Part shown: one piece after another, positions 1 through 64,000 of the stretch
How positions within the stretch are numbered: position 1 is the stretch's first letter
Layout: each line of letters begins with the position of its first letter
From: Geoglobus acetivorans
GTDB taxonomy: Archaea > Halobacteriota > Archaeoglobi > Archaeoglobales > Archaeoglobaceae
Direction: 5' to 3'
Assembly: GCF_000789255.1 (NCBI RefSeq)
Contig: NZ_CP009552.1
Location: forward strand, 434,001-498,000
Length of the DNA stretch: 64,000 nt
Notes under the pieces: model-generated
Database searches by the model: none
What the model was told of the DNA's origin: nothing
What the model saw: only the letters and a program-made list of their open reading frames with translations
Made by a program: the position numbers and the translations under genes

Positions 1-2
1 GG

Positions 3-224
3 GTGCCTGTAATTCTCACAAAGGAGATAATTGAGCAAAAAATGGAGCTCAAAAAAATTCTTCTAAAATATGGTGTAAAAGACCCTGAAGAGATAGAGGA
101 AAAAATTGAAAGAGGGGAACTTCCAGAGCACCCAACCTATGAAGATTTTCTTTCCGCGCTGGCCTTGAAGAATAACATTGACGAGATGAAGAAACTGGTT
201 GGGAAGCTTATTGAGGAGATCTGA
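3..224 (+). CDS. Small protein paired with TumE-like toxin, probable antitoxin
   Basis: A 73-residue charged, mostly helical protein with no recognised motif. It reads from a GTG two bases inside the window, so a start further upstream cannot be excluded. Its stop overlaps the start of the TumE-like gene by one base, the arrangement of a toxin-antitoxin pair with the antitoxin first. The antitoxin role is inferred only from this pairing and the small size. TumA antitoxins are known partners of TumE toxins, but I cannot see their DNA-binding signature clearly here. Confidence 0.55.
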   Translation: MPVILTKEIIEQKMELKKILLKYGVKDPEEIEEKIERGELPEHPTYEDFLSALALKNNIDEMKKLVGKLIEEI

Positions 225-577
225 TGCTCCTGAGGTATCTGACTTTTCTCAAGATAGTTAATGAAGAATTTTCTGATATGGTTGTAAATATTGAACTTCA
301 TCCGGATAGAATAAGACTGATCTTGACGGATAAATCGTGGGTAGATATTAGATATCCGGTTGAGGATAAATTCTCGTTCCACTGGCAGAGAAGTGAGAAG
401 ATATACAGAATTGACACAGCTCCTCACCACAGGAATATAAAGACATATCCGAGACACATTCATTTAGGCTCGGAAAATAATATAGTTGAGGACAATGTAA
501 CTGAAGGAGGCAAATCACCGGAAGATAACTTCAGAAGATTTATGTTATGGGTGAGAAATACTCTCCAAAATGATTAA
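224..577 (+). CDS. TumE-like toxin (DUF6516 family)
   Basis: A 117-residue protein. The central block, with HWQRSEKIYRIDTAPHH at about residues 46-62 followed by KTYPRHIHLG, matches the conserved HW...DNAPHH...P.H.H core of the TumE/DUF6516 toxin family as I recall it. TumE proteins are toxic partners of TumA antitoxins, probably acting on RNA. The gene is translationally coupled to the small gene before it. It sits in the accessory 0-6 kb segment, which also holds another toxin-antitoxin pair and gene remnants. Confidence 0.7.
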   Translation: MLLRYLTFLKIVNEEFSDMVVNIELHPDRIRLILTDKSWVDIRYPVEDKFSFHWQRSEKIYRIDTAPHHRNIKTYPRHIHLGSENNIVEDNVTEGGKSPEDNFRRFMLWVRNTLQND

Positions 578-658
578 TCTTAAGGCGATTGCATAGTGAT
601 TAATGGACAGATATACCTATTACCCCCTCCCAAATTAGAGAAAGCCAGTAAAATTAAC

Positions 659-934
659 TCATACGAGGGAACCAACCCAACATGGAATGTCAAACACAAC
701 AAAACCTTTTCATGTTGTCATTTGCGGAAACATACGAAAATGGTAAAAAAAGCTGAAAACAGCCAAATCTCAGTATTCTGTCATAAACCGCCTGGATAAA
801 CGAAACCGGAAACTTGGAAATCGTAATCCGCTACAAACCCCAGGACTGGTTCGAGTTGGCTTATTAATCTCAGCCACCACTTTCGTAGGCTGCGTAGGCT
901 ACCTCTTCTACGACTGGGGAAGAGAAAGGGGATG
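659..934 (+). pseudogene. Decayed C-terminal remnant A of a large membrane protein
   Basis: No intact frame exists, but pieces in different frames join into the end of a protein. They read YEGTNPTWNVKHNKTF, then FMLSFAETYENG, then NETGNLEIVIRYKPQDWFE, then LLISATTFVGCVGYLFYDWG and a stop. At least two frameshifts separate them; one is a single-base loss just after the 76-bp repeat, seen by alignment with remnant B. The pieces resemble the C-terminus of the intact gene downstream (F-x-E-x-Y-x(3)-W, then VINA, then FIGCxGY near the end). The short open frame at 596-799 is part of this wreck, not a gene. Confidence 0.7.
780..855 (+). repeat. 76-bp perfect direct repeat, copy 1
   Basis: Identical over all 76 bases to positions 1972-2047, 1192 bases downstream. 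It encodes the conserved NETGNLEIVIRYKPQDWFE stretch inside remnant A. Sequence outside the repeat has diverged strongly, including a frame-changing base, so the identity is unusual and suggests recent duplication or gene conversion. A toxin-antitoxin pair lies between the copies. Confidence 0.95.
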
Positions 935-1023
935 AAGGATGCTTTGAGAGTTGAGAGGAGGATTAAGGAAGTTTGGAAAAAAGTTATTAACAGCTAAACA
1001 GTATTTTGGTTATAGGTGATGAA

Positions 1024-1272
1024 ATGATAACCATACCTGAAGACGTGCTGGCTTCCATGAAGCTACCTGAAAAGGATAGAGAGAGGATCTTAAAGGTAGA
1101 GTTGGCTATAGCCCTCTATCGGAGGGGTGTTCTGTCCATTGGCAAGGCGAGAAAGCTTGCTGAGATGAGCAAATGGGAGTTTATGGAAGAACTTGGCAGA
1201 AGGAAAATCGAAAGGCACTATACAGAGAAGGAACTTGAGGAGGATATTGCATTTGCAAAAGGTAATAAGTAA
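1024..1272 (+). CDS. UPF0175 family antitoxin
   Basis: Protein of about 82 residues. MITIPEDVLASMKLPE, then YRRGVLSIGKARKLAEMS and W-x-F-x-E-x-L match the UPF0175 family: a short N-terminal strand followed by a helix-turn-helix-like segment. UPF0175 proteins are commonly the antitoxin partner of DUF3368 PIN-domain toxins, and one follows directly. The ATG is preferred over the upstream TTG because GGTGAT lies just before it. It overlaps the toxin gene by 20 bases, so the two are probably translated together. Confidence 0.8.
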   Translation: MITIPEDVLASMKLPEKDRERILKVELAIALYRRGVLSIGKARKLAEMSKWEFMEELGRRKIERHYTEKELEEDIAFAKGNK

Positions 1273-1741
1273 TTCTTCACCACTCATCCATCTATCAAAA
1301 ATCTCAAGATTAAACCTGCTGAAAGACTTTTTTAACGAAGTAATTGTGCCGGAAGCTGTTTATAAAGAGTGTGTCGTTGAGGGCGGAGACAGAGATGATG
1401 CAAGAAAAATTGCGAAAGCAAAATGGATCAGGGTTCTAAAAATAAGGGATGAAAAGCTCAAAAGAGCTTTCATGATGGGACTTGATGAGGGTGAAGCTGA
1501 GGCAATAGTGCTTGCCTTGGAAGAATCTGCCGATCTGATCCTTTTGGATGACTATGAGGCAAGAAGAGTGGCCAGGAGTTTTGGATTGAGCGTTACCGGA
1601 ACAGTAGGTATTTTAGTCAGGGCAAAGCGTGAAGGTAAAGTAGAGTGTTTAGAGGATGAGATTGAAAAGCTTATGAAAACAGGATTCTGGTTAAATAGAG
1701 AATTGTATGAAAGAATACTGGCAGAGTCGAGGGAGTTATAG
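1253..1741 (+). CDS. DUF3368 PIN-domain toxin
   Basis: A 162-residue protein of the DUF3368 branch of PIN-domain nucleases. Family marks are ISNSSPLIHLSKI at the N-terminus (an S/N-S-S-P start where VapC has a D), VIVPEAVYKE, LDEGEAEAIVLA with acidic residues, LLDDYEARRVA and the glycine-rich VTGTVGILVRAKREG. PIN toxins cut RNA; the exact target is unknown. I chose the TTG at 1253 because a GAGGAGGA site lies about 9 bases upstream and the conserved domain starts a few residues later. The frame is open further upstream, but that part is inside the antitoxin gene. Confidence 0.8.
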   Translation: MQKVISNSSPLIHLSKISRLNLLKDFFNEVIVPEAVYKECVVEGGDRDDARKIAKAKWIRVLKIRDEKLKRAFMMGLDEGEAEAIVLALEESADLILLDDYEARRVARSFGLSVTGTVGILVRAKREGKVECLEDEIEKLMKTGFWLNRELYERILAESREL

Positions 1742-1794
1742 GCATAATAAATCAACGTCAATAGAAACGATTAATTAATATGGGATAATAAAAA

Positions 1795-2173
1795 TGCTCC
1801 CAGATATGGCTTGGTTTCTAATCCGATACAAAAACAACCCTCTGGAAAGTCAAAGCCAACGCTTACAGAGCCCTTCATGATCGGCTTTGCCGAAGCTTAC
1901 GATCCTCTGTGGGAGGCCAGAATATACAAGGACGACTAATAGAGATGACCAAATCCATTCCGTTATACTCAGTCATAAACCGCCTGGATAAACGAAACCG
2001 GAAACTTGGAAATCGTAATCCGCTACAAACCCCAGGACTGGTTCGAGATTGGGTTGATGATTCCCGTAGCAGCGTTCATTGGCTGTACCGGTTGCCTCTT
2101 CTGCGACTGGGTGGGTGAGCGAAACGGAATGGTATGGAACGCTGGGAGAAAAAAATTAATTGGATGTTTGTGA
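1795..2173 (+). pseudogene. Decayed C-terminal remnant B of the same membrane protein
   Basis: The second wreck of the same gene end. Pieces read PFMIGFAEAYDPLWEARIYKD and a stop, then SIPLYSVIN in another frame, then NETGNLEIVIRYKPQDWFE continuing into IGLMIPVAAFIGCTGCLFCDW. Several frameshifts separate them. It parallels remnant A piece by piece, so both come from C-terminal halves of homologous genes. The last piece runs almost to the start of the intact related gene at 2197. The open frame at 1909-2118 is in the wrong frame for most of the homology. Confidence 0.7.
1972..2047 (+). repeat. 76-bp perfect direct repeat, copy 2
   Basis: Identical to 780-855. Here the reading frame continues correctly past the repeat into IGLMIPVAAFIGC, whereas copy 1 has lost one base just after it. 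The two copies bracket the UPF0175/DUF3368 pair. Confidence 0.95.
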
Positions 2174-2196
2174 AATTGCAGCGAGGAGGGACTGCA

Positions 2197-4281
2197 TTGA
2201 ACTGTGACAGGCGAACCTGGATTGACAATCTCGTTTACGCCGGGATGGCCCTTGCAGTAATAGTGCCCGTTTCATTCGGTAAATATCTGTTCTTGCTGGA
2301 CTTTGTTCCCAGATTGAATGAATTTAAGGTTCTGGAGCAATTTTACGGGTTTACTGCCCCTGTGTACGGAGGCGGTCTGCCTGTCAGCCTAATCTCAGTT
2401 TTGATTCCTCCCTGGATTTTCCAGAAGGTCCTGCTTTTTACCATATTGTTCTTGAGCGGGTACTCGATGCACAAACTGGTAAGCACGTTTACGCAGTCGA
2501 AAACGGCCCGGTTTTATGCGGGTCTGCTGTACATGCTCAACCCCTACACATACATCAGAACCGTAGTTGGACACTGGGGCATATTACTTGCATACGCCAT
2601 TCTTCCGCTGGCAATCAAATACTTTTTAGAACTTCTGGACAAAAGAGATTCGAGAAGCATAATGAAGGCCGTTCTGATAACGACTATCGTGGCGTTCAAC
2701 GCCCACACGTTTTTCATGGCGTTTCTGGTTTTCTCAATCCTTTTCCTGTTCAGAGTTTACAGAGAAAAATCAGCAACTGGCTTGATAAAGCCCTTGGCAG
2801 TATTCTTTACTCTCTTTCTGGCATTGGATACCTACTGGCTGATTCCGCTGATCACAGCCCAGAGGACGACAGTACTCACCCACATTTCGACAGAGGATCT
2901 CGCAGCCTTCGCCCCCCGCATAGAATCTTTCTCGGCTCTGTTCACCTTGGCAAGCATGCACGGATTTTGGCGAGCCGGCTATCTCTATGCCAAGGATTTT
3001 CTGCCGTTCTGGTGGGTTTTCTTCGTTTTCATTCTGTTCTTGGCAGTTCACGGCTTTGTGTCTTGCTTCAGAAATGAGAGACTTTGGGTTTATGTTAGGG
3101 CCTTCGGATTGATCTGGCTTGCTGGTCTGATTCTGGCGACGGGAATAAGAAGCCCCTTTGAAGGATTTTTCAGGTTTCTCTTTGACCACATCCCCCTGAT
3201 GAAGGGGATGAGGGACACGCACAAGTTCGTGACCATGCTGGCTTTGTCCTACTCCTTCCTTGGTGCTCTCGGTGTGGCTGAGATAGAGAGGGGCCTTGAG
3301 GGTCTGAAGAAAGAGAATGGTGTGAAGCTAAGGAAGGCCGCAATTGTAATCCTGTTCGTGCCATTGGTGTATTCATTCACGTTCTTCAACGGATTCGCCG
3401 GACAGATTAAACCGGCAGATTTTCCAAAGGACTGGTATGAGGTGAATGAGTTCCTGAACAAGGATAAAGATGATTTCAGGGTTCTGTTCTTACCCTGGCA
3501 CCTTTACATGGACTTCCACTGGGTTCCGAATAAAGACAAACGTATAGCAAATCCCGCTCCTCTGTTCTTCGACAAGGCTGTTATCTCCGCCAAAAATATT
3601 GAGGTGTCCGGCATTTATCGGCAGATCTACTCCCCCTCTCAGCTTTACATCGACCAAATTCTGAGCAAAAGAAACGGCATAACCAACTTCGGCGAACTCG
3701 TAAGCATTTTGGGAGTCAAATACATCCTTCTTACTAAGGAAGTGGACTACAAGAGCTACTTTTTCCTGTTCAATCAGAGCGATTTGAAACTTGTTCTGGA
3801 AACTGAAAACTTCTACGTTTTCGAAAACAAACAGTTTAAGGGCAGAATTTTTTCTGTGGCCGGGACTGCATATGTCAGAAACTGGGACGAGCTGATAAAG
3901 CGGAGCAAAATGGAGGATTTAACCACAAGACTTTATGTGATTGGAAGCGGTGAGGAGGAGAATTTTGAAACCTACAGAAAACTTGAATATGAAAAGGTAA
4001 GCCCGGTAAAATACGATATCCGAGATAAACCTCTGAAATATGTTGTCTTCACGGAAGAATACTCCAAAGACTGGAAGCTCGATGGCAGAGAACCTGTGAA
4101 AGCTTATGGTGTTGTTAATGCCTATGCTGTATCTGACATTTCTGAATCAAAAGAAGTGGTCTATGAGAGATTTTACAGGGTTTGCTTACCCTCCTATATC
4201 GCTTCACTCATAACGTTTATTGGCTGTGCGGGTTACATGTTGCGCGGCTGGAAGATTGCAAGGAAAGGTCGTGTGAGGTAG
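2197..4281 (+). CDS. Large multi-span membrane protein (GT-C/YfhO-like architecture)
   Basis: About 694 residues. The N-terminal 400 or so hold roughly ten to twelve hydrophobic spans with motifs such as GLLYMLNPYTYIRTVVGHW, followed by a soluble region of about 280 residues and a final span (IASLITFIGCAGYMLRGW). This layout resembles archaeal YfhO-like or GT-C lipid-linked sugar transferases, but I see no decisive catalytic motif, so the enzymatic role is open. The TTG start is chosen for the strong GAGGAGGG site 6 bases upstream; an ATG at 2134 lies inside remnant B. Its C-terminus is related to the two decayed remnants. A role in surface glycan or envelope assembly is a guess from its fold and its surface-protein neighbour. 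Confidence 0.65.
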   Translation: MNCDRRTWIDNLVYAGMALAVIVPVSFGKYLFLLDFVPRLNEFKVLEQFYGFTAPVYGGGLPVSLISVLIPPWIFQKVLLFTILFLSGYSMHKLVSTFTQSKTARFYAGLLYMLNPYTYIRTVVGHWGILLAYAILPLAIKYFLELLDKRDSRSIMKAVLITTIVAFNAHTFFMAFLVFSILFLFRVYREKSATGLIKPLAVFFTLFLALDTYWLIPLITAQRTTVLTHISTEDLAAFAPRIESFSALFTLASMHGFWRAGYLYAKDFLPFWWVFFVFILFLAVHGFVSCFRNERLWVYVRAFGLIWLAGLILATGIRSPFEGFFRFLFDHIPLMKGMRDTHKFVTMLALSYSFLGALGVAEIERGLEGLKKENGVKLRKAAIVILFVPLVYSFTFFNGFAGQIKPADFPKDWYEVNEFLNKDKDDFRVLFLPWHLYMDFHWVPNKDKRIANPAPLFFDKAVISAKNIEVSGIYRQIYSPSQLYIDQILSKRNGITNFGELVSILGVKYILLTKEVDYKSYFFLFNQSDLKLVLETENFYVFENKQFKGRIFSVAGTAYVRNWDELIKRSKMEDLTTRLYVIGSGEEENFETYRKLEYEKVSPVKYDIRDKPLKYVVFTEEYSKDWKLDGREPVKAYGVVNAYAVSDISESKEVVYERFYRVCLPSYIASLITFIGCAGYMLRGWKIARKGRVR

Positions 4282-4347
4282 GGTTTTCTGGTTTTGGGAC
4301 AGCATCTAACCGAAAGTTTTTCATCATTCTGGTTTTTGGTGATGTAC

Positions 4348-4962
4348 ATGAAATCCGACCTTCTTAGGTACAGAGATGTGGCTCTGAGGGTTCTCATCAT
4401 GCTCCTCATAGCGTATGTGGCTATCCTCTTTTACAAGCTTCAGAACCCGTATGCATTCCCTGGGATCGAGAGGAGATTTGCGTATACCTTAATTGCTGTT
4501 GGGACAGTGGTTATTCTTCTGTATTTCCCCTACGGGAAAGTGACAGGGCGAATTGAGGGGGGGGCATGGCATCGCAAATTCACAAGGAGTACAGTGAGTA
4601 TGTACAGGCATCTGAAGTCGTTATCGACCGGCCAGAGATTTGTAATGGTTGCAGTAATTTTGCTCATGCTGGCGGCAGTTGTTCTGGCTTTCGGAAATGA
4701 AGCAGATGCCAACAGGGCGGCGATACTTTCGTATTTCATGCTCGTGGTGGGCGTTCTTAATCTGCTCATGGAGTATGTTTTGAATCCTGATGAAGATGCG
4801 CCCGACCCATATTCACGATCTCGTATGGCTCTGAGCCTTGTTCTGCTGAGCGTGGTGATATATTTTACACCAGAAATATCTGGAAAATATCCTCGTCTTT
4901 ATCTCCTTCCACTGGTCTTGCTCCTACTGGCGCTTTTTCCCGGGAAGTTCAGGTCTAAATAG
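4348..4962 (+). CDS. Hypothetical membrane protein
   Basis: About 204 residues with six hydrophobic segments (near VLIMLLIAYVAILFY, LIAVGTVVILLYF, VMVAVILLMLAAVVLAF, YFMLVVGVLNLLMEYV, MALSLVLLSVVIYF and LLPLVLLLLALF). It has no motif I recognise. The ATG at 4348 has GGTGAT a few bases upstream; the open frame also reads back to 4294. It lies 66 bases after the large membrane protein in the same direction and may be cotranscribed. Confidence 0.6.
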   Translation: MKSDLLRYRDVALRVLIMLLIAYVAILFYKLQNPYAFPGIERRFAYTLIAVGTVVILLYFPYGKVTGRIEGGAWHRKFTRSTVSMYRHLKSLSTGQRFVMVAVILLMLAAVVLAFGNEADANRAAILSYFMLVVGVLNLLMEYVLNPDEDAPDPYSRSRMALSLVLLSVVIYFTPEISGKYPRLYLLPLVLLLLALFPGKFRSK

Positions 4963-5250
4963 TACACACCTCTATCTTACAGTTCACAGGCTTTTGGGCG
5001 GATACGTTTGGCGTGTGATTGTCAGTCACAAACCCTGAATTGCTGTATGCCGAGCACACGCCTGAAGACTCCACTCCATCCCATGGAACTTTCAGCCGAC
5101 CATCTTTTTTTGGTAACTTTATGGCTCTTTTCTCACTTGAGGTCTGGTGATTTTCGACACATATGGTGAAAAAGTGTCTCTGATGGTTCCATTTTTCTTT
5201 TCCTTTATAAGTTCTGTCTAAATAACCCCTGGAGTTTCCACAACTCGAAA
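4963..5250. other. Non-coding gap upstream of the surface-protein promoter
   Basis: About 290 bases with no convincing open frame, RNA gene or repeat. Several stretches of T (near 5107 and 5202) could terminate the upstream transcripts. Nothing else is supported. Confidence 0.5.
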
Positions 5251-5260
5251 AATTTATATA
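5251..5260 (+). promoter_or_regulatory. TATA box for the PGF-CTERM protein
   Basis: AATTTATATA follows an A-rich BRE-like CGAAA. Transcription would begin near 5280, giving a leader of about 55 bases that carries a GGGTGAG ribosome-binding site 5 bases before the ATG. This is one of the few first genes here with a real leader. Confidence 0.55.
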
Positions 5261-5336
5261 GATAATCAGGATAATATACGAACAGACCTTTGCAGATCAC
5301 GTGATCTTCGTGAATTTGCTATGCGGGTGAGTTGCC

Positions 5337-6251
5337 ATGGTATCAGACAGGGAAAAAAATCTGACAAGTGTGTTGATCACTCTGTTGATAATTGCGATGC
5401 TGATTTTGAGTCAGCCATCGACTGCGTTAATGCTCAGCGTTCAGCCCGATAAAAGCACCTACAACACGGGCGAGACTGTTACACTGACTGCCACAATCAA
5501 AATAGAAAGTAATGAGCTGCTGCCAATCCAGGATGTGAGGTTGGTACTTGTAAAGGATGGGTCGGAATACGAGAATGTGAGTTTACCAATTCAGGAAACA
5601 ACTACGGATGTGCAGGGAGCAAATATCAACTTCAACGTTTCTGTAAGCTGGGCTGATGTGGGGTATGGATACGGATACGGCTATGCAAGCTACAATGGTT
5701 CCGGATACTACATGGGGTATGGTTACGGTTATGGTTACGGTTACGCCGGACAGTATACCGGAAGCGGAACTGCCACGATCAGCTACACCATCAAGTTTAC
5801 GGTAAGTGCAGCAGGGAGCTACGATGCGAAACTTGTTGTAAAGGCCAATGGAAATGAGTTTGTGCAGAGCAGCTCGTTTACGGTCTCGTCTCCACCGGCT
5901 CCGACACCCACCCCGACACAGCAGCCCACTTCTGGTGGAGGATGGTTCATTCCGCTGCCGCCACCCACGCCTGAAGAGACTCCAACTCCGACACCAACAC
6001 CAACGCCTGAAGCAACACCTACACCGGAAGTCACACCAACGTCAACACCATCGCCGACGCCGACTCCGGTTTCGACACCGGTAAAGACCGTTACGCCAGC
6101 ACCAACTCCGACCAAGACTGTCACGCCAACACCAACACCTGAGGTAACACCAACCAAGAAACCATGGTGGCGGATCCCAGGATTCGAAGCGGTATTTGCG
6201 CTGATTGCAATAGCCACCGTAGGGGTTATGCTCAGGAGAGGCAGGAGGTAG
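5337..6251 (+). CDS. PGF-CTERM cell-surface protein with YG repeats
   Basis: A 304-residue secreted protein. A signal peptide spans about residues 1-31 ([10 protein letters not shown] then STALM). A beta-rich domain of about 150 residues resembles a CARDB/Ig-like fold. A tyrosine-glycine loop (several GYGYGY runs around residues 107-138) lies inside it. A long Pro-Thr linker, probably O-glycosylated, covers about 185-275. The end is the archaeal sorting signal: PGF at 279-281, a hydrophobic segment, then RRGRR. PGF-CTERM proteins are cleaved and lipid-anchored by archaeosortase, which is not in this window. The YG-rich insertion is unusual. The ligand or role is unknown. Confidence 0.85.
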
Positions 6252-6260
6252 CATACCCAG

Positions 6261-6272
6261 CCTCTTTTTTTA
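6261..6272 (+). terminator. Poly-T terminator after the surface protein
   Basis: CTCTTTTTTTATT begins about 10 bases after the stop codon, with a second T-run near 6282. Runs of T without a stem are the usual archaeal termination signal. Confidence 0.5.
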
Positions 6273-6521
6273 TTACCAAATTTTTTTGAAATTCCGCTTT
6301 TCTGTAAAATTCTCTGCCTGCTGTCTGAGATTGTTCTGCGAAGATCTTTTTGCTTTCAGAACTCGGTTTGTTTCCTGACCTGACATATGTATGGGGCACG
6401 TTTTGATAGGACTTGGCAGGCCGCAGCCATTGTGCTGCAACTTCGATAAGTGTCTTCCTGCGGTTACGGGTTCTTCGAATTTCTGAGGTGGGTAAATCAC
6501 CCCGTGGCAAAATCAGAAATA

Positions 6522-6596
6522 TGGGCCCGCGGGGGTTTGAACCCCGGACCTTGCGCTTATCAGGCGCACGCTCTAACCAGGCTGAGCCACGGGCCC
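6522..6596 (-). tRNA. tRNA-Ile (GAT anticodon)
   Basis: On the minus strand GGGCCCG pairs with CGGGCCC to give a 7-bp acceptor stem. A GCTC/GAGC D stem, a TGCGC/GCGCA anticodon stem with loop CTGATAA, and a CGGGG/CCCCG T stem with TTCAAAC all fit. The anticodon is GAT and the discriminator is A. CCA is not encoded and there is no intron. A possible TATA element (CTTTTATAAAC on the minus strand, about 6671-6681) would imply a 5' leader of about 50 bases. Confidence 0.95.
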
Positions 6597-6752
6597 TTTT
6601 ATGGCAGGATCTACCAGTTCAGTGTACCTGCGTGTGCGCCTCTGACGTCATGGTGCATGGTTGGCCTGTGTTTATAAAAGTGTTGGTAGTTCCACCCCAC
6701 CGGACTTGCTGTTCTGGCCCGGAGCACATTCAGATTCGTGGGTCGGTGCCAG

Positions 6753-7523
6753 TCACATCCAGAAACCATGGGCATAAATGAAATCCTTTGACTCGAGAAT
6801 CGCGTCCTCGTCCCTGAGCTCGAGTGTCAGATAGTTTCTGTAATTTTCAGGTATTATCGAGAAATCTATGCTGCCTGCACCGAGTTTCAGGTGTTCGTCA
6901 AAGTCACCCCTGTTATCATGGAGGTGGACGTTTATGACTCTGTCGAAGTTCTCCATGAAAAGGTCGTGTCCTGTCTTTACCGCATAATGTCCGATGTCAA
7001 ATGTTAGCCAGACGTCCGTTTCGTTGATTATCCTCTCCAGACCCTTCTTTATTCCTCCCGAAATTCCTATTGTGTTCTCTATTGCTATGATCTCGTTTTC
7101 TCTGATGAATGGCAGGAATTCTTCTGTCAGAACCTTTTCATTGTGTCTGTCGAACCATTCTTCCCGGAAAATAAACCCCCTCGATGTGATGAATCCGGGA
7201 TTCCATCCGATATGGACTGTAACTACCTTTGCCTCGCTTTTTTCAGCAAAATACAGCGTTTTTCCAAGCTCTTCGTAACTGGCCTGCCTGGCAACATCGC
7301 TTATTGCGAGAAAGTTGGTGGTTATCGCTGGAGCGTGTATCAGCACGTCCACCTCGTAGCTCATGGAAAGCTCGGAAACCTGCTGTGGGTGAATTGCAGA
7401 GTAGTGATAATGAGGGTGATCCATCAAAAGCTCCACATGGTTGAAGCCATTATTTGCCGCAAACTCAAATGCCTGCTCTAAGCTGTGTTCAACATCGGGC
7501 TGAAAACCTAGCATCATTGTCAT
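6753..7523 (-). CDS. Sugar phosphate isomerase/epimerase-like TIM barrel
   Basis: About 256 residues of the xylose isomerase-like/AP endonuclease 2 superfamily. Characteristic pieces are HVELLMDHP with HYHYSA, VTVHIGWNPGF, IAIENTIG with the glutamate ligand, LTFDIGHYAV and INVHLHDNRGDFDEHLKLG; these supply the Glu/Asp/His metal site. The substrate cannot be told. The gene overlaps the argB stop by one base (TGATG), with a second ATG at 7517 that has GGTGA upstream, so the exact start is uncertain. Pairing with argB does not suggest an obvious arginine-pathway role. Confidence 0.75.
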   Translation of the reverse strand: MTMMLGFQPDVEHSLEQAFEFAANNGFNHVELLMDHPHYHYSAIHPQQVSELSMSYEVDVLIHAPAITTNFLAISDVARQASYEELGKTLYFAEKSEAKVVTVHIGWNPGFITSRGFIFREEWFDRHNEKVLTEEFLPFIRENEIIAIENTIGISGGIKKGLERIINETDVWLTFDIGHYAVKTGHDLFMENFDRVINVHLHDNRGDFDEHLKLGAGSIDFSIIPENYRNYLTLELRDEDAILESKDFIYAHGFWM

Positions 7524-8395
7524 CACCGGTGGACCATGGTTCCTATCCCCTCCTTTGTAAACAGCTCAAGAAGAATTGAGTGTTCAATTGAGCCGTTTAT
7601 TATGTGCACTTTTTCCACACCGCTTTTCAGGGCGTTCAGTGCAGCTTCCGCTTTGGGTATCATGCCTCCCGAGAGCATGCCCGCTTTCAGAAGATTTTCA
7701 AGCTCTTTCGCGCTCATTTTAGATATGAACGAGCTTTCATCGTTCACATCCCTGTAAATTCCGTTGACGTCTGTGAGCATGATCATTTTCTTGGCCCTGA
7801 GCGCTCCGGCAACATCACCTGCCACCACGTCTGCATTCATATTGTATATGTTGCCGTTTAGATCTGCAGCGACCGGCGATATGACTGGAATGAACCCGTT
7901 GTCTATCAGAATTTCCAGAATTCTGGGATTTACGTATTCGGTTTCGCCAACGTAGCCAAGGTCCACCTCGACCTCACTCTCACCAATTCTCTTCTTCACC
8001 TTCTTTTTTCTTGCTATGACAAGCAGACCGTCTTTACCTGAGATTCCAACGGCTTTTGCACCGTTCTTTATGAAATATGAGATTATCTTCGAATTTATTT
8101 TTCCATCGAGAACCATCTCCACTATTTCTATCGTATCTTCGTCTGTTATCCTCAATCCGTCGATGAATTTTGGCTTTATGCCGAATTTTTCCATTTTCTC
8201 GCTTATCTCCGGCCCCCCTCCATGCACGACCACGGGTTTAATGCCGACAAAATAGAGCAGCATTATGTCTCTCACGGTCTGTTCGAGCCTCTCATCGCTG
8301 ACCATTGCATGGCCCCCTATCTTGATTACCATTGTCTGACCGTGGAATTCCTTGATATACGGGAGGGCTTCAAGAAGGGTGCTCACCTTTTCCAT
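7523..8395 (-). CDS. argB: Acetylglutamate kinase
   Basis: A 290-residue amino-acid kinase that phosphorylates N-acetylglutamate in arginine biosynthesis. It shows VIKIGGHAM (catalytic Lys25), VVVHGGGPEI (57-64), YNMNADVVAGDVAGAL, LTDVNGIY and MLSGGMIPKAEAAL, all standard for ArgB. Length matches the family. No other arginine gene lies nearby. A TATA-like element, CTTTTTATTAAAT on the minus strand, sits about 20-30 bases upstream of the start. Confidence 0.95.
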   Translation of the reverse strand: MEKVSTLLEALPYIKEFHGQTMVIKIGGHAMVSDERLEQTVRDIMLLYFVGIKPVVVHGGGPEISEKMEKFGIKPKFIDGLRITDEDTIEIVEMVLDGKINSKIISYFIKNGAKAVGISGKDGLLVIARKKKVKKRIGESEVEVDLGYVGETEYVNPRILEILIDNGFIPVISPVAADLNGNIYNMNADVVAGDVAGALRAKKMIMLTDVNGIYRDVNDESSFISKMSAKELENLLKAGMLSGGMIPKAEAALNALKSGVEKVHIINGSIEHSILLELFTKEGIGTMVHR

Positions 8396-8434
8396 GGTTC
8401 CGGATACCTGTGATTTAATAAAAAGATTGTTGAT

Positions 8435-9091
8435 TCATTCAATGGCTTTTCTCAGTATCAGTTTGACATGCTCTCTGGCAGAATCTATCACCCTCATTTT
8501 CACGTCTCCTTCACCGATGGCGATCGGGAGTTCAGTGCATCCGAGAATTACAGCATCGGCATCGTATTTGTTGATAATCTCCACGAGCCTCTTTTTTCTC
8601 CGCAAGTTTCCAAAAACGAGGTCTTCGAAGATTATTGAATGGATCTCATCCACCTCGTCTGGAATTGTGACCTCAAATCCGGATTTTTCAAGCTCCTTTC
8701 TGTAGAATTCTTCTTTCATGGTTGTTCTGGTTCCTGTGAGGAGCAGCCTTTTCGCTCCGATCTCTTCTGCCCTTCCAGCCACCGCATCGATTATGCTTAC
8801 GAAGTCGGAGTCTGCAATCTCCTTAAGCTCTGGAAGGACTTTGTGCGGTGTGTTGGATGCGATTGCGAGCAGCTCTGCTCCTGCCCTTTCAAGTGATTTT
8901 ACTGCACTGCTGAGAATCTTTAACCTTGTCTCCCAGTCAGAATTAAGAAATTCGGAGAAGTTGATGCTGTATATCACCACTTCCGGATAAACGTTGCTTT
9001 CAAAGTTCTCTCTCGAAAGCCGGATGAACTCCCGGTAGTAATACAGGGTGGACTCGGGACTCAGTCCACCAATAATTCCAATTCTTTTCAT
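8435..9091 (-). CDS. Aspartate/glutamate racemase family protein lacking first catalytic Cys
   Basis: A 218-residue member of the Asp/Glu racemase superfamily: RIGIIGGLSPESTLYYYR at the N-terminus and VILGCTELPIAI near the C-terminus. The second catalytic cysteine (GCTE) is present. The first motif, PCNTAH in classical aspartate racemases, reads IASNTPH here, with Ser in place of Cys. A two-base racemase mechanism is therefore doubtful, although related ANTPH proteins are common. It could be a racemase variant or a different lyase or isomerase. Confidence 0.75.
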   Translation of the reverse strand: MKRIGIIGGLSPESTLYYYREFIRLSRENFESNVYPEVVIYSINFSEFLNSDWETRLKILSSAVKSLERAGAELLAIASNTPHKVLPELKEIADSDFVSIIDAVAGRAEEIGAKRLLLTGTRTTMKEEFYRKELEKSGFEVTIPDEVDEIHSIIFEDLVFGNLRRKKRLVEIINKYDADAVILGCTELPIAIGEGDVKMRVIDSAREHVKLILRKAIE

Positions 9092-9138
9092 GAGCTTGAA
9101 TTTTTCGCCACACTAAATATATTTTGGGATAAGGTTAA

Positions 9139-9702
9139 ATGCAAAAATGTCCTATCCTGTGCATGCTCCCACCCGGACAGTTTGAAGAGGAAAAGCTCAG
9201 AGTGCTTAATATCTCATCCGTCCCAGAAATTGATGCTGATGATTACATGCTCAGAATTGGTGGATGTGTGGATAGTGAACTCGAACTTTCCTACGGGGAC
9301 TTGCTGGAAATGAGACAGGTTGAGGTCGAAATTCCTGCACACTGCGTTGAGGGATGGAGCGTTACAGGGTTGAAATGGGGAGGGGTTCCGGTTGAGGAGA
9401 TAATTTCTCTTTCCCGCCCTGCTGAAGCGAAATTCGTCCTTTTGAAGTGTATCGATGGATACACTACCTGCGTATCTCTGGACTATTTCCAGCGAGGAAT
9501 TTTTGCCCTCAGACTGAACGGACAGACAATTCCTCCCGAACACGGGTATCCTGTCAGGGCGGTAATTCCAGACCTGTATTTCTGGAAGAGTGCAAAGTGG
9601 GTGGGAGAAGTGGAATTTCTCGAGGAGTACGTGGATGGGTACTGGGAGAGCAGGGGTTATCACAGCGTGGGTGATGCATGGCTTGAGCAGAGAAGGAAGT
9701 GA
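9139..9702 (+). CDS. Sulfite oxidase-fold molybdopterin protein
   Basis: A 187-residue protein with the SUOX/MsrP molybdopterin-binding fold. PAHCVEGWSVTGLKWGGV carries the molybdenum-ligating Cys69, and LRLNGQTIPPEHGYPVRAV-type sequence and the final WKSAKWVGEVEF are family hallmarks. There is no signal peptide, so it is probably cytoplasmic, unlike bacterial MsrP. Substrate unknown. Starts at 9139, 9148 or 9163 are all possible; a TATA-like AAATATATTT lies at about 9114. It overlaps the next gene by 29 bases. Confidence 0.8.
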   Translation: MQKCPILCMLPPGQFEEEKLRVLNISSVPEIDADDYMLRIGGCVDSELELSYGDLLEMRQVEVEIPAHCVEGWSVTGLKWGGVPVEEIISLSRPAEAKFVLLKCIDGYTTCVSLDYFQRGIFALRLNGQTIPPEHGYPVRAVIPDLYFWKSAKWVGEVEFLEEYVDGYWESRGYHSVGDAWLEQRRK

Positions 9703-10546
9703 CAGGACAAAGTGGATTGTTCTCACTTTCACGATAATTTTCTGGGGTCTTGCATTCACGGCTATCAAACATGCCGTCCAGAAGCTCAGCCCCTTCGAGC
9801 TTGCGTTTCTGAGGTTTCTGGTTGCCGATCTTCTTTTTATACTGACCGTGTTTTTGAAGGGATACAGAATCAGGAGGAAAGATATCCCCACGGTTTTCGT
9901 TCTTGGCTTTTTTGGGGTTACCGTCTATCACGTGTGCCTGAATGCAGGGGAGATGTACATCCCGTCGGGAATCGCCAGCCTCATCATCTCCACAGCTCCG
10001 GTATTCGTTCTTGTTCTCTCTGCCGTGTTTTTGAAGGAAGGGATAACTTACAGGAAGGTGGCGGGCATAGCGATTGCTCTGGTTGGTGTTTATGTTCTCT
10101 CGAGACCTGATAGTGCTGGACATCTGGTTGGAGTTCTTCTTGTACTGATTTCCACGATTTCTGCGGCAATATACACCGTTCTCGGCAAATCCACCCTGAA
10201 AAGGTATTCTTCAGGAGTTTTGACGTCCTACGTAATGCTCTTTGGCTCTGTGCCTCTCGCCATCTTTGCACCCTCTTCGTTCGAGAAGCTTCTGGAGCTT
10301 GATGCAGTCACCATTCTTTCGGTTGTTTTTCTGGGCGTATTTTCAACATATCTTGCATATCAGGGATGGTATTACGTCCTGAAAAGGGAGGAAGCGTCGA
10401 GAGCATCGGTCTTTCTCAATGCAATTCCTGTGGTTTCCATAGTGGCAGGCAGCCTTCTTTTGTCCGAACCGGTAACTCTATCGACTCTGGCTGGAGGGAC
10501 GATGATACTTGCTGGAATTCTCATGGTGCTGAGGGCAAAAAGTTAA
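9674..10546 (+). CDS. EamA/DMT family transporter
   Basis: About 290 residues with ten predicted membrane spans in two EamA repeats. FWGLAFTAIKHAVQKLSPFELAF opens the first and STISAAIYTVLGK the second. The substrate of this drug/metabolite transporter family cannot be inferred. The ATG start lies inside the end of the molybdopterin gene; reading from 9590 would add a non-homologous tail. Confidence 0.85.
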   Translation: MHGLSREGSDRTKWIVLTFTIIFWGLAFTAIKHAVQKLSPFELAFLRFLVADLLFILTVFLKGYRIRRKDIPTVFVLGFFGVTVYHVCLNAGEMYIPSGIASLIISTAPVFVLVLSAVFLKEGITYRKVAGIAIALVGVYVLSRPDSAGHLVGVLLVLISTISAAIYTVLGKSTLKRYSSGVLTSYVMLFGSVPLAIFAPSSFEKLLELDAVTILSVVFLGVFSTYLAYQGWYYVLKREEASRASVFLNAIPVVSIVAGSLLLSEPVTLSTLAGGTMILAGILMVLRAKS

Positions 10547-10561
10547 AACCAATTGCCATAC

Positions 10562-11635
10562 ATGCCTTTTGTGGATACAATAACCAAATCCTACCTGAAA
10601 CAGAAATTTTCGGATTACTATTCCAGAAATGAGGTTTACACCCCTGAGAGATTTGAGACCAGAGAATGGGCTTTTGTAAGCGTCGATTCCATTCCTGAAT
10701 TTATCATGCACAGGCACATTGCATTCCAGAGCGAAATCGAACTCAGAGGCTATCTTATTAAAAACACACCGCTCCATGCATATTTCTCATCTGCATACTA
10801 CGAAAAGCCGGATGCGGAAAAAATGGACGATAAGATGTGGAAGGGTGCAGACCTCATATTCGACATTGATGCAGACCACCTGCCTAAGGGTGGACTTGAG
10901 GAGGCGAAAAAGCAGATTGTAAGGCTTTATGATCTGCTGGAATCTGATTTCGGGATTGAGGATATGATGCTTGTGTTCTCGGGAGGAAGGGGATATCACA
11001 TACACGTCCATGATGAGGAATTCCTCGCTCTCGGCTCCGCTGAGAGAAGAGAGATTGTGGACTATGTATCTCTTAACGGAGTTTCGTACGATAATCTCAT
11101 GCTTCAGTCAACCCAGTATTCCAGGGTGTCTGGCTGCATTGCAAAAATACTTGAGAATGCAATAAAAAGAGACATGCTTACTGAAATTTTCAGGATAAAG
11201 AAGAAAACTGCCGAAAATCTGAAGGATATTTTTGCCAGAAACAGGGAGAAAATATACTCTGGAGACTTCAGGACCTTGCCCAGAACCGTCAGAAAATCAA
11301 TGGAGATGGTTTTTGAAAAGTGTGTGGATGCAGTACGGATTCACGTGGATCCGCCCGTTACCGCTGACGTGAAAAGGTTGATCAGACTGCCCGGGTCGCT
11401 CCACGGGAAAACGTCTTTGAGAGTTACACCTCTCGCCAGAGATGAGATTGAGGAATTCGAACCATTCAGAGATGCTGTCGTGTTTGGGGATGAGCAGGTT
11501 AGAGTCAGAGTGCTCAGCAATGTAAAGTTTAAATTGAAAGGCGAAGTATTCAGGCTCAGGGCGGGCAGACATGAGCTGCCGGAATATGCAGCAGTATTCC
11601 TGATATGCAGGAACAGAGCACTGTACGGGTGGTGA
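10562..11635 (+). CDS. priS: DNA primase small catalytic subunit PriS
   Basis: About 357 residues. FDIDAD carries the two metal-binding aspartates (101 and 103 from this start), FSGGRGYHIHV follows, and the zinc-knuckle-like and C-terminal PriS regions (RLIRLPGSLHGKTSLRV) are clear. It makes RNA/DNA primers for replication together with PriL, which is not in this window. A GINS subunit gene follows after two bases, a conserved archaeal neighbour. A TTG at 10553 is an alternative start. Confidence 0.95.
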   Translation: MPFVDTITKSYLKQKFSDYYSRNEVYTPERFETREWAFVSVDSIPEFIMHRHIAFQSEIELRGYLIKNTPLHAYFSSAYYEKPDAEKMDDKMWKGADLIFDIDADHLPKGGLEEAKKQIVRLYDLLESDFGIEDMMLVFSGGRGYHIHVHDEEFLALGSAERREIVDYVSLNGVSYDNLMLQSTQYSRVSGCIAKILENAIKRDMLTEIFRIKKKTAENLKDIFARNREKIYSGDFRTLPRTVRKSMEMVFEKCVDAVRIHVDPPVTADVKRLIRLPGSLHGKTSLRVTPLARDEIEEFEPFRDAVVFGDEQVRVRVLSNVKFKLKGEVFRLRAGRHELPEYAAVFLICRNRALYGW

Positions 11636-11637
11636 TC

Positions 11638-12192
11638 GTGAATATTGACGATCTGCTGATACTGATTGAGAAGAGCAGAGAAAAGATTGAGAAAATAGAG
11701 GAAGACCTCTATTTCAGAATAAAGGAGCGAATCGACGAGCTTAATCAGCTCAAAAAAGAAGCGGATGACGATGAATTTACGAAAATCGATGAGGAGCTGA
11801 GGACACTCAAAAGAATTCAGAAAAGGATTTTCGAGATGAGGACTTTCAAGATAATCAAACTTGCCTGGGCAGACATTTGCGAGACGGAAAGCGGGATCGA
11901 GGGCAGGGAAAATCTGATTGAGGTTGAGAGAGAGTTTTACAGAAAGCTGAGAGACCTTCTGACCGACTTCCGGAAATCGGTTATTGAAGGTCAGCCCGTT
12001 CACGAGTCAGCGGAAGAATTGCCTGATTCTGAGAGGGTTCTGGTAAGAGTAAGGCAGGATGTGCCTGAATTCGAGGGTGTTGATGGAAAAACATATAAAT
12101 TGAGAAGGGAGGATGTGGTATTGATTCCCTCCCTTAATGCTAACGCGTTAATCAAAAGCGGAGTTGCTGAAAAAATAGAGGTGAAAAGATGA
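11638..12192 (+). CDS. GINS complex subunit, Gins51 type
   Basis: About 184 residues. A helical N-terminal domain (NIDDLLILIEKSREKIEKI) precedes a small C-terminal beta domain (VRVRQDVPEFEGVDGKTYKLRREDVVLIPSLNANALI), the A-B order of Gins51/Sld5-type subunits. It acts in the archaeal replicative helicase complex with MCM. The GTG start lies two bases after priS stops and has GGTGGTGAT upstream. It runs into L44e with a 4-base overlap, linking replication to ribosomal genes. Confidence 0.85.
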   Translation: MNIDDLLILIEKSREKIEKIEEDLYFRIKERIDELNQLKKEADDDEFTKIDEELRTLKRIQKRIFEMRTFKIIKLAWADICETESGIEGRENLIEVEREFYRKLRDLLTDFRKSVIEGQPVHESAEELPDSERVLVRVRQDVPEFEGVDGKTYKLRREDVVLIPSLNANALIKSGVAEKIEVKR

Positions 12193-12467
12193 AGTATCCG
12201 AAAAAGGTCAAGACATATTGCAGATACTGCAACAAGCATACTGTTCATGAAGTGGAAAGGGTAAGCAAGGGCAGGCAGAGTTCGCTCAGATGGATTAACA
12301 GGCAGAAGAAGAGGAAAGGCAAGGTTGGCAACCTCGGAAAGTTCAGCAAGGTTCCTGGTGGAGATAAGCCAACAAAGAAGGTGAACATCAGATGGAGATG
12401 CACCGAGTGCGGTAAGGCAGAACATCGCCCCACCTGGAGAGCCAAGAGGTTTGAACTTGTGGGGTGA
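12189..12467 (+). CDS. rpl44e: Ribosomal protein L44e
   Basis: A 92-residue basic protein with two zinc-binding pairs, CRYCNKHTVHEV at the N-terminus and CTECGKAEHRP near the C-terminus, and the KGKVGNLGKFSKVPGGDKPTKK-type loop of L44e. It overlaps the GINS gene by four bases and is followed by S27e, the usual archaeal pair. Confidence 0.97.
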   Translation: MKYPKKVKTYCRYCNKHTVHEVERVSKGRQSSLRWINRQKKRKGKVGNLGKFSKVPGGDKPTKKVNIRWRCTECGKAEHRPTWRAKRFELVG

Positions 12468-12473
12468 TGCGGC

Positions 12474-12638
12474 ATGAACAGGTTCCTGAAGGTGAAGTGT
12501 CCGGACTGTGAGAATGAGCAGGTTGTGTTTGAGAGAGCATCCACATACGTGAAGTGCCTCGTTTGCGGGAGAACCCTCCTTGAGCCGACCGGAGGGAAGG
12601 CGAGACTGAAAGCAGAGGTGCTTCAGGCATTTGTCTGA
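12474..12638 (+). CDS. rps27e: Ribosomal protein S27e
   Basis: A 54-residue zinc-ribbon protein with [16 protein letters not shown] then [18 protein letters not shown], the S27e signature of two CxxC pairs. It starts six bases after the L44e stop, and its end overlaps the DNA glycosylase gene by eight bases. Confidence 0.97.
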
Positions 12639-13275
12639 ACCTGTTCTTTCTTTAATTTCTTCCATTGAAGAGGTTGAAAATCAGGCTGGCCATGTTATTT
12701 CAGAGAGAATTGGGCAGTTTCTCGATCTGAACAGAAAGGGTAATGAAGAATGGTTTTCCGAGCTGTGTTTTTGTATTCTCACTGCCAACAGCTCTGCTGA
12801 GCTTGGCATAAAAATTCAGAACGAAATTGGGGATGGATTTCTTTATCTGTCTGAAGGCGAACTTGAAAAAGAGCTGAAAAGGCTGGGACACAGATTCTGG
12901 AGGACGAGAGCGGAATTCATTGTCAGGGCAAGGAAATTTTCCAGGATCAGAGACATCGTGGTAGATAGCATCGAGAGCAGTGGTGTGATTGAAGCGAGAG
13001 AGTGGCTTGTCAAAAACATTAAGGGCATAGGCTATAAAGAGGCCAGCCACTTTCTCAGGAACGTCGGTTATTTTGACCTTGCAATTCTCGACAGGCACAT
13101 TCTTGCTGTGATGCACAAATATGGCATACTTGATGAGATTCCGAAAACCCTAACGAAGAAGAGGTACCTTGAGATCGAGCAGAAGTTTGTTGAGATAGCT
13201 GATCTGGCCGGAATGAAGCCGGGAATCCTTGATCTTTATGTGTGGTATATGCGAACAGGCAGGGTGCTTAAATAG
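12631..13275 (+). CDS. ogg: Archaeal 8-oxoguanine DNA glycosylase/AP lyase (Ogg2 type)
   Basis: A 214-residue HhH-GPD family enzyme that removes 8-oxoguanine and nicks the abasic site. The helix-hairpin-helix [16 protein letters not shown] supplies the catalytic Lys136, and AILDRHIL supplies Asp154. Length and the C-terminal lysine fit the short Ogg2 group described from A. fulgidus and M. jannaschii. It starts at TTG within the end of S27e, so it appears cotranscribed from the priS side. Confidence 0.9.
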
Positions 13276-13333
13276 TGTATATAAAAACTCAAATTCAGCA
13301 ACTTTAAATAATGGGAATTTGACTCAGTGATGG

Positions 13334-14830
13334 ATGATAGTGGGTATAGATGTCGGGGGGACAAATACCGATGTAGCGTTTCTCTCAGAAAATCAGGTTA
13401 AAACCTTCAAATTTCCAAATGAGTACGGTGTTGAAAACATTCTGGACAGGATTTCCAGAGAGGTGGACATTAAGCGGTCCAGATTGATCATAAGCACGTC
13501 TGTCCCTCTCAATGCCCTTACAAGCGAGTTTGACAGGATAAAGGTTTTGTCTCTCGTTTTTCCCGGTCCCGGACTGGATTACAGCCGTTATGGCATCGTC
13601 CTGAGGGGTTACGTCAATCACAGGGGCATTTATGTTGAGGAGATTGACGAGGATGAGATTGTAAAGGCTCTGGAAAGTGGAGAATATGATGCGCTGGCAA
13701 TCTCGTCAAAGTTTTCGATAAGAAATCCGGTTATAGAACACAAGGTTTCGGAGGTGGCCAGGAGGTTCATAGATGGAGACAGGATAGCCCTGAGCCACCA
13801 CGTTGGCCTGATAAACTTTCCCCTGAGGATAAATACCACAATTCTGAATGCAAAGATCGCTGAAAAGGTTAAAAAACTCACGGAGAGTGTTAAGGAGATC
13901 AAAGAGGAATTTTTCTATTACAAGGGGGATGGCGGAATAATACCCTGGCAGATAGCCCTGAGAAATCCTTTGGAACTTTACAACTCGAGTCCAGCGGCGG
14001 TGGCTTACGGAGCGTATTTTCTGACAGGAATTAAGGATGCTCTCGTCATTGATATTGGAGGAACGACGACAGATTTCGTTCTTTTGAAAGAAGGGGCACC
14101 GGAAGTTGAGGAAAAGGTGGAAATCAATGGTATGAGGACCCATGTGAGGTGTGTGAGGAGCCTTTCACTTCCCTATGGAGGGGATAGCCTCTACAGCGGT
14201 TCTTTGATGCCATACAGGGATGGGAAATCCGTGGCTTTTGGAGGAGACGCCCCGACCCTGACAGACCTGCTCAATGCTCTGGGGGCAGAGATTGGAAGCT
14301 TCCAGAGGTCGAGGGAAAAGGTTGGAAGGGAAGAGGCAGAAAGAGAGGTTGAAAAGTATGTGAATTCCGTAGCTGAGGTCGTCAGGAATTATCCGGCAAA
14401 GACGATAATCGGAACGGGATATCTCGCCCAGCACCTTGTTCCCAGAATTGCTGAGGCAGCGGGGAAGAGGTACACAATACCCGAGCATTACGGCTCGGCA
14501 AATGCCGTGGGTGTTGCGGTATCAAGGATAAGTCTCACGCTCTATGCCAGATTCGATACCGAGAGGAGGTTAGCAATATTCAACGGAGAGGTAGATCAGG
14601 AGCAGTTTGAGAGCATATCCGGGCATCCGGATGATGAGGAGCTTGTGGAACTTGCGATTGAGAGAGCTAAAGAACTGGCTTTGAAATATGGTGCAAATGA
14701 AAGAGATCTTGCAGACATAGATGTTATGTATTTCAACTCGTTCAATATAGTCAAGGGGGGCATAAAAAGAGGCAAGATTGTCGATGTTATCGTTCAGATA
14801 AAGCCGGGATTGTGTTGTGATGTGCTATGA
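13334..14830 (+). CDS. Hydantoinase/oxoprolinase (HyuA)-like ATPase-fold protein
   Basis: A 498-residue protein. GIDVGGTNTDVAF at the N-terminus is the hydantoinase/oxoprolinase phosphate-binding loop, and a second ASKHA-type loop, VIDIGGTTTDFVLLK, lies mid-protein. It is shorter than bacterial HyuA (about 650-700 residues) and no HyuB partner is present. It belongs to a family that couples ATP use to amide or lactam opening, but the substrate is unknown. A TATA element (ACTTTAAATA, about 13301) lies 26 bases before the ATG. The stop overlaps the deacetylase start by four bases, so the two probably act together. Confidence 0.8.
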   Translation: MIVGIDVGGTNTDVAFLSENQVKTFKFPNEYGVENILDRISREVDIKRSRLIISTSVPLNALTSEFDRIKVLSLVFPGPGLDYSRYGIVLRGYVNHRGIYVEEIDEDEIVKALESGEYDALAISSKFSIRNPVIEHKVSEVARRFIDGDRIALSHHVGLINFPLRINTTILNAKIAEKVKKLTESVKEIKEEFFYYKGDGGIIPWQIALRNPLELYNSSPAAVAYGAYFLTGIKDALVIDIGGTTTDFVLLKEGAPEVEEKVEINGMRTHVRCVRSLSLPYGGDSLYSGSLMPYRDGKSVAFGGDAPTLTDLLNALGAEIGSFQRSREKVGREEAEREVEKYVNSVAEVVRNYPAKTIIGTGYLAQHLVPRIAEAAGKRYTIPEHYGSANAVGVAVSRISLTLYARFDTERRLAIFNGEVDQEQFESISGHPDDEELVELAIERAKELALKYGANERDLADIDVMYFNSFNIVKGGIKRGKIVDVIVQIKPGLCCDVL

Positions 14831-15912
14831 AAACCGGGATCGTTTACCATCCTAAATATCTGGAGCATGAACAGTCGCCAACTCACCCTGAGAGAAGGGA
14901 GAGACTCGCATACACTCTGGATCAGCTCATGGAGGAGGGTATCTTTGACCTCGAAAATATTGTCCTTCTCGAGCCTTTTGAAGCTGAGATTCAGGACGTG
15001 CTGGAGGTTCATACGAGAGAGTATGTTGACTTTCTGATTAAGACGAGTGAAACAGGGGGTTTCATCGATCTGGACACCAATGTGCCTGTCGGTCTTGTTG
15101 ATGTGGCTCTGCTGGCTGCTGGAGGTGCAATAAGGGCTGCACAGGCTGTTATCGAATCAGAGGTTGACAACGCATTTGCAATGATTCGTCCACCAGGGCA
15201 TCATGCAAAGCCCCACACCGGTGCCGGTTTCTGCTACCTCAACAACATGGCCATCATGGTCAGGTGGATTCAGAAAAAGGGCTTCCGGAAGGTGGCGATA
15301 ATTGACTGGGATGCTCATCATGGGGACGGAACACAGGAGATATTTTATGACGATGATTCAGTTCTCTTCATCTCCACTCACCAGATGCCGCTGTATCCTG
15401 GAACAGGGTATCCGTACGAAACCGGAAAGGGTTGCGGTGAGGGATACACGATTAACGTACCTCTGCCTCCAGGTACGTCTGATGAGGGCTATTTCTACGT
15501 TTTTGAGAAGGTTATCGAGCCGGTCATCCGGGAATTTGAGCCCGACTTCATTGCGGTATCTGCCGGACAGGACAATCACTTCACCGACCCGATAACGGGC
15601 CTCGCACTGACTGCAAAAGGTTATGCCGAGATAATGAAGAGAGCCGTAAATCTTGCCAGCGAGCTTTGCGAGGGAAGGATCGTTACCGTTCTGGAAGGTG
15701 GATACAGTGTTGAGCATGCCCTTCCATACACGAATCTTGGAATAATCGCTGCTATGGCTGGGATGGATATTTCAAACATTCGGGAGCCAGAAAACTACCT
15801 GTCTGAACTCAGGTGGAGAAAGAAATACTATGCTACCGACAGGGTTGTGGAAAATGTTGAAGAGGTCAGGAAAATTCATTCGAAATACTGGGAATGTTTT
15901 GGGGATGATTAA
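14827..15912 (+). CDS. Histone deacetylase/AcuC/acetylpolyamine amidohydrolase family
   Basis: A 361-residue zinc hydrolase. PPGHHAKP has the active-site histidine pair at 125-126. DWDAHHGDGTQ supplies Asp162 and His164 as zinc ligands, SAGQDNHFTDP the third Asp, and LEGGYS the catalytic tyrosine. The substrate may be an acetylated protein, acetylpolyamine or another acyl amide. Translational coupling to a HyuA-like protein favours a small-molecule amide pathway over chromatin, but this is inference. Confidence 0.85.
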   Translation: MKTGIVYHPKYLEHEQSPTHPERRERLAYTLDQLMEEGIFDLENIVLLEPFEAEIQDVLEVHTREYVDFLIKTSETGGFIDLDTNVPVGLVDVALLAAGGAIRAAQAVIESEVDNAFAMIRPPGHHAKPHTGAGFCYLNNMAIMVRWIQKKGFRKVAIIDWDAHHGDGTQEIFYDDDSVLFISTHQMPLYPGTGYPYETGKGCGEGYTINVPLPPGTSDEGYFYVFEKVIEPVIREFEPDFIAVSAGQDNHFTDPITGLALTAKGYAEIMKRAVNLASELCEGRIVTVLEGGYSVEHALPYTNLGIIAAMAGMDISNIREPENYLSELRWRKKYYATDRVVENVEEVRKIHSKYWECFGDD

Positions 15913-15973
15913 TCGTTTTTTAATTCCCCTAAATCACTATTAATTGTTTATTAATTCATTTGTATTTATTTGT

Positions 15974-15997
15974 TTGCAACTTTGTGCAATACCGCAA
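15974..15997 (+). promoter_or_regulatory. Candidate operator, TTGCAA-type, upstream of polyferredoxin TATA
   Basis: The segment contains TTGCAA, TTGTGCAA and GCAA blocks and ends just before the TATA element. It matches 18 of 24 positions of a site, on the opposite strand, at the biotin carboxylase promoter (47075-47098). Position upstream of TATA would suit an activator. The link is inferred from the shared sequence only. Confidence 0.45.
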
Positions 15998-16008
15998 ATA
16001 TTAAATAC
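15998..16008 (+). promoter_or_regulatory. TATA box for the polyferredoxin gene
   Basis: ATATTAAATAC is centred 27 bases before the ATG at 16030, implying a leaderless transcript. This favours 16030 over the longer frame from 15970. Confidence 0.65.
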
Positions 16009-16029
16009 AAAAATCTGTTCGCAAAAAAC

Positions 16030-17094
16030 ATGACAGTTTCCTTTAAGCCAGAATACTGCACGGGATGTGGGTTATGTGAAGTGACGTGCCCGAAATCGGC
16101 AATAAACGTCATCAAAACCGTTTCAGGTTATCACGCTGATATTGAGGGTTGCATTGACTGTGGTGTTTGCACAGTTTACTGCCAGTATGGTGCGCTGACA
16201 CTTGAAACCTCACCTTTCAGCCAGATTCTTGACAGGATAAAATATTCCAAGACAGAAGTTAACTTTGAAAACTGTGTTTTTTGTGGAAAATGTGCTGAGA
16301 ACTGTCCCAGGGGTGCAATCGACGTTGAAAAAAGACTTGAGAAGGACAGGGTCAGGCTCGGTTATGTTCGCATTGGAGAGGGGTGCATTCAGTGCAGGAA
16401 CTGTGTGATGTTCTGCCCCACCGATGCCGTCAGAATAGTCAGGGGGAGGCCTGAGATTGACGAGAGTAAGTGTATTTACTGCCAGATCTGTCAGGGTGTC
16501 TGTCCCAAGGATGTTATTGAGATCCACTGTGATTCCTGTAAGGTCAAGTTCGAGTATGCTGTCTCCGGACACGTGGACGTTGATATTGGCTGTTCTCTCT
16601 GCGGAACGTGTGAAGAGGTCTGTGAGTTTGATGCCATTCATGTTAACAGAATATTCGAGGGAGAGCAGAGCTTTGATGGAGACAGGTGCCTTGGGGATGA
16701 ATGCACGATCTGCATAAACGTCTGTCCAAACAGTGCGATATCATACGAATATGGAGCCGGGAAGATTGTTGCGTTCGATGACTCATGCAATTTCTGTGGC
16801 AAGTGTGAAAAGTACTGTCCGGGGAATGCGATAGAGATTGAAAGGTTCGTCTCCGAAAGGTATGAGGAAATCCATCTTCCGGGGAAGATAAGTGATTATC
16901 ACGAGATTCATCCGGTCATAGAGGTCAGTAGCAAGTGCATAGGATGCCATTTCTGCGAATCTGTCTGTAAAATTGCTAAGGAAATCAACCTGTCTGAAGT
17001 CAGGGGTGAGGTCGAACCTGAGAGCTGCACAGCATGCGGGCTGTGTGAGAGTGTTTGCCCGATGGATGCCATAGTTGTCAGGGAGAAGCTGTAA
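16030..17094 (+). CDS. Polyferredoxin with ten 4Fe-4S motifs (FwdF-like)
   Basis: About 354 residues made almost entirely of ferredoxin repeats. I count ten CxxCxxCxxxC-type motifs: CTGCGLCEVTC, CIDCGVCTVYC, CVFCGKCAENC, CIQCRNCVMFC, CIYCQICQGVC, CSLCGTCEEVC, a stretched CLGDECTICINVC, CNFCGKCEKYC, CIGCHFCESVC and CTACGLCESVC. The length is like that of the FwdF polyferredoxin of formylmethanofuran dehydrogenase, which has eight clusters. It must carry electrons between redox enzymes. No Fwd or Mvh subunit is beside it, so its partner is open. Confidence 0.8.
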   Translation: MTVSFKPEYCTGCGLCEVTCPKSAINVIKTVSGYHADIEGCIDCGVCTVYCQYGALTLETSPFSQILDRIKYSKTEVNFENCVFCGKCAENCPRGAIDVEKRLEKDRVRLGYVRIGEGCIQCRNCVMFCPTDAVRIVRGRPEIDESKCIYCQICQGVCPKDVIEIHCDSCKVKFEYAVSGHVDVDIGCSLCGTCEEVCEFDAIHVNRIFEGEQSFDGDRCLGDECTICINVCPNSAISYEYGAGKIVAFDDSCNFCGKCEKYCPGNAIEIERFVSERYEEIHLPGKISDYHEIHPVIEVSSKCIGCHFCESVCKIAKEINLSEVRGEVEPESCTACGLCESVCPMDAIVVREKL

Positions 17095-17137
17095 TTCTCC
17101 GTATTTTCTTATTTTTATTGCCAGAGGATGTGATAAA

Positions 17138-17148
17138 GTCTAAATAAA
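17138..17148 (+). promoter_or_regulatory. TATA box for the MoaD-like gene
   Basis: GTCTAAATAA is centred 26 bases before the ATG at 17169, which supports that start over the ATG at 17148 that lies inside the element. Confidence 0.55.
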
Positions 17149-17168
17149 TGAATAGCCAATCTTGCAGT

Positions 17169-17435
17169 ATGGTTGTGATAGAATTATTTGCAACCCTGAG
17201 AGAGAGATACGGGAAGAGAGTTGAGGTTGAGGCGGAGGATTTTGAAGGGGCTATAAGGAAAGCATCTGAGGTTTTTGGTGAGAGCTTTTACAGCGAGGTT
17301 TTTGAAGAGGATGGTTCGATCAGGGATGACAGAATAGTTCTCATAAATGGCAGAAACGTTAAGGATCTTGAAAAAATGCCGAAGCTGAAAAAAGAAGATA
17401 AGATAAGTATATTTCCTCCGATCGCCGGTGGTTAG
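17169..17435 (+). CDS. MoaD/ThiS-like ubiquitin-fold sulfur carrier
   Basis: An 88-residue beta-grasp protein: VVIELFATLRERYGK at the start, IVLINGRNV in the middle and FPPIAGG at the end. The C-terminal Gly-Gly is the adenylation and thiocarboxylation site of MoaD-like carriers and SAMP modifiers. It may serve molybdopterin or tungstopterin synthesis or protein tagging. It ends in a 4-base convergent overlap with the GPN GTPase gene. Confidence 0.85.
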   Translation: MVVIELFATLRERYGKRVEVEAEDFEGAIRKASEVFGESFYSEVFEEDGSIRDDRIVLINGRNVKDLEKMPKLKKEDKISIFPPIAGG

Positions 17436-18196
17436 TACCTTATGCTCTCGAGGTCCTCCCCGCTGAAATAAATCTCCTGAATGATGTCGTATATGTCGTC
17501 CATTCCGTAACCGCTTACTGAAGAAACCGGGATGATGGGCCTGATCAGTCCGAGGTCCTTCAGGACGTGGAACAGATCTCTTGAAAGGCTTTTTTCCTCC
17601 TGAATATCGTCATAAAGCGATTCCGGGTCATCGCTCCAGCCCGTAATCTTTCTCAGCGTGTGTTCGGGCAGGAGGTCTGACTTGCTCAGAACAGGGATCT
17701 GTGGTATGTTGAGTCTCAGTATTGCCGAGGAATACAGGAAGATCATGGAGATGTATCCTGATGGGTACTGGGAGATTACGGGATCGAAAAGGAACACTGA
17801 AACGGAATTATTCACACCGAAAGTTCTCAGAATTATTTCTCCGCTGCTTCTCATCGTGAAAAGTTCCATCTGTCCGGGAGTGTCGACAAGGACGTACTCT
17901 GCGCTGTAAAGGTCGAGATCATCGATTATATCCTGGGCCCTTGTGGCAATGAGATCTGCTGAGATTATCTGAGCGCCGTTTGGCCCGACACTGTACTTTT
18001 CCATGATGTCCGATACGGTAAACCACTCTCTCACGTCGACATCCGGCTCGTATGGGAGATAATCAGCACCGGGATCGAGATTGACAATGGCATGGTCTAT
18101 TTTTTTAAAGTCGAGGTAATCTGAAAAAGCCTTGGTGAAATACGATTTTCCGCTACCGGCAGTTCCCACGGCGAATACAAAAATTCTCTCTTCCAT
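17432..18196 (-). CDS. GPN-loop GTPase
   Basis: A 254-residue GTPase of the archaeal/eukaryal GPN family. GTAGSGKS (11-18) is the P-loop, NLDPGADYLPYEPDVDVRE is the family signature, GPNGA is the defining insertion, DTPGQMELF is G3 and SKSD is G4. Eukaryal homologues help assemble or import RNA polymerase; the archaeal role is undefined. A TATA-like element lies about 25 bases upstream of the start. Confidence 0.92.
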   Translation of the reverse strand: MEERIFVFAVGTAGSGKSYFTKAFSDYLDFKKIDHAIVNLDPGADYLPYEPDVDVREWFTVSDIMEKYSVGPNGAQIISADLIATRAQDIIDDLDLYSAEYVLVDTPGQMELFTMRSSGEIILRTFGVNNSVSVFLFDPVISQYPSGYISMIFLYSSAILRLNIPQIPVLSKSDLLPEHTLRKITGWSDDPESLYDDIQEEKSLSRDLFHVLKDLGLIRPIIPVSSVSGYGMDDIYDIIQEIYFSGEDLESIRY

Positions 18197-18278
18197 GCTC
18201 TGTTTATGGGCTACAAACTTTAAAAATGTATACCTTAACGATTAATAGTCTGTTTTGAATGGTATTTCAAAAACCGCT

Positions 18279-18289
18279 AATATTTATAT
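18279..18289 (+). promoter_or_regulatory. TATA box of the sulfur-relay operon
   Basis: AATATTTATATC lies about 40 bases before the ATG at 18325, leaving a leader of some 10-15 bases that contains the GAGGTGGT ribosome-binding site. The same GAGGTGGT-type site is repeated before each of the operon's genes. Confidence 0.55.
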
Positions 18290-18324
18290 CCGGCAAGCCC
18301 TAATTAAATTTTGAGGTGGTTAGA

Positions 18325-18717
18325 ATGGGGAAACTGGCTATAGTTCTGGCAAGTGGGGAGCTTGAAAAGCTCCAGGCAGCAAGCATCATTGCAAGTGTGG
18401 CCTCAACCCTGGGAAATGAGGTTGTGGTCTTTGCAACAATGGATGGATTGCTCGCTTTCAGAAAGGATGTTGTTGAGAATAAGGCGTGGAAGACTGCCGG
18501 AGACCTCGGCAAGGGCATGCTGGAAAGCAATGTGCCCTTATTCGTGGATACATTCAGACAGGCCAAAGAGGTGGGGAACCTCAAGATGTACGCCTGCGGT
18601 ATGATCATGGACATGCTCAAGATGAGCAAGGACGACTTTGTGGACATATTCGACGACGTCGTTGGAGTTTCGGCATTCCTTGGAATGATTGAGGGTGCAC
18701 AGGTTCTGTTTATCTGA
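18325..18717 (+). CDS. DsrE/DsrF-like sulfur-transfer protein
   Basis: A 130-residue protein of the DsrE/peroxiredoxin-like family: KLAIVLASGELEKLQAASIIAS at the start, VVVFATMDGLLAF, then LKMYACGMIMDML with the conserved Cys91. Members carry persulfide sulfur on this cysteine. The ATG is preferred over the GTG at 18316, which lies inside the GAGGTGGT site. It is the first gene of a four-gene operon with TusA-like, SQR-like and DUF1641 proteins, pointing to sulfane-sulfur trafficking. Confidence 0.85.
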   Translation: MGKLAIVLASGELEKLQAASIIASVASTLGNEVVVFATMDGLLAFRKDVVENKAWKTAGDLGKGMLESNVPLFVDTFRQAKEVGNLKMYACGMIMDMLKMSKDDFVDIFDDVVGVSAFLGMIEGAQVLFI

Positions 18718-18738
18718 AGTCAGAAGGGGGTGGTTGAG

Positions 18739-18975
18739 ATGGAGGTTAAGGCTGATCGAGTTGTGGATGCAAGGGGCAGCTACTGTCCGGGACCGCTCAT
18801 GGAGCTGATCAAGGCCATCAGGGAGGAGGACGTTGGCAAGATAATCGAGGTCTGGTCGAGTGATGAAAGCTCAGCCAAAGACATTCCGGAATGGGTTAAA
18901 AAGGCTGGACACGAGCTTGTAGGAGTTTTTGAGGCGGACGGATACTGGAGAATTGTCGTGAAGAAAACCAGATAA
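18739..18975 (+). CDS. TusA-like sulfurtransferase
   Basis: A 78-residue TusA/SirA-fold protein. [18 protein letters not shown] carries the active Cys16 in the CPGP motif, followed by a two-strand, two-helix fold. TusA proteins pass persulfide to acceptor proteins. The start is the ATG following GGGGGTGGT. It lies between a DsrE-like gene and a flavoprotein gene, a grouping seen in sulfur-oxidising and sulfate-reducing prokaryotes. Confidence 0.88.
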
Positions 18976-19002
18976 TTTTTTAATTTTTGAAGAGGTGGTT
19001 CA

Positions 19003-20142
19003 ATGAAAAGGGTTGTTATTCTCGGTGGGGGTGTTGCAGGCACCCTCACGGCGAACTATCTTGTTCCGAAAATAAAAGAGAGGATTAAAAACGAAGAAGT
19101 TCAGATAACGCTCATCTCCGACAGGAATTTTCAGATTTACGAACCTGGCTTTCTCTATATGATTTTCAACAGGCTTGGGGAGGGTGAGCTGAAGAGAAAT
19201 CTTGGTGAACTGGTGGACCCCGCAGTTCAGCTTGTGATAGACAGAGCGACGAAAATAGATGCTGACAACAGCAGAGTTGTAACCGAAAACGGAAGCTACG
19301 ATTACGACTATCTTGTAATTGCCACGGGTTCGAGGGTGGTTCCTGAGGAGATTCCGGGTCTGAAAGAAGGTGGCCACTGGTTCTACAATCTCGAAGGAGC
19401 CACGAGACTCAGGGAGGCGCTTGCGAAGTTTAACGGAGGAAAGATTGTTGTGAGCGTGATGGGCATCCCGCATAAATGCCCGGTTGCCCCCATGGAGGTT
19501 ACGTTCATCCTGCACGACTTCCTGAGGAGGAGAAATCTGAGGGATAAGAGCGAGTTGCTTTACACCTACCCGATAAACAAGATATTCACCATGGACCCGG
19601 TTGTGGAGCTTATTCAGCCGATGTTCGATGAAAGGGGGATACAGTACAAGACGTTCTTCAACCCAATAGAGGTAGATGCCAAAAACAGAAAGGTTATCAC
19701 GCTTGAAGGAGAAGAGGAGAGCTATGATCTGCTCATTGCCATCCCGCCGCACAAGGGCGCTCAGGTTATAATCGATTCAGGGCTGGGTGACAAGGGCGGC
19801 TGGGTACCGACAGACAAGTACACCCTCAGGGTTGACGGTTACGACAACATGTATGCTCTTGGAGATGCCACAAATCTGCCAGTGAGTAAAGCAGGGAGTG
19901 TTGCGCACTTCCAGGCGGAGGTTGTTGCAGAGAATCTCGCTGCAGAGATTGAAGGCATAGAGCCGACAGCGATGTTCAATGGAAAGGCATTCTGCTTCAT
20001 TGAGACTGGATGGGAGGAGGCAACATACATCTGGTTCGACTACTTCACTCCACCAAGGCCTGTTTTACCGAGCAAGTTCGTACACTTTGTCAAGATGGCG
20101 TACAACAAGGCTTACTGGCTAACTGCAAGAGGATTGCTGTGA
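19003..20142 (+). CDS. SQR-like FAD-dependent oxidoreductase
   Basis: A 379-residue flavoprotein of the sulfide:quinone oxidoreductase/flavocytochrome c family. VVILGGGVAGTLTA is the FAD site, VIATGSRVVPEEIPG and MYALGDATNLPVSKAGSVAHFQ are typical. Cys159 (PHKCPVAP) and Cys331 (AFCFIETG) match the pair that forms the active disulfide in SQR; the third SQR cysteine seems absent. The C-terminal region could touch the membrane. With TusA-like and DsrE-like neighbours it may oxidise sulfide or reduce a persulfide. Confidence 0.85.
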   Translation: MKRVVILGGGVAGTLTANYLVPKIKERIKNEEVQITLISDRNFQIYEPGFLYMIFNRLGEGELKRNLGELVDPAVQLVIDRATKIDADNSRVVTENGSYDYDYLVIATGSRVVPEEIPGLKEGGHWFYNLEGATRLREALAKFNGGKIVVSVMGIPHKCPVAPMEVTFILHDFLRRRNLRDKSELLYTYPINKIFTMDPVVELIQPMFDERGIQYKTFFNPIEVDAKNRKVITLEGEEESYDLLIAIPPHKGAQVIIDSGLGDKGGWVPTDKYTLRVDGYDNMYALGDATNLPVSKAGSVAHFQAEVVAENLAAEIEGIEPTAMFNGKAFCFIETGWEEATYIWFDYFTPPRPVLPSKFVHFVKMAYNKAYWLTARGLL

Positions 20143-20152
20143 GGTGGTGAGA

Positions 20153-20563
20153 ATGGAGGATAAGACTCAGGAACTTGTTGAAAAACTTCTCGAAAACCAG
20201 GATACGATCGAGAAGATTCTTGAAAAGATCATACTCCTTGAGAAAACAGGAGCGCTCGACACTCTGGCTGACCTGGCAGCCTTCGTCAAGGTTGTACAGG
20301 ACACTCTCAGTGATGAAATCATCAAAAAGAACTCCGAGCTGATCACGAACCTCGGTCTCGTGTCTGCCAAATTCACCAGCGACAACGCCCTGATGCTGAT
20401 CGATGCAATTGGAGATGCGATCTGCAGGTGCGACAAGGAGCCTGAACCTGTAGGGCTGACCGGATTGCTGAAGGCCATGAACGACCCCGATGTGAAATTC
20501 GCCCTTGGATTTCTCATCAACATGGCCAAGGCCCTCGGCAGGGCCCTCAGAGAGAGGGCGTAA
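20153..20563 (+). CDS. DUF1641 family protein
   Basis: A 136-residue helical protein. The C-terminal GLTGLLKAMNDPDVKFALGFLINMAKALGRAL is the DUF1641 signature. The function is unknown, but genes of this family commonly neighbour SQR-like flavoproteins or formate dehydrogenases. It starts 10 bases after the flavoprotein gene with GAGGTGGTGAG before its ATG and closes the operon. The amphipathic helices suggest an accessory or membrane-docking subunit, which is inference. Confidence 0.85.
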   Translation: MEDKTQELVEKLLENQDTIEKILEKIILLEKTGALDTLADLAAFVKVVQDTLSDEIIKKNSELITNLGLVSAKFTSDNALMLIDAIGDAICRCDKEPEPVGLTGLLKAMNDPDVKFALGFLINMAKALGRALRERA

Positions 20564-20599
20564 AATTTATTTACCAATTTTTTCAATAAAGAGTTTCTG

Positions 20600-21031
20600 A
20601 TGTATTCCTACCCGAAGGAAATTGTTGCGGACACATATCTGTCCAGGCTTGGCGGTTTTAGTGAGGAATTTGCCCGGAACGAAATCGGGATAAATGAGAA
20701 GGCAATAGAGCTGAACACCTCACTCATCCCGGATGAGACGAAAGTGAAGATTAGGTTTCTGGACGAGCGGGAAAGGCCCTATTTTCTCAGACCAAGATTT
20801 ACTGTTGTTCCGATTCCGGCTGGCAGGAAAGCATGCGAGTACTCCCGGGATGGAGAGGTTGTGCTCTCCGCCGAACACGCGGAGGTTCTCGGCAACAGGG
20901 TTGGCAGGTTCATGGTTCTGAATTCTGTTGAGAGCTTCAGAATCGATGGTGATTATTCGTCCATGGAAAAAGCCGTTAAATCAATGCGTGAGTGGATATG
21001 GAAGTCAGAGAGCCTACGAAAAAGGAGCTGA
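20600..21031 (+). CDS. Hypothetical protein upstream of Nip7-like gene
   Basis: A 143-residue protein I do not recognise. It has no signal peptide or membrane span and reads as a mixed alpha/beta domain (YFLRPRFTVVPIPAGRKACEYSR in the middle). It overlaps the next gene by 34 bases, so a role with the PUA protein in RNA or ribosome work is possible. An A/T-rich TATA-like element lies about 30 bases upstream. Confidence 0.6.
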   Translation: MYSYPKEIVADTYLSRLGGFSEEFARNEIGINEKAIELNTSLIPDETKVKIRFLDERERPYFLRPRFTVVPIPAGRKACEYSRDGEVVLSAEHAEVLGNRVGRFMVLNSVESFRIDGDYSSMEKAVKSMREWIWKSESLRKRS

Positions 21032-21525
21032 AAATCATAAGAAACGCATTGAAATTTTTCAGGGCGGCAGACCTTATTGATAAATACAGAATCTTCATCG
21101 TGGAATCTGGAAAAAAAGAGGTCTATCTGTGTACGGAAGGGGCTTTTGAGCTTTTAATGAACACAGATGCTGTTCATGCTGGCATAAAGATTGGAGAGGT
21201 GGGCAGCCGAAGGTTTAGAATGACACTGGAGGGTGCATTTATCATCGCCAAAGACCGCAGAAGAGTGGTTGTGACTGAAAGAGGAGAAATGCTCTTTCTT
21301 TACGGCAGGGACGTTTTTGCGGGTTCGGTTGTCGATGTTGATGATGAAGTGAGGGCAAATGACGTTGTGCTGGTGTGCAACAGATATGGCGATGTACTTG
21401 GCCTGGGCAGATCGAGGTATGATGCGGATGTTATTGGAAAGCTTCAGCAGGACAGAGTGGTTGTGGAGAATCTTGTTGATAGAGGGGAGTATCTGAGGAA
21501 GGAAAAGCTCTACGATGCCTACTAA
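20998..21525 (+). CDS. Nip7-like PUA-domain protein (UPF0113 family)
   Basis: About 175 residues. An N-terminal alpha/beta domain is followed by a PUA domain (HAGIKIGEVGSRRFRMTLEGAF, then VVVTERGEMLFLYGRDVFAGSV and VLGLGRSRYD). Nip7 proteins assist ribosome assembly and bind RNA through the PUA domain. A GTG at 20992 is an alternative start. It ends in a 4-base convergent overlap with the Sua5 gene. Confidence 0.8.
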   Translation: MEVREPTKKELKIIRNALKFFRAADLIDKYRIFIVESGKKEVYLCTEGAFELLMNTDAVHAGIKIGEVGSRRFRMTLEGAFIIAKDRRRVVVTERGEMLFLYGRDVFAGSVVDVDDEVRANDVVLVCNRYGDVLGLGRSRYDADVIGKLQQDRVVVENLVDRGEYLRKEKLYDAY

Positions 21526-22514
21526 ACCCTGTAAACTCTGCCCGCCTTCGAAAGCCTGTTCATTATTGCCAGTCCCAGCCCTTTTTCCTCAACTCCCTCG
21601 ACTATGATCACATCGCAGACTCTGTCAAGCTCCCGAAGAGCATCAAAGAGTCTTTCGGCAAACTCTCTCAGAGTGCTGCCGAGGTTGTAGGTGGCAATGC
21701 CCTCGAACTCATCAGCCTTCATTGCAGCAATGCCCACTTTTCTTCCATCTCTGGAAAGCCTCTCTGCAAGCTCACGCATCTCATCTCTTGCCGTATCCCC
21801 GACGAGAACAATTACATCTGCCTCGGGAGAATAGTGCCTGTACTTCATGCCCGGACTTCTCGCGACATCGGATTTTTTTATGACCTTCACTTCGAAAAAC
21901 TCCTCGAGCATTTCCCGTGTAATCGCTCCGGGTCTCAGGATTTCCAGTGGATATGTGGTCGTGTCCACGACAGTGGATTCAAGCCCGATCCGGGTTTTTC
22001 CGGCATCGATAATGCAGTCTATCTCATTCCCGAAATCTTCAATTACATGCTCTGCCCGAGTGGGGCTTGGCTTTCCGCTTTTGTTGGCTGAAGGGGCGGC
22101 TATTGGAACGCCGGAAAGCTCTATCAGTTTCAGGGCGACTTTGTGGGCAGGCATTCTGACGGCCACCGTGTTCAGACCGCCGGTGGTTTCCCCTGGCACA
22201 ACCTCTTTTTTCCTCATCACCAGTGTAAGTGGGCCGGGGAAGAATTCTTCAACGAGCTTCTCCGCCACCCTGTTTGGTTTGGCCAATTCATATATTTGTT
22301 CATGCTCGTGAACGTGGACGATCAGAGGGTTATCCGATGGCCTACCCTTTGCAGCGAAGATTTTTCTTACAGCCTTCCCTTCAAGTGCATTTGCTCCAAG
22401 TCCGTAAACTGTCTCGGTTGGGAAAGCGACAAGATTCCCTGCTTTTATCAATTCCGCCGGATAAGATAGTTCTTCCTCGCTGAATTTTTCGGATGATATT
22501 CTTATTATCCTCAC
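21522..22514 (-). CDS. L-threonylcarbamoyladenylate synthase (Sua5 type)
   Basis: A 330-residue enzyme that makes the threonylcarbamoyl-AMP used for tRNA t6A37. The YrdC domain shows VAFPTETVYGLGANAL, FAAKGRPSDNPLIVHV and PIAAPSANKSGKPSPTRAEHV. The C-terminal Sua5 domain begins after SPGMKYRHYSPEA. A TATA-like element, CAATATTTTTAATC, lies about 27 bases upstream. A methylthiotransferase acting on t6A is also in the window. Confidence 0.93.
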   Translation of the reverse strand: MRIIRISSEKFSEEELSYPAELIKAGNLVAFPTETVYGLGANALEGKAVRKIFAAKGRPSDNPLIVHVHEHEQIYELAKPNRVAEKLVEEFFPGPLTLVMRKKEVVPGETTGGLNTVAVRMPAHKVALKLIELSGVPIAAPSANKSGKPSPTRAEHVIEDFGNEIDCIIDAGKTRIGLESTVVDTTTYPLEILRPGAITREMLEEFFEVKVIKKSDVARSPGMKYRHYSPEADVIVLVGDTARDEMRELAERLSRDGRKVGIAAMKADEFEGIATYNLGSTLREFAERLFDALRELDRVCDVIIVEGVEEKGLGLAIMNRLSKAGRVYRV

Positions 22515-22593
22515 TCTGAATACTTGCCACGGCTCTGATTAAAAATATTGGCGGGCGATACATCAGGTCAGTCCGCATTTGTTCTTCCAGTTA

Positions 22594-22992
22594 CTATCTT
22601 GCCAGAAAGTGGTCAAGCTGAATAACCTCTGCCTCAACCGGACTTAAAATGTCTTTTCTGAACACCTGGATTATTCTTCCAACTCCCCTTGGCCTTATTT
22701 TAAGCCTGACAGCGGTCATCTCACATTCCTCGAAGTAGTCATTTCTTGAGTAATACATCGTGTGGGTGGTAAGCTCCTTTCTCTCCACCTCTGCTATTAT
22801 TCCCGTAACCCCTCTCGATAGATCTACGTTCTTGGCGGTGGTTATGAAGACGCATTCGCCAATTCCCGCATTCAGGGCGCTTGATATGTTGACGACGTTT
22901 CTCAGCTCCAGAGTTCTCAGATTTCCCTTCAGCACCTCCTCGATTGTGTATCGGGAAATGCCGGAGATAACATAGCACCTCATTTCCATCAC
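22594..22992 (-). CDS. DUF473 family protein
   Basis: A 132-residue archaeal protein recalled as DUF473: CYVISGISRYTIEEVLKGNLRTLELRN, then GIGECVFITTAKNVDLSRGVTGII and FRKDILSPVEAEV. Function is unknown. It overlaps the PAC2 gene by four bases, a pairing that suggests a link to proteasome chaperone work. Starts at 22992, 22989 and 22983 are all possible. Confidence 0.75.
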   Translation of the reverse strand: MMEMRCYVISGISRYTIEEVLKGNLRTLELRNVVNISSALNAGIGECVFITTAKNVDLSRGVTGIIAEVERKELTTHTMYYSRNDYFEECEMTAVRLKIRPRGVGRIIQVFRKDILSPVEAEVIQLDHFLAR

Positions 22993-23705
22993 CCGTACAT
23001 TGGATGGTAATCTTCTTTTACCTCCTGCATCTGTGTCTGCTCTGCGAGCTTCTGCATCTGTGCCTCAATAAACTCCGCCTCCTTTATCAGTTTCTCCGTG
23101 CTTATGTCCCATTTGTAAATTCTGTTGAGGGTCAGGATGACCTCTGCAGCAGCCCTCGGGTCGGGATTGAATCCTGCTGTCTCGCCCAGGAGGGCAAATG
23201 CCGGAAACTTTCTTGCCACGCACTCGTTCATCAGACTTCCTGCTATGCCGCTTATCGTTCCTGTTCTGAATACCTCCACATGCTCCCTTATCTCGTTCAG
23301 AACTTCCTCGGATGTGGCTGCACCGTACACCCTCTTTTTACCCTCAAACGTTGTCAGTCCAGCGAGCGATACCAGCCTTTTTGCGCTGATTGATTCTGCC
23401 CATTCAAGAATTACTGAACTGAGGTCGTATGCTATTCCCGGATGAACCGGCACATCGGAGTGTATCAGAACAAAGTTGAGTTCCGGGCACCTGTATATTC
23501 TTACAGGAGGCTGGACGACTCCCTCGAAAAGTGTGGCTATTGGAGGAAGCAGCTTGGATTCGATAACTCCAATCTGTTCGAGTTTGAGTTCCAGTATCAG
23601 GTGTCCGCTTGCTATTGTTCCAACGAGACCTATTCCGGGAAAGCTTGTAATCAGAATTGGGTTTTCCATGTCTGTGCTTTCGGAATAGACTCTTGTATCT
23701 CCCAT
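22989..23705 (-). CDS. PAC2-family proteasome assembly chaperone
   Basis: About 238 residues. ITSFPGIGLVGTIASGHLI at the start, HSDVPVHPGIAYDLSS in the middle and LLGETAGFNPDPRAAAEVI later are PAC2-family hallmarks. Archaeal homologues bind proteasome subunits in related species. The C-terminal tail ends DYHPMYG; a short, tyrosine-containing C-terminal tail resembles proteasome-docking motifs. A TATA element at 23723-23733 may also serve the divergent DUF5611 gene. Confidence 0.85.
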   Translation of the reverse strand: MGDTRVYSESTDMENPILITSFPGIGLVGTIASGHLILELKLEQIGVIESKLLPPIATLFEGVVQPPVRIYRCPELNFVLIHSDVPVHPGIAYDLSSVILEWAESISAKRLVSLAGLTTFEGKKRVYGAATSEEVLNEIREHVEVFRTGTISGIAGSLMNECVARKFPAFALLGETAGFNPDPRAAAEVILTLNRIYKWDISTEKLIKEAEFIEAQMQKLAEQTQMQEVKEDYHPMYG

Positions 23706-23755
23706 GAACACAGTTGGGCGGAAAAATATATTACTCTTACTGAATATCTCATTCC

Positions 23756-24064
23756 ATGCGAGAGTACCGATTTAAAAGGGGTTTCAAGCCCACAGCAGAA
23801 AGGCTGGAGGAGATGATAATCAAGCATTTTGGCAGCTTCGAAAAGGACGGTGATGTTTACGTTGTCAGATACAAGGCTCTCGAAGAGCTTAGACTCTGGC
23901 TCGAAGGGAAAATCCTGAAGGCTGAGACCAGAACGAATCCAAATGTGGACAATGAGACCGCATTTGAAACCCTTAGAACCTACAACAGGTTCCTTGACGA
24001 GCTCACAGGATACACCGCAAAAGAAAGAAAAAAGCACATGATGAAGGATGTGGAGGGAAGTTAG
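23756..24064 (+). CDS. DUF5611 family protein
   Basis: A 102-residue archaeal protein recalled as DUF5611: YRFKRGFKPTAERLEEMI at the start and LEGKILKAETRTNPNVDNETA in the middle, ending in a basic helix. Function unknown. TATA element AAAATATATTA is centred 28 bases before the ATG, so the transcript is probably leaderless. It overlaps the YIP1 gene end-to-end by four bases. Confidence 0.75.
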   Translation: MREYRFKRGFKPTAERLEEMIIKHFGSFEKDGDVYVVRYKALEELRLWLEGKILKAETRTNPNVDNETAFETLRTYNRFLDELTGYTAKERKKHMMKDVEGS

Positions 24065-24705
24065 ACCGGCATGCTTCCAAGCTGTGTGAGGTTCTGGAGG
24101 TTCATTATCGAGTATACTGTGTATCCTAAGTAAAGGGCTGCCGGTATCGAGGCAGATATAATTGCTTTTTTGAGTTCTATTTTTCTAATCTTTGCAATTC
24201 CATTGCTCCATATTGCAATACTCCATACGAGCGTTGCCAGGTTGACGAACAATCCGCTGTAAATCAGGTTTTTGTTTGTGATTGCCATCAGAAATTCCTG
24301 CAGAGTTTCTGGAGATGCTGACTGCAGGAAGTAGTACTGTATTGCGAATTGAATTACTGATGCGATTGCCAGCGGGTAAAAACCGTAGGCTGTAACACCA
24401 ATGGTTTTGCCAAATTCGCCCTCTCCTCCAAAAAGGCTGGAGATCACGTGAATTATCCCGGCGATTACGACAAGCAGTATGAAAAGCACTATGAATGCTG
24501 AGATGAATCCGATCACCGGAGCAATTGCCAGCATGTTCTGCATCAACTCTGATCCGCTGAAAAGCGGTTTCATGTACGATGAGATCAGGTACTGGCTTAC
24601 TGCGCCGATCGTGGAAATTATGATAATTGGTGGGAGTGCAGCCCTTATCTTAGGCACACTCTCCTCTTCGAAAAACCTTCCGGGATTTGTTAGAGCTTTT
24701 ATCAT
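24061..24705 (-). CDS. YIP1 family membrane protein
   Basis: About 214 residues with five to six membrane spans. FFEEESVPKIRAALPPIIIIS begins the YIP1-type domain, which continues with GGEGEFGKTIGVTAYGFYPLAI. Role unknown. The open frame reads back to 24810 but would run across the H/ACA RNA hairpin. The ATG at 24705 is 26 bases from a TATA element (24726-24736), so the shorter protein is right. Confidence 0.8.
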   Translation of the reverse strand: MIKALTNPGRFFEEESVPKIRAALPPIIIISTIGAVSQYLISSYMKPLFSGSELMQNMLAIAPVIGFISAFIVLFILLVVIAGIIHVISSLFGGEGEFGKTIGVTAYGFYPLAIASVIQFAIQYYFLQSASPETLQEFLMAITNKNLIYSGLFVNLATLVWSIAIWSNGIAKIRKIELKKAIISASIPAALYLGYTVYSIMNLQNLTQLGSMPV

Positions 24706-24725
24706 AATACGAACAAAACATTGCG

Positions 24726-24736
24726 AAATATAAAAT
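24726..24736 (-). promoter_or_regulatory. TATA box for the YIP1 gene
   Basis: AAATTTTATAT on the minus strand is centred 26 bases before the ATG at 24705, giving a leaderless transcript. Confidence 0.55.
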
Positions 24737-24745
24737 TTGTGTTTT

Positions 24746-24802
24746 TGTGGGCCCTGGAGCCACGGAGCATCATGCTTCTCAGCCCCGTCGGGTTCCGGGC
24801 CC
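24746..24802 (-). ncRNA. H/ACA guide RNA candidate
   Basis: On the minus strand a 57-nt element folds as a single archaeal H/ACA hairpin. The lower stem is GGGCCC with GGGCCC. An internal loop follows, with AACCCGA on the 5' side and TGGCT on the 3' side. The upper stem is CGGGGC with GCTCCG. The apex is a K-loop with paired UGA...UGA for L7Ae, and ACA follows the lower stem directly. Base of the upper stem to ACA is 14 nt, the spacing needed for pseudouridylation. A TATA element lies about 26 bases upstream. The target uridine was not identified. Confidence 0.75.
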
Positions 24803-24822
24803 TGTTGCATTTATGCAGCGCT

Positions 24823-24833
24823 CCTTAATAAAG
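24823..24833 (-). promoter_or_regulatory. TATA box for the H/ACA RNA
   Basis: CTTTATTAAGG on the minus strand is centred about 26 bases before the first G of the guide-RNA hairpin, which supports independent transcription of the RNA. Confidence 0.55.
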
Positions 24834-24853
24834 TATCTGTTTCGAACAACGGA

Positions 24854-24864
24854 AAAGTTTATTA
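24854..24864 (+). promoter_or_regulatory. TATA box for the pilus-type ATPase gene
   Basis: AAAGTTTATTA lies about 29 bases before the GTG start at 24889. No ribosome-binding site precedes the GTG, so the transcript is probably leaderless. Confidence 0.5.
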
Positions 24865-24888
24865 GATTTTGATGATAATAATGATTCG

Positions 24889-26433
24889 GTGAGGTTGAAA
24901 CTCTCTTTTCGAAAAAAGGAAAAGGAAGAACCTGCCAGATCAGAAGCTGAGATGAGACTGGAAGAAGTCAAATCAGAAGAAGAGCCCGAATACGTTCTTG
25001 TAGAAGAATACTGGATAGATGAGCCTTTCTCCAAGATTCAAATAAGGTTCAATAAAGACACTCAGGAACATGTGTATTATGTTGTAGTTCCCAAGCTTGA
25101 TGGTTATCTGTTTTCCGTGTATTATGTTCTGAAAAATACTGTTGTGGAATACCTGGAAAGCGATGTGGAGCAGGTGGATGACAGAGTAAAGCATCTTGAA
25201 GAGATGTCGAGAAAGCTGCTGAAAGAACTTGGGATAGAAGTCGAGGAGGAAGATTTTCAGAAGATATTTTACCACCTCAAGTCCGACTTCATTGAATACG
25301 GCCCCATAACCCCCCTCATGAAGGACCGCCTGATAGAAGACATCTCCTGCAACGGCTACAACAAGCCCATATACATCTACCACCGCAACTACCAGAACAT
25401 CAGAACAAACCTCACCTTCAGAGAGGACGAGCTTGACATGTTCGTCATAAAGCTTGCCCAGATGTCGGGCAAGCACATAAGCATAGCCGAACCTCTCCTG
25501 GATGCATCCCTTCCAGACGGATCAAGAATCCAGATGACCTTGGCCAGGGAAGTCACGGACCACGGCTCCACATTCACCATAAGAAAGTTCAGAGAGGAAC
25601 CCGTAACTCCAGTGGATCTCATCGCCTGGGGAACCTTCAGCATAGAGCAGATGGCCTACCTCTGGCTCTGCATAGAGAACAAGAGGTCCCTCATCTTCGC
25701 AGGAGGAACTGCAAGCGGAAAAACCACGTCCATGAACGCCGTCTCAATCTTCATCCCGAGAAGCTCGAAGATAGTGACCATTGAGGACACGAGAGAGATA
25801 ATGCTCCCCCACGAGAACTGGATTCCCGCAGTCACAAGGGAAACAGGAAAGGTAGTGGACATGTACGATTTGCTGAGAGCAGCCTTGAGACAGAGACCCG
25901 AATACATAATAGTTGGAGAGGTCAGGGGAAAGGAGGCACTGACCCTCTTCCAGGCAATGTCCACCGGCCACACCACCTACTCAACCCTGCATGCCGACTC
26001 TGTCAACGGCGTCATCCACAGGCTTGAAAACCCGCCCATAAACGTCCCCAGAGCAATGATCGAAGCTTTGGACATAGTCAGCATACAGGCCCAGGTCTTC
26101 ATGGGCAAGAAGAGGGTGAGAAGAAACTTAGAGATAGCTGAAATCATAGGCGTTGACCCCCACACCAAGATCATGAGAACCACAACAGTCTTCACCTGGG
26201 ACTCAAGCAAGGACGAACACGTGATGGTCGGCAGTTCAAAGGCCCTTGAAGAACTCAGAATCATGAGGAACTGGTCGAGAAAGGAACTGGAACAGGAGCT
26301 TAAGAGAAGGGAAGCAGTCCTCAAATACATGCTCGACAAAAACATAAGAGACTTTAAGGAAGTCGCCAGAATAATTCAGACCTATCAGGTAGATCCGGAT
26401 AAGGTGGTGAGTGAATTTGGTATTCAGATCTGA
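24889..26433 (+). CDS. Type IV pilus/type II secretion ATPase (GspE/TadA family)
   Basis: A 514-residue secretion ATPase. FAGGTASGKTTSMNAV is Walker A, TIEDTREIMLPHENW the Asp box, IVGEVRGKEALTLFQAMSTGHTTYSTLHAD the Walker B and His box. An N-terminal domain with EYGPITPLMKDRLIEDISCNGYNKPIYIYHR precedes it. It would power assembly of an archaeal type IV pilus-like filament with the membrane platform that follows; no pilin lies in this window. Codon use changes sharply: from about 25265 to 26340 codons end mostly in C, while both ends are ordinary, suggesting conversion by a paralogue. Confidence 0.9.
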   Translation: MRLKLSFRKKEKEEPARSEAEMRLEEVKSEEEPEYVLVEEYWIDEPFSKIQIRFNKDTQEHVYYVVVPKLDGYLFSVYYVLKNTVVEYLESDVEQVDDRVKHLEEMSRKLLKELGIEVEEEDFQKIFYHLKSDFIEYGPITPLMKDRLIEDISCNGYNKPIYIYHRNYQNIRTNLTFREDELDMFVIKLAQMSGKHISIAEPLLDASLPDGSRIQMTLAREVTDHGSTFTIRKFREEPVTPVDLIAWGTFSIEQMAYLWLCIENKRSLIFAGGTASGKTTSMNAVSIFIPRSSKIVTIEDTREIMLPHENWIPAVTRETGKVVDMYDLLRAALRQRPEYIIVGEVRGKEALTLFQAMSTGHTTYSTLHADSVNGVIHRLENPPINVPRAMIEALDIVSIQAQVFMGKKRVRRNLEIAEIIGVDPHTKIMRTTTVFTWDSSKDEHVMVGSSKALEELRIMRNWSRKELEQELKRREAVLKYMLDKNIRDFKEVARIIQTYQVDPDKVVSEFGIQI

Positions 26434-28324
26434 GAATAGTTTTACCAAACTTGCGGACAAATTCTTTGGAGACCGGGCGAGAAGGAGACTTAGTGATTAC
26501 TATGACATGGGGCAGAAGCTTCAGCAGGCGATGATAAACATTCCGCCAGATGTGTATGTTGCGACTCAAATGCTGTTCTCGATTGCTCTGGCAGCGTTCG
26601 GCCTGATTCTCGGTGCAATCGTTGCGATAATCGTTTACTTCTTCGTTGAAATTCCAACATTTGACATATACTTTCCAGAACCTTTCCTGTCCTTCTGGCT
26701 GGCATACAGAAAGATATTCATAAGCCTGTTCCTTGCAGTGTTTCTCGGAGTTCTTTTCTTCATGATCGGGCAGTTCATCTTCGCCATCTATCCGGGATAC
26801 GTTGCCAGCGACAGGAAAAGCAAGATCGACAGACTCATGCCCAATGCGGTAATGTTCATGTACTCTCTAAGCTCGGGTGGCATGCCGCTCATTCAGATAT
26901 TCAAATCCATTGCGAGCTACGAGGATGTTTACAACGAGCTTGCAAAGGAATTCTCAAGGATCGTCCTGGAAATTGAGGAGCTCGGCCATGACCTTGTAAC
27001 AACTCTGACAAAGGCGGTTGAGCTGACGCCATCCAAAAATCTTGCTGACCTCCTTCAGGGTCTGATCACTATTATTGAGAGCGGAGGTGATTTTACCAGC
27101 TATTTCAGAGAGAGGTCTGACTACTATCTTGAAATGGCGAGACAGGATCAGAAAAGCTTTCTCGAATTCCTCAGCCTGATGGGTGAGAGCTACATAACTG
27201 CATTTGTAGCAGGACCGCTATTCTTGATCATCATCCAGACGGTTATGGCCGTCATGGGTGAAAGCGATGTTATGCTCCTTTATGCTGTTGTGTACATGAT
27301 AATACCCGTTGGAGCGTTCTTCTTTGCCTTTATAATAAAGCTCCTCACACCTGTGGAGGTGGGAAAGGCTCCGGTGATTCAGGAGAAGCATGTTCTCAGG
27401 AGAGAGATTGATGAGGACGTTATGAAGAAGTGGAACAGCTGGAAAATGAGAAAGAAGCTCAATCCAAAAGAGCTGTTTATTGAAAATCCTCCGGCTGTGT
27501 TTTTGATCTCCATCCCTCTCGCAGTGGCGTTTGCTCTGTTCGGCATAATGCAGTATACCTTTTCTCCAACCATTGACTGGTTCTTTCTGGTTGATGACAA
27601 CATCTTCATCTCGATTGTAATTGCTCTGCTCCCCTACGCTGTGGTTTATCAGATCAACAAAAGGAGAACCGGGATGGTTCTCAAATTCACGCCCGTTTTT
27701 CTGAACAGAATAGCCTCCATGAACGAAAGCGGTATGAATATCACAAGGGCGATAAGGACACTTGCAAAAACAGATACCACACCCTTGAGGAAGGAAATAG
27801 AGAAGATAAACAGGGATCTGGAGTGGAATATCAGCCTCGTTGATGCCCTGATCAGGTTTGCAAACAGACTCAGAACATTTGAACTCACGAGAACCACCAT
27901 TTTGCTTGTTGAGTCTCTGAGGAGTACACCAAATGTTACGGAGATCCTCAGAATTTCAGCAAAGGATGCGAGCAATGCCGAGCTTCTCAGGAGGGAGAGG
28001 ATAAAGAACATGTCGATGTACGTCATGATCATCTACATCAGTTTCTTCGTTTTCATTGGAATAGTGTACATCATCTCGACCACCTTCCTGTCCGTGCTTG
28101 CCGAGAGCACTTCAAAGGTGGCTGCGGCGGGAGGAGGATTCATGTCAATGGGGAGCATTGATGAGGAGTTTTACAAGGGAATCTTCATGCATGCGGCGGT
28201 TTTCCAGGGTCTGTTCGCCGGGCTGGTTGCCGGAGTGATGGGTGAGGGAGACTTCTCCTCTGGCGTCAAGCACTCACTGATCATGCTCATCTTTGCCTAC
28301 GTGCTTTTCACCGTCTTCATTTAA
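26411..28324 (+). CDS. Type II/IV secretion membrane platform, TadC-like, two T2SSF domains
   Basis: A 637-residue membrane protein with two T2SSF domains. The first has LMPNAVMFMYSLSSGGMPL around residue 140, the second FTPVFLNRIASMNESGMNI around 430. Groups of membrane spans flank them. It anchors the ATPase and guides pilin assembly. It overlaps the ATPase gene by 23 bases; GTG 26411 and TTG 26417 both fit the GGTGGTGA site. Its 3' end overlaps the convergent DMT transporter gene by 51 bases. Confidence 0.88.
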   Translation: MNLVFRSENSFTKLADKFFGDRARRRLSDYYDMGQKLQQAMINIPPDVYVATQMLFSIALAAFGLILGAIVAIIVYFFVEIPTFDIYFPEPFLSFWLAYRKIFISLFLAVFLGVLFFMIGQFIFAIYPGYVASDRKSKIDRLMPNAVMFMYSLSSGGMPLIQIFKSIASYEDVYNELAKEFSRIVLEIEELGHDLVTTLTKAVELTPSKNLADLLQGLITIIESGGDFTSYFRERSDYYLEMARQDQKSFLEFLSLMGESYITAFVAGPLFLIIIQTVMAVMGESDVMLLYAVVYMIIPVGAFFFAFIIKLLTPVEVGKAPVIQEKHVLRREIDEDVMKKWNSWKMRKKLNPKELFIENPPAVFLISIPLAVAFALFGIMQYTFSPTIDWFFLVDDNIFISIVIALLPYAVVYQINKRRTGMVLKFTPVFLNRIASMNESGMNITRAIRTLAKTDTTPLRKEIEKINRDLEWNISLVDALIRFANRLRTFELTRTTILLVESLRSTPNVTEILRISAKDASNAELLRRERIKNMSMYVMIIYISFFVFIGIVYIISTTFLSVLAESTSKVAAAGGGFMSMGSIDEEFYKGIFMHAAVFQGLFAGLVAGVMGEGDFSSGVKHSLIMLIFAYVLFTVFI

Positions 28325-29101
28325 TGCGATTATGACTGCCACCATGATCAGAACGGCTCCGATGAGCTGAACTCCTTCAAGCATCTCCCCAAAAATCATG
28401 AAGCCGATGAACCCCGCGACAACCGGCTCGATAAGGGCTATTAATGGGCCCTTATCGACTCTGGTTCTGCTCATGCCGTATGTGAGCAGGAGGAAGGGTA
28501 TTGCTGTAGAAATCAGGCCGAGACCGATAACAAGCGAAGGGTCTGCCGGCGTTATTCTGACAAACGGTATGGCCAGGAGTGTGGGGATGAGCAGGTTTGA
28601 GAAGGTTATCTGCAGTGAGGAGTACAGCTTTCCGAACCTGTTCAGAAGAATGAACAGCACAGCGTAGCTTATTCCTGATAGCATGCCCGCAATGATGCCT
28701 GTGTTGATATCGTTTTCCGGACTCAGTAGGAGATAGAGGCCAGATATCCCGAGAATAAGGGTGAACAGGCTTTTTTTAGAGAATTCTCCGGTGAATATTG
28801 TGTATGCTGTTACATAGACCGGCGCCATGTACAGCAGCAATGCGGCGGTTGCGGCGCTTAGCTGTGATATGGCAGTGATGTAGAAGAAAACAACACCAAA
28901 ATTGAAGAGACCCAGAATCAGCAGCCTGAGGCTGAAAGCTGGTTTTTCTCTCTTAACGAGCATGAATAGCGAGATGAAGAGGAACGCGATACCCGTCCTG
29001 TAAAACGTCATTGTGAGCGGGTGAAGGTTGAGTGATTTGATGAAATAGGGCAGAGTCCCCATGAGGACTGCAGACACCAGCACCGCAAGCTCTCCTCTCA
29101 T
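28274..29101 (-). CDS. EamA/DMT family transporter
   Basis: A 275-residue protein with ten predicted spans in two EamA repeats (LMGTLPYFIKSLNLHPLTMTFYR and GMLSGISYAVLFILLNRFGK). Substrate unknown. Its last 17 codons lie opposite the end of the TadC-like gene; both frames look genuine because each family's C-terminus reaches there. A hydrophilic tail (NEDGEKHVGKDEHDQ) is encoded by the overlap. Confidence 0.85.
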   Translation of the reverse strand: MRGELAVLVSAVLMGTLPYFIKSLNLHPLTMTFYRTGIAFLFISLFMLVKREKPAFSLRLLILGLFNFGVVFFYITAISQLSAATAALLLYMAPVYVTAYTIFTGEFSKKSLFTLILGISGLYLLLSPENDINTGIIAGMLSGISYAVLFILLNRFGKLYSSLQITFSNLLIPTLLAIPFVRITPADPSLVIGLGLISTAIPFLLLTYGMSRTRVDKGPLIALIEPVVAGFIGFMIFGEMLEGVQLIGAVLIMVAVIIALNEDGEKHVGKDEHDQ

Positions 29102-29185
29102 TCTTCAGCCGAATACTCTATTTGCATATAATCTTTTTTCTGCTGAACCGTTTATGTGCCAGTTTGAGCCACACTGATAGGCGAT

Positions 29186-29246
29186 AAAAAATTCTCCGCC
29201 TTTTGCGGAAAGGGGACGGTTTAACGCTCCCCACTGCCCTGATGTG
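29186..29246 (-). ncRNA. Possible small RNA with two hairpins and T-run
   Basis: On the minus strand hairpin GGGGA...TCCCC (29212-29232) is followed by TCCGC-AAAAG-GCGGA (29195-29209) and then six T residues at 29186-29191. A TATA-like GAAAATAAATG on the minus strand lies roughly 25 bases upstream of 29246. There is no K-turn, ACA or C/D box, so it matches no guide-RNA class. It could also be only a terminator-like structure. Confidence 0.3.
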
Positions 29247-29297
29247 TAGAATGATATCAACCGTTTCATTTATTTTCACCCAACACGAAATGTCTGC

Positions 29298-30800
29298 ATG
29301 GACATTCTGGTCGAACTTCTATCGCTGCTGCTGATTGCAATACTGATTGCCACCGCGGTAAAGTATATCCGCGTACCCTACACTATAGCCCTCGTTCTTG
29401 TGGGCATTGCGGTGGGGCTTTCGGGTCTATTTCCACCAATTCAGCTCACAGAAGAGTTGGTTTTCACTCTCATTCTTCCTCCCCTGCTGTTTGAAGGGGC
29501 ACTTGCGATGGACATCGGAGAGCTGAGGAGGAACCTTAAACCCATCCTCTCCCTCGCAACCCTCGGACTTGTTGTCTCTATACTGGTCACGGGGTATATT
29601 GTGAGTCTTGCGGGACTTCCTCTGCTTTTGGCCTTGATATTTGCCGCAATGGCATCTCCAACAGACCCGGTTTCAGTCCTTGCCACATTCAAGAAGCTCG
29701 GAGCGCCCAGAAAGCTGACGACAATAATGGAAGGAGAGAGCATAATAAACGACGGCACGGCCGTGGTAATATATTCGATACTGTTCGGTATGCTGGAAGG
29801 CACATCGACGCTATCCCAGGGTGTGATTGAGTTTTTCTTTGTGTGCGTGGGTGGTGCTATCATAGGTTTTCTGCTGGGGTACTCTGCCCACAGGCTTTTG
29901 AGGCACATTGACGATGCCCTGATAGAGGTTACACTCACGGTAATCCTTGCCTTTGGAACGTTCCTGGTAGCCGAGAGCCTCGGAGTTTCCGGGGTGATAG
30001 CGGTTGTTTCTGCAGGCCTCATTGCAGGTAATTACGGCACCGAGTTTTCAATGTCTCCGACAACGAGAATAACACTGGTCAACTTCTGGAGCGCAATAGT
30101 GTTCATAGTCAATTCCCTCGTCTTCATACTCATAGGCCTCGACACTCCGGTTTACAGGCTCGCAGACAACCTCTGGCTGGTCGGACTTGCTATACTTGCC
30201 GTTCTTGCCGGGAGAGCGTTTGTTGTCTATCCAACTTTGACGGCATTCCGGATGAACCTCCCGTGGCAGAACATAGTGTTCTGGGGAGGGCTGCACGGCA
30301 CCATACCGGTCGCACTCGCGCTGAGCTACGAAGGGCCCATGAGGGAAGAGATCGTCTCGATGGTTTTTGGGGTGGTCATATTCTCACTGGTGATTCAGGG
30401 ATTGAGTCTTGACATCTATGCGAGGAGAGTTTTCAGGAAAGACGAGAGCAGGGCCGAATACGAGGAGCTGAGGGCGAGGCTGTACAGCATCAGAAAGGCG
30501 ATGGAAGAGGTATCCAGGATGGCGACCAGAGGAGAGATTGACCACGAAGTTGCTGCGCAGACCATCGAAAGACTTGGTAAAATGGCGGAAAGTGTGAAAG
30601 CAAAGCTTTCCGTGGTCGTGGACAGAGAGAAGATACGGGAAGAGGAGTACAGAAAAGTCTGGAGAGAGGTTCTCGAAATAAGAAGAAGTGCCGTAGGTGA
30701 ACTCATTCGAAAGGGTATAATCGGCGAGGATGCTGGCGGGAGGGTAATGCGGGAGATTGACGAGGAACTGGTCGAGCTTGAAAGTGGCGAGAGCGAATAG
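29298..30800 (+). CDS. CPA1-type sodium/proton antiporter
   Basis: A 500-residue cation:proton antiporter. About twelve spans fill the first 385 residues, with LILPPLLFEGALAMD, FAAMASPTDPVSVLATFKK and MEGESIINDGTAVVIYS, the CPA1/NhaP-type ion site, and then WGGLHGTIPVALAL. A charged cytoplasmic tail of about 115 helical residues follows and may be regulatory. A TATA-like CATTTATTTT centred 27 bases before the ATG implies a leaderless transcript. Confidence 0.92.
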   Translation: MDILVELLSLLLIAILIATAVKYIRVPYTIALVLVGIAVGLSGLFPPIQLTEELVFTLILPPLLFEGALAMDIGELRRNLKPILSLATLGLVVSILVTGYIVSLAGLPLLLALIFAAMASPTDPVSVLATFKKLGAPRKLTTIMEGESIINDGTAVVIYSILFGMLEGTSTLSQGVIEFFFVCVGGAIIGFLLGYSAHRLLRHIDDALIEVTLTVILAFGTFLVAESLGVSGVIAVVSAGLIAGNYGTEFSMSPTTRITLVNFWSAIVFIVNSLVFILIGLDTPVYRLADNLWLVGLAILAVLAGRAFVVYPTLTAFRMNLPWQNIVFWGGLHGTIPVALALSYEGPMREEIVSMVFGVVIFSLVIQGLSLDIYARRVFRKDESRAEYEELRARLYSIRKAMEEVSRMATRGEIDHEVAAQTIERLGKMAESVKAKLSVVVDREKIREEEYRKVWREVLEIRRSAVGELIRKGIIGEDAGGRVMREIDEELVELESGESE

Positions 30801-30814
30801 CTTCGAAAATCAGG

Positions 30815-31738
30815 CTATAATTTTTCAGAGTTCATGACCTCAACCAGGTTCCAGCATATCATCAGCTTCGCAACCTCTGTGGAGCTTGCATACTCTCCAA
30901 CGTCCCACTTGAGCTTTTCTCCCGTCTCGTCCCTCAGAACGTCGAGGAGCGATTCGAAAATTTCCACGCTCAGAAAGCCATCCACGTCTATGAAGCTCGC
31001 CCTTCTTCCGTGGTAGTAGTCCGAGAAGAAGGATATGGCGAAATCCCTTTCTCCGGCCTTGATCATCCTCGAGAGGTCCAGTTTCAGGCCGACATGCTTC
31101 ATGTTCACCGAAAGGTTGGTGAAGACGAGCCTTACCCGGTACATCTCCTCCTGGGAGGACAGGTAGGCTATCCTTTCCGAGCTCTTCAGCATGCTGGGGT
31201 AGATCTTCACGATTGTGTCGGCATAGATTTTCTGGAAGTCCACGAATCTCTTGTAGTCCGGCTCCCTCAGGATTATCTCCCTGATGACGTCCTCTCTCCT
31301 GTAGCCTCTCTCCTCAACATCCCTTTTCAGCTTCCACATCCTCTTGATCTCTCTGGCAGGATCAACGAATATCCTGTAGTCGTAAATCTCGTTGAGCCCT
31401 TCGTAGAGGGTGTGCAGCCCCTCGGCGATCACGATTTCCCCTGGCTTAAAGGTCTCGCAGCACCTCCTCTCGCCGAGAGAGTGGTCGTAAACCGGCTTCT
31501 CAATCGCTTTTCCATCCCTGAGATTCAGCAGGTGCTCCCTGAACAGCTCCAGGTCAGTCATTTCAGGATTGAGGGGCGTTATTCCCCTCTCAAGCCTCTC
31601 CCTCCTGGACAGGGTGTGGTAGTCGTCCATGCTGAACGCTGCAACTCTTCCGGGAAACATCTTCCTGATGCCCTCGGCAAAAGTTGTTTTGCCTGAACCG
31701 CTGTCTCCGGCGATGCCTATCAGGAAAACCCTCCCCAT
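30815..31738 (-). CDS. prk: Archaeal phosphoribulokinase/uridine kinase family
   Basis: A 307-residue kinase. GIAGDSGSGKTTFAE is the P-loop (Walker A at 11-18), then FSMDDYHTLSRRERLERGITPLNP, KPVYDHSLGE and VIAEGLHTLYE, the phosphoribulokinase pattern. Archaeal PRKs make ribulose 1,5-bisphosphate for the form III RuBisCO-linked reductive hexulose-phosphate pathway in some Archaeoglobi and methanogens. RuBisCO is not in this window, so a uridine-kinase-like role is still possible, though the length favours PRK. Confidence 0.8.
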   Translation of the reverse strand: MGRVFLIGIAGDSGSGKTTFAEGIRKMFPGRVAAFSMDDYHTLSRRERLERGITPLNPEMTDLELFREHLLNLRDGKAIEKPVYDHSLGERRCCETFKPGEIVIAEGLHTLYEGLNEIYDYRIFVDPAREIKRMWKLKRDVEERGYRREDVIREIILREPDYKRFVDFQKIYADTIVKIYPSMLKSSERIAYLSSQEEMYRVRLVFTNLSVNMKHVGLKLDLSRMIKAGERDFAISFFSDYYHGRRASFIDVDGFLSVEIFESLLDVLRDETGEKLKWDVGEYASSTEVAKLMICWNLVEVMNSEKL

Positions 31739-31867
31739 CGGGAGGATTTTACACTGAAAAAAGAAAAGCTTTTCTCATTTCATCCCTGTGCTGAGGGCTG
31801 TTTTTGAGGTGTGTCTTCATGGCTCCACTACAGCGTTGGAGTGCATTGGGTTCCTGGATGTTCGGCA

Positions 31868-31889
31868 GAGTTTCCCGCCGCGGAAACTC
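31868..31889. other. Strong 8-bp hairpin in the trpA-prk gap
   Basis: GAGTTTCC and GGAAACTC flank a six-base loop. No T-run follows on either strand, so it is not a plain terminator. The 219-base gap holds no credible gene: the 69-aa frame at 31749-31958 on the minus strand begins on the trpA stop, but its composition looks random. Confidence 0.45.
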
Positions 31890-31957
31890 CTCCACAAAAT
31901 AGGGTGTAAATGGGCTCAGTGAATGTTTGAAAAACCCTGTGTGTCGATGGGCTTTCA

Positions 31958-32722
31958 TTAGCTTCCAGGATCGTCGGTCAGCCCTTTCGCAAGCTCCCTG
32001 ACTCTTTCCTCAATGTGCTTGTCCGCATCCTCCCCGTACATCTCAATAAGCTCCACTATCGCGCTGCCGACAATCACTCCATCAGCTCCAGCCTGAATCA
32101 GCGCTCTCACATGCTCCTCTTTGGAAACTCCAAATCCCACGCCGACAGGATTCCTGCAGATGGATTTTGCCCTGCTGAGGAGGTCGAACGCCCTCTCTCC
32201 GATTCTTTCTCTCTTTCCCGTGGTACCGTAATCAGAGGTGAGGTAAACGAATCCCGTGCTCGCCTCGTCAATGACCCTCAACCTCTCGTCCGTTGTGTTG
32301 GGTGAGGCTATGAAAATCGTTCTGATTCCGTGTTTTGTGCAGAGCTCCACGTATTCTCTGCTGCTGTCTGCTGGCAGGTCAACTGCAATTATCCCATCAA
32401 CCCCAGCCTCAGCTGAAAGCCTGATGAACTTCTCAACACCCATTCTGAATACGGGGTTGTAGTACGTCATCAGCACAACCTTCTTCTCAGAGTGGTCTCT
32501 GAACCCCCTGACGATCTCGAAGACGTCTCTTACTCTGAAACCTTTCTTCAAAGCTCTGATGCTGGCTTTCTGAATCACACTGCCATCGGCAACCGGGTCG
32601 CTGAAGGGAATCCCGAGCTCGATCACGTCGGAATACCTCTCAAGAACGAGCATGAAGTCCAGGGTTTTTTTCGGGCTGGGATCGCCTGCGGTGATGAATG
32701 TAACGAGCGATTTTTCAAGCAT
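31958..32722 (-). CDS. trpA: Tryptophan synthase alpha subunit
   Basis: A 254-residue TIM barrel that splits indole-glycerol phosphate to indole. [31 protein letters not shown] with the catalytic Glu, and [16 protein letters not shown] with the phosphate site are typical. Last gene of the trp operon; it overlaps trpB by eight bases. Confidence 0.96.
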
Positions 32723-33881
32723 TTTCCAGCACCTCCATAACTATGCCCATATCCTTGTCCCCCCTGCCGGAGAGGTTCACCACGATTGCATCGTCCCTGT
32801 CAAGCTGCTCCGCGAGTTTCATCCCATATGCCAGAGCGTGGGCAGATTCGAGTGCTGGAATTATCCCTTCGGTCCTTGACAGCTCCATGAAGGCCGATAA
32901 TGCTTCCCCGTCTGATGCTGTCACGTACTCCGCCCTTCCTGTTTCCATGAGCCACGCATGCTCTGGCCCTACTCCCGGATAATCAAGCCCGGCAGAAATG
33001 CTGTGGGTGTCGAGAATCTGACCATCCTCATCCTGAAGGAAGTAGGATAGCATTCCATGCAGCACACCCTTCTCTCCTGCACTGAGGCTTGCAGCATGCT
33101 CCCCGCTCTCGATGCTCTTTCCTCCAGCCTCAACACCTATCAGCCTCACCTCTCTGTCTTCGATGAACTCGTGAAACGCACCGATGGCGTTGCTCCCTCC
33201 ACCGACGCACGCAATTATCGCCTTCGGCAGGCAGCCCTCGGTTTCGAGGATCTGGGCTTTGATCTCTTTCCCGATAACGGACTGAAAGTCCCTGACGATT
33301 GTGGGATAGGGGTGGGGACCTACCACAGAGCCAATGAGGTAGTGGGAATGTTCAAAGCTCCTGCTCCAGTCCCTCAGGGCCTCGTTTATCGCATCCTTGA
33401 GGGTTCTGCTTCCGCTTTTAACAGGAATGACGTTCGCTCCAAGCAGCTTCATCCTGAACACGTTCTGCCTCTGCCTCTCAACGTCCTCAGCTCCCATGTA
33501 CACGTCCACCTTCAGTCCGAGCTTCGCTCCGGCCATCGCAGTGGCAACACCATGCTGGCCCGCTCCCGTCTCAGCTATGAGCCTGCTCTTCCCCATGTGT
33601 TTCGCGAGAAGAGCCTGGCCGAGAGTGTTGTTTATCTTGTGCGCTCCGCTGTGTAGCAGATCCTCCCTCTTCAGGTATATCCTCGCCCCACCAGTTTTTT
33701 TGCTCAGATTCCTGGCATAGTAAAGCGGGGTGGGCCTTCCTGCGTAGCTCCTCAGCAGGTAATCAAGCTCTCTCCTGAACTCCTCACTTTCCTTAAGCTC
33801 CTCGTACTTCTCCTCCAGCTCCTCGAGCGGAGGTATGAGCATCTCGGGGACAAACCTTCCTCCAAACTCGCCAAATCTCAT
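32715..33881 (-). CDS. trpB: Tryptophan synthase beta subunit
   Basis: A 388-residue PLP enzyme. [18 protein letters not shown] opens the chain. [23 protein letters not shown] has the PLP lysine, [13 protein letters not shown] and [15 protein letters not shown] bind substrate and phosphate. Length and N-terminus are those of the TrpB1 type that pairs with TrpA. It overlaps trpF by four bases. Confidence 0.97.
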
Positions 33882-34525
33882 CTGATCACCCTTTCTGAGA
33901 TTCCCGCCTTGACGTTTTTCACAAACCTCCTGACAAGGGATTCGTCCTTCCTGCCGTTTCTCTCAACCCCACCCGAAACGTCAACACCAATAGGCTTCAC
34001 GAATTCAACCGCCGATCTGACGTTCCCGGGATTGAGGCCGCCAGCAAGGATCACCCTTTCCACCTTTGCCACCTCCCTGCTCACTCTGAGATCGTGGAGC
34101 TCACCGGTGCCCCTCCCTGTGTCGAGGAGCGCGAAGTCGGGCTTGTACTGTTCGATTCTTCTGACTGTATTCTCGGCATCCCTTCTGAAGTCCCTGGAAC
34201 GCTTTGGTATCCTGAACGCTTTAATAAGCCTGAATCCGTGGTCTTTCAGCATTAGAAAATCACTCACAGGAAAAATCCCGGAATGGATCTGCAGACATTC
34301 TGCGTTTATTTTCCCTGCGGTTCTGCAGGCATCATCGAAGCTGCTGCATGTGAGAACAGCAAAGACGGGGATTGATGCCACCTCGATTATTTCTCTTGCC
34401 ACCCCATAATCTACAAATCTTTTAGAGCTGCTGTCCATAACGACTCCGGCAAAATCTGCGTACCTCTCAACGAACTCGAGCTCCTCGATGCTCCTTATGC
34501 CGCATACCTTCACGATCATCTGCAC
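33878..34525 (-). CDS. trpF: Phosphoribosylanthranilate isomerase
   Basis: A 215-residue TIM barrel. [13 protein letters not shown] carries the catalytic Cys near the start. [15 protein letters not shown] supplies the Asp, and [14 protein letters not shown] and [15 protein letters not shown] bind phosphate. It overlaps trpG by ten bases and trpB by four. Confidence 0.95.
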
Positions 34526-35073
34526 ACCTCCACGAAATTCTCTATTATCCTGAGACCCTCCTTTTTCGGGGTGAGCACGCTCTCCGGGTGGAACTGAACA
34601 CCCTCCAGCAGTCCATCCCTGCTCCTGATGCCCATGACCACTCCATCTGAGGTCGCAGTAACCCTGAATCCGTCCGGAACCCCTGTTACCGCGAGAGAGT
34701 GGTACCTCCCTGCCTTCAGCGGGTTAGAAACCCTGCGGAAGACCCCTTTTCCATCGTGCCTCACCACACTTGCCTTTCCGTGGGCAGGGTTTATCCTCTC
34801 CACTCTGCCTCCAAACACGTGGGCGATAAGCTGGTGTCCGAGACAGACTCCGAGAACTGGCACATCTGACCTGAGAATGATTTCCGGGCTGTTGCCCACA
34901 TCCTTGCTTCTGGGATGCCCGGGACCGGGAGAGATGATTATGCCATCCGGATTGAGCCTTCTCACCTCTCCTGCATCTACGGTATTCTCCACGACCTTCA
35001 CCCTGTCGAACAGCGAAACGTATTCGACAAGGTTCCACACGAACGAATCGCGGTTGTCAACGACGAGAATCAT
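34516..35073 (-). CDS. trpG: Anthranilate synthase glutamine amidotransferase subunit
   Basis: A 185-residue class I amidotransferase. IISPGPGHPRS, VLGVCLGHQLIA with the catalytic Cys, and VQFHPESVLT with the His-Glu dyad are all present. It supplies ammonia to TrpE. The start overlaps the trpE stop by four bases. Confidence 0.96.
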   Translation of the reverse strand: MILVVDNRDSFVWNLVEYVSLFDRVKVVENTVDAGEVRRLNPDGIIISPGPGHPRSKDVGNSPEIILRSDVPVLGVCLGHQLIAHVFGGRVERINPAHGKASVVRHDGKGVFRRVSNPLKAGRYHSLAVTGVPDGFRVTATSDGVVMGIRSRDGLLEGVQFHPESVLTPKKEGLRIIENFVEVCR

Positions 35074-36365
35074 CTTTCCACCTTCAGGGCCCTTAAAACC
35101 GCCTCCATCTTTCTCTCAGTTTCGAGGTACTCCCTTTCCGGATTCGAGTCTGCTACTATTCCCGCTCCAGCCCTGACCCTGACCTTTTTTCCGAATTCCG
35201 CCATCCTGATGGCTATTGCAAAGTCGGCCTCTCTGGAAAAGTAGCCCACCGCTCCACCGTAAACTCCCCTCTTCGAGCGCTCTATCTCGTCTATGATCTC
35301 GATCGCCCTGATCTTCGGCGCCCCTGTGAGCGTTCCGGCTGGAAAGCATGCGGAGATCGCGTCGAAAACGTCGCACTCATCTCTCAACCTGCCCCTGACC
35401 TCACTTTCGATGTGCATCACGTGGCTGTACTTCAGCACCTCCATGAACCTGACAACCTCGACACTGCCGGCTTTGCACACCTTTCTGACGTCGTTTCTTG
35501 CCAGGTCAACAAGCATTACGTGCTCGGCCCTCTCCTTCTCGTCTTTTAGGAGCTTCCTGGAAATTTCAGCATCTTCATCCTGATTTCTGCCCCGTCTCGC
35601 AGTGCCCGCTATGGGATTGACCTTCAGGTACCCATCTTCAACGCTCGCAAGGGTCTCGGGGGATGAGCCCGCAAGCGCGACGTCGAACTCGAGGCAGAAC
35701 ATGTAGGGGCTGGGGTTCAGCCTTCTCATGTTCAGGTAGGCCTGAAATGGGGACATGTCTGTGTCCACTAAGTATTCCCTTGAGATAACGACCTGAAAAA
35801 CGTCTCCTGCAAAAACGTGATCCTTTGCCCTCAGAACGTCCTCGACGAACTCCTCCATCCCCGAATCCTGTCCCGCAATTTCGGAAGTGCAATCCTCGAA
35901 TTCGGGATCAACTCGCCTTGCCCTCATCACCACGCTCTCAGCCCACTCAATCTGCTCGTCGCTATCAGCGAAGAAGTACAGCCCGTTCTCCAGGTGGTCG
36001 AATACGAAAAACGAGCTGTAATGCCCGAAGACGGAGCTCCTTTCCACCTCATTGCCGATGTGCTGAAGGACGCTGTCGTACGGGATGTAGCCAACGAACC
36101 CACCGGAAAAGCGCTTTCCGGAAAAGTTCAGGCTGAAACTCTTGAGAGCCCTGAAAGGATTTTTCTCCTTTGAAACGAGCTTTCCGTCAACCCTCGTCCC
36201 CCTCTCGCCTGTCTCAACCACAAAGTCGGGATTTGCAGAGATGTAGGTGTATCTGGCTCTCCTGCTGTGTCTGTCGGCAGACTCAAGTATGAACGGGTAG
36301 CTTTCCTCCCTCAGGACGCTGTAGAGCTTGACCGGCTCTACCGGTTCGAGCCGCCTGACGCGCAT
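35070..36365 (-). CDS. trpE: Anthranilate synthase component I
   Basis: A 431-residue chorismate-using enzyme. FILESADRHSRRARYTYI contains the LES tryptophan-binding motif, so feedback inhibition is expected. NPSPYMFCLE, AGTARRGRNQDED, HVMLVDLARNDV and FPAGTLTGAPKIRAIEII form the catalytic half. It is shorter than the roughly 520-residue enterobacterial enzyme, as is common in archaea. It overlaps trpD by 28 bases and trpG by four. Confidence 0.96.
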   Translation of the reverse strand: MRVRRLEPVEPVKLYSVLREESYPFILESADRHSRRARYTYISANPDFVVETGERGTRVDGKLVSKEKNPFRALKSFSLNFSGKRFSGGFVGYIPYDSVLQHIGNEVERSSVFGHYSSFFVFDHLENGLYFFADSDEQIEWAESVVMRARRVDPEFEDCTSEIAGQDSGMEEFVEDVLRAKDHVFAGDVFQVVISREYLVDTDMSPFQAYLNMRRLNPSPYMFCLEFDVALAGSSPETLASVEDGYLKVNPIAGTARRGRNQDEDAEISRKLLKDEKERAEHVMLVDLARNDVRKVCKAGSVEVVRFMEVLKYSHVMHIESEVRGRLRDECDVFDAISACFPAGTLTGAPKIRAIEIIDEIERSKRGVYGGAVGYFSREADFAIAIRMAEFGKKVRVRAGAGIVADSNPEREYLETERKMEAVLRALKVER

Positions 36366-37327
36366 GCTATTTCCTCCAGCTTTTTCATGGCACTGCCATC
36401 GAGGGTGCTCTCTGCCACCTCTCTCGCCTCGATGAAGTCGTCAAAACCACAGATGTAGAGTGCGAGAGATGCGTTCAGCAGGATGAACTTCCTGTCCTCC
36501 TCCAGACCGTTTCCCGAAAAAACCGCTCTAACTCTCTCCACGCTCTCCTCAGCTGATAGGCATGGAATGAGCCTGCACCTCTTCATGCCGAAGTACTCGG
36601 GAGTTACAGTGTAGCTCTCCAGCCTGTCACCGTCAACCTCCCACACGAGAGTTCTTCCGGATGGACTGACCTCGTCAATCGGATAGCCGTGCACGACCGC
36701 TGCCCGCTCAACGCCGAGGATGTTCAGAGCCACGGCGATCTTTTCCGCCAGCACCTCCTCACTCACGCCGAGCAGAATCTTTTCTGGCCTTGCGGGATTT
36801 GCGAGGGGGCCCAGAATGTTGAAAACAGTCCTTATTCCTAAGCTCTTCCTGACGGGCATCACTTTCGACATGGACGGGTGGTAGAGCGGTGCGAAGAGGA
36901 ACGTGAAGTTTGTTTTCTCGAGCAGTTGCCTCGCTTCACCCGGGTCGAGCATTATTTTAACTCCAGCTTTTTCGAGAAAGTCTGCCGAACCGCTTTTCGA
37001 TGTTACAGACCTGTTACCGTGCTTTGCCACCCTTGTAAACAGCGATAGGATGATTGCTGCGGCACTGCTCACGTTTACTGTGGCCATTCCGTCACCACCT
37101 GTTCCAACAATGTCCGTAACCTCACCCAGGTTCAGAGAGACGGCACGGTCAATCATCGCCCTTGCGAACCCTGCAATCTCCTCCGCCTCATAACCCCTCA
37201 CCTCGAGGGCTGAAAGAAAACCTGCAACTCTGTAGGGATTTTCGTCAAAAAGTTGCGAGAACACCTCGTACGCTTCATCGAACGTCATCCTCTTGGGTGA
37301 GATTACGTGTTCAAGCATCCTCAACAC
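36338..37327 (-). CDS. trpD: Anthranilate phosphoribosyltransferase
   Basis: A 329-residue enzyme. DIVGTGGDGMATVNVSSAAAI is the PRPP site, VAKHGNRSVTSKSGSADFLE and NILGPLANPARPEKILLGV follow. It joins PRPP to anthranilate. Not fused to trpG or trpC. It overlaps trpC by 17 bases and trpE by 28. Confidence 0.96.
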   Translation of the reverse strand: MLRMLEHVISPKRMTFDEAYEVFSQLFDENPYRVAGFLSALEVRGYEAEEIAGFARAMIDRAVSLNLGEVTDIVGTGGDGMATVNVSSAAAIILSLFTRVAKHGNRSVTSKSGSADFLEKAGVKIMLDPGEARQLLEKTNFTFLFAPLYHPSMSKVMPVRKSLGIRTVFNILGPLANPARPEKILLGVSEEVLAEKIAVALNILGVERAAVVHGYPIDEVSPSGRTLVWEVDGDRLESYTVTPEYFGMKRCRLIPCLSAEESVERVRAVFSGNGLEEDRKFILLNASLALYICGFDDFIEAREVAESTLDGSAMKKLEEIACASGGSNR

Positions 37328-38009
37328 CCCTCACGAACTGCCTGACCTTCCCTTCCATGTTTTCAGCCACCATGAAGGCCGTGCCAACAAGAACGGCATC
37401 CGCATGTTTCAGAGCGCGGCTCAGGTGGTCGAGGGTGAATATTCCGCTCTCGCTGACCTTTAAGGCGGGCGATTTCAACAGGGGTGCGAGCCTCTCGGTT
37501 ACCTCCACGCTCCCGTCGTCGAGCTCGAGCTTCGAAATGTCCCTGTTGTTTATCCCAACGAGTTTTGCGCTAACCTCGTTTGCAAGTTCCACGTCTTCTG
37601 GAGAGTGCACTTCGACGAGAGCCTCGATTCCGTGGTCGTTGCATGCATCAACGAGCTCCGCGGTTCTCTCGCCGAGAAGTCCTGCTATCAGCAGCAGTGC
37701 GGAACCTTCAGCCTCAGCTGTCCTTTCCACTTCATCAACGCTCGTTACGAAGTCCTTCCTGAGCACAGGAAGGTCCGTGTTCCTGCAGATCTCCCTGAAC
37801 GTCCTGAAGTCTCCTCTGAAGTGATCCCTTTCAGTTATGTAGGATATTCCCGCAACGTCGCACCTCTCGTATGTTCTCAGGATGTCCTGGATTTTCCTGC
37901 CTCCCAGCAGGTCTCCGTGCTTGGGGGAGTGGACCTTGATCTCGGCTATCACCGCGTTGAGCTTCTCCTGTTTTCTAAGCTTAATCATTTTTGATAGGTA
38001 TTTTCTCAT
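37311..38009 (-). CDS. trpC: Indole-3-glycerol phosphate synthase
   Basis: A 232-residue TIM barrel. IAEIKVHSPKHGDLLGG has the catalytic Lys. YITERDHFRGDF, PVLRKDFVT, LVGINNRDISKLELD and SESGIFTLDHL are standard. It leads the operon trpCDEGFBA. Its ATG lies about 28 bases from a TATA box, so initiation is probably leaderless. Confidence 0.96.
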   Translation of the reverse strand: MRKYLSKMIKLRKQEKLNAVIAEIKVHSPKHGDLLGGRKIQDILRTYERCDVAGISYITERDHFRGDFRTFREICRNTDLPVLRKDFVTSVDEVERTAEAEGSALLLIAGLLGERTAELVDACNDHGIEALVEVHSPEDVELANEVSAKLVGINNRDISKLELDDGSVEVTERLAPLLKSPALKVSESGIFTLDHLSRALKHADAVLVGTAFMVAENMEGKVRQFVRGVEDA

Positions 38010-38030
38010 AATTTGGGAACATACTTGGAT

Positions 38031-38042
38031 AATTTATAAAGC
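38031..38042 (-). promoter_or_regulatory. TATA box of the trp operon
   Basis: AGCTTTATAAATT on the minus strand is centred about 28 bases before the trpC ATG. It lies in the 98-base divergent gap shared with the macro-domain gene. Confidence 0.6.
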
Positions 38043-38043
38043 T

Positions 38044-38075
38044 TTCCAGAATAACGGAAACGTAATGTGCTGGAA
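38044..38075. promoter_or_regulatory. Inverted repeat TTCCAG-N20-CTGGAA between divergent promoters
   Basis: The half sites at 38044-38049 and 38070-38075 are exact inverted copies set between the trp and macro-domain TATA boxes. A dimeric regulator could bind there. No regulator gene is adjacent, and six-base half sites can arise by chance. Confidence 0.3.
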
Positions 38076-38077
38076 AT

Positions 38078-38088
38078 GATTTATAGAG
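38078..38088 (+). promoter_or_regulatory. TATA box of the macro-domain gene
   Basis: GATTTATAGAG is centred about 25 bases before the ATG at 38108, a leaderless arrangement. Confidence 0.5.
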
Positions 38089-38107
38089 TGACTGCAGCAC
38101 TTAAAAC

Positions 38108-38692
38108 ATGGAGCCTGAAGTCGTCCTGAACTTCGGCGGTATGGCTGTAAAGCTCGTCCAGGGAGACATCACGGCATATCCTGCCGAGGCCATTGTCAAT
38201 GCGGCAAACAAATACCTTGAGCACGGAGGTGGAGTGGCTTACGCAATCGCGAGGGCATGTGCGGGAAATGCTGCTGAATACACGAAGCTCAGCAAAAAGG
38301 CGATGAGGGAGCAGGTTGGCAGGGATTACATAGAGCACGGTGAGGTCGTCGTTACTCCAGCTATGAGGCTCGAGGAGAGGGGGATAAAGTACGTCATCCA
38401 CACCGTCGGACCAATCTGCAGGGAAAAGTGGGGCGAGAGCCTTGAGAAAAAACTCTACCTGGCGTTTGAGGGGCCGTTGAGAAAGGCTGATGAAATGGGG
38501 CTTTCAAGTATCGCCTTCCCTGCGGTGAGTGCAGGTATTTACGGCTGCCCCCTGAACATGGTCGTTGAAACATTTATCGATGCTGTGAAGACTTTTTCTG
38601 GCAGAGCCAAGAATCTCAGAGAGGTAGCTCTGGTCATCTATGACGAAAAGTCTACAAGAGTTGCTGCGGAGATTTTCAGGGATTTCCTCTAA
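38108..38692 (+). CDS. Macro-domain ADP-ribose-binding protein (Af1521 homologue)
   Basis: A 194-residue single macro domain. LVQGDITAYPAEAIVNAANKYLEHGGGVA binds ADP-ribose, with the Asp and Asn-Ala-Ala-Asn of the site. DYIEHGEVVVTPAM and FPAVSAGIYGCPL follow. From memory it is very similar across its whole length to A. fulgidus Af1521, the model macro domain. It may bind or hydrolyse ADP-ribosyl groups. It ends in a 17-base convergent overlap with larB. Confidence 0.95.
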   Translation: MEPEVVLNFGGMAVKLVQGDITAYPAEAIVNAANKYLEHGGGVAYAIARACAGNAAEYTKLSKKAMREQVGRDYIEHGEVVVTPAMRLEERGIKYVIHTVGPICREKWGESLEKKLYLAFEGPLRKADEMGLSSIAFPAVSAGIYGCPLNMVVETFIDAVKTFSGRAKNLREVALVIYDEKSTRVAAEIFRDFL

Positions 38693-39407
38693 TTCTTCTT
38701 GAAATGAGGTACGCAAAAACCGCCGCCCCGAATCCGTTGTCGATGTTTACAACAGCGACACCTGAGGAACAGCTCTGTAGCATGGAAAATAGCGTTGTGA
38801 TCCCGCCCAGATTCGTGCCGTATCCCACAGATGTTGGTACGGCTATGACGGGTAAGTCAACCACTCCGGCAATCACCGATGGCAGAGCCCCCTCCATTCC
38901 GGCAACAACTATGATCGAGTCCACATCCTCTTCAGACAGAATTTCGAGGGGTTCGATCAGCCTGTGTATTCCTGCAACGCCAACATCGTAGAACTTCAGC
39001 ACCTCAAGACCGAGGAATTCTGCAGTTTCCTTTGCTTCCTCAGCAACACATGCATCCGAACTCCCGGCAGAGAAAATGGCCACCTTTCCCGTATTTTCGT
39101 GAAGTTTCAGATACCCTGCAGTTCTTGCTTTTTTGTTGATGTTCAGACCGAGCTTCTCCAGCTCAACCATCTGTTCTTCACTCAGCCTGGTGAAGAGGAT
39201 TGGTCTTTTCTCTTCAACGGCATTTTTTGCGATTTCAACGACCTCCTCCTTTGATTTGAACTCAGCGAGAACCGCCTCTGGTTTACCTGCTCTCAGGTGT
39301 CTCAGATGGTCGATGTTTATGTTTTCAGATAATTTTGAAAGAAATATTCTGGAAATTTTTTTCCCGTCCAGCCTTTTCAGGAGTTCCTGAAACTCCTCCT
39401 CTTTCAT
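38676..39407 (-). CDS. larB: Nickel-pincer cofactor carboxylase LarB
   Basis: A 243-residue protein. An N-terminal domain ([22 protein letters not shown]) precedes a PurE-like domain: [61 protein letters not shown]. LarB carboxylates nicotinic acid adenine dinucleotide with CO2 in nickel-pincer cofactor synthesis. LarC, LarE and LarA are not in this window. It follows carB with a 4-base overlap. Confidence 0.93.
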
Positions 39408-42400
39408 TCGAACTCACCGTGGTACTCCTGAATGCTCTTTATGGTCATCTGTGCTCTTCTCATTGCCTCCATGCCCTTTACGGCAGCAATGGCTCCACTT
39501 ACTGTGGTTATGTACGGTACGCCGTGATCGACTGCGGTTCTTCTTATCATGAACCCCTCCGTCTTGCCCCTCTTTCCGCTGGGAGTGTTTATTATGAAAT
39601 CAATTTCTCTGTTGATTATCTTGTCAATGATGTTTGGCCTCCCCTGACTTACCTTTAGAACAATCTCTGCATCGATTCCGTTCTTTCTCAGAAAATCTGC
39701 GGTCCCGTCCGTGGCGAGTATTCTGAATCCCATTTCGTCCAGCTTTTTGATCGCCTGAATGATTTTTGGCCTGTCTTCCTTTCTCAGGCTTACAAAGACC
39801 GTGCCTTCAAGCGGCAATCTCATTCCTGCGGCAAGCTGGGCTTTGTAATAAGCAACGCCGAAGTCGTAATCCACGCCCATGACCTCTCCGGTGCTTTTCA
39901 TTTCAGGTCCGAGGACGGGATCAACGCCCGGAAGTTTGATGAACGGGAAAACCACCTCTTTGACAGCCACATGCTTTGGAAATATTCTTTCCTTCAGATT
40001 GAAGTCTCTGAGCTTTTTCCCGAGCATGAGCTTTGCCGCTATTTTAGCGAGTGGAATCCCTGTAACCTTGCTCACGAATGGGACAGTTCTGCTTGCCCTC
40101 GGGTTTGCTTCGAGGATGTAAACTTTCTCATCCTTGACGGCATACTGAATGTTTAACAGCCCGACAACTCCCAGTTCGAGGGCGAGTTTCCTCGTGTAGT
40201 CTATCACCGTATCGATTATGTGTTTCGAAACACTCTGGGGTGGCAGTACACAGGCTGAATCACCGCTGTGGACTCCAGCTTCCTCAATATGCTCCATTAT
40301 TCCTCCAATGAAAACGTCCTCGCCATCGCAGAGGGCGTCAACCTCTATCTCAATCGCATCTTCCAAGAACTTGTCGATGAGGATTGGTTTTTCAGGGCTG
40401 ACCTCAATAGCCTCTTCAATGTATCTTTCAAGCGTTTCCTCGTCGTAGATTATTTCCATCGCCCTTCCTCCAAGCACGTAGCTGGGTCTTACAAGCACGG
40501 GGTATCCGATCTGTCCCGCTATTCTCTTTGCCTCTTCGATGCTGTATGCTATACCGTTTTCTGGCTGGGGTATTCCGAGCCTCGTGCATATCTCTGCGAA
40601 CTTTTCCCTGTCTTCTGCAAGGTCTATGGAGTCCACCGACGTGCCAAGAATCCTTGCACCACTCTCTTCAAGCTGCCTCGCTATGTTGAGCGGTGTCTGG
40701 CCACCAAACTGGACGAATACACCCTCTGGTCTTTCGTTCTCGTATATGTCCATGACATCTTCATGCGTTATGGGTTCGAAGTAAAGCCTGTCAGAGGTGT
40801 CGTAGTCTGTTGAGACGGTTTCCGGATTGTTGTTGACCATGATTGTTTCGAAACCCTCCTCCTTTGCACTCAACACTGCATGAACACAGCAGTAGTCGAA
40901 TTCAATACCCTGACCGATCCTGTTTGGACCACTGCCCAGAATCATGACCTTCTTTCTCTCCGTTGGAGCAGCATCGTTCTCGAACTCGTATGTTGAATAG
41001 TAATAGGGTGTCTTTGCTTCGAACTCTGCTGCGCAGGTGTCCACCATTTTAAAGGTGGAAATCAGGCCTTTTTTCTTCCTGGCTTTTCGGACTTCCTTTT
41101 CGGTTGTGTTGAATATGCGTGCAAGCTGAACATCACTGAAACCGTACTGTTTGGCCTTCTTGAGAACCTCAGGGTCAAGATCGTCTATGGAACATCTTTT
41201 TGCAAGTTCTTTCAGCTCCTTTTCGACTCTAATTATGTTCTCAATTTTCTCGATAAACCAGGGATCGATTCTGGTAATTTCTGCAATTTCTTCAACGGAA
41301 AAACCGTTTTCGAGAGCGTATTTTATGTAAAATACTCTCTGATGGTTTGGAGTGATGAGCTTCTGAATTATTTTGTCCTTTGATGGTTTCCTGTCCTTGC
41401 CATCGGATCCAAGCCCAAACCGCCCGATTTCGAGGCTTCTGATTGCTTTCTGAAGTGCCTCCTCAAACGTCCTCCCTATCGCCATTACTTCGCCAACGCT
41501 TTTCATCTGGGTTCCGAGGGTTTTGTCCGCAGTCGGGAATTTGTCAAACGCAAACCTGGGGATTTTCACAACGACATAATCTATCGTGGGCTCGAAGCTT
41601 GCAGGGGTTTCCTTCGTTATGTCGTTGGGAATTTCATCGAGCGTGTAGCCCACAGCGAGCTTTGCAGCAATCTTTGCTATGGGGAATCCCGTTGCCTTAG
41701 AAGCGAGAGCAGAGCTTCTGCTGACTCTCGGGTTCATCTCTATTGCCAGAATTCTCCCGTTTTCCGGGTGTACTGCAAACTGAATGTTGCTTCCTCCCGT
41801 CTCGACTCCTATTTCTCTAATTATCTTTATTGCGTAATCTCTCAGAGCCTGGTATTCCTGATCCGTCAGGGTTTGGGCGGGAGCGACCGTTATGCTGTCC
41901 CCAGTATGCACTCCCATGGGGTCGAAGTTCTCGATCGAGCAAATGATGACGACGTTGTCTGCTTTATCTCTCATCACCTCAAGCTCGAACTCCTTCCAGC
42001 CGATAACGCTCTCCTCTATCAGCACCTGGTTTATCATTGAAAGCTCTATTCCTCTCTCTGCTATCTCCTTCAGCTCGTCCCTGTTGTAGGCAATTCCTCC
42101 TCCCGTTCCTCCAAGAGTGAATGCAGGTCTGACAACAACAGGGTATCCAAGTCCCTCCGCAATTTCAAGAGCTTCATCAACACTTTCCGCAATTTCGCTT
42201 CTCGGGACGTCAAGTCCTATGTTTTCCATGGCCTTTCTGAAGAGGTCCCTGTCTTCCGCCTTTTTTATTGCGTCTATATTTGCACCTATCAGCTGGACAC
42301 CATACCGTCCGAGAATTCCCTCCTCGTAAAGCTGAACAGCAAGATTCAATCCCGTCTGACCGCCAAGCGTAGGTAATAGTGCGTCGGGCCTTTCTCTTTC

Positions 42401-42634
42401 AATTATCTTTTCAAAGACATCCGGTGTGAGCGGCTCAATGTAGGTTCTGTCCGCCATGTCGGGGTCTGTCATAATCGTCGCAGGGTTTGAGTTGACAAGC
42501 ACGACCTCATAACCCTCTTCTCTCAGGGCCTTGCACGCCTGACTCCCCGAGTAATCGAATTCTGCAGCCTGACCGATTACTATCGGCCCGCTACCAATGA
42601 CCAGAATTTTCCTGATATCTTCTCTTTTCGGCAT
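39404..42634 (-). CDS. carB: Carbamoyl phosphate synthetase large subunit
   Basis: A 1076-residue, full-length single-chain enzyme, not split as in some thermophilic archaea. Two ATP-grasp halves begin at [21 protein letters not shown] and [20 protein letters not shown]. The C-terminal MGS-like allosteric domain ([19 protein letters not shown]) is present. It makes carbamoyl phosphate from bicarbonate, glutamine nitrogen and ATP for pyrimidine and arginine synthesis. It starts nine bases after carA. Confidence 0.97.
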
Positions 42635-42643
42635 CGCATCACC

Positions 42644-43726
42644 CTAATAGCTCCTGAGCATTTTCACAAACTCGTCGAAGAAGAAGTACGTGTCATGCGG
42701 TCCTGGTCCCGCCTCCGGATGATACTGGACGCTTATAAGCGGTATCTCTTTATGCCTCATCCCCTCTACAGTCATATCGTTCAGGTTGATCTGGGTAACC
42801 TCAAAACCTTCCGGCAGGGTTTTTTCGTCAACGGCAAATCCATGGTTCTGGCTCGATATGAACACTCTGCCTGTTTCAAAATCCTTTACAGGCTGGTTTG
42901 CACCGTGATGTCCAAATTTGAGCTTGAAAGTCCTGGCTTTGAACGCTCTCGCAATGAGCTGGTGTCCCAGGCAGATGCCTGCAAGCGGGAGCTTCCCTGC
43001 CAGCTTCTTTATGGTCTCGACACTTTCCGAGATTCTGGCAGGGTCTCCAGGACCATTGGAGATGAATATTCCGTCAAAGTCGTATTCAAGTATTTTTTCA
43101 GCTGGATAGCTGTACGGGAACAGGGTAACGCTCACACCCCTGAGCAGAAGCTGCCTTACAATGCTGTTCTTTATTCCGTGATCTATTAATGCAACTTCAA
43201 ACTTCTGCTCTTCTGCCTCAAATCTTTTCGGCTCTCTGACGCAGACCTTATCCACGAGGTCAAGCTCTGTTATTGAGGGCTGGTTTTTCGCCCTTTCAAC
43301 GAGTTTCTCTCTATCAATGTCATCTCCAACGGCTATAACTGCTTTCATTGCTCCATGAATTCTCGTTTTTTTGGTCAACATTCTCGTGTCAACACCCTCT
43401 ATTCCGGGGACTCCATATTCTTTCAGGAGCTCATCAACACTCATCTCACTTCTCCAGTTGCTCGGATGCCTGCAAAGCTCCTTTACAACGAATCCTTCCA
43501 CCTTCACTCCGTCGCTTTCGAAATCCTCTCTGCAAACTCCGTAATTGCCTATGAGCGGATAGGTCATCATGAGAATCTGACCCTTGTAGCTCGGGTCTGT
43601 CAGAGCCTCAACATAACCCGTCATGGCTGTATTGAACACAAGCTCTCCTTCAGCATCTTTCTCAGCACCGAATGCCTTTCCCTCAACCACCGTCCCATCT
43701 TCAAGGGCGAGATAAGCTTTAACCAT
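42644..43726 (-). CDS. carA: Carbamoyl phosphate synthetase small subunit
   Basis: A 360-residue amidotransferase subunit. The N-terminal domain has EGELVFNTAMTGYVEALTDPSY, and the C-terminal class I domain FISNGPGDPARI, LAGICLGHQLIARA (catalytic Cys) and VQYHPEAGPGPHDT (His-Glu). It feeds ammonia to CarB. It overlaps purC by eight bases. Confidence 0.97.
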   Translation of the reverse strand: MVKAYLALEDGTVVEGKAFGAEKDAEGELVFNTAMTGYVEALTDPSYKGQILMMTYPLIGNYGVCREDFESDGVKVEGFVVKELCRHPSNWRSEMSVDELLKEYGVPGIEGVDTRMLTKKTRIHGAMKAVIAVGDDIDREKLVERAKNQPSITELDLVDKVCVREPKRFEAEEQKFEVALIDHGIKNSIVRQLLLRGVSVTLFPYSYPAEKILEYDFDGIFISNGPGDPARISESVETIKKLAGKLPLAGICLGHQLIARAFKARTFKLKFGHHGANQPVKDFETGRVFISSQNHGFAVDEKTLPEGFEVTQINLNDMTVEGMRHKEIPLISVQYHPEAGPGPHDTYFFFDEFVKMLRSY

Positions 43727-44744
43727 CGTACACCTCCATAAACTCGGAAATTCTTTTCATCACGTCTTTCAGACTGGGCGAGTCGAAAAACCTCATTCCT
43801 GTTATTTCGTTGCAGGCTGACATGTACATCTCCGAAACAGCATTTTTCAGGTCTTCTGGAAGTTTGGGAGGTCTTCCTGCGAGGACTCTCCAGTTCTCCT
43901 CTCCCTTGAACTTTTCGACAAGTCTGTACCATTCCGTTTTTCTGTAGTATTTTCTTAGGATCTCCTTGCTCATCTCAATACCATCGAAACTGAATCTGCA
44001 CTCGTCCGGTGTGCCGACAGCATCGACCAGCATTATTTTTCTGTTCTCGTCCAGTGCAAACTCAACCTTGCCGTCCAGGTTTTCTATGCCTGCCTTCCCA
44101 ACCTCTTCGGTTATGATCCTGTCAATTTTTTCAGCAAGCTCTACAAGCTCTTCAAACTCCTCTTCGCTCAATCCCGAAATCTTCAAGGCCTCCTTTCTTC
44201 TGAGATATCTGTCCGTGTCCTCAAGCTTGGTGGAAAAATCGATAACCGGTTTTTCAAGCCTTGAACCTGGACCTGGTATTTCCGTCAGCCCGAGGTCCTC
44301 GGGACTGATTTCTCCTTTCTCCAGCCTCCTGAAAACGCTGCTGCCTTCAGGCAGGGAATTCCTGTAAATCACTTCGAGAGGTATGAGGTAATTACCATTC
44401 AGATTTTTGAAAATGCTGTAATCGTATCCCGATCCAGTTTTTTCCGGCTCCACCACTCTGACCAGCCTTACCTCCATTTCATTAACTGCATCGTCCAGCT
44501 CGTTGAGCCTCTTTACCTTTCCGCCTTCAACAAGACCGATGTAGTGGGTTGAAATGCCGTCATTCTCAAGAATCTCGAAGAAATAGGCAGATATGAGACA
44601 GAGAGCTTTACCCTTGTTCTCTATGTGATCTGACATCTCTCCATAGTCGAAAACGGAATACCGGTCTGAAAAGAGAAACCTTCCGATCCCGGTTCTGTTT
44701 TCTTCCGGTTTTTTGATAACTGTCAGGTCTTTAACACTACCCAT
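43719..44744 (-). CDS. purC: SAICAR synthetase
   Basis: A 341-residue enzyme joining CAIR and aspartate in purine synthesis. FLFSDRYSVFDYGEMSDHIENKG, VIYRNSLPEGSSVFRR and GKVEFALDENRKIMLVDAVGTPDECRF are family motifs. It is longer than the usual 235-residue bacterial form. A strong AGGAGGT site precedes the ATG, and a TATA-like GTATTTAATATG inside the end of purE could give an internal promoter. Confidence 0.93.
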   Translation of the reverse strand: MGSVKDLTVIKKPEENRTGIGRFLFSDRYSVFDYGEMSDHIENKGKALCLISAYFFEILENDGISTHYIGLVEGGKVKRLNELDDAVNEMEVRLVRVVEPEKTGSGYDYSIFKNLNGNYLIPLEVIYRNSLPEGSSVFRRLEKGEISPEDLGLTEIPGPGSRLEKPVIDFSTKLEDTDRYLRRKEALKISGLSEEEFEELVELAEKIDRIITEEVGKAGIENLDGKVEFALDENRKIMLVDAVGTPDECRFSFDGIEMSKEILRKYYRKTEWYRLVEKFKGEENWRVLAGRPPKLPEDLKNAVSEMYMSACNEITGMRFFDSPSLKDVMKRISEFMEVYDG

Positions 44745-44770
44745 CCGGGATACCTCCTATGAAATGCATA

Positions 44771-45244
44771 TTAAATACTTTTTGCTTCCTCATCGGCTCT
44801 CTCAATTTCCTCTTTCTTTTTTCTCTGATATTCTCTGACCTTTTCGGCCACTTCTCTGCTTTTTAAGGCGAATATCTTTGCCACCGCAAGGGCAGTATTT
44901 TCGGCGTAAATTACGAGCATCGGGGCAACACCCGAAGGCATGTTTATGCTTGAGAGAATGTCCATGCCAGCAAATTTATCGCTGATGGGTGGCGAGGCGA
45001 TTACCGGCCTGAATGTGTTTGCATCTGCAAACCCGCTCAGGGCATTGCTTCTTCCTGCAATCGTTACGAACACCACGTCATCATCCTCGTATTCTCTCAG
45101 AATTTTCAGGGCTTTTTCGGGAGTTTTGTGAGCCGATGCAATTCTCAAAACGGCTTCAATACCGAAAAATTTCAGCCTTTCAGCTATTTTCTTTCCGTAT
45201 TCCATATCACTTTTCGAACCCATAATTATTACTGCCTTCATCAC
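44771..45244 (-). CDS. purE: AIR carboxylase, class II-like PurE
   Basis: A 157-residue PurE. IIMGSKSDMEYGKKIAERL and RIASAHKTPEKAL are general. VTIAGRSNALSGFADANTF with PVIASPPISDKFAGMDILSS resembles the AGRSN loop of class II enzymes such as animal PAICS rather than the GGAAHLPGM loop of bacterial class I PurE. Class II enzymes carboxylate AIR directly with CO2 and need no PurK. It overlaps the regulator gene by four bases and is followed by purC, the partner fused to it in PAICS. Confidence 0.9.
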   Translation of the reverse strand: MMKAVIIMGSKSDMEYGKKIAERLKFFGIEAVLRIASAHKTPEKALKILREYEDDDVVFVTIAGRSNALSGFADANTFRPVIASPPISDKFAGMDILSSINMPSGVAPMLVIYAENTALAVAKIFALKSREVAEKVREYQRKKKEEIERADEEAKSI

Positions 45245-45531
45245 TCCCTCCTCCTGAGTTCTTCAACAACTCTCTCATACACCTCGAAAAGGTCTTTCAG
45301 AGACTTTAATTTTATAAAATAGTATTTTTCAGGGTGTTTTACCTCGTAATCCAGTATTCCGAGGTCGTAAAGCAGTTTCAGATGTCTTGATGCGTTGTAT
45401 TCTGAAATACCGAGTCTTTCGGCAATTTCATGCACGCTGAGCTTTTCGTTTTTCATGATTTCCTTCAGGATTTTTCTCCGTATTCTTGCCCTCAGCGCTC
45501 TTGCCAGTCTTTCGTCGGGCATCACATCCAC
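45241..45531 (-). CDS. ArsR-type winged-helix regulator
   Basis: A 96-residue DNA-binding protein. [33 protein letters not shown] is a clear ArsR helix-turn-helix and wing. There is no cysteine metal site, so it is not a classical metal sensor. It is translationally coupled on both sides (10 bases with the biotin carboxylase gene, four with purE). It may regulate its own operon, perhaps at the TTGCAA site at 47075-47098; this is inference. Confidence 0.85.
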
Positions 45532-47075
45532 CCCAGGCTTCTCAGTCTGTGGTATATCTTCCAGGGCTGGCTGACCTTTGCCTCAACAAGTCCCTCTATT
45601 CTTTCGTTTTCAAGATATGCCATAACCGCCGATACTGCGATTGCCACTGGATCGTAATCCTTTCTGACTCCATTCATTCCACGGAAAATGTCGTCCAGCC
45701 TGTGCTTCAGGTGCCTGATGTTTTTGATCGAAGCAAGAACTCTTTCCGGGATGTGTCTCTCGTCAACAAACTTTGTGTGGGTGTTGCCCTTGGCGAACTC
45801 CTCATCCTCCACAACGACCATGTGGAACGGGATGTTCGTCTCCACTCCCTCGATTATGTACTCGTAGAGCGCCCTTCTCATCCTGGCAATTGCCTCTATT
45901 CTGGTTCTTCCCCAGGTTATAAGCTTGGATATCATCGAGTCATAGTATGGTGAGATTTCATAACCCATGTGCACTCCGCTATCCACCCTTACTCCCGGAC
46001 CTCCGGGGGATCTGTAATGCGTTATCCTGCCACTTCTCGGAAGGAAGCTTACAGGGTCTTCGGCATTTATTCTCGCCTCTATGGCATGTCCTCTGATCCT
46101 GACGTCCTCCTGATCGAAACTTATCCCGGTTCCGTATGCTATCCTGATCTGTTCCTTCACTATATCCATCCCGGTAACCATCTCGGTTATTGTGTGCTCA
46201 ACCTGCAATCTTGTGTTCATCTCCAGGAAATACAGCTCTCCATCCTGATACAGGAACTCCATTGTGCCTGCGTTCGTGTATCCAATGTGTCTTGCACCCT
46301 TCACGGCGATTCTTCCAAATTTTTCCCTCATCTCCTCGTCGAATATTGGTGATGGGGCCTCCTCGATCAGCTTCTGATGCCTTCTCTGAATGCTGCACTC
46401 CCTCTCGCCGAGATGGAGGACCTTGTTTCCATCGGACAGAATCTGGAACTCTATGTGTCTGGGTTTTGGAAGGTATTTTTCAATGTAGACTGTTGAATCC
46501 CTGAAATACTTTTCACCGAGCTTTTTGCTTTTTTCAAACGCCCTCCTGACCTCTTCGCTGCTGTAGGCTATTGTTATACCTATTCCACCCCCACCTCCGC
46601 TGGCTTTAATTGCCACAGGGTACCCAATTTTTTCAGCAAAATCAACGGCATCATCCTCGCTTTTGAGGACGTCACTTCCGGGTACCACAGGTACTCCTGC
46701 TTCCTTCATCAACCTCCTGGCGCTGATTTTTGACCCCATTGCCTCGATAACCTCAGGTTTTGGTCCTATGAAGACGAGACCTTCCTCCTCACATCTCCCG
46801 GCAAACTCAGGATTTTCTGCGAGGAATCCGTATCCGGGGTGTATTGCCTCAGCCCCGCTCCTTTTTGCAGCATCGATTATCGCGTCAATGTTCAGGTAGC
46901 TTTTTGATGGCTCGGGCTCTCCTATGAAGTAGCATTCATCAGCATAAACTCTGTGAAACGCATGCAGGTCAGCTTTGGAGTAAACAGCAACAGTTTTAAT
47001 CCCGAGCTCCTTACAGGCTCTCATAACTCTAACTGCTATCTCTCCTCTATTTGCAATCAAAATCTTCCTGAACAT
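45522..47075 (-). CDS. pycA: Biotin carboxylase subunit (pyruvate or acyl-CoA carboxylase)
   Basis: About 517 residues. [71 protein letters not shown] and [20 protein letters not shown] define an ATP-grasp biotin carboxylase. The C-terminus ends without a biotin attachment MKM. It carboxylates biotin using bicarbonate. Archaeal homologues are PycA or AccC; which applies depends on a partner not in the window. The ATG at 47075 is about 28 bases from a TATA element. Confidence 0.92.
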
Positions 47076-47098
47076 TGCATAGTTGCACAATATTGCAA
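47075..47098 (-). promoter_or_regulatory. Candidate operator, TTGCAA-type, at the biotin carboxylase start
   Basis: On the minus strand it holds TTGCAATATTGTGCAA, an imperfect palindrome, then a further GCAA touching the ATG. It lies between TATA and the start codon, so binding should block transcription. It matches the polyferredoxin promoter site (15974-15997) at 18 of 24 positions. Confidence 0.45.
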
Positions 47099-47099
47099 G

Positions 47100-47107
47100 T
47101 TAAATAG
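47100..47107 (-). promoter_or_regulatory. TATA box of the carboxylase operon
   Basis: CTATTTAAC on the minus strand is centred about 28 bases before the biotin carboxylase ATG, implying a leaderless transcript for the seven-gene unit. Confidence 0.5.
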
Positions 47108-47231
47108 TTTTCGAAATCTCAGAAGAGGAAATGCCCTCCAAAAAGGTTCGGCCACTTCCGGTCAGGAATAGGTGGTTTTTTGCCAGCACCAGTAAATGAT
47201 TGGGTGTTGCAATCCTCCGCAGCCGTCTATG

Positions 47232-48074
47232 TTAAAATATCAGTCTCTGAACGGGGATGACGAGGATGTCTCTCGCTCCAGCTTTTTTGAGTTTCTGCAC
47301 AACTTCGAAAAGTTCGCTCTCATGGATCACAACGTGAACTGCAACCATGCCGTTGGATTCGACCCTCATCACGGTTGGCCCCTTCAATCCCGGTGCGACA
47401 CTTTTCACGTCCTCGAGCATATCTTCCGGTACATTCATCATGAGGTATACCATTCCCCTTGCATTCAGAACACTCTCGATGGCAGTTTTAAGGGCCTGAA
47501 CATTGAAGTCATCGATGTAATCTCTGTTGGCTATTAAAACGGCTTCAGTTTCAAGTATCTCGTGAATGACTCTCAGGTTGTTCAGCCGGAGCGTCTCTCC
47601 AGTCGATGTCAGGTCAATAATCGCGTCCGCAATGCCCATCGCGGGGGCGATTTCGCATGCCCCGCTAACCTCAACTATTTCGGCATCAATTCCGTTATTT
47701 TCCAGAAAGCGTTCTGCGATTTTTCTGAATTCAGTGGCGATTGACTTTCCGTTCAGATCATGTATGCTGCTAATTTCGGAATTCTGAGGTATGGCAACCA
47801 CTATCTTTGCCCTGCCGAAACCGAGCCTGAGGAGCACCTCAACATCGACTCCTGTTTCCTCGACCATGTCAAGCCCGGTTATTCCCACCTGTGCGGCATT
47901 TTTGTACACGTATTCCGGAATGTCCTTGGCCCTGACGAAGAGAACAGAGATGTCCTCTCTGTTTGTGCCTGCAACGAGTCTCCTTGTATCCGCCTCTACC
48001 TTTATCCCGGCAGATTTCAGCAGTTCGACTGCTGGTTCCCTGAGCCTTCCTTTATTTGGCAGAGCAATTATCAT
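47232..48074 (-). CDS. hisG: ATP phosphoribosyltransferase, long form
   Basis: A 280-residue first enzyme of histidine synthesis. [53 protein letters not shown] and [19 protein letters not shown] form the catalytic part. The last 75 residues are the regulatory domain of the long form, so histidine feedback without HisZ is expected. The ATG is 27 bases from the symmetric TATA element shared with the divergent gene. No other his gene is near. Confidence 0.95.
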
Positions 48075-48096
48075 TCTGACACCACTGCATCAAAGC

Positions 48097-48105
48097 TTTT
48101 TAAAA
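48097..48105. promoter_or_regulatory. Symmetric TATA element serving hisG and the divergent regulator
   Basis: TTTTTAAAA is centred at 48101, which is 27 bases from the hisG ATG on one side and 26 bases from the winged-helix ATG on the other. One element could therefore support two divergent leaderless transcripts, or switch between them. Confidence 0.55.
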
Positions 48106-48126
48106 TCTTTATGGAGAAATTGGAAC

Positions 48127-48525
48127 ATGAAAGTCAGCGAAGCCCCCAGAACAGCAACGTCAATTATAGTCAGGAGTACTGCAAGTGCAAGGATTACCCA
48201 GTCAAAAAATCCGTTTCTCGAACTCATGAGGAGAGTTTTCAGGAAGGAAGAGGTAGCATTAAAGGCGATAAAATTTGTAACTCTTGTTGAAGAGAGGCAG
48301 AAATCCGGAAACCCGCTGAGAGTTGATGAGTGGGAGGAGACGATGAGAATGTTGGAAATGAACAGGTCCTCCTTTTATTCCATGAGAAATAAGCTGCTCG
48401 GTGCGGGAATGATAGCAATAAGGAATGGAGAATACAGGCTTTCGGGAATGTTCAGCAGAGATCTGATGGACATGGCCAGATGGTGGTGGACAGTTGTGCT
48501 TGGAAACGACCCTGAATCACTCTGA
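48127..48525 (+). CDS. Winged-helix-like DNA-binding protein
   Basis: A 132-residue protein. [42 protein letters not shown] reads as a helix-turn-helix with a wing. The N-terminus is Ser/Thr/Arg-rich ([16 protein letters not shown]). The family is not identified. The frame is open upstream to 47791 but that part is antisense to hisG; the ATG 26 bases from the TATA element is preferred. It overlaps the zinc-ribbon gene end-to-end by nine bases. Confidence 0.65.
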
Positions 48526-48651
48526 TTCCTTTATATCATACTCAACAGACTCAAAACCGCATTTATGGCACTTCTTTGAGGTCCTTTTTGTCCCATTCTG
48601 CTCCTCCGTAGCTATCTCAAGTTCGTTACCGCACACGGGGCATTCGTTCAT
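48517..48651 (-). CDS. Small zinc-ribbon protein
   Basis: A 44-residue protein. [11 protein letters not shown] at the N-terminus and [11 protein letters not shown] near the C-terminus form a four-cysteine zinc ribbon. Such mini-proteins are common in archaea but rarely named. A TATA-like TTTTTAAATG lies about 30 bases upstream of the ATG. Function unknown; a role in transcription or RNA binding is plausible. Confidence 0.65.
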
Positions 48652-48733
48652 TATTAATTATTGAACAATTTTCATTTAAAAATTTTGCTATTTTTTATGT
48701 TGATGCCACTATATTTCCCGGGAATTCAGAAAG

Positions 48734-48744
48734 TTTTATATATT
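48734..48744 (+). promoter_or_regulatory. TATA box of the symporter operon
   Basis: TTTATATATTT is followed about 50 bases later by AAGGTGAT and the ATG of the small membrane peptide, giving a leader of about 20 bases. Confidence 0.55.
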
Positions 48745-48785
48745 TGATACTATGTCGCACTGTAACAAATTGACAAGGTGATGAA

Positions 48786-48881
48786 ATGCTGGGGTTTGGA
48801 GACGCGTGGACGGCAGCAGGATACGTTCTAACTCTGCTGAGTGTGATTGGAGGGATACTGTACGGTCTTTTAAGGAGGTGA
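48786..48881 (+). CDS. Symporter small accessory peptide (31 aa)
   Basis: A 31-residue peptide beginning MLGFGD with one hydrophobic span (AAGYVLTLLSVIGGILYGLL). This matches the recalled 'symporter small accessory protein' type encoded just before SSS-family symporters. AAGGTGAT lies before its ATG and the symporter start is four bases after its stop. It probably stabilises or modulates the symporter in the membrane. Confidence 0.75.
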   Translation: MLGFGDAWTAAGYVLTLLSVIGGILYGLLRR

Positions 48882-48885
48882 TCCG

Positions 48886-50454
48886 GTGAATACGGCGTTT
48901 TTGATTTTTATTGTTGTGCTGTATTTACTTGTAACGGGATATCTCGGGTATTATGGATTCAGAACAACAAAAAGCTCGGAAGATTACCTGGTTGCGGGCA
49001 GGAAAATACATCCTGCGGTAATGGCGTTATCTTACGGGGCGGCGTTCATCTCAACTTCCGCCATCGTCGGGTTCGGAGGTATAGCGAGTATTTTTGGCTT
49101 CCCGCTGCTCTGGCTGGCGTTCATGAACATATTTGTGGGAATAATAATAGCTTATGCGGTCATAGGCAAGAGAGTTCGGAGAAAGGGTCTCGAGCTGAAC
49201 GCACTCACCTTTCCGGAGCTTCTTGGCAGGATGTATGGTTCAAGGTTCATTCAGGTATTCTCCGGACTGGTTGTTTTTCTCTTCATGCCCCTCTACGCGG
49301 GAGTGGTCCTCATCGGAGCAGCAAGGTTCATAGAGGTGTCTCTGAACGTCGATTACAACATTGCTCTGCTCATAATGTCTCTTGTGATAGCTGTTTACGT
49401 CGTCTATGGCGGGATTATTGCGGTTCTCTATACAGATGCCTTCCAGGGGCTGATAATGCTCGCGAGTATGATTCTGCTCCTGGTGTCAGTCTATGCGTGG
49501 TTTGGTGGAGCCGTTCCTGCACACGAAACGCTGACAGGTCTAAGCGACATTGCGATTAAGACGTTTGCAGGTAAGATTGACGGATATGCAGGCTGGACTG
49601 CTTTTCCGAAATTCGGCAGTGAGGCGTGGATAACGCTTGTAACCTCTCTGATCCTTGCTGTGGGTATCGGTGTTCTTGCTCAGCCACAGCTTGCCGTCAG
49701 GTTTATGACTGTTGCAAGCGACAGAGATCTCGACAGGGCAGTACCGGTTGGCTCGATTTTCATATTCTTCACGGTGGGTACGGCATTCATTGTTGGGGCT
49801 CTCAGCAACGCTTACTTCATTGAGACTGCCGGCAAGCCATCCATTGCCGTCGCAGGTGGAAACGTTGACAAGGTAATCCCTGCCTTCATCAATGCCTTCA
49901 TGCCTGACTGGTTTGTGGCGGTGTTTCTTGTAACTCTGCTCGCTGCAGCGATGTCAACACTGAGCAGTCAGTTCCACACCATAGGCTCGGCTTTGGGAAG
50001 GGACGTTTTCCAGGCAGGCTTTCTTGGAGGGAGGCATGCCGAAAGGACGGTCCTCATAACAAGATTTGCAATTGCTGCAGGGATACTTTTCAGCATATTT
50101 CTCGCATACGTTCTGCCTCCCGGAGTCATTGCAAGGGGAACCGCCATGTTCTTCGCTCTCTGCGCTTCATCGTTCATGCCAGCATACATTGGTGGACTTT
50201 ACTGGAACAGAGCAACGAAAACAGCGGCTGAGGCAAGCATAATTTCAGGATTCGTGGTTTCGATGATTTACATTGCCTTCTTCCACATAAAGGAATCTTC
50301 GGCTCTGGGAATAGCAAAAATGCTGTTTGGAAGGGAGGCACTTGCAGGATTCCCGTGGACGGTTCTTGATCCGATGGTTATCGCTCTGCCAGTCTCTGCA
50401 CTGGTTTTTGTAGTTCTCAGTTTTCTGACAGGGGGTGGCCATAGAGGTAGTTGA
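48886..50454 (+). CDS. SSS-family sodium:solute symporter
   Basis: A 522-residue protein with about thirteen membrane spans. YYGFRTTKSSEDYLVAGRK, then YGAAFISTSAIVGFGG, YVVYGGIIAVLYTDAFQG and LAQPQLAVRFMT are SSS-family motifs of the acetate/proline/pantothenate type. The substrate cannot be fixed. AAGGAGGTGATCC before the GTG is a near-perfect ribosome-binding site. Its end overlaps the convergent methylthiotransferase by 38 bases. Confidence 0.92.
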   Translation: MNTAFLIFIVVLYLLVTGYLGYYGFRTTKSSEDYLVAGRKIHPAVMALSYGAAFISTSAIVGFGGIASIFGFPLLWLAFMNIFVGIIIAYAVIGKRVRRKGLELNALTFPELLGRMYGSRFIQVFSGLVVFLFMPLYAGVVLIGAARFIEVSLNVDYNIALLIMSLVIAVYVVYGGIIAVLYTDAFQGLIMLASMILLLVSVYAWFGGAVPAHETLTGLSDIAIKTFAGKIDGYAGWTAFPKFGSEAWITLVTSLILAVGIGVLAQPQLAVRFMTVASDRDLDRAVPVGSIFIFFTVGTAFIVGALSNAYFIETAGKPSIAVAGGNVDKVIPAFINAFMPDWFVAVFLVTLLAAAMSTLSSQFHTIGSALGRDVFQAGFLGGRHAERTVLITRFAIAAGILFSIFLAYVLPPGVIARGTAMFFALCASSFMPAYIGGLYWNRATKTAAEASIISGFVVSMIYIAFFHIKESSALGIAKMLFGREALAGFPWTVLDPMVIALPVSALVFVVLSFLTGGGHRGS

Positions 50455-51694
50455 ACTTCGCCTCGACTATTTTCACTTTTTTGAATTCTCCTATTTTTCC
50501 ACTGTCCAGTATTACCGGGCGGTACGAATCTGTTCTTGAAAGCAGTGTTCCGTTTTTGCCTTCCTTTGTTACAAGAACCCTCTCCGTTTTTCCGATAAAT
50601 TTAATGTTGTTCTCAAGGCCGATCTCTCTCGTAAGCTCCGTAAGCTTTCTGCTCCTTTCCTTTTTGATCCAGTCCGGGATATCTCTGAGCTTCGATGCGG
50701 GAGTTCCTTTCCTCGGTGAGAATCTCGTTATGTTCACGATGTCCGGTTTTGTCCTTTTGATCAGTTCATAACTTCTCCAGAACGATTCTTCGGTTTCTGT
50801 TGGAAAGCCCACGATTATGTCTGTCGAGATAACAACATCATCAAAATTTCCTCTGAACTCTGAAATAACTTCCTCATAATCCTCGACAGTATGTCCCCTT
50901 CTCATATCCTCGAGGATTCTGTTGTCTCCACTCTGCACAGGAATGTGCAGGAACTTGTAGACCTTTTCTGATGAATATGCGTCAATCAGCTCGTCAAGAA
51001 TCAATTTTGCATGCTGGGGATTCATCATCCCCACTCTAACTCTGAAATCTCCTTTAAGGCCGGAAATCTTCTTCAAAAGCTCAGCAAGATTTGTGCCTCT
51101 GTCCATGCCATACGCTCCCGTGTCCTGGGACGTGAGCTGTATTTCTCTGAAACCGGATTTGAGGGCCATTTCGATTTCTCTGGCTATGCTGTCTGGAGAA
51201 AAACTCCTCAGTCTGCCTCTGGCGATTTTTGTTGCGCAGTAGCTGCAGCTCCCGAGACATCCCTCAGAAATGGACACAATGGCGATGGCATTTTCGTTTA
51301 GCCTTCTCTTAAACCTGCAGAGTTCCGATTTGTCCGTGTTGGATACCTCCAGAATTTCGGCTTTTTTTCCCGATATGACATCTTCAACAGCCCTGTCAAT
51401 CACATGAATGTTATCCGGGCTTACAATTGCATCTGAAATTTCAAGCATTCTCTTCCTTGAAATTCTTGCAAGACACCCTGTGGATATCACTCTTTTTCCC
51501 GAATTTTTAAGCTCGGCAATTCTTCTGATGATTTTTCTCTCTGTGTATCCTATCACCCCACAGGTGTTCACGACAACGATGTCTGCGCTTGCATCGGTAT
51601 CCACAATTTCGTATTTTTCTGACAGAATCCCTCTGATCAGGTCTGAGTCTGCCTGGTTCGTTGTGCATCCGTAAGTCTCTATGTATATTTTCAC
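50417..51694 (-). CDS. tRNA t6A37 methylthiotransferase (archaeal CDKAL1/MtaB type)
   Basis: About 425 residues. Cys10, Cys45 and Cys74 in the UPF0004 domain hold one cluster, the radical SAM motif SEGCLGSCSYCATK holds the other, and a TRAM-like domain ends the chain. It converts t6A to ms2t6A in tRNA. The GTG at 51694 is 28 bases from a TATA element; the longer frame to 51760 would add an unrelated tail. Sua5, which makes the t6A precursor, is also in this window. Confidence 0.9.
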   Translation of the reverse strand: MKIYIETYGCTTNQADSDLIRGILSEKYEIVDTDASADIVVVNTCGVIGYTERKIIRRIAELKNSGKRVISTGCLARISRKRMLEISDAIVSPDNIHVIDRAVEDVISGKKAEILEVSNTDKSELCRFKRRLNENAIAIVSISEGCLGSCSYCATKIARGRLRSFSPDSIAREIEMALKSGFREIQLTSQDTGAYGMDRGTNLAELLKKISGLKGDFRVRVGMMNPQHAKLILDELIDAYSSEKVYKFLHIPVQSGDNRILEDMRRGHTVEDYEEVISEFRGNFDDVVISTDIIVGFPTETEESFWRSYELIKRTKPDIVNITRFSPRKGTPASKLRDIPDWIKKERSRKLTELTREIGLENNIKFIGKTERVLVTKEGKNGTLLSRTDSYRPVILDSGKIGEFKKVKIVEAKFNYLYGHPLSEN

Positions 51695-51716
51695 AGTCTG
51701 ATCTGCTCCCGAATGG

Positions 51717-51728
51717 CTATAAAAATTA
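51717..51728 (-). promoter_or_regulatory. TATA box of the methylthiotransferase
   Basis: TAATTTTTATAG on the minus strand is centred 28 bases before the GTG at 51694, implying a leaderless GTG transcript. Confidence 0.5.
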
Positions 51729-51740
51729 ACCCACATGGTA

Positions 51741-51750
51741 AATTTTAAAT
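51741..51750 (+). promoter_or_regulatory. TATA box of the acyl-CoA ligase
   Basis: AATTTTAAAT is centred 26 bases before the ATG at 51772, a leaderless arrangement. Confidence 0.5.
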
Positions 51751-51771
51751 TATTAATCACGTAATTGAGGT

Positions 51772-53499
51772 ATGGATGTGGAAAACATTATTGGTGTTGA
51801 GGGAAAACACCTTGGAGAGGTTAAAATAGAGGAAATTAACAGAGTATGGCTGAAACATTATGATGAATGGGTGAGACCGAGTCTTGAATTCCCTGAAATC
51901 CCGCTTTTCAGGCTCCTTGAAGATACTGCCAGAGCCAAGCCTGAAAACACAGCGATTGTGTTCTTTGGCAAAGAGATCACCTACAGGGAACTTGATGCGC
52001 TTTCGAACAAACTTGCCAGCTATCTGAAATCCCTCGGTGTGAAAAAGGGCGATGGTGTCATACTTGCAATGCCCAACATCCCCCAGTATGTCATTTCATA
52101 CTATGCAGTGCTCAAAGCCGGGGGCATTGTCGTTCAGGCGAATCCAATCTACACGGAGAGGGAATTCAAGCACATCGCCAGCAACAGTGAGGCGAGGATT
52201 GCCATAATTCTTGATCAGATACTCGATAACGTCTATCCTCTGAAGAAAGACGGTTTGGTGGATCACATAATTCTTGCAAAGGTTGAGGACTACCTGCCGT
52301 TTCCACTGAGCTTTCTGTACAGTTTCAAGAAAAAGAAGGTCAGGGTGCCTGCTGTACCTGACATTCATGAATGGAAGGCTGCACTTGCCAGTGAAGAGCT
52401 TAAAGAAAGGCCTGAGGTGAATCCAAAAGAGGACATCGCAGTGCATCAGTACACCGGTGGAACCACGGGCTTTCCGAAGGCTGCCATGCTCACACATTAC
52501 AACCTCGTTGCGAACGTCTATCAGACGATCGAATGGATTCCGGGCAAGGGTGAGGGGGACGTATTCCTTGGCGCGCTGCCCTACTTCCATGTGTTTGGAA
52601 TGACGACAAGCATGAATGCTCCCATAGCCGTCGGAGCCCCAATGATTCTGGTTCCGGATCCGAGAGACATCAAGAGGGTGATACAGGCCATTGATAAATA
52701 CCGGGTTTCAATATTCTGTGGAGTTCCAACACTTTTCAATGCAATTCTGAATCATCCTGACCTCAAAAAGTACGATCTCAGTTCCCTTAAGGCCTGCATA
52801 AGCGGAGCTGCGCCCCTCCCGGTTGAGCTGAAGAGATCGTTCGAAAAAGAGACCGGTTCCAAGCTGATCGAGGGCTATGGGCTGAGCGAGACATCTCCGG
52901 TCACTCACGGAAATCCGTTTTACGGCATGAACAAAGAAGGGAGCATTGGAATCCCGTTCCCCGATACCTACGCCCTCGTCATAGACGAGGAAGGAAAAGT
53001 CCTTCCTGTGGGCGAGATTGGAGAGCTCGCAATCTTCGGCCCACAGGTGATGAAGGGCTACTACAAGATGGAGGAAGAAACAAGAAAAACCTTGGTCAGC
53101 GGATGGCTTCTGACTGGAGACATGGCGAAGATGGACGAGGACGGCTACTTCTACATAGTGGACAGAAAGAAGGACGTCATCATAGCGGGAGGATACAACA
53201 TCTATCCGAGAGAGGTTGAGGAGGTCCTCTACGAACACCCCGCCGTACTTGAGGCTGCGGTTGTTGGTGTCCCTGACAAATACAGGGGAGAGACTGTAAA
53301 GGCATTCATCGTCCTGAGACCCGAACACAGGGGAAAGGTCTCAGAAAAGGACATCGAACAGTTCTGCAGGCAGAAACTTGCAGCCTACAAGGTCCCCAGA
53401 ATAATCGAATTCGTCGACGAACTTCCAAAATCAGCAGTCGGCAAGGTGCTGAGGAGGGTGCTCAGAGACCAGGAAGTTAAGAAAATGGAACAATCCTGA
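51772..53499 (+). CDS. Long-chain fatty-acid/acyl-CoA ligase
   Basis: A 575-residue AMP-forming ligase. YTGGTTGFPKAAMLTHYNL is the P-loop, YGLSETSPVTHGNP the A5 motif, LLTGDMAKMDEDGYFYIVDRKKD and GGYNIYPREVEEVL the hinge, and PKSAVGKVLRRVLR the catalytic lysine. It activates fatty or aromatic acids. Codon use changes around 52960: the 3' part has mostly C-ending codons unlike the 5' part, as if converted by one of the many paralogues in this group. Confidence 0.92.
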   Translation: MDVENIIGVEGKHLGEVKIEEINRVWLKHYDEWVRPSLEFPEIPLFRLLEDTARAKPENTAIVFFGKEITYRELDALSNKLASYLKSLGVKKGDGVILAMPNIPQYVISYYAVLKAGGIVVQANPIYTEREFKHIASNSEARIAIILDQILDNVYPLKKDGLVDHIILAKVEDYLPFPLSFLYSFKKKKVRVPAVPDIHEWKAALASEELKERPEVNPKEDIAVHQYTGGTTGFPKAAMLTHYNLVANVYQTIEWIPGKGEGDVFLGALPYFHVFGMTTSMNAPIAVGAPMILVPDPRDIKRVIQAIDKYRVSIFCGVPTLFNAILNHPDLKKYDLSSLKACISGAAPLPVELKRSFEKETGSKLIEGYGLSETSPVTHGNPFYGMNKEGSIGIPFPDTYALVIDEEGKVLPVGEIGELAIFGPQVMKGYYKMEEETRKTLVSGWLLTGDMAKMDEDGYFYIVDRKKDVIIAGGYNIYPREVEEVLYEHPAVLEAAVVGVPDKYRGETVKAFIVLRPEHRGKVSEKDIEQFCRQKLAAYKVPRIIEFVDELPKSAVGKVLRRVLRDQEVKKMEQS

Positions 53500-53501
53500 T
53501 A

Positions 53502-54032
53502 TCAAATTTTTTCTGTTTTTATTCTGAGCTTTGCAAATTCCTCTTTTATTTCAAATTTCAGCCCCATACCCTCGAAAACGCCTTCGAGGAATTTTTTCGT
53601 GAACTCCTTCACCTCTTCGTTGCCCGTAACTAATGTGTACTCGCCCTCTTTAACGTTCAGTCTGAAAAAGTTACATGTTTCGAGTCTTTTCAGGATGAAG
53701 TTTACGTCTTTACCCCTGAACTCGTCTGCATGAGCTTTTGAAATGTTTTCATGCACTTTCCAGAATTTCTCACTGTCCGGGTGATTTTTGATGAATCTGA
53801 GAAATGCCACCAGGTGGTCAATATCGAGTATCACATGCTCACCTTCGGAGAGCATTTCCACGTAGGTTCTGATTTTGAATGGATCATAATCTTCGAGAAA
53901 GCTGAATTCCCGGTAAAATTTGAGCAATTCTCTAAAGAACTCGCTTGCGCTGCTGAATGATTCTTTAAGCTCGTTAAATATGCTGTAGGTTTCGTCGTCA
54001 AGTGCTATGGATATTCTGGGCGGATTCTTCAT
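53502..54032 (-). CDS. Ribbon-helix-helix-type regulator, unnamed
   Basis: A 176-residue protein. RISIALDDETYSIFNELKESFSSASEFFRELLKFY at the N-terminus resembles a ribbon-helix-helix DNA-binding domain. The rest, about 130 residues, includes HVILDIDHLVAFLRFI and may bind a ligand. It lies two bases after the end of the acyl-CoA ligase gene, on the opposite strand, so a regulatory link with fatty-acid metabolism is possible but unproven. Confidence 0.65.
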   Translation of the reverse strand: MKNPPRISIALDDETYSIFNELKESFSSASEFFRELLKFYREFSFLEDYDPFKIRTYVEMLSEGEHVILDIDHLVAFLRFIKNHPDSEKFWKVHENISKAHADEFRGKDVNFILKRLETCNFFRLNVKEGEYTLVTGNEEVKEFTKKFLEGVFEGMGLKFEIKEEFAKLRIKTEKI

Positions 54033-54234
54033 AATTCTGCCATTTTCCCGTGAACTTAAAAAATTTTTGATTAAACGGAGAATACGCTAAAGATTGTTTA
54101 CCTGTCGGGCCGAATTGCATAAAACTTGATAGCCTGCCCGGATTTAAATTTTGAATGGAAGATAATTTAAAATTTTTTTAGTTTTTCTGGCATTTCGCTC
54201 ATGTTTTATGAAGTTTTAAGAAAATTTACTAAAT

Positions 54235-54246
54235 AACTTTAAATAC
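54235..54246 (+). promoter_or_regulatory. TATA box of amt-glnK
   Basis: ACTTTAAATACG is centred 26 bases before the amt ATG, a leaderless promoter. The 200 bases upstream are A/T-rich, with no clear operator seen. Confidence 0.6.
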
Positions 54247-54266
54247 GCAATCCTGTTTGCCGGATC

Positions 54267-55795
<1,529 letters not shown>

Positions 55796-55803
55796 ATGGT
55801 CTC

Positions 55804-55823
55804 TTATTTTTAATTATTTTTTC
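55804..55823 (+). terminator. T-rich terminator after glnK
   Basis: TTATTTTTAATTATTTTTTC follows the glnK stop by about 10 bases and precedes the serA promoter. Confidence 0.5.
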
Positions 55824-55855
55824 AGACAGTATTGTTCGAAACCGTGTTCAATAAA

Positions 55856-55865
55856 GTTTATATTA
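55856..55865 (+). promoter_or_regulatory. TATA box of serA
   Basis: GTTTATATTA is centred 26 bases before the ATG at 55887, which supports that start over the TTG at 55884. Confidence 0.55.
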
Positions 55866-55886
55866 AGCCGAATTCTGCTGATTTTG

Positions 55887-57473
55887 ATGAGAGTTCTGAT
55901 AGCAAGCAACATAGACAGCCACGCCATTGAGAGAATGGAAAAAGAAGGTCTTGAAGTTGATGTAATGCCGGGACTCGATGAGGAAGAGCTTGAAAGGATT
56001 ATTGAGAATTATGATGCCCTTGTGGTCAGGAGTTCTCCAAAGGTTACGGCAAGGATAATTGACAAGGCGAAGAAGCTGAAGATAATTGGAAGGGCTGGAG
56101 TTGGCGTTGACAACATAGATGTGAACTACGCCACCCAGAAGGGGATCGTGGTGGTCAATGCTCCTGGAGGAAACACCGTTTCGACGGCAGAACTCACAAT
56201 CGGTATGATACTTGCCGCTGCGAGAAAAATCCCTCAGGCTGATAAGAGTGTGAAGGAGGGAAGATGGGAGAGGAAGAAATTCGTTGGTAAGGAACTGAGG
56301 GGCAAAACAATAGGTATAATTGGGCTCGGAAGAATAGGATACGAGGTTGCCAAGAGGGCAAGGGCATTTGAGATGAATGTGATAGCTTATGACCCTTACA
56401 TCTCCGAGGCGAGAGCAAGGGAGGTGGGTGTCAGGGTTGTTGATCTGGACGAGCTTGTCAGGAATGCCGACATCATCACGGTTCACGTCCCCAAGACCAA
56501 GGAGACCGAAAACCTGATTGATGAAGATGAATTCGAGAAAATGAAGGACGGAGTCATAGTCATCAACTGTGCCAGAGGAGGTATTATTAACGAAAAAGCG
56601 CTCATCAATGCCCTTAAAAGTGGCAAAATTTATGCAGCAGCACTTGATGTTTATGAAACCGAACCTCCTGACTTCGACAGTGAGCTTTTCGGCTTCGATA
56701 ATGTTGTAACCACTCCCCATATTGGTGCCTCGACAAAGGAGGCTCAGGAAATCGTGGGTATGATCATTGCGGAGGACATAATAAACATGCTCCATGGTTA
56801 CCCTGTAAAAAATGCGGTAAATCTTCCGTCCCTGAGCCCAGAGGATTTCGAATTCCTCATGCCATACCTCAAGCTTGCCGAGAAGATGGGTAAGATAGCA
56901 GCAGCAAGGCTTTCGGGCAACTTTGAAAGGGTCAAAATAACATATCGAGGAAAGCTCGCTGGGAAAGACACATCCTACCTGTCGAGGGCAGTACTCAAGG
57001 GTCTGCTGGAGTACATACTGGGTCCGAACATCAATCTGGTCTCCGCACCACCCATCGCCAAAGAGAGGGGCATAGAGGTGGAGGAAAGCAAAATAGAGAA
57101 GACCGATAGCTATGAGAGCATAATCGAGATGGAAGTTCTGGGACGAAACGGCTCCATCTACATTGCCGGAACGAGCTTTGGCAGGGACGATTACCGGGTT
57201 ATAAGGATCGACAAGTACAAGGTGGATTTCGTGCCTGAGGGCCATTACATTATATCCCTTCACGAGGACAAACCTGGAGTCATCGGCAGGGTTGGAACTC
57301 TCTTTGGTAGGAACAGCATAAACATTGCTGGAATGATTGTTGGCAGGCATGGAAACAAGCCGGGCGGAATACAGCTGATGCTGCTTCTCGTGGATGACCC
57401 GCCATCAGACGAAGTTCTTGAGGAAATGGAAAAGCTTGATGGCATACTGGATGCGACATACATATGTCTCTGA
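55887..57473 (+). CDS. serA: D-3-phosphoglycerate dehydrogenase
   Basis: A 528-residue long-form enzyme of serine synthesis. [40 protein letters not shown] (NAD site) and [14 protein letters not shown] (catalytic His) form the dehydrogenase. An ASB intervening domain and a C-terminal ACT domain ([22 protein letters not shown]) suggest serine feedback. Confidence 0.97.
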
Positions 57474-57546
57474 GCTTGGCCAACCTCTGCATTATTTTTC
57501 ATCTCCATCAAAAGACTTATAACCAATCGAAGTGTTGGTGTTTCTG

Positions 57547-58119
57547 ATGTTCTACAGTGAAGAGAGACTCGCAAACTGGCTGGAGAGGATAAACTCAGAG
57601 AAAATCGACATTGAAACCGGTGAGGGTATAGACGTATTCGACAGAATGCTCGAGGATTACATCATCGCCTGCCGAAACCTGATGAGAAGCATCAGGGCAA
57701 GGGAAATAACCAAAAAAGAAGCCATAGCGCTCATCAACGAGAGTGAAAAGGTTCTTGAACAATCATTCGACTTCGGAGACGAGCTGAAGGGAGAGCTTTT
57801 TGAAATAACCAAAGAGCAGATGAAAATAGTTCTTGAGGCTCTCAAACTTGTTATTGAGGGCAAGGTTAGCAAAAAAAGCTTTGATAAGCTTTTGAATGAG
57901 GCATTTAAGAAAGAACATGAGGGTGACATCGAGGGAGCGTTTGAGAGCGTCGTGAAAATTGCGGCGAAGGTTCTCGCTGGTGAGGAATTTCCGGAGGATA
58001 TAGAGATTCCTGATGAGGACCTCATCGTGGTTGGCTGGCTGGATGCAGTCGATGCAATAAACACGATAAATGTTCTCTCCGAGATTGATAAGAGTGAGAT
58101 AGAGGACGATGTGGAATAA
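57547..58119 (+). CDS. DUF2150 family protein
   Basis: A 190-residue acidic helical archaeal protein recalled as DUF2150: FYSEERLANWLERINSEKI at the start, FDRMLEDYIIACRNLM, and LIVVGWLDAVDAINTINVLS near the end. Function unknown. The ATG is 28 bases from a TATA-like GACTTATAAC. It overlaps the SWIM-finger gene by 11 bases. Confidence 0.8.
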   Translation: MFYSEERLANWLERINSEKIDIETGEGIDVFDRMLEDYIIACRNLMRSIRAREITKKEAIALINESEKVLEQSFDFGDELKGELFEITKEQMKIVLEALKLVIEGKVSKKSFDKLLNEAFKKEHEGDIEGAFESVVKIAAKVLAGEEFPEDIEIPDEDLIVVGWLDAVDAINTINVLSEIDKSEIEDDVE

Positions 58120-58450
58120 GATCAGAGAACTCAAAAAATTCGATAAACTTGATTTTTCTCTTTACCGGTTTTTGATCGATAATTTTGGGAAAAGGGGCGA
58201 TAAGGCTTTTTTCTATGTTAAGGAGGAGAGGGTCAAGAAATACAGGGACTTCTTTGTTGTTGTCGGCAATGAGGAGTACATTGTGGATGATGAGTTCTGC
58301 ACCTGCAGGGACTTTCAGCTCAATTTGAAGGGTCTTAAGCCATGCGCTCACATTATAGCCGTCCATGTTGCCAGAAATATTGGCAATTTCGATGTGGTGG
58401 ATGCATACTACATCGACTTCACGAATATGGGGCGGAGGATAAGAATCTGA
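58109..58450 (+). CDS. SWIM zinc-finger protein
   Basis: A 113-residue protein. CTCRDFQLNLKGLKPCAH is a CxCx(n)CxH SWIM finger near residues 65-82, preceded by a beta-rich VVVGNEEYIVDDEF. Archaeal SWIM proteins are linked to recombination or to DNA/protein binding. It overlaps the DUF2150 gene, so the two likely act together. Confidence 0.85.
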   Translation: MWNKIRELKKFDKLDFSLYRFLIDNFGKRGDKAFFYVKEERVKKYRDFFVVVGNEEYIVDDEFCTCRDFQLNLKGLKPCAHIIAVHVARNIGNFDVVDAYYIDFTNMGRRIRI

Positions 58451-58501
58451 TTTTTATGGACGCCGGTTAAATTTATTAAATCATGCCCGTTTTCACCCAT
58501 C

Positions 58502-59005
58502 ATGACTGCCCTTTCAAAAAAGGAGATAAAGAACCTCATTCTGGAAAAGGAGCTGGTTGCAGATTACATTGACCTTGATACACAGCTTCAGCCAAACGGT
58601 TTTGACTGCACGCTGAGAAAGGTTGCGAGAATCTCCGGAACTGCAAAAATAGATTTCGACAACTCTGAGAGAGTCTTACCTGAAGTTGAGGAAATTGAAT
58701 TCGAAAACGAATGGGTCTTTCTTGAAAAGGGGTATTACAGGGTTTATCTCAATGAAGTGGTTAGAATTCCTGAGGACATGATGGCACTTGCAAGGCCGAG
58801 ATCGAGTCTGATAAGGGCCGGAGCAAATGTGCTGACAGCAGTGTGGGATGCAGGATACATTGGGCGGAGCGAGGTCGGTCTTGTTGTGTACAATGAAAAC
58901 GGGATATATTTGAAGAGAAACGCCAGAATCGTCCAGCTTGTGTTTTTCAGACTCGATGACAGGACTGAGGGCTATTCTGGAATTTACAGTGGAGAAAACC
59001 TGTAA
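58502..59005 (+). CDS. dUTPase/dCTP deaminase family protein
   Basis: A 167-residue trimeric dUTPase-fold protein. LQPNGFDCTLRKVARI, ALARPRSSLIRAGANVLTAVWDAGYIG and RNARIVQLVFFRL are family motifs. Whether it is a dCTP deaminase, dUTPase or bifunctional cannot be fixed by reading alone. TATA element TTTATTAAA is centred 27 bases before the ATG. Confidence 0.87.
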   Translation: MTALSKKEIKNLILEKELVADYIDLDTQLQPNGFDCTLRKVARISGTAKIDFDNSERVLPEVEEIEFENEWVFLEKGYYRVYLNEVVRIPEDMMALARPRSSLIRAGANVLTAVWDAGYIGRSEVGLVVYNENGIYLKRNARIVQLVFFRLDDRTEGYSGIYSGENL

Positions 59006-59007
59006 AC

Positions 59008-59973
59008 TCAGCTGAAATAAATTTTTTCCCTTATTATGCATTCGATATCGCAGCTTTCGAGTCTTTTTATTACTGAGATTGCCGGGTTTTTCAGGTTTGG
59101 AAATCTATCCATTCTGGCCACCGTGTAGCTCTCGTAGAATGGGTTTCTCGTCGCTGCGCTGAAGAGTTTGTCAGCCTCAATGAAATTGCTTGCGAATTTG
59201 AGTTCATCGAGCATTGAGGGCGTGGCTATCATGGCATTGTCTGTCCCTATGTGCCAGTTTTCATATTCTGAAAGCGTTCTGTAGGTTTCAACGCTGAACA
59301 CGTCGAAAAATGCGTTTGATCTGAAGCATGTCACGATTTTTATTCCCTCATCCAGCGCTTTTTTCAGCAGACTCTGGCCCGCCATGTTCATGTGTATCAG
59401 AAAATCCGGTTCGAGTGTTATTGCGTCCTCCACGTCTCTGCTGTCAACCTCTCCAGCATGAATAGCGAAGATCAGCCCTCTCTTTCTGGAAAGCTTTCTG
59501 CAGTATTCCAGAAGCTCTGAATCCACATCTCTCGTGCTGCTGAAATTGAATCCTGGAGAAATTTTGGATAGTGCCTCTGCCTCCTCTACGTTTGACGGTC
59601 TTGAAAGGGCTATGAGCCTTTTTTCCTGATCTGCTTTCAGGTATAGTCTGTACCCGTCAATTCCGCCCTCCCTGAATTCAAGGGATGTTGCGGAAGTTTT
59701 TTCTATCAGCTTTATGGATTTCCTCATACCCTCAATAATTTTCTCCTCCCCTGCTTCTCTTAGAACCGAAAATTTGTAGCCACCAGGCCCAACGAGCTCA
59801 TAAACACTCATTTTTGGAGCTTCCACGACTGAATCTGCTATGTGGGTGTGAGCGTTGAAGAATGAGGGGAACAGAACGCAGTTTGGAGAGACGTCCGAAG
59901 CCTCGAACCTCCAGCACCTGTCTTTAATGAGAAGTCCGGTTTCACCGCTTGTGAGGTCGAGGACTTTATACAT
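59008..59973 (-). CDS. Amidohydrolase-family protein
   Basis: About 321 residues of the amidohydrolase superfamily. PSFFNAHTHIADS is the first metal site, FAIHAGEVDSRDVEDA and LIHMNMAG supply later histidines, and WHIGTDNAM the aspartate. The reaction is unknown; it resembles deaminases such as guanine or adenosine types. The ATG at 59973 is 27 bases from a TATA-like TGTATTATACC, favouring it over the upstream start. Confidence 0.8.
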   Translation of the reverse strand: MYKVLDLTSGETGLLIKDRCWRFEASDVSPNCVLFPSFFNAHTHIADSVVEAPKMSVYELVGPGGYKFSVLREAGEEKIIEGMRKSIKLIEKTSATSLEFREGGIDGYRLYLKADQEKRLIALSRPSNVEEAEALSKISPGFNFSSTRDVDSELLEYCRKLSRKRGLIFAIHAGEVDSRDVEDAITLEPDFLIHMNMAGQSLLKKALDEGIKIVTCFRSNAFFDVFSVETYRTLSEYENWHIGTDNAMIATPSMLDELKFASNFIEADKLFSAATRNPFYESYTVARMDRFPNLKNPAISVIKRLESCDIECIIREKIYFS

Positions 59974-60011
59974 AGCAAAATTAAAATACATCCGGTATAA
60001 TACACTTCCTC

Positions 60012-60185
60012 ATGGCAAAGAAGGAAAAAGCGCCACCATTGATGTCATCTGCTGGAATCATGAGGTATTTCGAGGAAGAAAAGACTCAGTTCAAGGTAAG
60101 TCCCAAAGCTGTTGTCGCCTTTGGACTGGCTGTGGGCATCCTTGCAATAATAATGAACGCATACTATGGACTCTGGCCGGGTTAA
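60012..60185 (+). CDS. secG: Preprotein translocase Sec61 beta/SecG subunit
   Basis: A 57-residue tail-anchored protein. KKEKAPPLMSSAGIMRYFEEE is the Sec61 beta signature, KVSPKAVVAFGLAVGILAI the single span. It is part of the SecYE-beta channel. The ATG is 27 bases from a TATA-like TTAAAATAC. It overlaps engB by 20 bases, so secretion and the GTPase are coupled. Confidence 0.93.
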   Translation: MAKKEKAPPLMSSAGIMRYFEEEKTQFKVSPKAVVAFGLAVGILAIIMNAYYGLWPG

Positions 60186-60756
60186 TCTTGAGATAATCTT
60201 CACTGGACGGTCAAATGTGGGAAAATCGACCCTTTTTTCTCAACTTTTTGGCGTGAGTGTTAGGAAGGGTAAAAAGCCAGGAACAACAATTGCGCCCAAT
60301 TTCTACCATTACAGGGATTTTCTCGCCACAGATTTGCCGGGTTTCGGGTATGTGAAGGGTGTCAGCAGAAGGTTCAATGAACGGGTGAAGGATTTTATCG
60401 TGAGGTACATCGAAGATTACGCAGAAAGGATTGCTGCGGGAATTATAGTTCTCGATTCGGGTTCTTTTGCGGAAATTGTGGAGCGGTGGGACCGGCGAGG
60501 TTACATTCCTATTGATGTTGAAATGGCCGATTTTCTGCGGGATGTGGGGATTGAGGTGGTGGTTTCAGCCAACAAGTTTGATAAGGTGGACAGTCCGGAA
60601 GAGACAATCGAATACATATCTGAAAAGCTGAAAGTCTCGAGGGAACGGATCATTCCAACTGTGGCAAAGAAAGGCGATGTTGGTGGTGTGAAGAATTTTA
60701 TAAGACAGATTTTCATAAAAAACAACAGGCATGATTTGATTAAGGTTTTAAAATAA
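60166..60756 (+). CDS. engB: EngB/YsxC-type ribosome-biogenesis GTPase
   Basis: A 196-residue GTPase. TGRSNVGKSTLFSQLFG is G1, KPGTT is G2, DLPGFGYVKGVS is G3, and ANKFDK is G4. Homologues help assemble large ribosomal subunits. The start inside secG is kept because the fold begins a few residues later. Confidence 0.92.
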   Translation: MDSGRVNLEIIFTGRSNVGKSTLFSQLFGVSVRKGKKPGTTIAPNFYHYRDFLATDLPGFGYVKGVSRRFNERVKDFIVRYIEDYAERIAAGIIVLDSGSFAEIVERWDRRGYIPIDVEMADFLRDVGIEVVVSANKFDKVDSPEETIEYISEKLKVSRERIIPTVAKKGDVGGVKNFIRQIFIKNNRHDLIKVLK

Positions 60757-60834
60757 TATAGGTGGAAACATCTTCAAAAGGAAGCTGAGAAGATTAATAT
60801 AGTTGAAATAACATATATTATACTGTGATCGAGT

Positions 60835-60996
60835 ATGAGGCGGTTTAACTGGAGACTTTTCAGAAGAAAAGGTACGAAAAAGGAAAGCATGAAGGATGAG
60901 AAACTTCTCCTGAAAAATGTTGATGATATCAAAAACCCCCGGGATGAGAGGGACATTCATGAAGTCGCAAAAGAGGTCCTCCCAGAAGAAGATTAA
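60835..60996 (+). CDS. Small charged protein, hypothetical
   Basis: A 53-residue protein, basic at the N-terminus (RRFNWRLFRRKGTKKES) and acidic at the end (EVAKEVLPEED). No motif is recognised. TATA-like elements lie about 20-40 bases upstream. It overlaps the MoaD-like gene by 38 bases in another frame. It may be real because of that coupled position, but coding potential is modest. Confidence 0.4.
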   Translation: MRRFNWRLFRRKGTKKESMKDEKLLLKNVDDIKNPRDERDIHEVAKEVLPEED

Positions 60997-61201
60997 GGCC
61001 AAATTCATTTTTTTGGGAGGCTTCGAATTTAGGGAAAAGGAAATCGAAGCCGACCCCGGTGTCAGGTATTCGGAGCTTCTCAGCTCTCTCGGGATAAATC
61101 CTGAGACCGTCGTTGTTATACGAAACGATGAGCCAGTTCCCATCGATTCTGAAATTGAATCCGGTGAGGTCAAGGTTTTGAGGGTCATTTCTGGTGGATG
61201 A
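60959..61201 (+). CDS. MoaD/SAMP-like ubiquitin-fold protein
   Basis: An 80-residue beta-grasp protein: IKAKFIFLGGFEFREKEIEADPG, then LGINPETVVVIRNDEPVPIDS and LRVISGG with a C-terminal Gly-Gly. It belongs with ThiS/MoaD carriers or SAMP modifiers. It is a second such protein beside that at 17.2 kb and may serve tRNA thiolation or protein tagging. Confidence 0.8.
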   Translation: MKSQKRSSQKKIKAKFIFLGGFEFREKEIEADPGVRYSELLSSLGINPETVVVIRNDEPVPIDSEIESGEVKVLRVISGG

Positions 61202-61301
61202 TGATAGTAATTATTGGGAAAATATTTAAGAAAACGAAACTGAATATTTGACCACACACCTCTGTGGTATCCAATCATGACAAACACGCTGGTGCATGTT
61301 G

Positions 61302-61892
61302 ATGAGGTCTCATACCATAATTTTGGCAGATCCCGGATATGGAGGCCCGTCTCTGGCCTACAATATCTCCTCAACCATTTCGGATAAAGTTCTGTGGTTC
61401 TCTTCGGAGAATCCAAAAGTAGCTGAGAATATCGCAAAATCGTACGGGAAGAGGATCAGGCTGGACGTCATCAATTCGAGAAGGATAAACATCGCAAACC
61501 TCAATGAGATCAATATCCAGCTCTCCAGATATCTGGAGACTGTAAGGGATGTACCTGCGATCTGCCTCACTCTGGTTTCAGAACTGATTCTGATTCATGG
61601 TCTTGAAAAGGTGTATCTGTTTCTGAGTAACCTGATCAATAAGGTTGAGGCCAAGAGGGGGACAGTTATATCTCTGGTAATCAGGGGGGCGCAACAGAGG
61701 AGAGACGAGATACTGATTTCAAGGCTTTTTGCCAATGTCTTTACACTTCATGGTGAATACGAAAACGAAGTTAGAAAATTCGTCCTTGAGAGCGATGGAC
61801 CGATAAACGACAGATTTCTGTTTGAACTCCAGTCAGAGGGCTACAGGATAGACCTTCCTCCCGATGTTGAAAAATTCATCAAGGGACTTTAA
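61302..61892 (+). CDS. RecA/KaiC-like fold protein with degenerate P-loop
   Basis: A 196-residue protein. TIILADPGYGGPSLAYNISS sits where a P-loop would be but lacks the GKT/S, and VLWFSSENPK resembles the following KaiC/DUF835-type strand. It is therefore probably unable to hydrolyse ATP. Function unknown. Starts at 61296 and 61302 are both possible. Confidence 0.6.
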   Translation: MRSHTIILADPGYGGPSLAYNISSTISDKVLWFSSENPKVAENIAKSYGKRIRLDVINSRRINIANLNEINIQLSRYLETVRDVPAICLTLVSELILIHGLEKVYLFLSNLINKVEAKRGTVISLVIRGAQQRRDEILISRLFANVFTLHGEYENEVRKFVLESDGPINDRFLFELQSEGYRIDLPPDVEKFIKGL

Positions 61893-61925
61893 AATCGGGT
61901 CTAATTCAGCCTGAAACCCGCGCTT

Positions 61926-62513
61926 CTATTTATCGAGCAGGTTTATAAGTTTTGCAGACAGCAGATCTGATTTGGTTCTCTCTATGGAGTTTCTGGCAAC
62001 GTCCAGCTTTGGTCTCAGGTTTCCGGTGAGCCTGTCGTGGAAATCGAATTCAATAAGGATGTGGTACAGTTCTTCCATGATTTCGACAACCTTTCTGATT
62101 TTTTCGTCGCTCTCCCCCTTCACCATCATCGTCAGCGCAAACCTTCTCAGCTCTCCGACGCAATCTGCCATTCCTGGAAGCAACGCCTGCGGTATGCTGA
62201 CCGGAAACCTTTCGGGAATTTTTAATCCTCGAACAATGTGTGTGAATGTATATGCCTCAACAAGCTCCTGAAGAGCATCGTGTGCAAGGTAAAACTGATC
62301 TGGGTGCTTTTCTCTGTAGTCCAGCAAATCTCTGGCGAGGGAGAGGGCGTTGCTCAGGTACTCCTCAGCAGCTTCCAGATTTCCCTTATGCACATTTGCA
62401 ATCGCTTTTGAGCTGTTGAGTCTGACCGTTCTCGATTTTACTATGATTTCTTCCCGTATCTTTTCTTTTTCCTCAAGCTCACGTCTGATTTCTTCGAAAA
62501 TCTCATCTCTCAA
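61926..62513 (-). CDS. Translin family protein
   Basis: A 195-residue helical protein. RTVRLNSSKAIANVHKGNLEAAEEYL, then YLAHDALQELVEAYTF and the C-terminal LRPKLDVARNSIERTKSDLL match archaeal translin. Homologues form octameric RNA/DNA-binding nuclease-like barrels. It overlaps the TYW1 gene by 11 bases. Confidence 0.9.
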   Translation of the reverse strand: MRDEIFEEIRRELEEKEKIREEIIVKSRTVRLNSSKAIANVHKGNLEAAEEYLSNALSLARDLLDYREKHPDQFYLAHDALQELVEAYTFTHIVRGLKIPERFPVSIPQALLPGMADCVGELRRFALTMMVKGESDEKIRKVVEIMEELYHILIEFDFHDRLTGNLRPKLDVARNSIERTKSDLLSAKLINLLDK

Positions 62514-63372
62514 GAAGAACCACCCTGCTTATCTCGCTTTCATCCTTTATTTCATACCCGCTCAGTTTTGCGAGCCGCTCAGCAAAAGCCTTTACTTCAT
62601 CGTGTTCCGGCATCGCATCCCTGCTGAGCCTCAACCTTGAATGTCCGAGATGCATGTATGCCTTCGCCTCTATGTATTCCGGCTGGGCAGCGTTTATCAC
62701 GTCCAGAAACCTTTCGGGGTTCATGTTTATCCCTCTTATCAGCGTCAGTCTGATCACTGTTTTTGCATCTTTCTCCGACATTATTTTCATCGTTCTCTCT
62801 ATCCTGTCCCACAAACCGGCGTTCTGCAACCTTCTGTGTGACTCTTCGTTCCAGGCAGTAATGCTCAGATACAGCTGGTATGGCTCGACTTCTTCCACGG
62901 CGTCCGGGTTTGTTCCGTTTGTAACGAGAAACGTCGTGAACCCGTTTTTGTTGTAAATGTCCACGAGTTCCGCAATTTTCGGGTATATGGTTGGCTCACC
63001 AATCAGGCTGATCGCAACCTGGTTCGGTTCGTAGGCTTCTCTGAGCTTTTTTTTGTTCACGCCCTCGGTACCGTGAAAACCACTCAGAAGCCTTTGCTGG
63101 GCTTTAATCGATTCTTCGAAAATATATTCGGGCTCATCCCAGTTTTCGAATGGTGGCATCAGGTTGAGAGGTCTCCAGCAGTGGATGCATGAGAAGTTGC
63201 ATATCAGTGCAGGAGACATCTGCAAACACCTGTGGCTTGCTATCCCGTAAAATTTCTGCTTGTAACAGTAACCCTGATCTTTCAGGGATTTTTTGAGCCA
63301 CAGGCATGTTTTCACTGCAGAGTGTTTGCCCACAATCTGGTAACCCTTCAGCTCCTCTAAGCTTTTCACCAT
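62503..63372 (-). CDS. taw1: 4-demethylwyosine synthase (archaeal TYW1/Taw1)
   Basis: A 289-residue radical SAM enzyme that builds the tricyclic wyosine base at G37 of tRNA-Phe. Cys58, Cys62 and Cys65 (CNFSCIHC) hold the SAM cluster. Cys23, Cys36 and Cys49 form a CX12CX12C second cluster. LIGEPTIYPKIAELVD and LTLIRGINMNPERF are further family motifs. Confidence 0.95.
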   Translation of the reverse strand: MVKSLEELKGYQIVGKHSAVKTCLWLKKSLKDQGYCYKQKFYGIASHRCLQMSPALICNFSCIHCWRPLNLMPPFENWDEPEYIFEESIKAQQRLLSGFHGTEGVNKKKLREAYEPNQVAISLIGEPTIYPKIAELVDIYNKNGFTTFLVTNGTNPDAVEEVEPYQLYLSITAWNEESHRRLQNAGLWDRIERTMKIMSEKDAKTVIRLTLIRGINMNPERFLDVINAAQPEYIEAKAYMHLGHSRLRLSRDAMPEHDEVKAFAERLAKLSGYEIKDESEISRVVLLER

Positions 63373-63395
63373 TCGTCTTCACTAATTTAATGGGG

Positions 63396-63710
63396 TTAAA
63401 ATAATTTGCTTACCGAGAGTATGGTGAAATGAATGATTACCCCAAGCATTATTGAAACGCCAGCGTTTTTTGTTCTGGAATACACAAGCGCGATGAAAAT
63501 CAGGGCGATTGTGTTGGTCAGGTATTTGCTCACGTCTGGCTCTGTGCTGAAGAAAGAGGTTACAAACAGTGCAGAGATTATTGCCACAGAGGAACCTGAC
63601 AGATATTTTTCTGCAGACTCAATATTGATCCGGTCGGACAGGTAAAATGGCAGAACTCTCGCAAGATACGTCCCCAGAGCCACTGCAATGATTGCGATCA
63701 GCCTCTCCAT
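63396..63710 (-). CDS. azlD: AzlD-type branched-chain amino acid export subunit
   Basis: A 104-residue protein with about four spans. IIAVALGTYLARVLPFYLSD and ALIFIALVYSRTKNAGVSIMLGVI are AzlD-like. It pairs with AzlC, which overlaps its start by 13 bases. A longer frame to 63968 is a shadow of azlC. Confidence 0.85.
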   Translation of the reverse strand: MERLIAIIAVALGTYLARVLPFYLSDRINIESAEKYLSGSSVAIISALFVTSFFSTEPDVSKYLTNTIALIFIALVYSRTKNAGVSIMLGVIIHFTILSVSKLF

Positions 63711-64000
63711 TTCAGCACCTCTCCTGCTTTTGCCGTCAGCAGCGGTGTCAGAATACCTGCCCCAATAACTGCCAGGGACGATAGCCCTGAAAGAAGGAAA
63801 ATTACTGCAATCATCCCGCCTACAATGGCGGAAACATGGTGTCTTTTGATGCTGGGGAGTAGAAGGACGAAGAATAGTGCGGTTATCGAGAACACGAGTG
63901 AGGGATAAAGGGGCGTGGATATCAGAAGGTTGCCGAAGTATATGCCAGCCAGTGTTCCAAAAACCCATGCTGAGTATGCACCGATTTCCAGGCCATGTAT
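63698..64000 (-). CDS. azlC: AzlC-family permease, C-terminal part (cut by window end)
   Basis: About 100 residues of the permease run off the window. GLEIGAYSAWVFGTLAGIYFG, then VFSITALFFVLLLPSIKRHH and a hydrophobic end match AzlC. With AzlD it exports branched-chain amino acids. The N-terminus is outside this window. Confidence 0.85.
   Translation of the reverse strand: MHGLEIGAYSAWVFGTLAGIYFGNLLISTPLYPSLVFSITALFFVLLLPSIKRHHVSAIVGGMIAVIFLLSGLSSLAVIGAGILTPLLTAKAGEVLKWRG

Follow-up and report, generated by a model that had tools for sequence, protein, structure and literature searches.

Two promoters in the 64,000-nucleotide stretch of Geoglobus acetivorans DNA analysed here (the window) carry similar 24-bp sequences, one before a polyferredoxin gene and the other at the start of a biotin carboxylase gene (pycA), and the question raised by this locus is whether both are targets of a single transcription factor and, if so, of which. 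The earlier note, made from the letters of the window, had placed the two 24-mers, found them identical at 18 of 24 positions, and set one directly upstream of a TATA box and the other directly downstream of one; all of this agrees with the window sequence (Table 1). In our judgement the whole is best explained, with a probability of roughly 0.8, if the motif serves as operator for a small, metal-site-free ArsR-type protein encoded within the pycA operon itself.

Table 1. Features of the window that bear on the shared motif (positions are those of the window)
Feature	Position	Strand	Basis
Putative operator upstream of polyferredoxin	15974-15997	+	TTGCAACTTTGTGCAATACCGCAA; exact match to TTGYRNNNTTGYRCAANNNYRCAA; flush against BRE/TATA
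Predicted TATA of polyferredoxin, TTAAATA	16001-16007	+	Read from sequence; kept in Geoglobus relatives
Polyferredoxin, 354 aa, multiple [4Fe-4S] motifs	16030-17094	+	Pfam Fer4 x6; FwdF-like, under family cut-off
carB, carbamoyl-phosphate synthase large subunit, 1076 aa	39404-42634	-	Assigned by position and size (ORF directly after carA)
carA, carbamoyl-phosphate synthase small subunit	42644-43726	-	TIGR01368 502 bits
purC	43719-44744	-	TIGR00081 253 bits (cut-off 189.9)
purE	44771-45241	-	TIGR01162 147.6 bits, slightly below cut-off 149.6
ArsR-type winged-helix regulator, 93 aa, no cysteine	45241-45522	-	HTH_20 41.3 bits (cut-off 27), HTH_5 40.4 bits (cut-off 22)
pycA, biotin carboxylase / pyruvate carboxylase subunit A	45522-47075	-	NF006406 802 bits (cut-off 739); Pfam Biotin_carb_N, CPSase_L_D2, Biotin_carb_C
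Putative operator between pycA TATA and start codon	47075-47098	-	TTGCAATATTGTGCAACTATGCAA; exact match to TTGYRNNNTTGYRCAANNNYRCAA; final base = A of ATG
Predicted TATA of pycA operon, TATTTAA	47100-47106	-	Read from sequence; position kept in relatives

Form and specificity of the motif

The bare identity of 18 in 24 positions is no evidence by itself, because 433 of 3000 random 24-mers from the window had a partner elsewhere in it that matched at least as well. The conserved blocks form a 24-bp palindrome, TTGCA-N3-TTGYRCAA-N3-TGCAA, with the half site TTGYRnnnTTGY; the earlier note had recognised the shared motif and overlooked the palindromic form of the shared bases. A DNA hairpin, formed by the single strand at the pycA start, folded no better than shuffled sequences (z 0.14).

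The symmetric pattern TTGYRNNNTTGYRCAANNNYRCAA was found at three places in the 1.86-Mb genome, which was scored as a whole by pattern search only: those of the window and a third at 953981. Among 55 genomes of the Archaeoglobaceae it occurred at eight places in six genomes, and a search of 393 genomes of the phylum returned the same eight places only, all in Archaeoglobaceae that bear the regulator gene. It was absent from the 338 phylum genomes outside the family, and a reversed control pattern gave no match among the genomes listed in either search. Seven of the eight exact places lie at the pycA start (in the window's genome, G000, and in G014, G027, G028 and G030) or before the polyferredoxin gene (G000 and G025); the eighth, at 953981 in G000, falls within a mobile element. 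Allowing mismatches added pycA of G025, G026 and G023 and the polyferredoxin gene of G026 and G014; the weaker matches (two to three mismatches) were mostly not common to different species, with positions relative to genes established for part of them only. Within the window, a scan with a position weight matrix (PWM) placed the two sites at the top with 30.7 and 27.1, the next best score being 12.0.

The placement of the sites is conserved as well. The palindrome at pycA ends on the A of the start codon (position +1 of the coding sequence) in 8 of 8 genomes from three genera, and the polyferredoxin site is identical in G025 and deviates once in G026, its distance to the start codon unchanged. 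The scan of the genome and its relatives that the earlier note had proposed thus gave no coding matches to the exact pattern elsewhere in the genome and showed both sites kept in relatives, so that neither of the outcomes that the note had named as fatal (many random hits in coding regions, or no conservation of either site) was found. Judged by its sequence and conservation, the 24-bp motif of the two promoters is a real palindromic DNA switch, conserved in several genera of heat-loving archaea.

Genes at the two promoters

On the minus strand the genes follow one another in the order pycA-regulator-purE-purC-carA-carB, and the stop of pycA overlaps the start of the regulator gene in the sequence TGATG, as does the stop of the regulator gene with the start of purE; because of these overlaps, the three genes very likely share one transcript. 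The earlier note had overlooked that the regulator gene, purE, purC, carA and carB are members of the carboxylase operon. G001 and G031 encode a CarB-like protein at the corresponding place. The site at pycA occupies the entire gap between TATA and the first codon, the TATA centre lying 28 bp before the ATG; at the polyferredoxin gene the TATA centre lies 26 bp before the ATG, and the site ends 3 bp before TATA and overlaps the BRE. These spacings probably reflect the geometry of putative leaderless archaeal transcripts.

The polyferredoxin is present in 23 of the 55 family genomes. It scored 178 bits with the FwdF model NF042909 (cut-off 375), no formylmethanofuran dehydrogenase subunits were found among the family-scanned genes around it, and a better-scoring FwdF-like paralogue is encoded elsewhere in the genome (G000:C1:1561079), beside hdrA2; on these grounds we rejected its assignment as FwdF. 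The proposal that both targets concern one-carbon fixation is correspondingly weak. The polyferredoxin branch of the putative regulon appears labile, since G027, G028 and G030 have a decayed site there and G023 has none, although all four possess the regulator. Hydantoinase-like, histone-deacetylase-family, polyferredoxin and MoaD/SAMP-like genes stand in line at window positions 13334-17435; the first three are also clustered in G023 and G026, with a MoaD-like gene too in G026, which suggests a shared process for this gene cluster. The polyferredoxin gene of the Archaeoglobus fulgidus-like G001 (L068, G001:C1:419980-421050) contains an in-frame TAG, which points to gene disruption or to an error in the sequencing.

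The ArsR-type protein belongs to HTH_5/HTH_20 by curated cut-offs, and scored below that of the SdpR model and below that of the metalloregulatory ArsR model NF033788 (51.8 bits, cut-off 55). No cysteine was present in the window protein or among the invariant columns. The lack of cysteine and of a metalloregulatory signature makes metal sensing unlikely. A single-sequence AlphaFold2 model of moderate confidence (pLDDT 76) has the order H3-24 H30-37 H41-53 E57-63 E66-71 H75-92, and its Foldseek matches, to be read with that confidence in mind, were led by CadC, TFE-alpha and HlyU and also included SmtB and MarR proteins; the nearest solved structure by sequence is CadC. In G007 the regulator gene (L125 near 2157-2237, G007:C65) shows a seeming 1-bp deletion near its start relative to G004, which breaks the frame and may be an assembly error or mark a pseudogene; the operator there is intact.

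Operator and regulator gene across the family

The regulator was found in 16 of the 55 family genomes, and outside the family the 393 phylum genomes yielded none at E<=1e-15. In the A. fulgidus type (G001, G004, G007 and G008) and in G015 it heads purE-purC-carA, away from pycA, and the palindrome lies at, or just before, the regulator's own start codon. In G031 the polyferredoxin gene comes first (polyferredoxin-regulator-purE-purC-carA-carB), and a weaker site lies between its TATA and its start; G009 and G011 have the regulator gene immediately upstream of the polyferredoxin gene, whose promoter bears a divergent site, TTGCTCAATKGTTCAA; and in G014 the pycA-regulator unit and a distant polyferredoxin gene each have a palindrome, both downstream of TATA. 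Across these arrangements operator and regulator gene stay together while the partner genes change. An autoregulatory layout, with the operator at the regulator's own unit and downstream of TATA, was found for pycA-regulator in eight genomes and for regulator-purE-purC-carA in five.

When the promoters of pycA, the regulator and the polyferredoxin were scored with a matrix built from 12 sites, 14 of the 16 regulator-bearing genomes had a clear site (PWM 15.9-33.6) at one of these genes; the exceptions, G009 and G011, scored 9.4 and 6.0, values poorly or not separable from background. No clear site was detected in 57 pycA, polyferredoxin and purE promoters of genomes without the regulator (best score 5.8). 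A second matrix, built from the Geoglobus sites alone as a guard against circularity, ranked the site first at all eight loci of other genera, by a wide margin except in G031 (13.3, next best 12.0). In G029, which belongs to the window's genus, pycA runs straight into purE, the stop of one and the start of the other sharing one TGATG, and the regulator gene is gone; neither pycA nor the polyferredoxin gene of this genome has a site, which amounts to a natural deletion of regulator and operator. Likewise, G002, G003, G005, G006, G050 and G053 have purE-purC-carA but neither the regulator nor a site. On the pycA tree the trait changes five times, four of these changes being forced by well-supported branches, and all contrasts agree, with 4-5 phylogenetically independent contrasts being too few for significance in a sign test (p 0.125). 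The suggestion in the earlier note of one factor for both promoters, with the protein at 45241 as the likely one, gains support from this phylogenomic linkage, and the protein very probably binds the operator in its own operon promoter as well as the polyferredoxin site.

Other readings of the same data were weighed against this. A chance likeness of two AT-rich promoter sequences, devoid of function, could appeal to the frequency of equally good random 24-mers in the window; it is refuted by the conservation data and palindrome specificity and has next to no probability left, because the palindromic form, the phylum-wide specificity, the fixed position at the pycA start in eight genomes of three genera and the conservation in relatives put the motif beyond chance. 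The binder might instead be the bifunctional biotin protein ligase BirA, acting at pycA in response to biotin with the ArsR-type gene as a bystander, since the single biotin protein ligase of the genome carries an HTH domain at its N terminus and pycA is a biotin carboxylase gene. However, the palindrome stands at the regulator-purE-purC-carA unit in five genomes, where there is no biotin gene, and pycA has no site in any genome that lacks the ArsR-type gene. Moreover, the published BirA operator consensus at biotin genes, TTGTAAACC-N14/15-GGTTTACAA (PMC545781), does not fit in sequence or spacing. We rejected BirA on its operator consensus and the non-biotin targets, and consider it very improbable as the binder. 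Finally, another transcription factor may bind the motif, the ArsR-type gene being a co-regulated member of the operon that was gained and lost together with it. The link between protein and DNA is wholly correlative, the independent contrasts are few and two regulator-bearing genomes have divergent sites, all of which would suit such a factor. Against it, the only gene that keeps company with the operator in all arrangements encodes a DNA-binding protein; the partners vary (pycA, purE-purC-carA, polyferredoxin) while the regulator stays; and in G029 the loss of the regulator gene alone from the operon coincides with the loss of the site. We therefore regard a different factor as unlikely, and the ArsR-type protein remains the preferred binder.

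Mode of action, possible signals and further sites

Physical binding by the ArsR-type protein, repression and the sign of control at the polyferredoxin gene are inferred from the sequence, position and conservation of the operator and from its co-occurrence with the regulator gene. A dimer of the protein would bind the palindrome; each half has TTGY directly repeated at 8 bp, so that two dimers are also possible. Archaeal factors known to interfere with RNA polymerase recruitment from downstream of TATA include MDR1 of A. fulgidus, Phr and TrmBL1/Tgr (PMC4158304, PMC2995911). By analogy with such factors, which when bound between TATA and start hinder recruitment of the polymerase, the most likely mode at pycA would be negative autoregulation of the whole operon: binding would block polymerase recruitment and repress pycA, the regulator gene, purE, purC, carA and carB. 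At the polyferredoxin promoter the same factor, sitting flush against BRE/TATA, may either recruit TFB/TBP and activate, or compete with TFB and repress. For TrmBL1/Tgr, sites upstream of BRE/TATA activate and sites downstream, over the start site, repress (PMC4158304); the window's genome, G025 and G026 each have sites on either side of TATA, upstream at the polyferredoxin gene and downstream at pycA. The idea of the earlier note, activation of one unit and repression of the other, has a direct archaeal precedent in TrmBL1/Tgr, and activation at the polyferredoxin gene is plausible on this analogy. The refinement in which both sites repress, with the factor at the polyferredoxin gene keeping TFB off the BRE, has in our view somewhat less than an even chance. 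The overlap with the BRE suits it, as does the site or variant downstream of the polyferredoxin TATA, a repressor position, in G014, G031, G009 and G011; on the other hand, activation has been reported for archaeal dual regulators that bind upstream of BRE/TATA (PMC4158304), and the upstream position is kept in three species (G000, G025 and G026).

The ArsR-type protein and its operator have partial counterparts among known systems. The likeness to TrmBL1/Tgr consists in one archaeal helix-turn-helix factor, a palindromic motif, sites on either side of BRE/TATA and targets in central metabolism. The Thermococcales glycolytic motif of TrmBL1/Tgr is TATCAC-N5-GTGATA, and autoregulation is reported or proposed for some members (PMC4158304). 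Members of the TrmB family have an effector domain, whereas the 93-aa protein is a bare wHTH with another operator, and its candidate targets are pycA, purE-purC-carAB and the polyferredoxin gene; neither the effector domain nor the TGM operator that define the TrmB family was found for it. With ArsR/SmtB autorepressors (CadC, SmtB, SdpR and HlyU types) it shares an operator in its own operon promoter and probably the small winged-helix fold with a C-terminal helix, but it differs from them in having no cysteine or metalloregulatory site, in falling below the metalloregulator and SdpR cut-offs, and in its assignment to biosynthetic carboxylation and nucleotide genes. MDR1 of A. fulgidus is a DtxR-type protein with a different operator and controls a transport operon. 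It is a repressor from the same family of organisms, and its bound form blocks RNA polymerase recruitment near the transcription start (PMC2995911, PMC4158304), as predicted for the window regulator; it is metal-dependent, whereas the window regulator has no metal site. Control of a biotin carboxylase gene by a BirA with HTH, such as this genome encodes, is conceivable in principle, but the BirA operator consensus and targets are unlike those of the palindrome. No earlier description of this regulator-operator pair was found in the open-access papers searched.

To our knowledge, few transcription factors of the Archaeoglobaceae have assigned targets, and the present data provide a concrete candidate regulator-operator pair with a small regulon, whose operon unusually combines anaplerotic genes with those for purines and carbamoyl phosphate. 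PycA, PurE and carbamoyl-phosphate synthase are all established consumers of CO2 or bicarbonate. The regulator might sense CO2/bicarbonate or a direct proxy and coordinate these three enzymes with the FwdF-related polyferredoxin, the carboxylases being repressed and the electron carrier oppositely controlled through the position of its site; this would be an inorganic-carbon regulator in archaea. The inorganic-carbon signal is attractive but speculative, and the scheme in full is improbable; purE, purC, carAB and pycA would be matched just as well by a signal from nucleotides or from aspartate/oxaloacetate. Since the operon genes mostly share CO2/bicarbonate consumption, the question of the effector can be tested with a short list of candidates. 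The archaeal rule that position decides between activation and repression is likewise testable within one family, because the relatives provide natural controls: versions of the operon that have or lack both regulator and operator, and versions of the polyferredoxin gene with the site upstream or downstream of TATA.

Some palindromes lie outside these promoters. In the G. ahangari-like G026, one scoring 24.7 (L115 2029-2052, G026:C1:945428-945451) lies ahead of a DUF4212/sodium-solute-symporter pair, with an AMP-binding acyl-CoA synthetase-like gene on its other side, and is a candidate extra target, and another scoring 26.1 (L114 2042-2065, G026:C1:456641-456664) falls within an endonuclease III-like gene, at its 3' end, and precedes the gene of a FilR1/HVO_A0261-like HTH regulator by about 60 bp; no counterparts of either were recognised at the corresponding genes of G000 and G025 with up to three mismatches. 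The third exact palindrome of the window's genome (G000:C1:953981-954004; L009 4982-5005) is intergenic, with no evident target, in a mobile element that encodes an archaeal phage integrase and a DUF3987 protein, and is followed by further 8-bp-phased TGCACAAC units (TTGCATGTTTGTGCAACTGCACAACTGCACAAGTAAGCAA); it is possibly a hijacked or decoy site for the regulator.

Follow-up and report, generated by a model that had tools for sequence, protein, structure and literature searches.

The window analysed here is a 64,000-nucleotide stretch of the genome of the heat-loving archaeon Geoglobus acetivorans (one contig, 1,860,815 bases). Within it, the 57 nucleotides from 24746 to 24802 on the minus strand raise a simple question: does this short sequence, lying just upstream of a gene for a YIP1-domain protein, belong to that gene, either as codons or as the leader of its mRNA, or is it a gene in its own right? 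A first-pass annotation had proposed the last of these, an H/ACA guide RNA with its own promoter. Judging from sequence comparison that proposal is right in substance, and the element is a real and ordinary archaeal H/ACA guide RNA gene. The best explanation as a whole is a free-standing gene for an archaeal H/ACA guide sRNA, with a predicted promoter of its own and with U913 of 16S rRNA as its predicted target; we put its probability at roughly 90%. The features of the locus, in window coordinates and with the evidence in brackets, are as follows.

24825..24832, minus strand: TATA-like box of the sRNA, TTTATTAA, at -30 to -23 from the first G (sequence; AT profile of 20 loci)
24746..24802, minus strand: putative H/ACA sRNA, a single hairpin of K-loop type (fold, Pab160 match, covariance model, covariation)
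24795..24802, minus strand: 5′ arm of the lower stem, GGGCCCGG, GC (fold; helix 1, two-sided changes in 6 of 6 pairs in the structure-fitted alignment)
24788..24794, minus strand: 5′ pocket strand AACCCGA, of which AACCCG pairs with 16S CGGUU with one C bulged and the last A pairs with U24762 (target scans)
24782..24787, minus strand: 5′ arm of the upper stem, CGGGGC (fold, covariation)
24769..24781, minus strand: K-loop UGA-GAAGCA-UGA-U, of the L7Ae-binding type (sequence; no variation in the GA and UGA columns across the 20 aligned sequences)
24763..24768, minus strand: 3′ arm of the upper stem, GCUCCG (fold, covariation)
24756..24762, minus strand: 3′ pocket strand U-GGCUCC, of which GGCUCC pairs with 16S GGAGCC (target scans, duplex energies)
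24749..24757, minus strand: 3′ arm of the lower stem, CCAGGGCCC, with a bulged A; its CC is common to pocket and stem (fold)
24746..24748, minus strand: ACA box (20 of 20 aligned sequences)
24727..24734, minus strand: TATA-like box of YIP1 itself, TTTATATT, at -29 to -22 of its ATG (sequence; AT-rich at a similar place in G002, G003 and G006, by eye)
24061..24705, minus strand: YIP1-domain protein from its likeliest start, 214 aa (Yip1 profile from residue 3; upstream stops in two congeners)

The element folds as an archaeal single-hairpin H/ACA sRNA, and every structural part that the first-pass annotation had ascribed to it lies where it had been placed. Read from 24802 to 24746, the order on the minus strand is GGGCCCGG, AACCCGA, CGGGGC, UGA GAAGCA UGA U, GCUCCG, U GGCUC, CAGGGCCC, ACA; the 3′ side after the upper stem runs U GGCUCC A GGGCCC ACA. 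Both the fold and the covariation described below show a hairpin in which an internal pocket separates a lower from an upper stem, and the lower stem is followed by ACA, a 3′ ANA box, in all of the aligned sequences. The UGA...UGAU loop on its short stem is one that we take to be of the K-loop type. It sits above a 6-bp stem plus an A-U closing pair, in keeping with the rule, given in a passage of PMC7991803, that an archaeal H/ACA RNA carries a K-turn or K-loop 5-6 nt above the pocket. The predicted fold is also stable: positions 24740-24806 reach -31.4 kcal/mol against a shuffle mean of -20.68 (sd 2.99; z -3.59), with 1 of 200 shuffles equal. Under the proposed mechanism the sRNA would be transcribed from its own promoter, L7Ae would bind the K-loop, Cbf5-Nop10-Gar1 would bind the stem and the ACA, and the pocket would hold 16S GGAGCC-U-G-CGGUU, leading to conversion of U913 to pseudouridine. 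A cbf5 gene is present in the genome (497.7 bits).

A DNA-level search of 40 genomes gave matches in eight, that of G. acetivorans included. In the congeners G002, G003 and G006 the match is centred on the element: it extends little beyond it in G003 and G006, and 18 bases past it in G002. A second DNA match in G023 (L011, 21 bases) is located in the flank upstream and was set aside, and the bare K-loop pattern, with 2772 matches across the genome, was uninformative. A covariance model (R1) was built from four same-genus sequences, including that of the window, and run against 197 genomes; 35 contained a match at E <= 0.1 and 23 at E <= 6e-5, counting the genome itself and the training genomes. 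Within the genus the element is present in five of seven genomes, the other two, G004 and G005, giving no match to the covariance model. Among named records, two Geoglobus sp., whose cores are identical to L005 and L006, and four Archaeoglobaceae MAGs have an RNA of this kind.

Covariation was assessed on 20 sequences. This set omits G001, the core of which is that of the window, and the near-identical G048 and G067; it retains L030 and L033, which are probable paralogues; and the R1 matches L039 and L041-L045 (E 0.001-0.1), which represent a second type of guide, were kept out of it. In the model-fitted alignment, which is biased towards its own structure, 98.4% of cells pair and two-sided changes affect 11 of 13 pairs (shuffle mean 6.6), values that none of 500 shuffles reached in either case; the count of pair types, matched by 44 of 500 shuffles, shows no clear excess. 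When the sequences were aligned with MAFFT, blind to structure, 95.0% of the cells of the upper stem pair (0 of 500 shuffles), as opposed to at most 53.5% when it is slid, and two-sided changes are found at five of its seven pairs (12 of 500 shuffles); its pair types are as high in 488 of 500 shuffles. Invariant throughout the 20 sequences are the ACA, the GA and UGA of the K-loop, and a G and a GC of the 3′ pocket strand. A lack of covariation in relatives had been named beforehand as grounds for rejecting the guide, and covariation was found. By its conservation and covariation the element is beyond what chance would be expected to produce, and the identification as an H/ACA guide draws on this covariation, on the kept K-loop and ACA, on a TATA position common to the loci and on a full-length, sub-threshold match to the Pab160 family.

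The first-pass annotation also placed a TATA element upstream, and the box listed above bears this out. In the mean profile of 20 loci the AT content is highest, 0.83-0.86, for windows that begin between -30 and -26; it is 0.57-0.62 on either side (at -42 to -36 and -22 to -14), and there are lower peaks of 0.78 at -52 and 0.74 at -10. The main peak is where an archaeal TATA box would be expected.

The longest YIP1 frame (24061-24810, minus strand, 249 aa) overlaps the element and, as had been pointed out, would hide it; if that frame were translated, the element would be coding sequence and the hairpin incidental. In G. acetivorans and G001 the reading frame continues open over 35 upstream codons, beginning with an ATG. 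In G003 and G006, however, a stop codon stands one codon before the YIP1 ATG; in G002 the open frame across the element lacks ATG, GTG and TTG, its sole ATG lying six codons upstream of that of YIP1, in the spacer; and in the short protein the match to the Yip1 profile starts at residue 3. We regard a coding role for the element as next to impossible. Given these stop codons in two congeners, together with the TATA-like sequence that YIP1 has of its own, YIP1 most likely starts at 24705 and not at 24810, and the first 35 codons of the long frame would be non-coding; the gene thereby becomes 35 codons shorter. A better rival, still very improbable, is that the element is the 5′ leader of the YIP1 mRNA, structured for instance as a K-loop through which bound L7Ae regulates YIP1: the element lies 35-42 bases upstream of YIP1 in all five of the genus genomes that bear it (seven were searched). 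Against a leader, the TATA-like box of YIP1 lies between the element and the YIP1 start codon, RNAs of this kind occur outside the genus with no YIP1 within ~1.5 kb, and the ACA and parts of the pocket, which a leader would not need, are kept. YIP1 neighbours the RNA (within ~1.5 kb) in only four of 21 loci tested, all from the same genus; since the adjacency is confined in this way, the RNA gene is not tied to YIP1.

In two points the first-pass annotation needs adjusting. Its count of 14 nt from pocket to ACA is right when the U adjoining the upper stem is included; should this U form a pair with the A facing it, the count starts at the first guide base and comes to 13. With the A-U pair closed the guide-to-ACA distance is 14 in the congeners L005-L007, so that G. 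acetivorans, at 13, is one shorter. The distance from upper stem to ACA in H/ACA RNAs is 14-15 nt (PMC4652768), and a passage of the same paper describes Pyrobaculum sR201/202 with 13 nt and structural compensation. The target register suggests a closed A-U pair, in which case the spacing would be 13. As a speculation, the AAA two bases past the ACA could serve as an alternative ANA box. The pocket strands themselves had been given as AACCCGA and TGGCT. In that exact register no rRNA site fits both strands fully, whereas AACCCG and GGCUCC, with the A-U pair closed, do find a site: it was by allowing this pair to close that 16S U913 emerged.

The target scan covered the U residues of the genome's own 16S and 23S rRNA in 16 registers. 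16S U913 came first with a score of 29.5, and 23S U1356, in a different register, was close behind at 29.0. Around U913 (GGAGCC-U-G-CGGUU) both pocket strands pair, GGCUCC with one side through six pairs and AACCCG with the other through four or five and a bulged C; the match is not unique. GGCUCC forms a perfect duplex (-10.4 kcal/mol). That of AACCCG, with a bulged C or one pair lost, reaches -2.9 kcal/mol against -4.2 for AACCG, a weakness due to the extra C in the Geoglobus 5′ pocket strand. The rRNA site matching both pocket strands that had been anticipated thus exists, though it needs a bulged C and is the top one among several candidates.

When all 20 guides were scored against 680 uridines, using the window genome's rRNA in every case, U913 had the highest mean (27.57, z 4.74). 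Nine of the 20 guides rank it first (L006 and L023 as a tie) and 17 place it in the top four; it is 7th for L028 and 24th for the probable paralogues L030 and L033. A search for 16S rRNA in 32 genomes yielded 20 loci, 19 of which carry the site as GGUGGAGCCUGCGGUUUAAUU; the exception, where no such site was found, is L065, a short record whose 16S portion as shown ends ahead of it. Provided that the element is a guide RNA, 16S U913, which presumably corresponds to about position 950 in E. coli, is its best-supported target and a likely one. We put it no more firmly because the register first proposed fits no site fully and because shuffled pockets equalled the score of the Geoglobus guide somewhere in the rRNA in 5 of 300 trials.

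A genuine H/ACA guide might also have another target, or a second one, either in a non-ribosomal RNA or at 23S U1816, where GGUGCC-U-G-CGGUUU resembles the 16S site. U1816 is the runner-up in mean score over the 20 guides (25.0, z 4.21), and the extra C, which is specific to Geoglobus, lowers the strength of the U913 duplex. The Geoglobus guide nonetheless scores 30.5 at U913 against 27.5 at U1816, and its 3′ pocket GGCUCC, perfect to the GGAGCC of U913, has a mismatch to the GGUGCC of U1816; a different or additional target is an unlikely option, with U913 preferred.

Among known families the closest is Pab160. The Rfam model (RF02796) aligns to the element over its full length with 32.3 bits (E 7e-4 in 251 bases searched), below the gathering cut-off of 47.4 bits. 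Run genome-wide, the same model gave no match to the element at E <= 10 and did not report the copies in the congeners either, and at the cut-off with strict filters it had no match in 60 genomes; 18 of the 20 genomes behind the aligned sequences were among these, and none of the 18 matched. A scan of the whole window at Rfam gathering thresholds reported a tRNA and nothing else, and routine scanning would therefore miss the element. Its description as unannotated agrees with that scan, and applies to Rfam rather than to the annotation deposited with the genome.

According to parts of the papers concerned, Pab160 is a functional homologue of Pf9 (PMC3726423) and Pf9 the orthologue of Pa160 (PMC4652768). 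Like Pab160 and Pf9 of Pyrococcus, the Geoglobus RNA is a single hairpin with an ACA, and its pockets, AACCCGA and UGGCUCC, compare with AAACCGC and UCGCUCC in the Pab160 consensus. It differs from Pab160 in the extra C of the 5′ pocket strand, in having G and not C opposite the residue that precedes the target, and in an apical part of smaller size (6 unshown positions, against 15, in the model alignment). We assume the Pf9 substrate to be the same 16S site, except that the U is preceded by G in place of C; this G would be complementary to the C of the Pf9 guide. The element is a Geoglobus relative of the Pab160/Pf9 RNAs of Pyrococcus, and perhaps their orthologue. A different H/ACA-like hairpin was seen in L012 and L013 (1501-1573, minus strand; G049 and G041, genus g10), which are weak Pab160 matches (30.0 and 22.7 bits); its pockets are CAGCCGC and UUCGCUCC, the 5′ pocket differing from that of the Geoglobus guide. 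Three further weak Pab160 matches (L014-L016) look like chance and were dropped.

Af4, Af46 and Af190 of Archaeoglobus fulgidus are RNAs of the same class, from related archaea, that guide rRNA pseudouridylation. The guide targets named for A. fulgidus in a passage of PMC4652768 are S1004, S1167, L2601 and L2639, with L1970 for Af4.3; the U913 site is absent from this validated list, if its numbering is close to that used here. The element would add a guide gene for a position in 16S rRNA to which that passage assigns none of the validated sRNAs of Archaeoglobus. In its fold the RNA is like class 10/5/9 (PMC4652768), with a ten-layer upper stem (the A-U pair, six pairs, U-U and two G-A) and a 5-nt 3′ guide, and unlike it in having 13 and not 14-15 nt from guide start to ACA. 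Among the papers listed on Pab160, Pf9, Archaeoglobus H/ACA RNAs and Geoglobus, no title or opening of an abstract describes the RNA of the window, and in this weak sense it is undescribed. The analysis yields a set of 20 covarying sequences and a directly testable prediction, pseudouridine at 16S U913; the understanding of how H/ACA RNPs work is unchanged.

Some of the related loci differ in the pocket. G016 holds, besides a likely orthologue (L087, 1501-1558, minus strand), a copy (L033, 1501-1560, minus strand) in which the 3′ pocket reads GGCAC for GGCUC; G042 likewise has a changed copy (L030, 1501-1560, minus strand) plus a second match. The best-scoring rRNA site for the changed pocket, in the numbering and rRNA of the window genome, is 23S U1847. 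Such copies of the scaffold hint at duplication and re-aiming of guides. It is conceivable, if rather doubtful, that the guide is part of a diversifying Archaeoglobaceae family whose scaffold is duplicated and re-aimed, and that the Geoglobus guides, with their extra C, are a step in this and serve U913 and U1816 together.

A second conserved H/ACA-like guide (GCTCCGCC...CGGGTGAGAAGCATGATCCCGGGTCGGTT... and variants) occurs in several Archaeoglobaceae genomes and in one or two more distant ones, represented among the loci examined by L039, L041-L045, L072-L074, L078, L088 and L091. We take this second type (L039, L041-L045, L072) to be Af46-like; model R2 found no match to it in the window's genome at E <= 1.

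At 24889-28324 the plus strand of the window carries, in divergent orientation, a gene whose 514-aa product is a T2SSE-type ATPase, PilB3-like at its C-terminus. The gene is followed by a 637-aa open reading frame with many hydrophobic stretches, perhaps the membrane partner of the ATPase.
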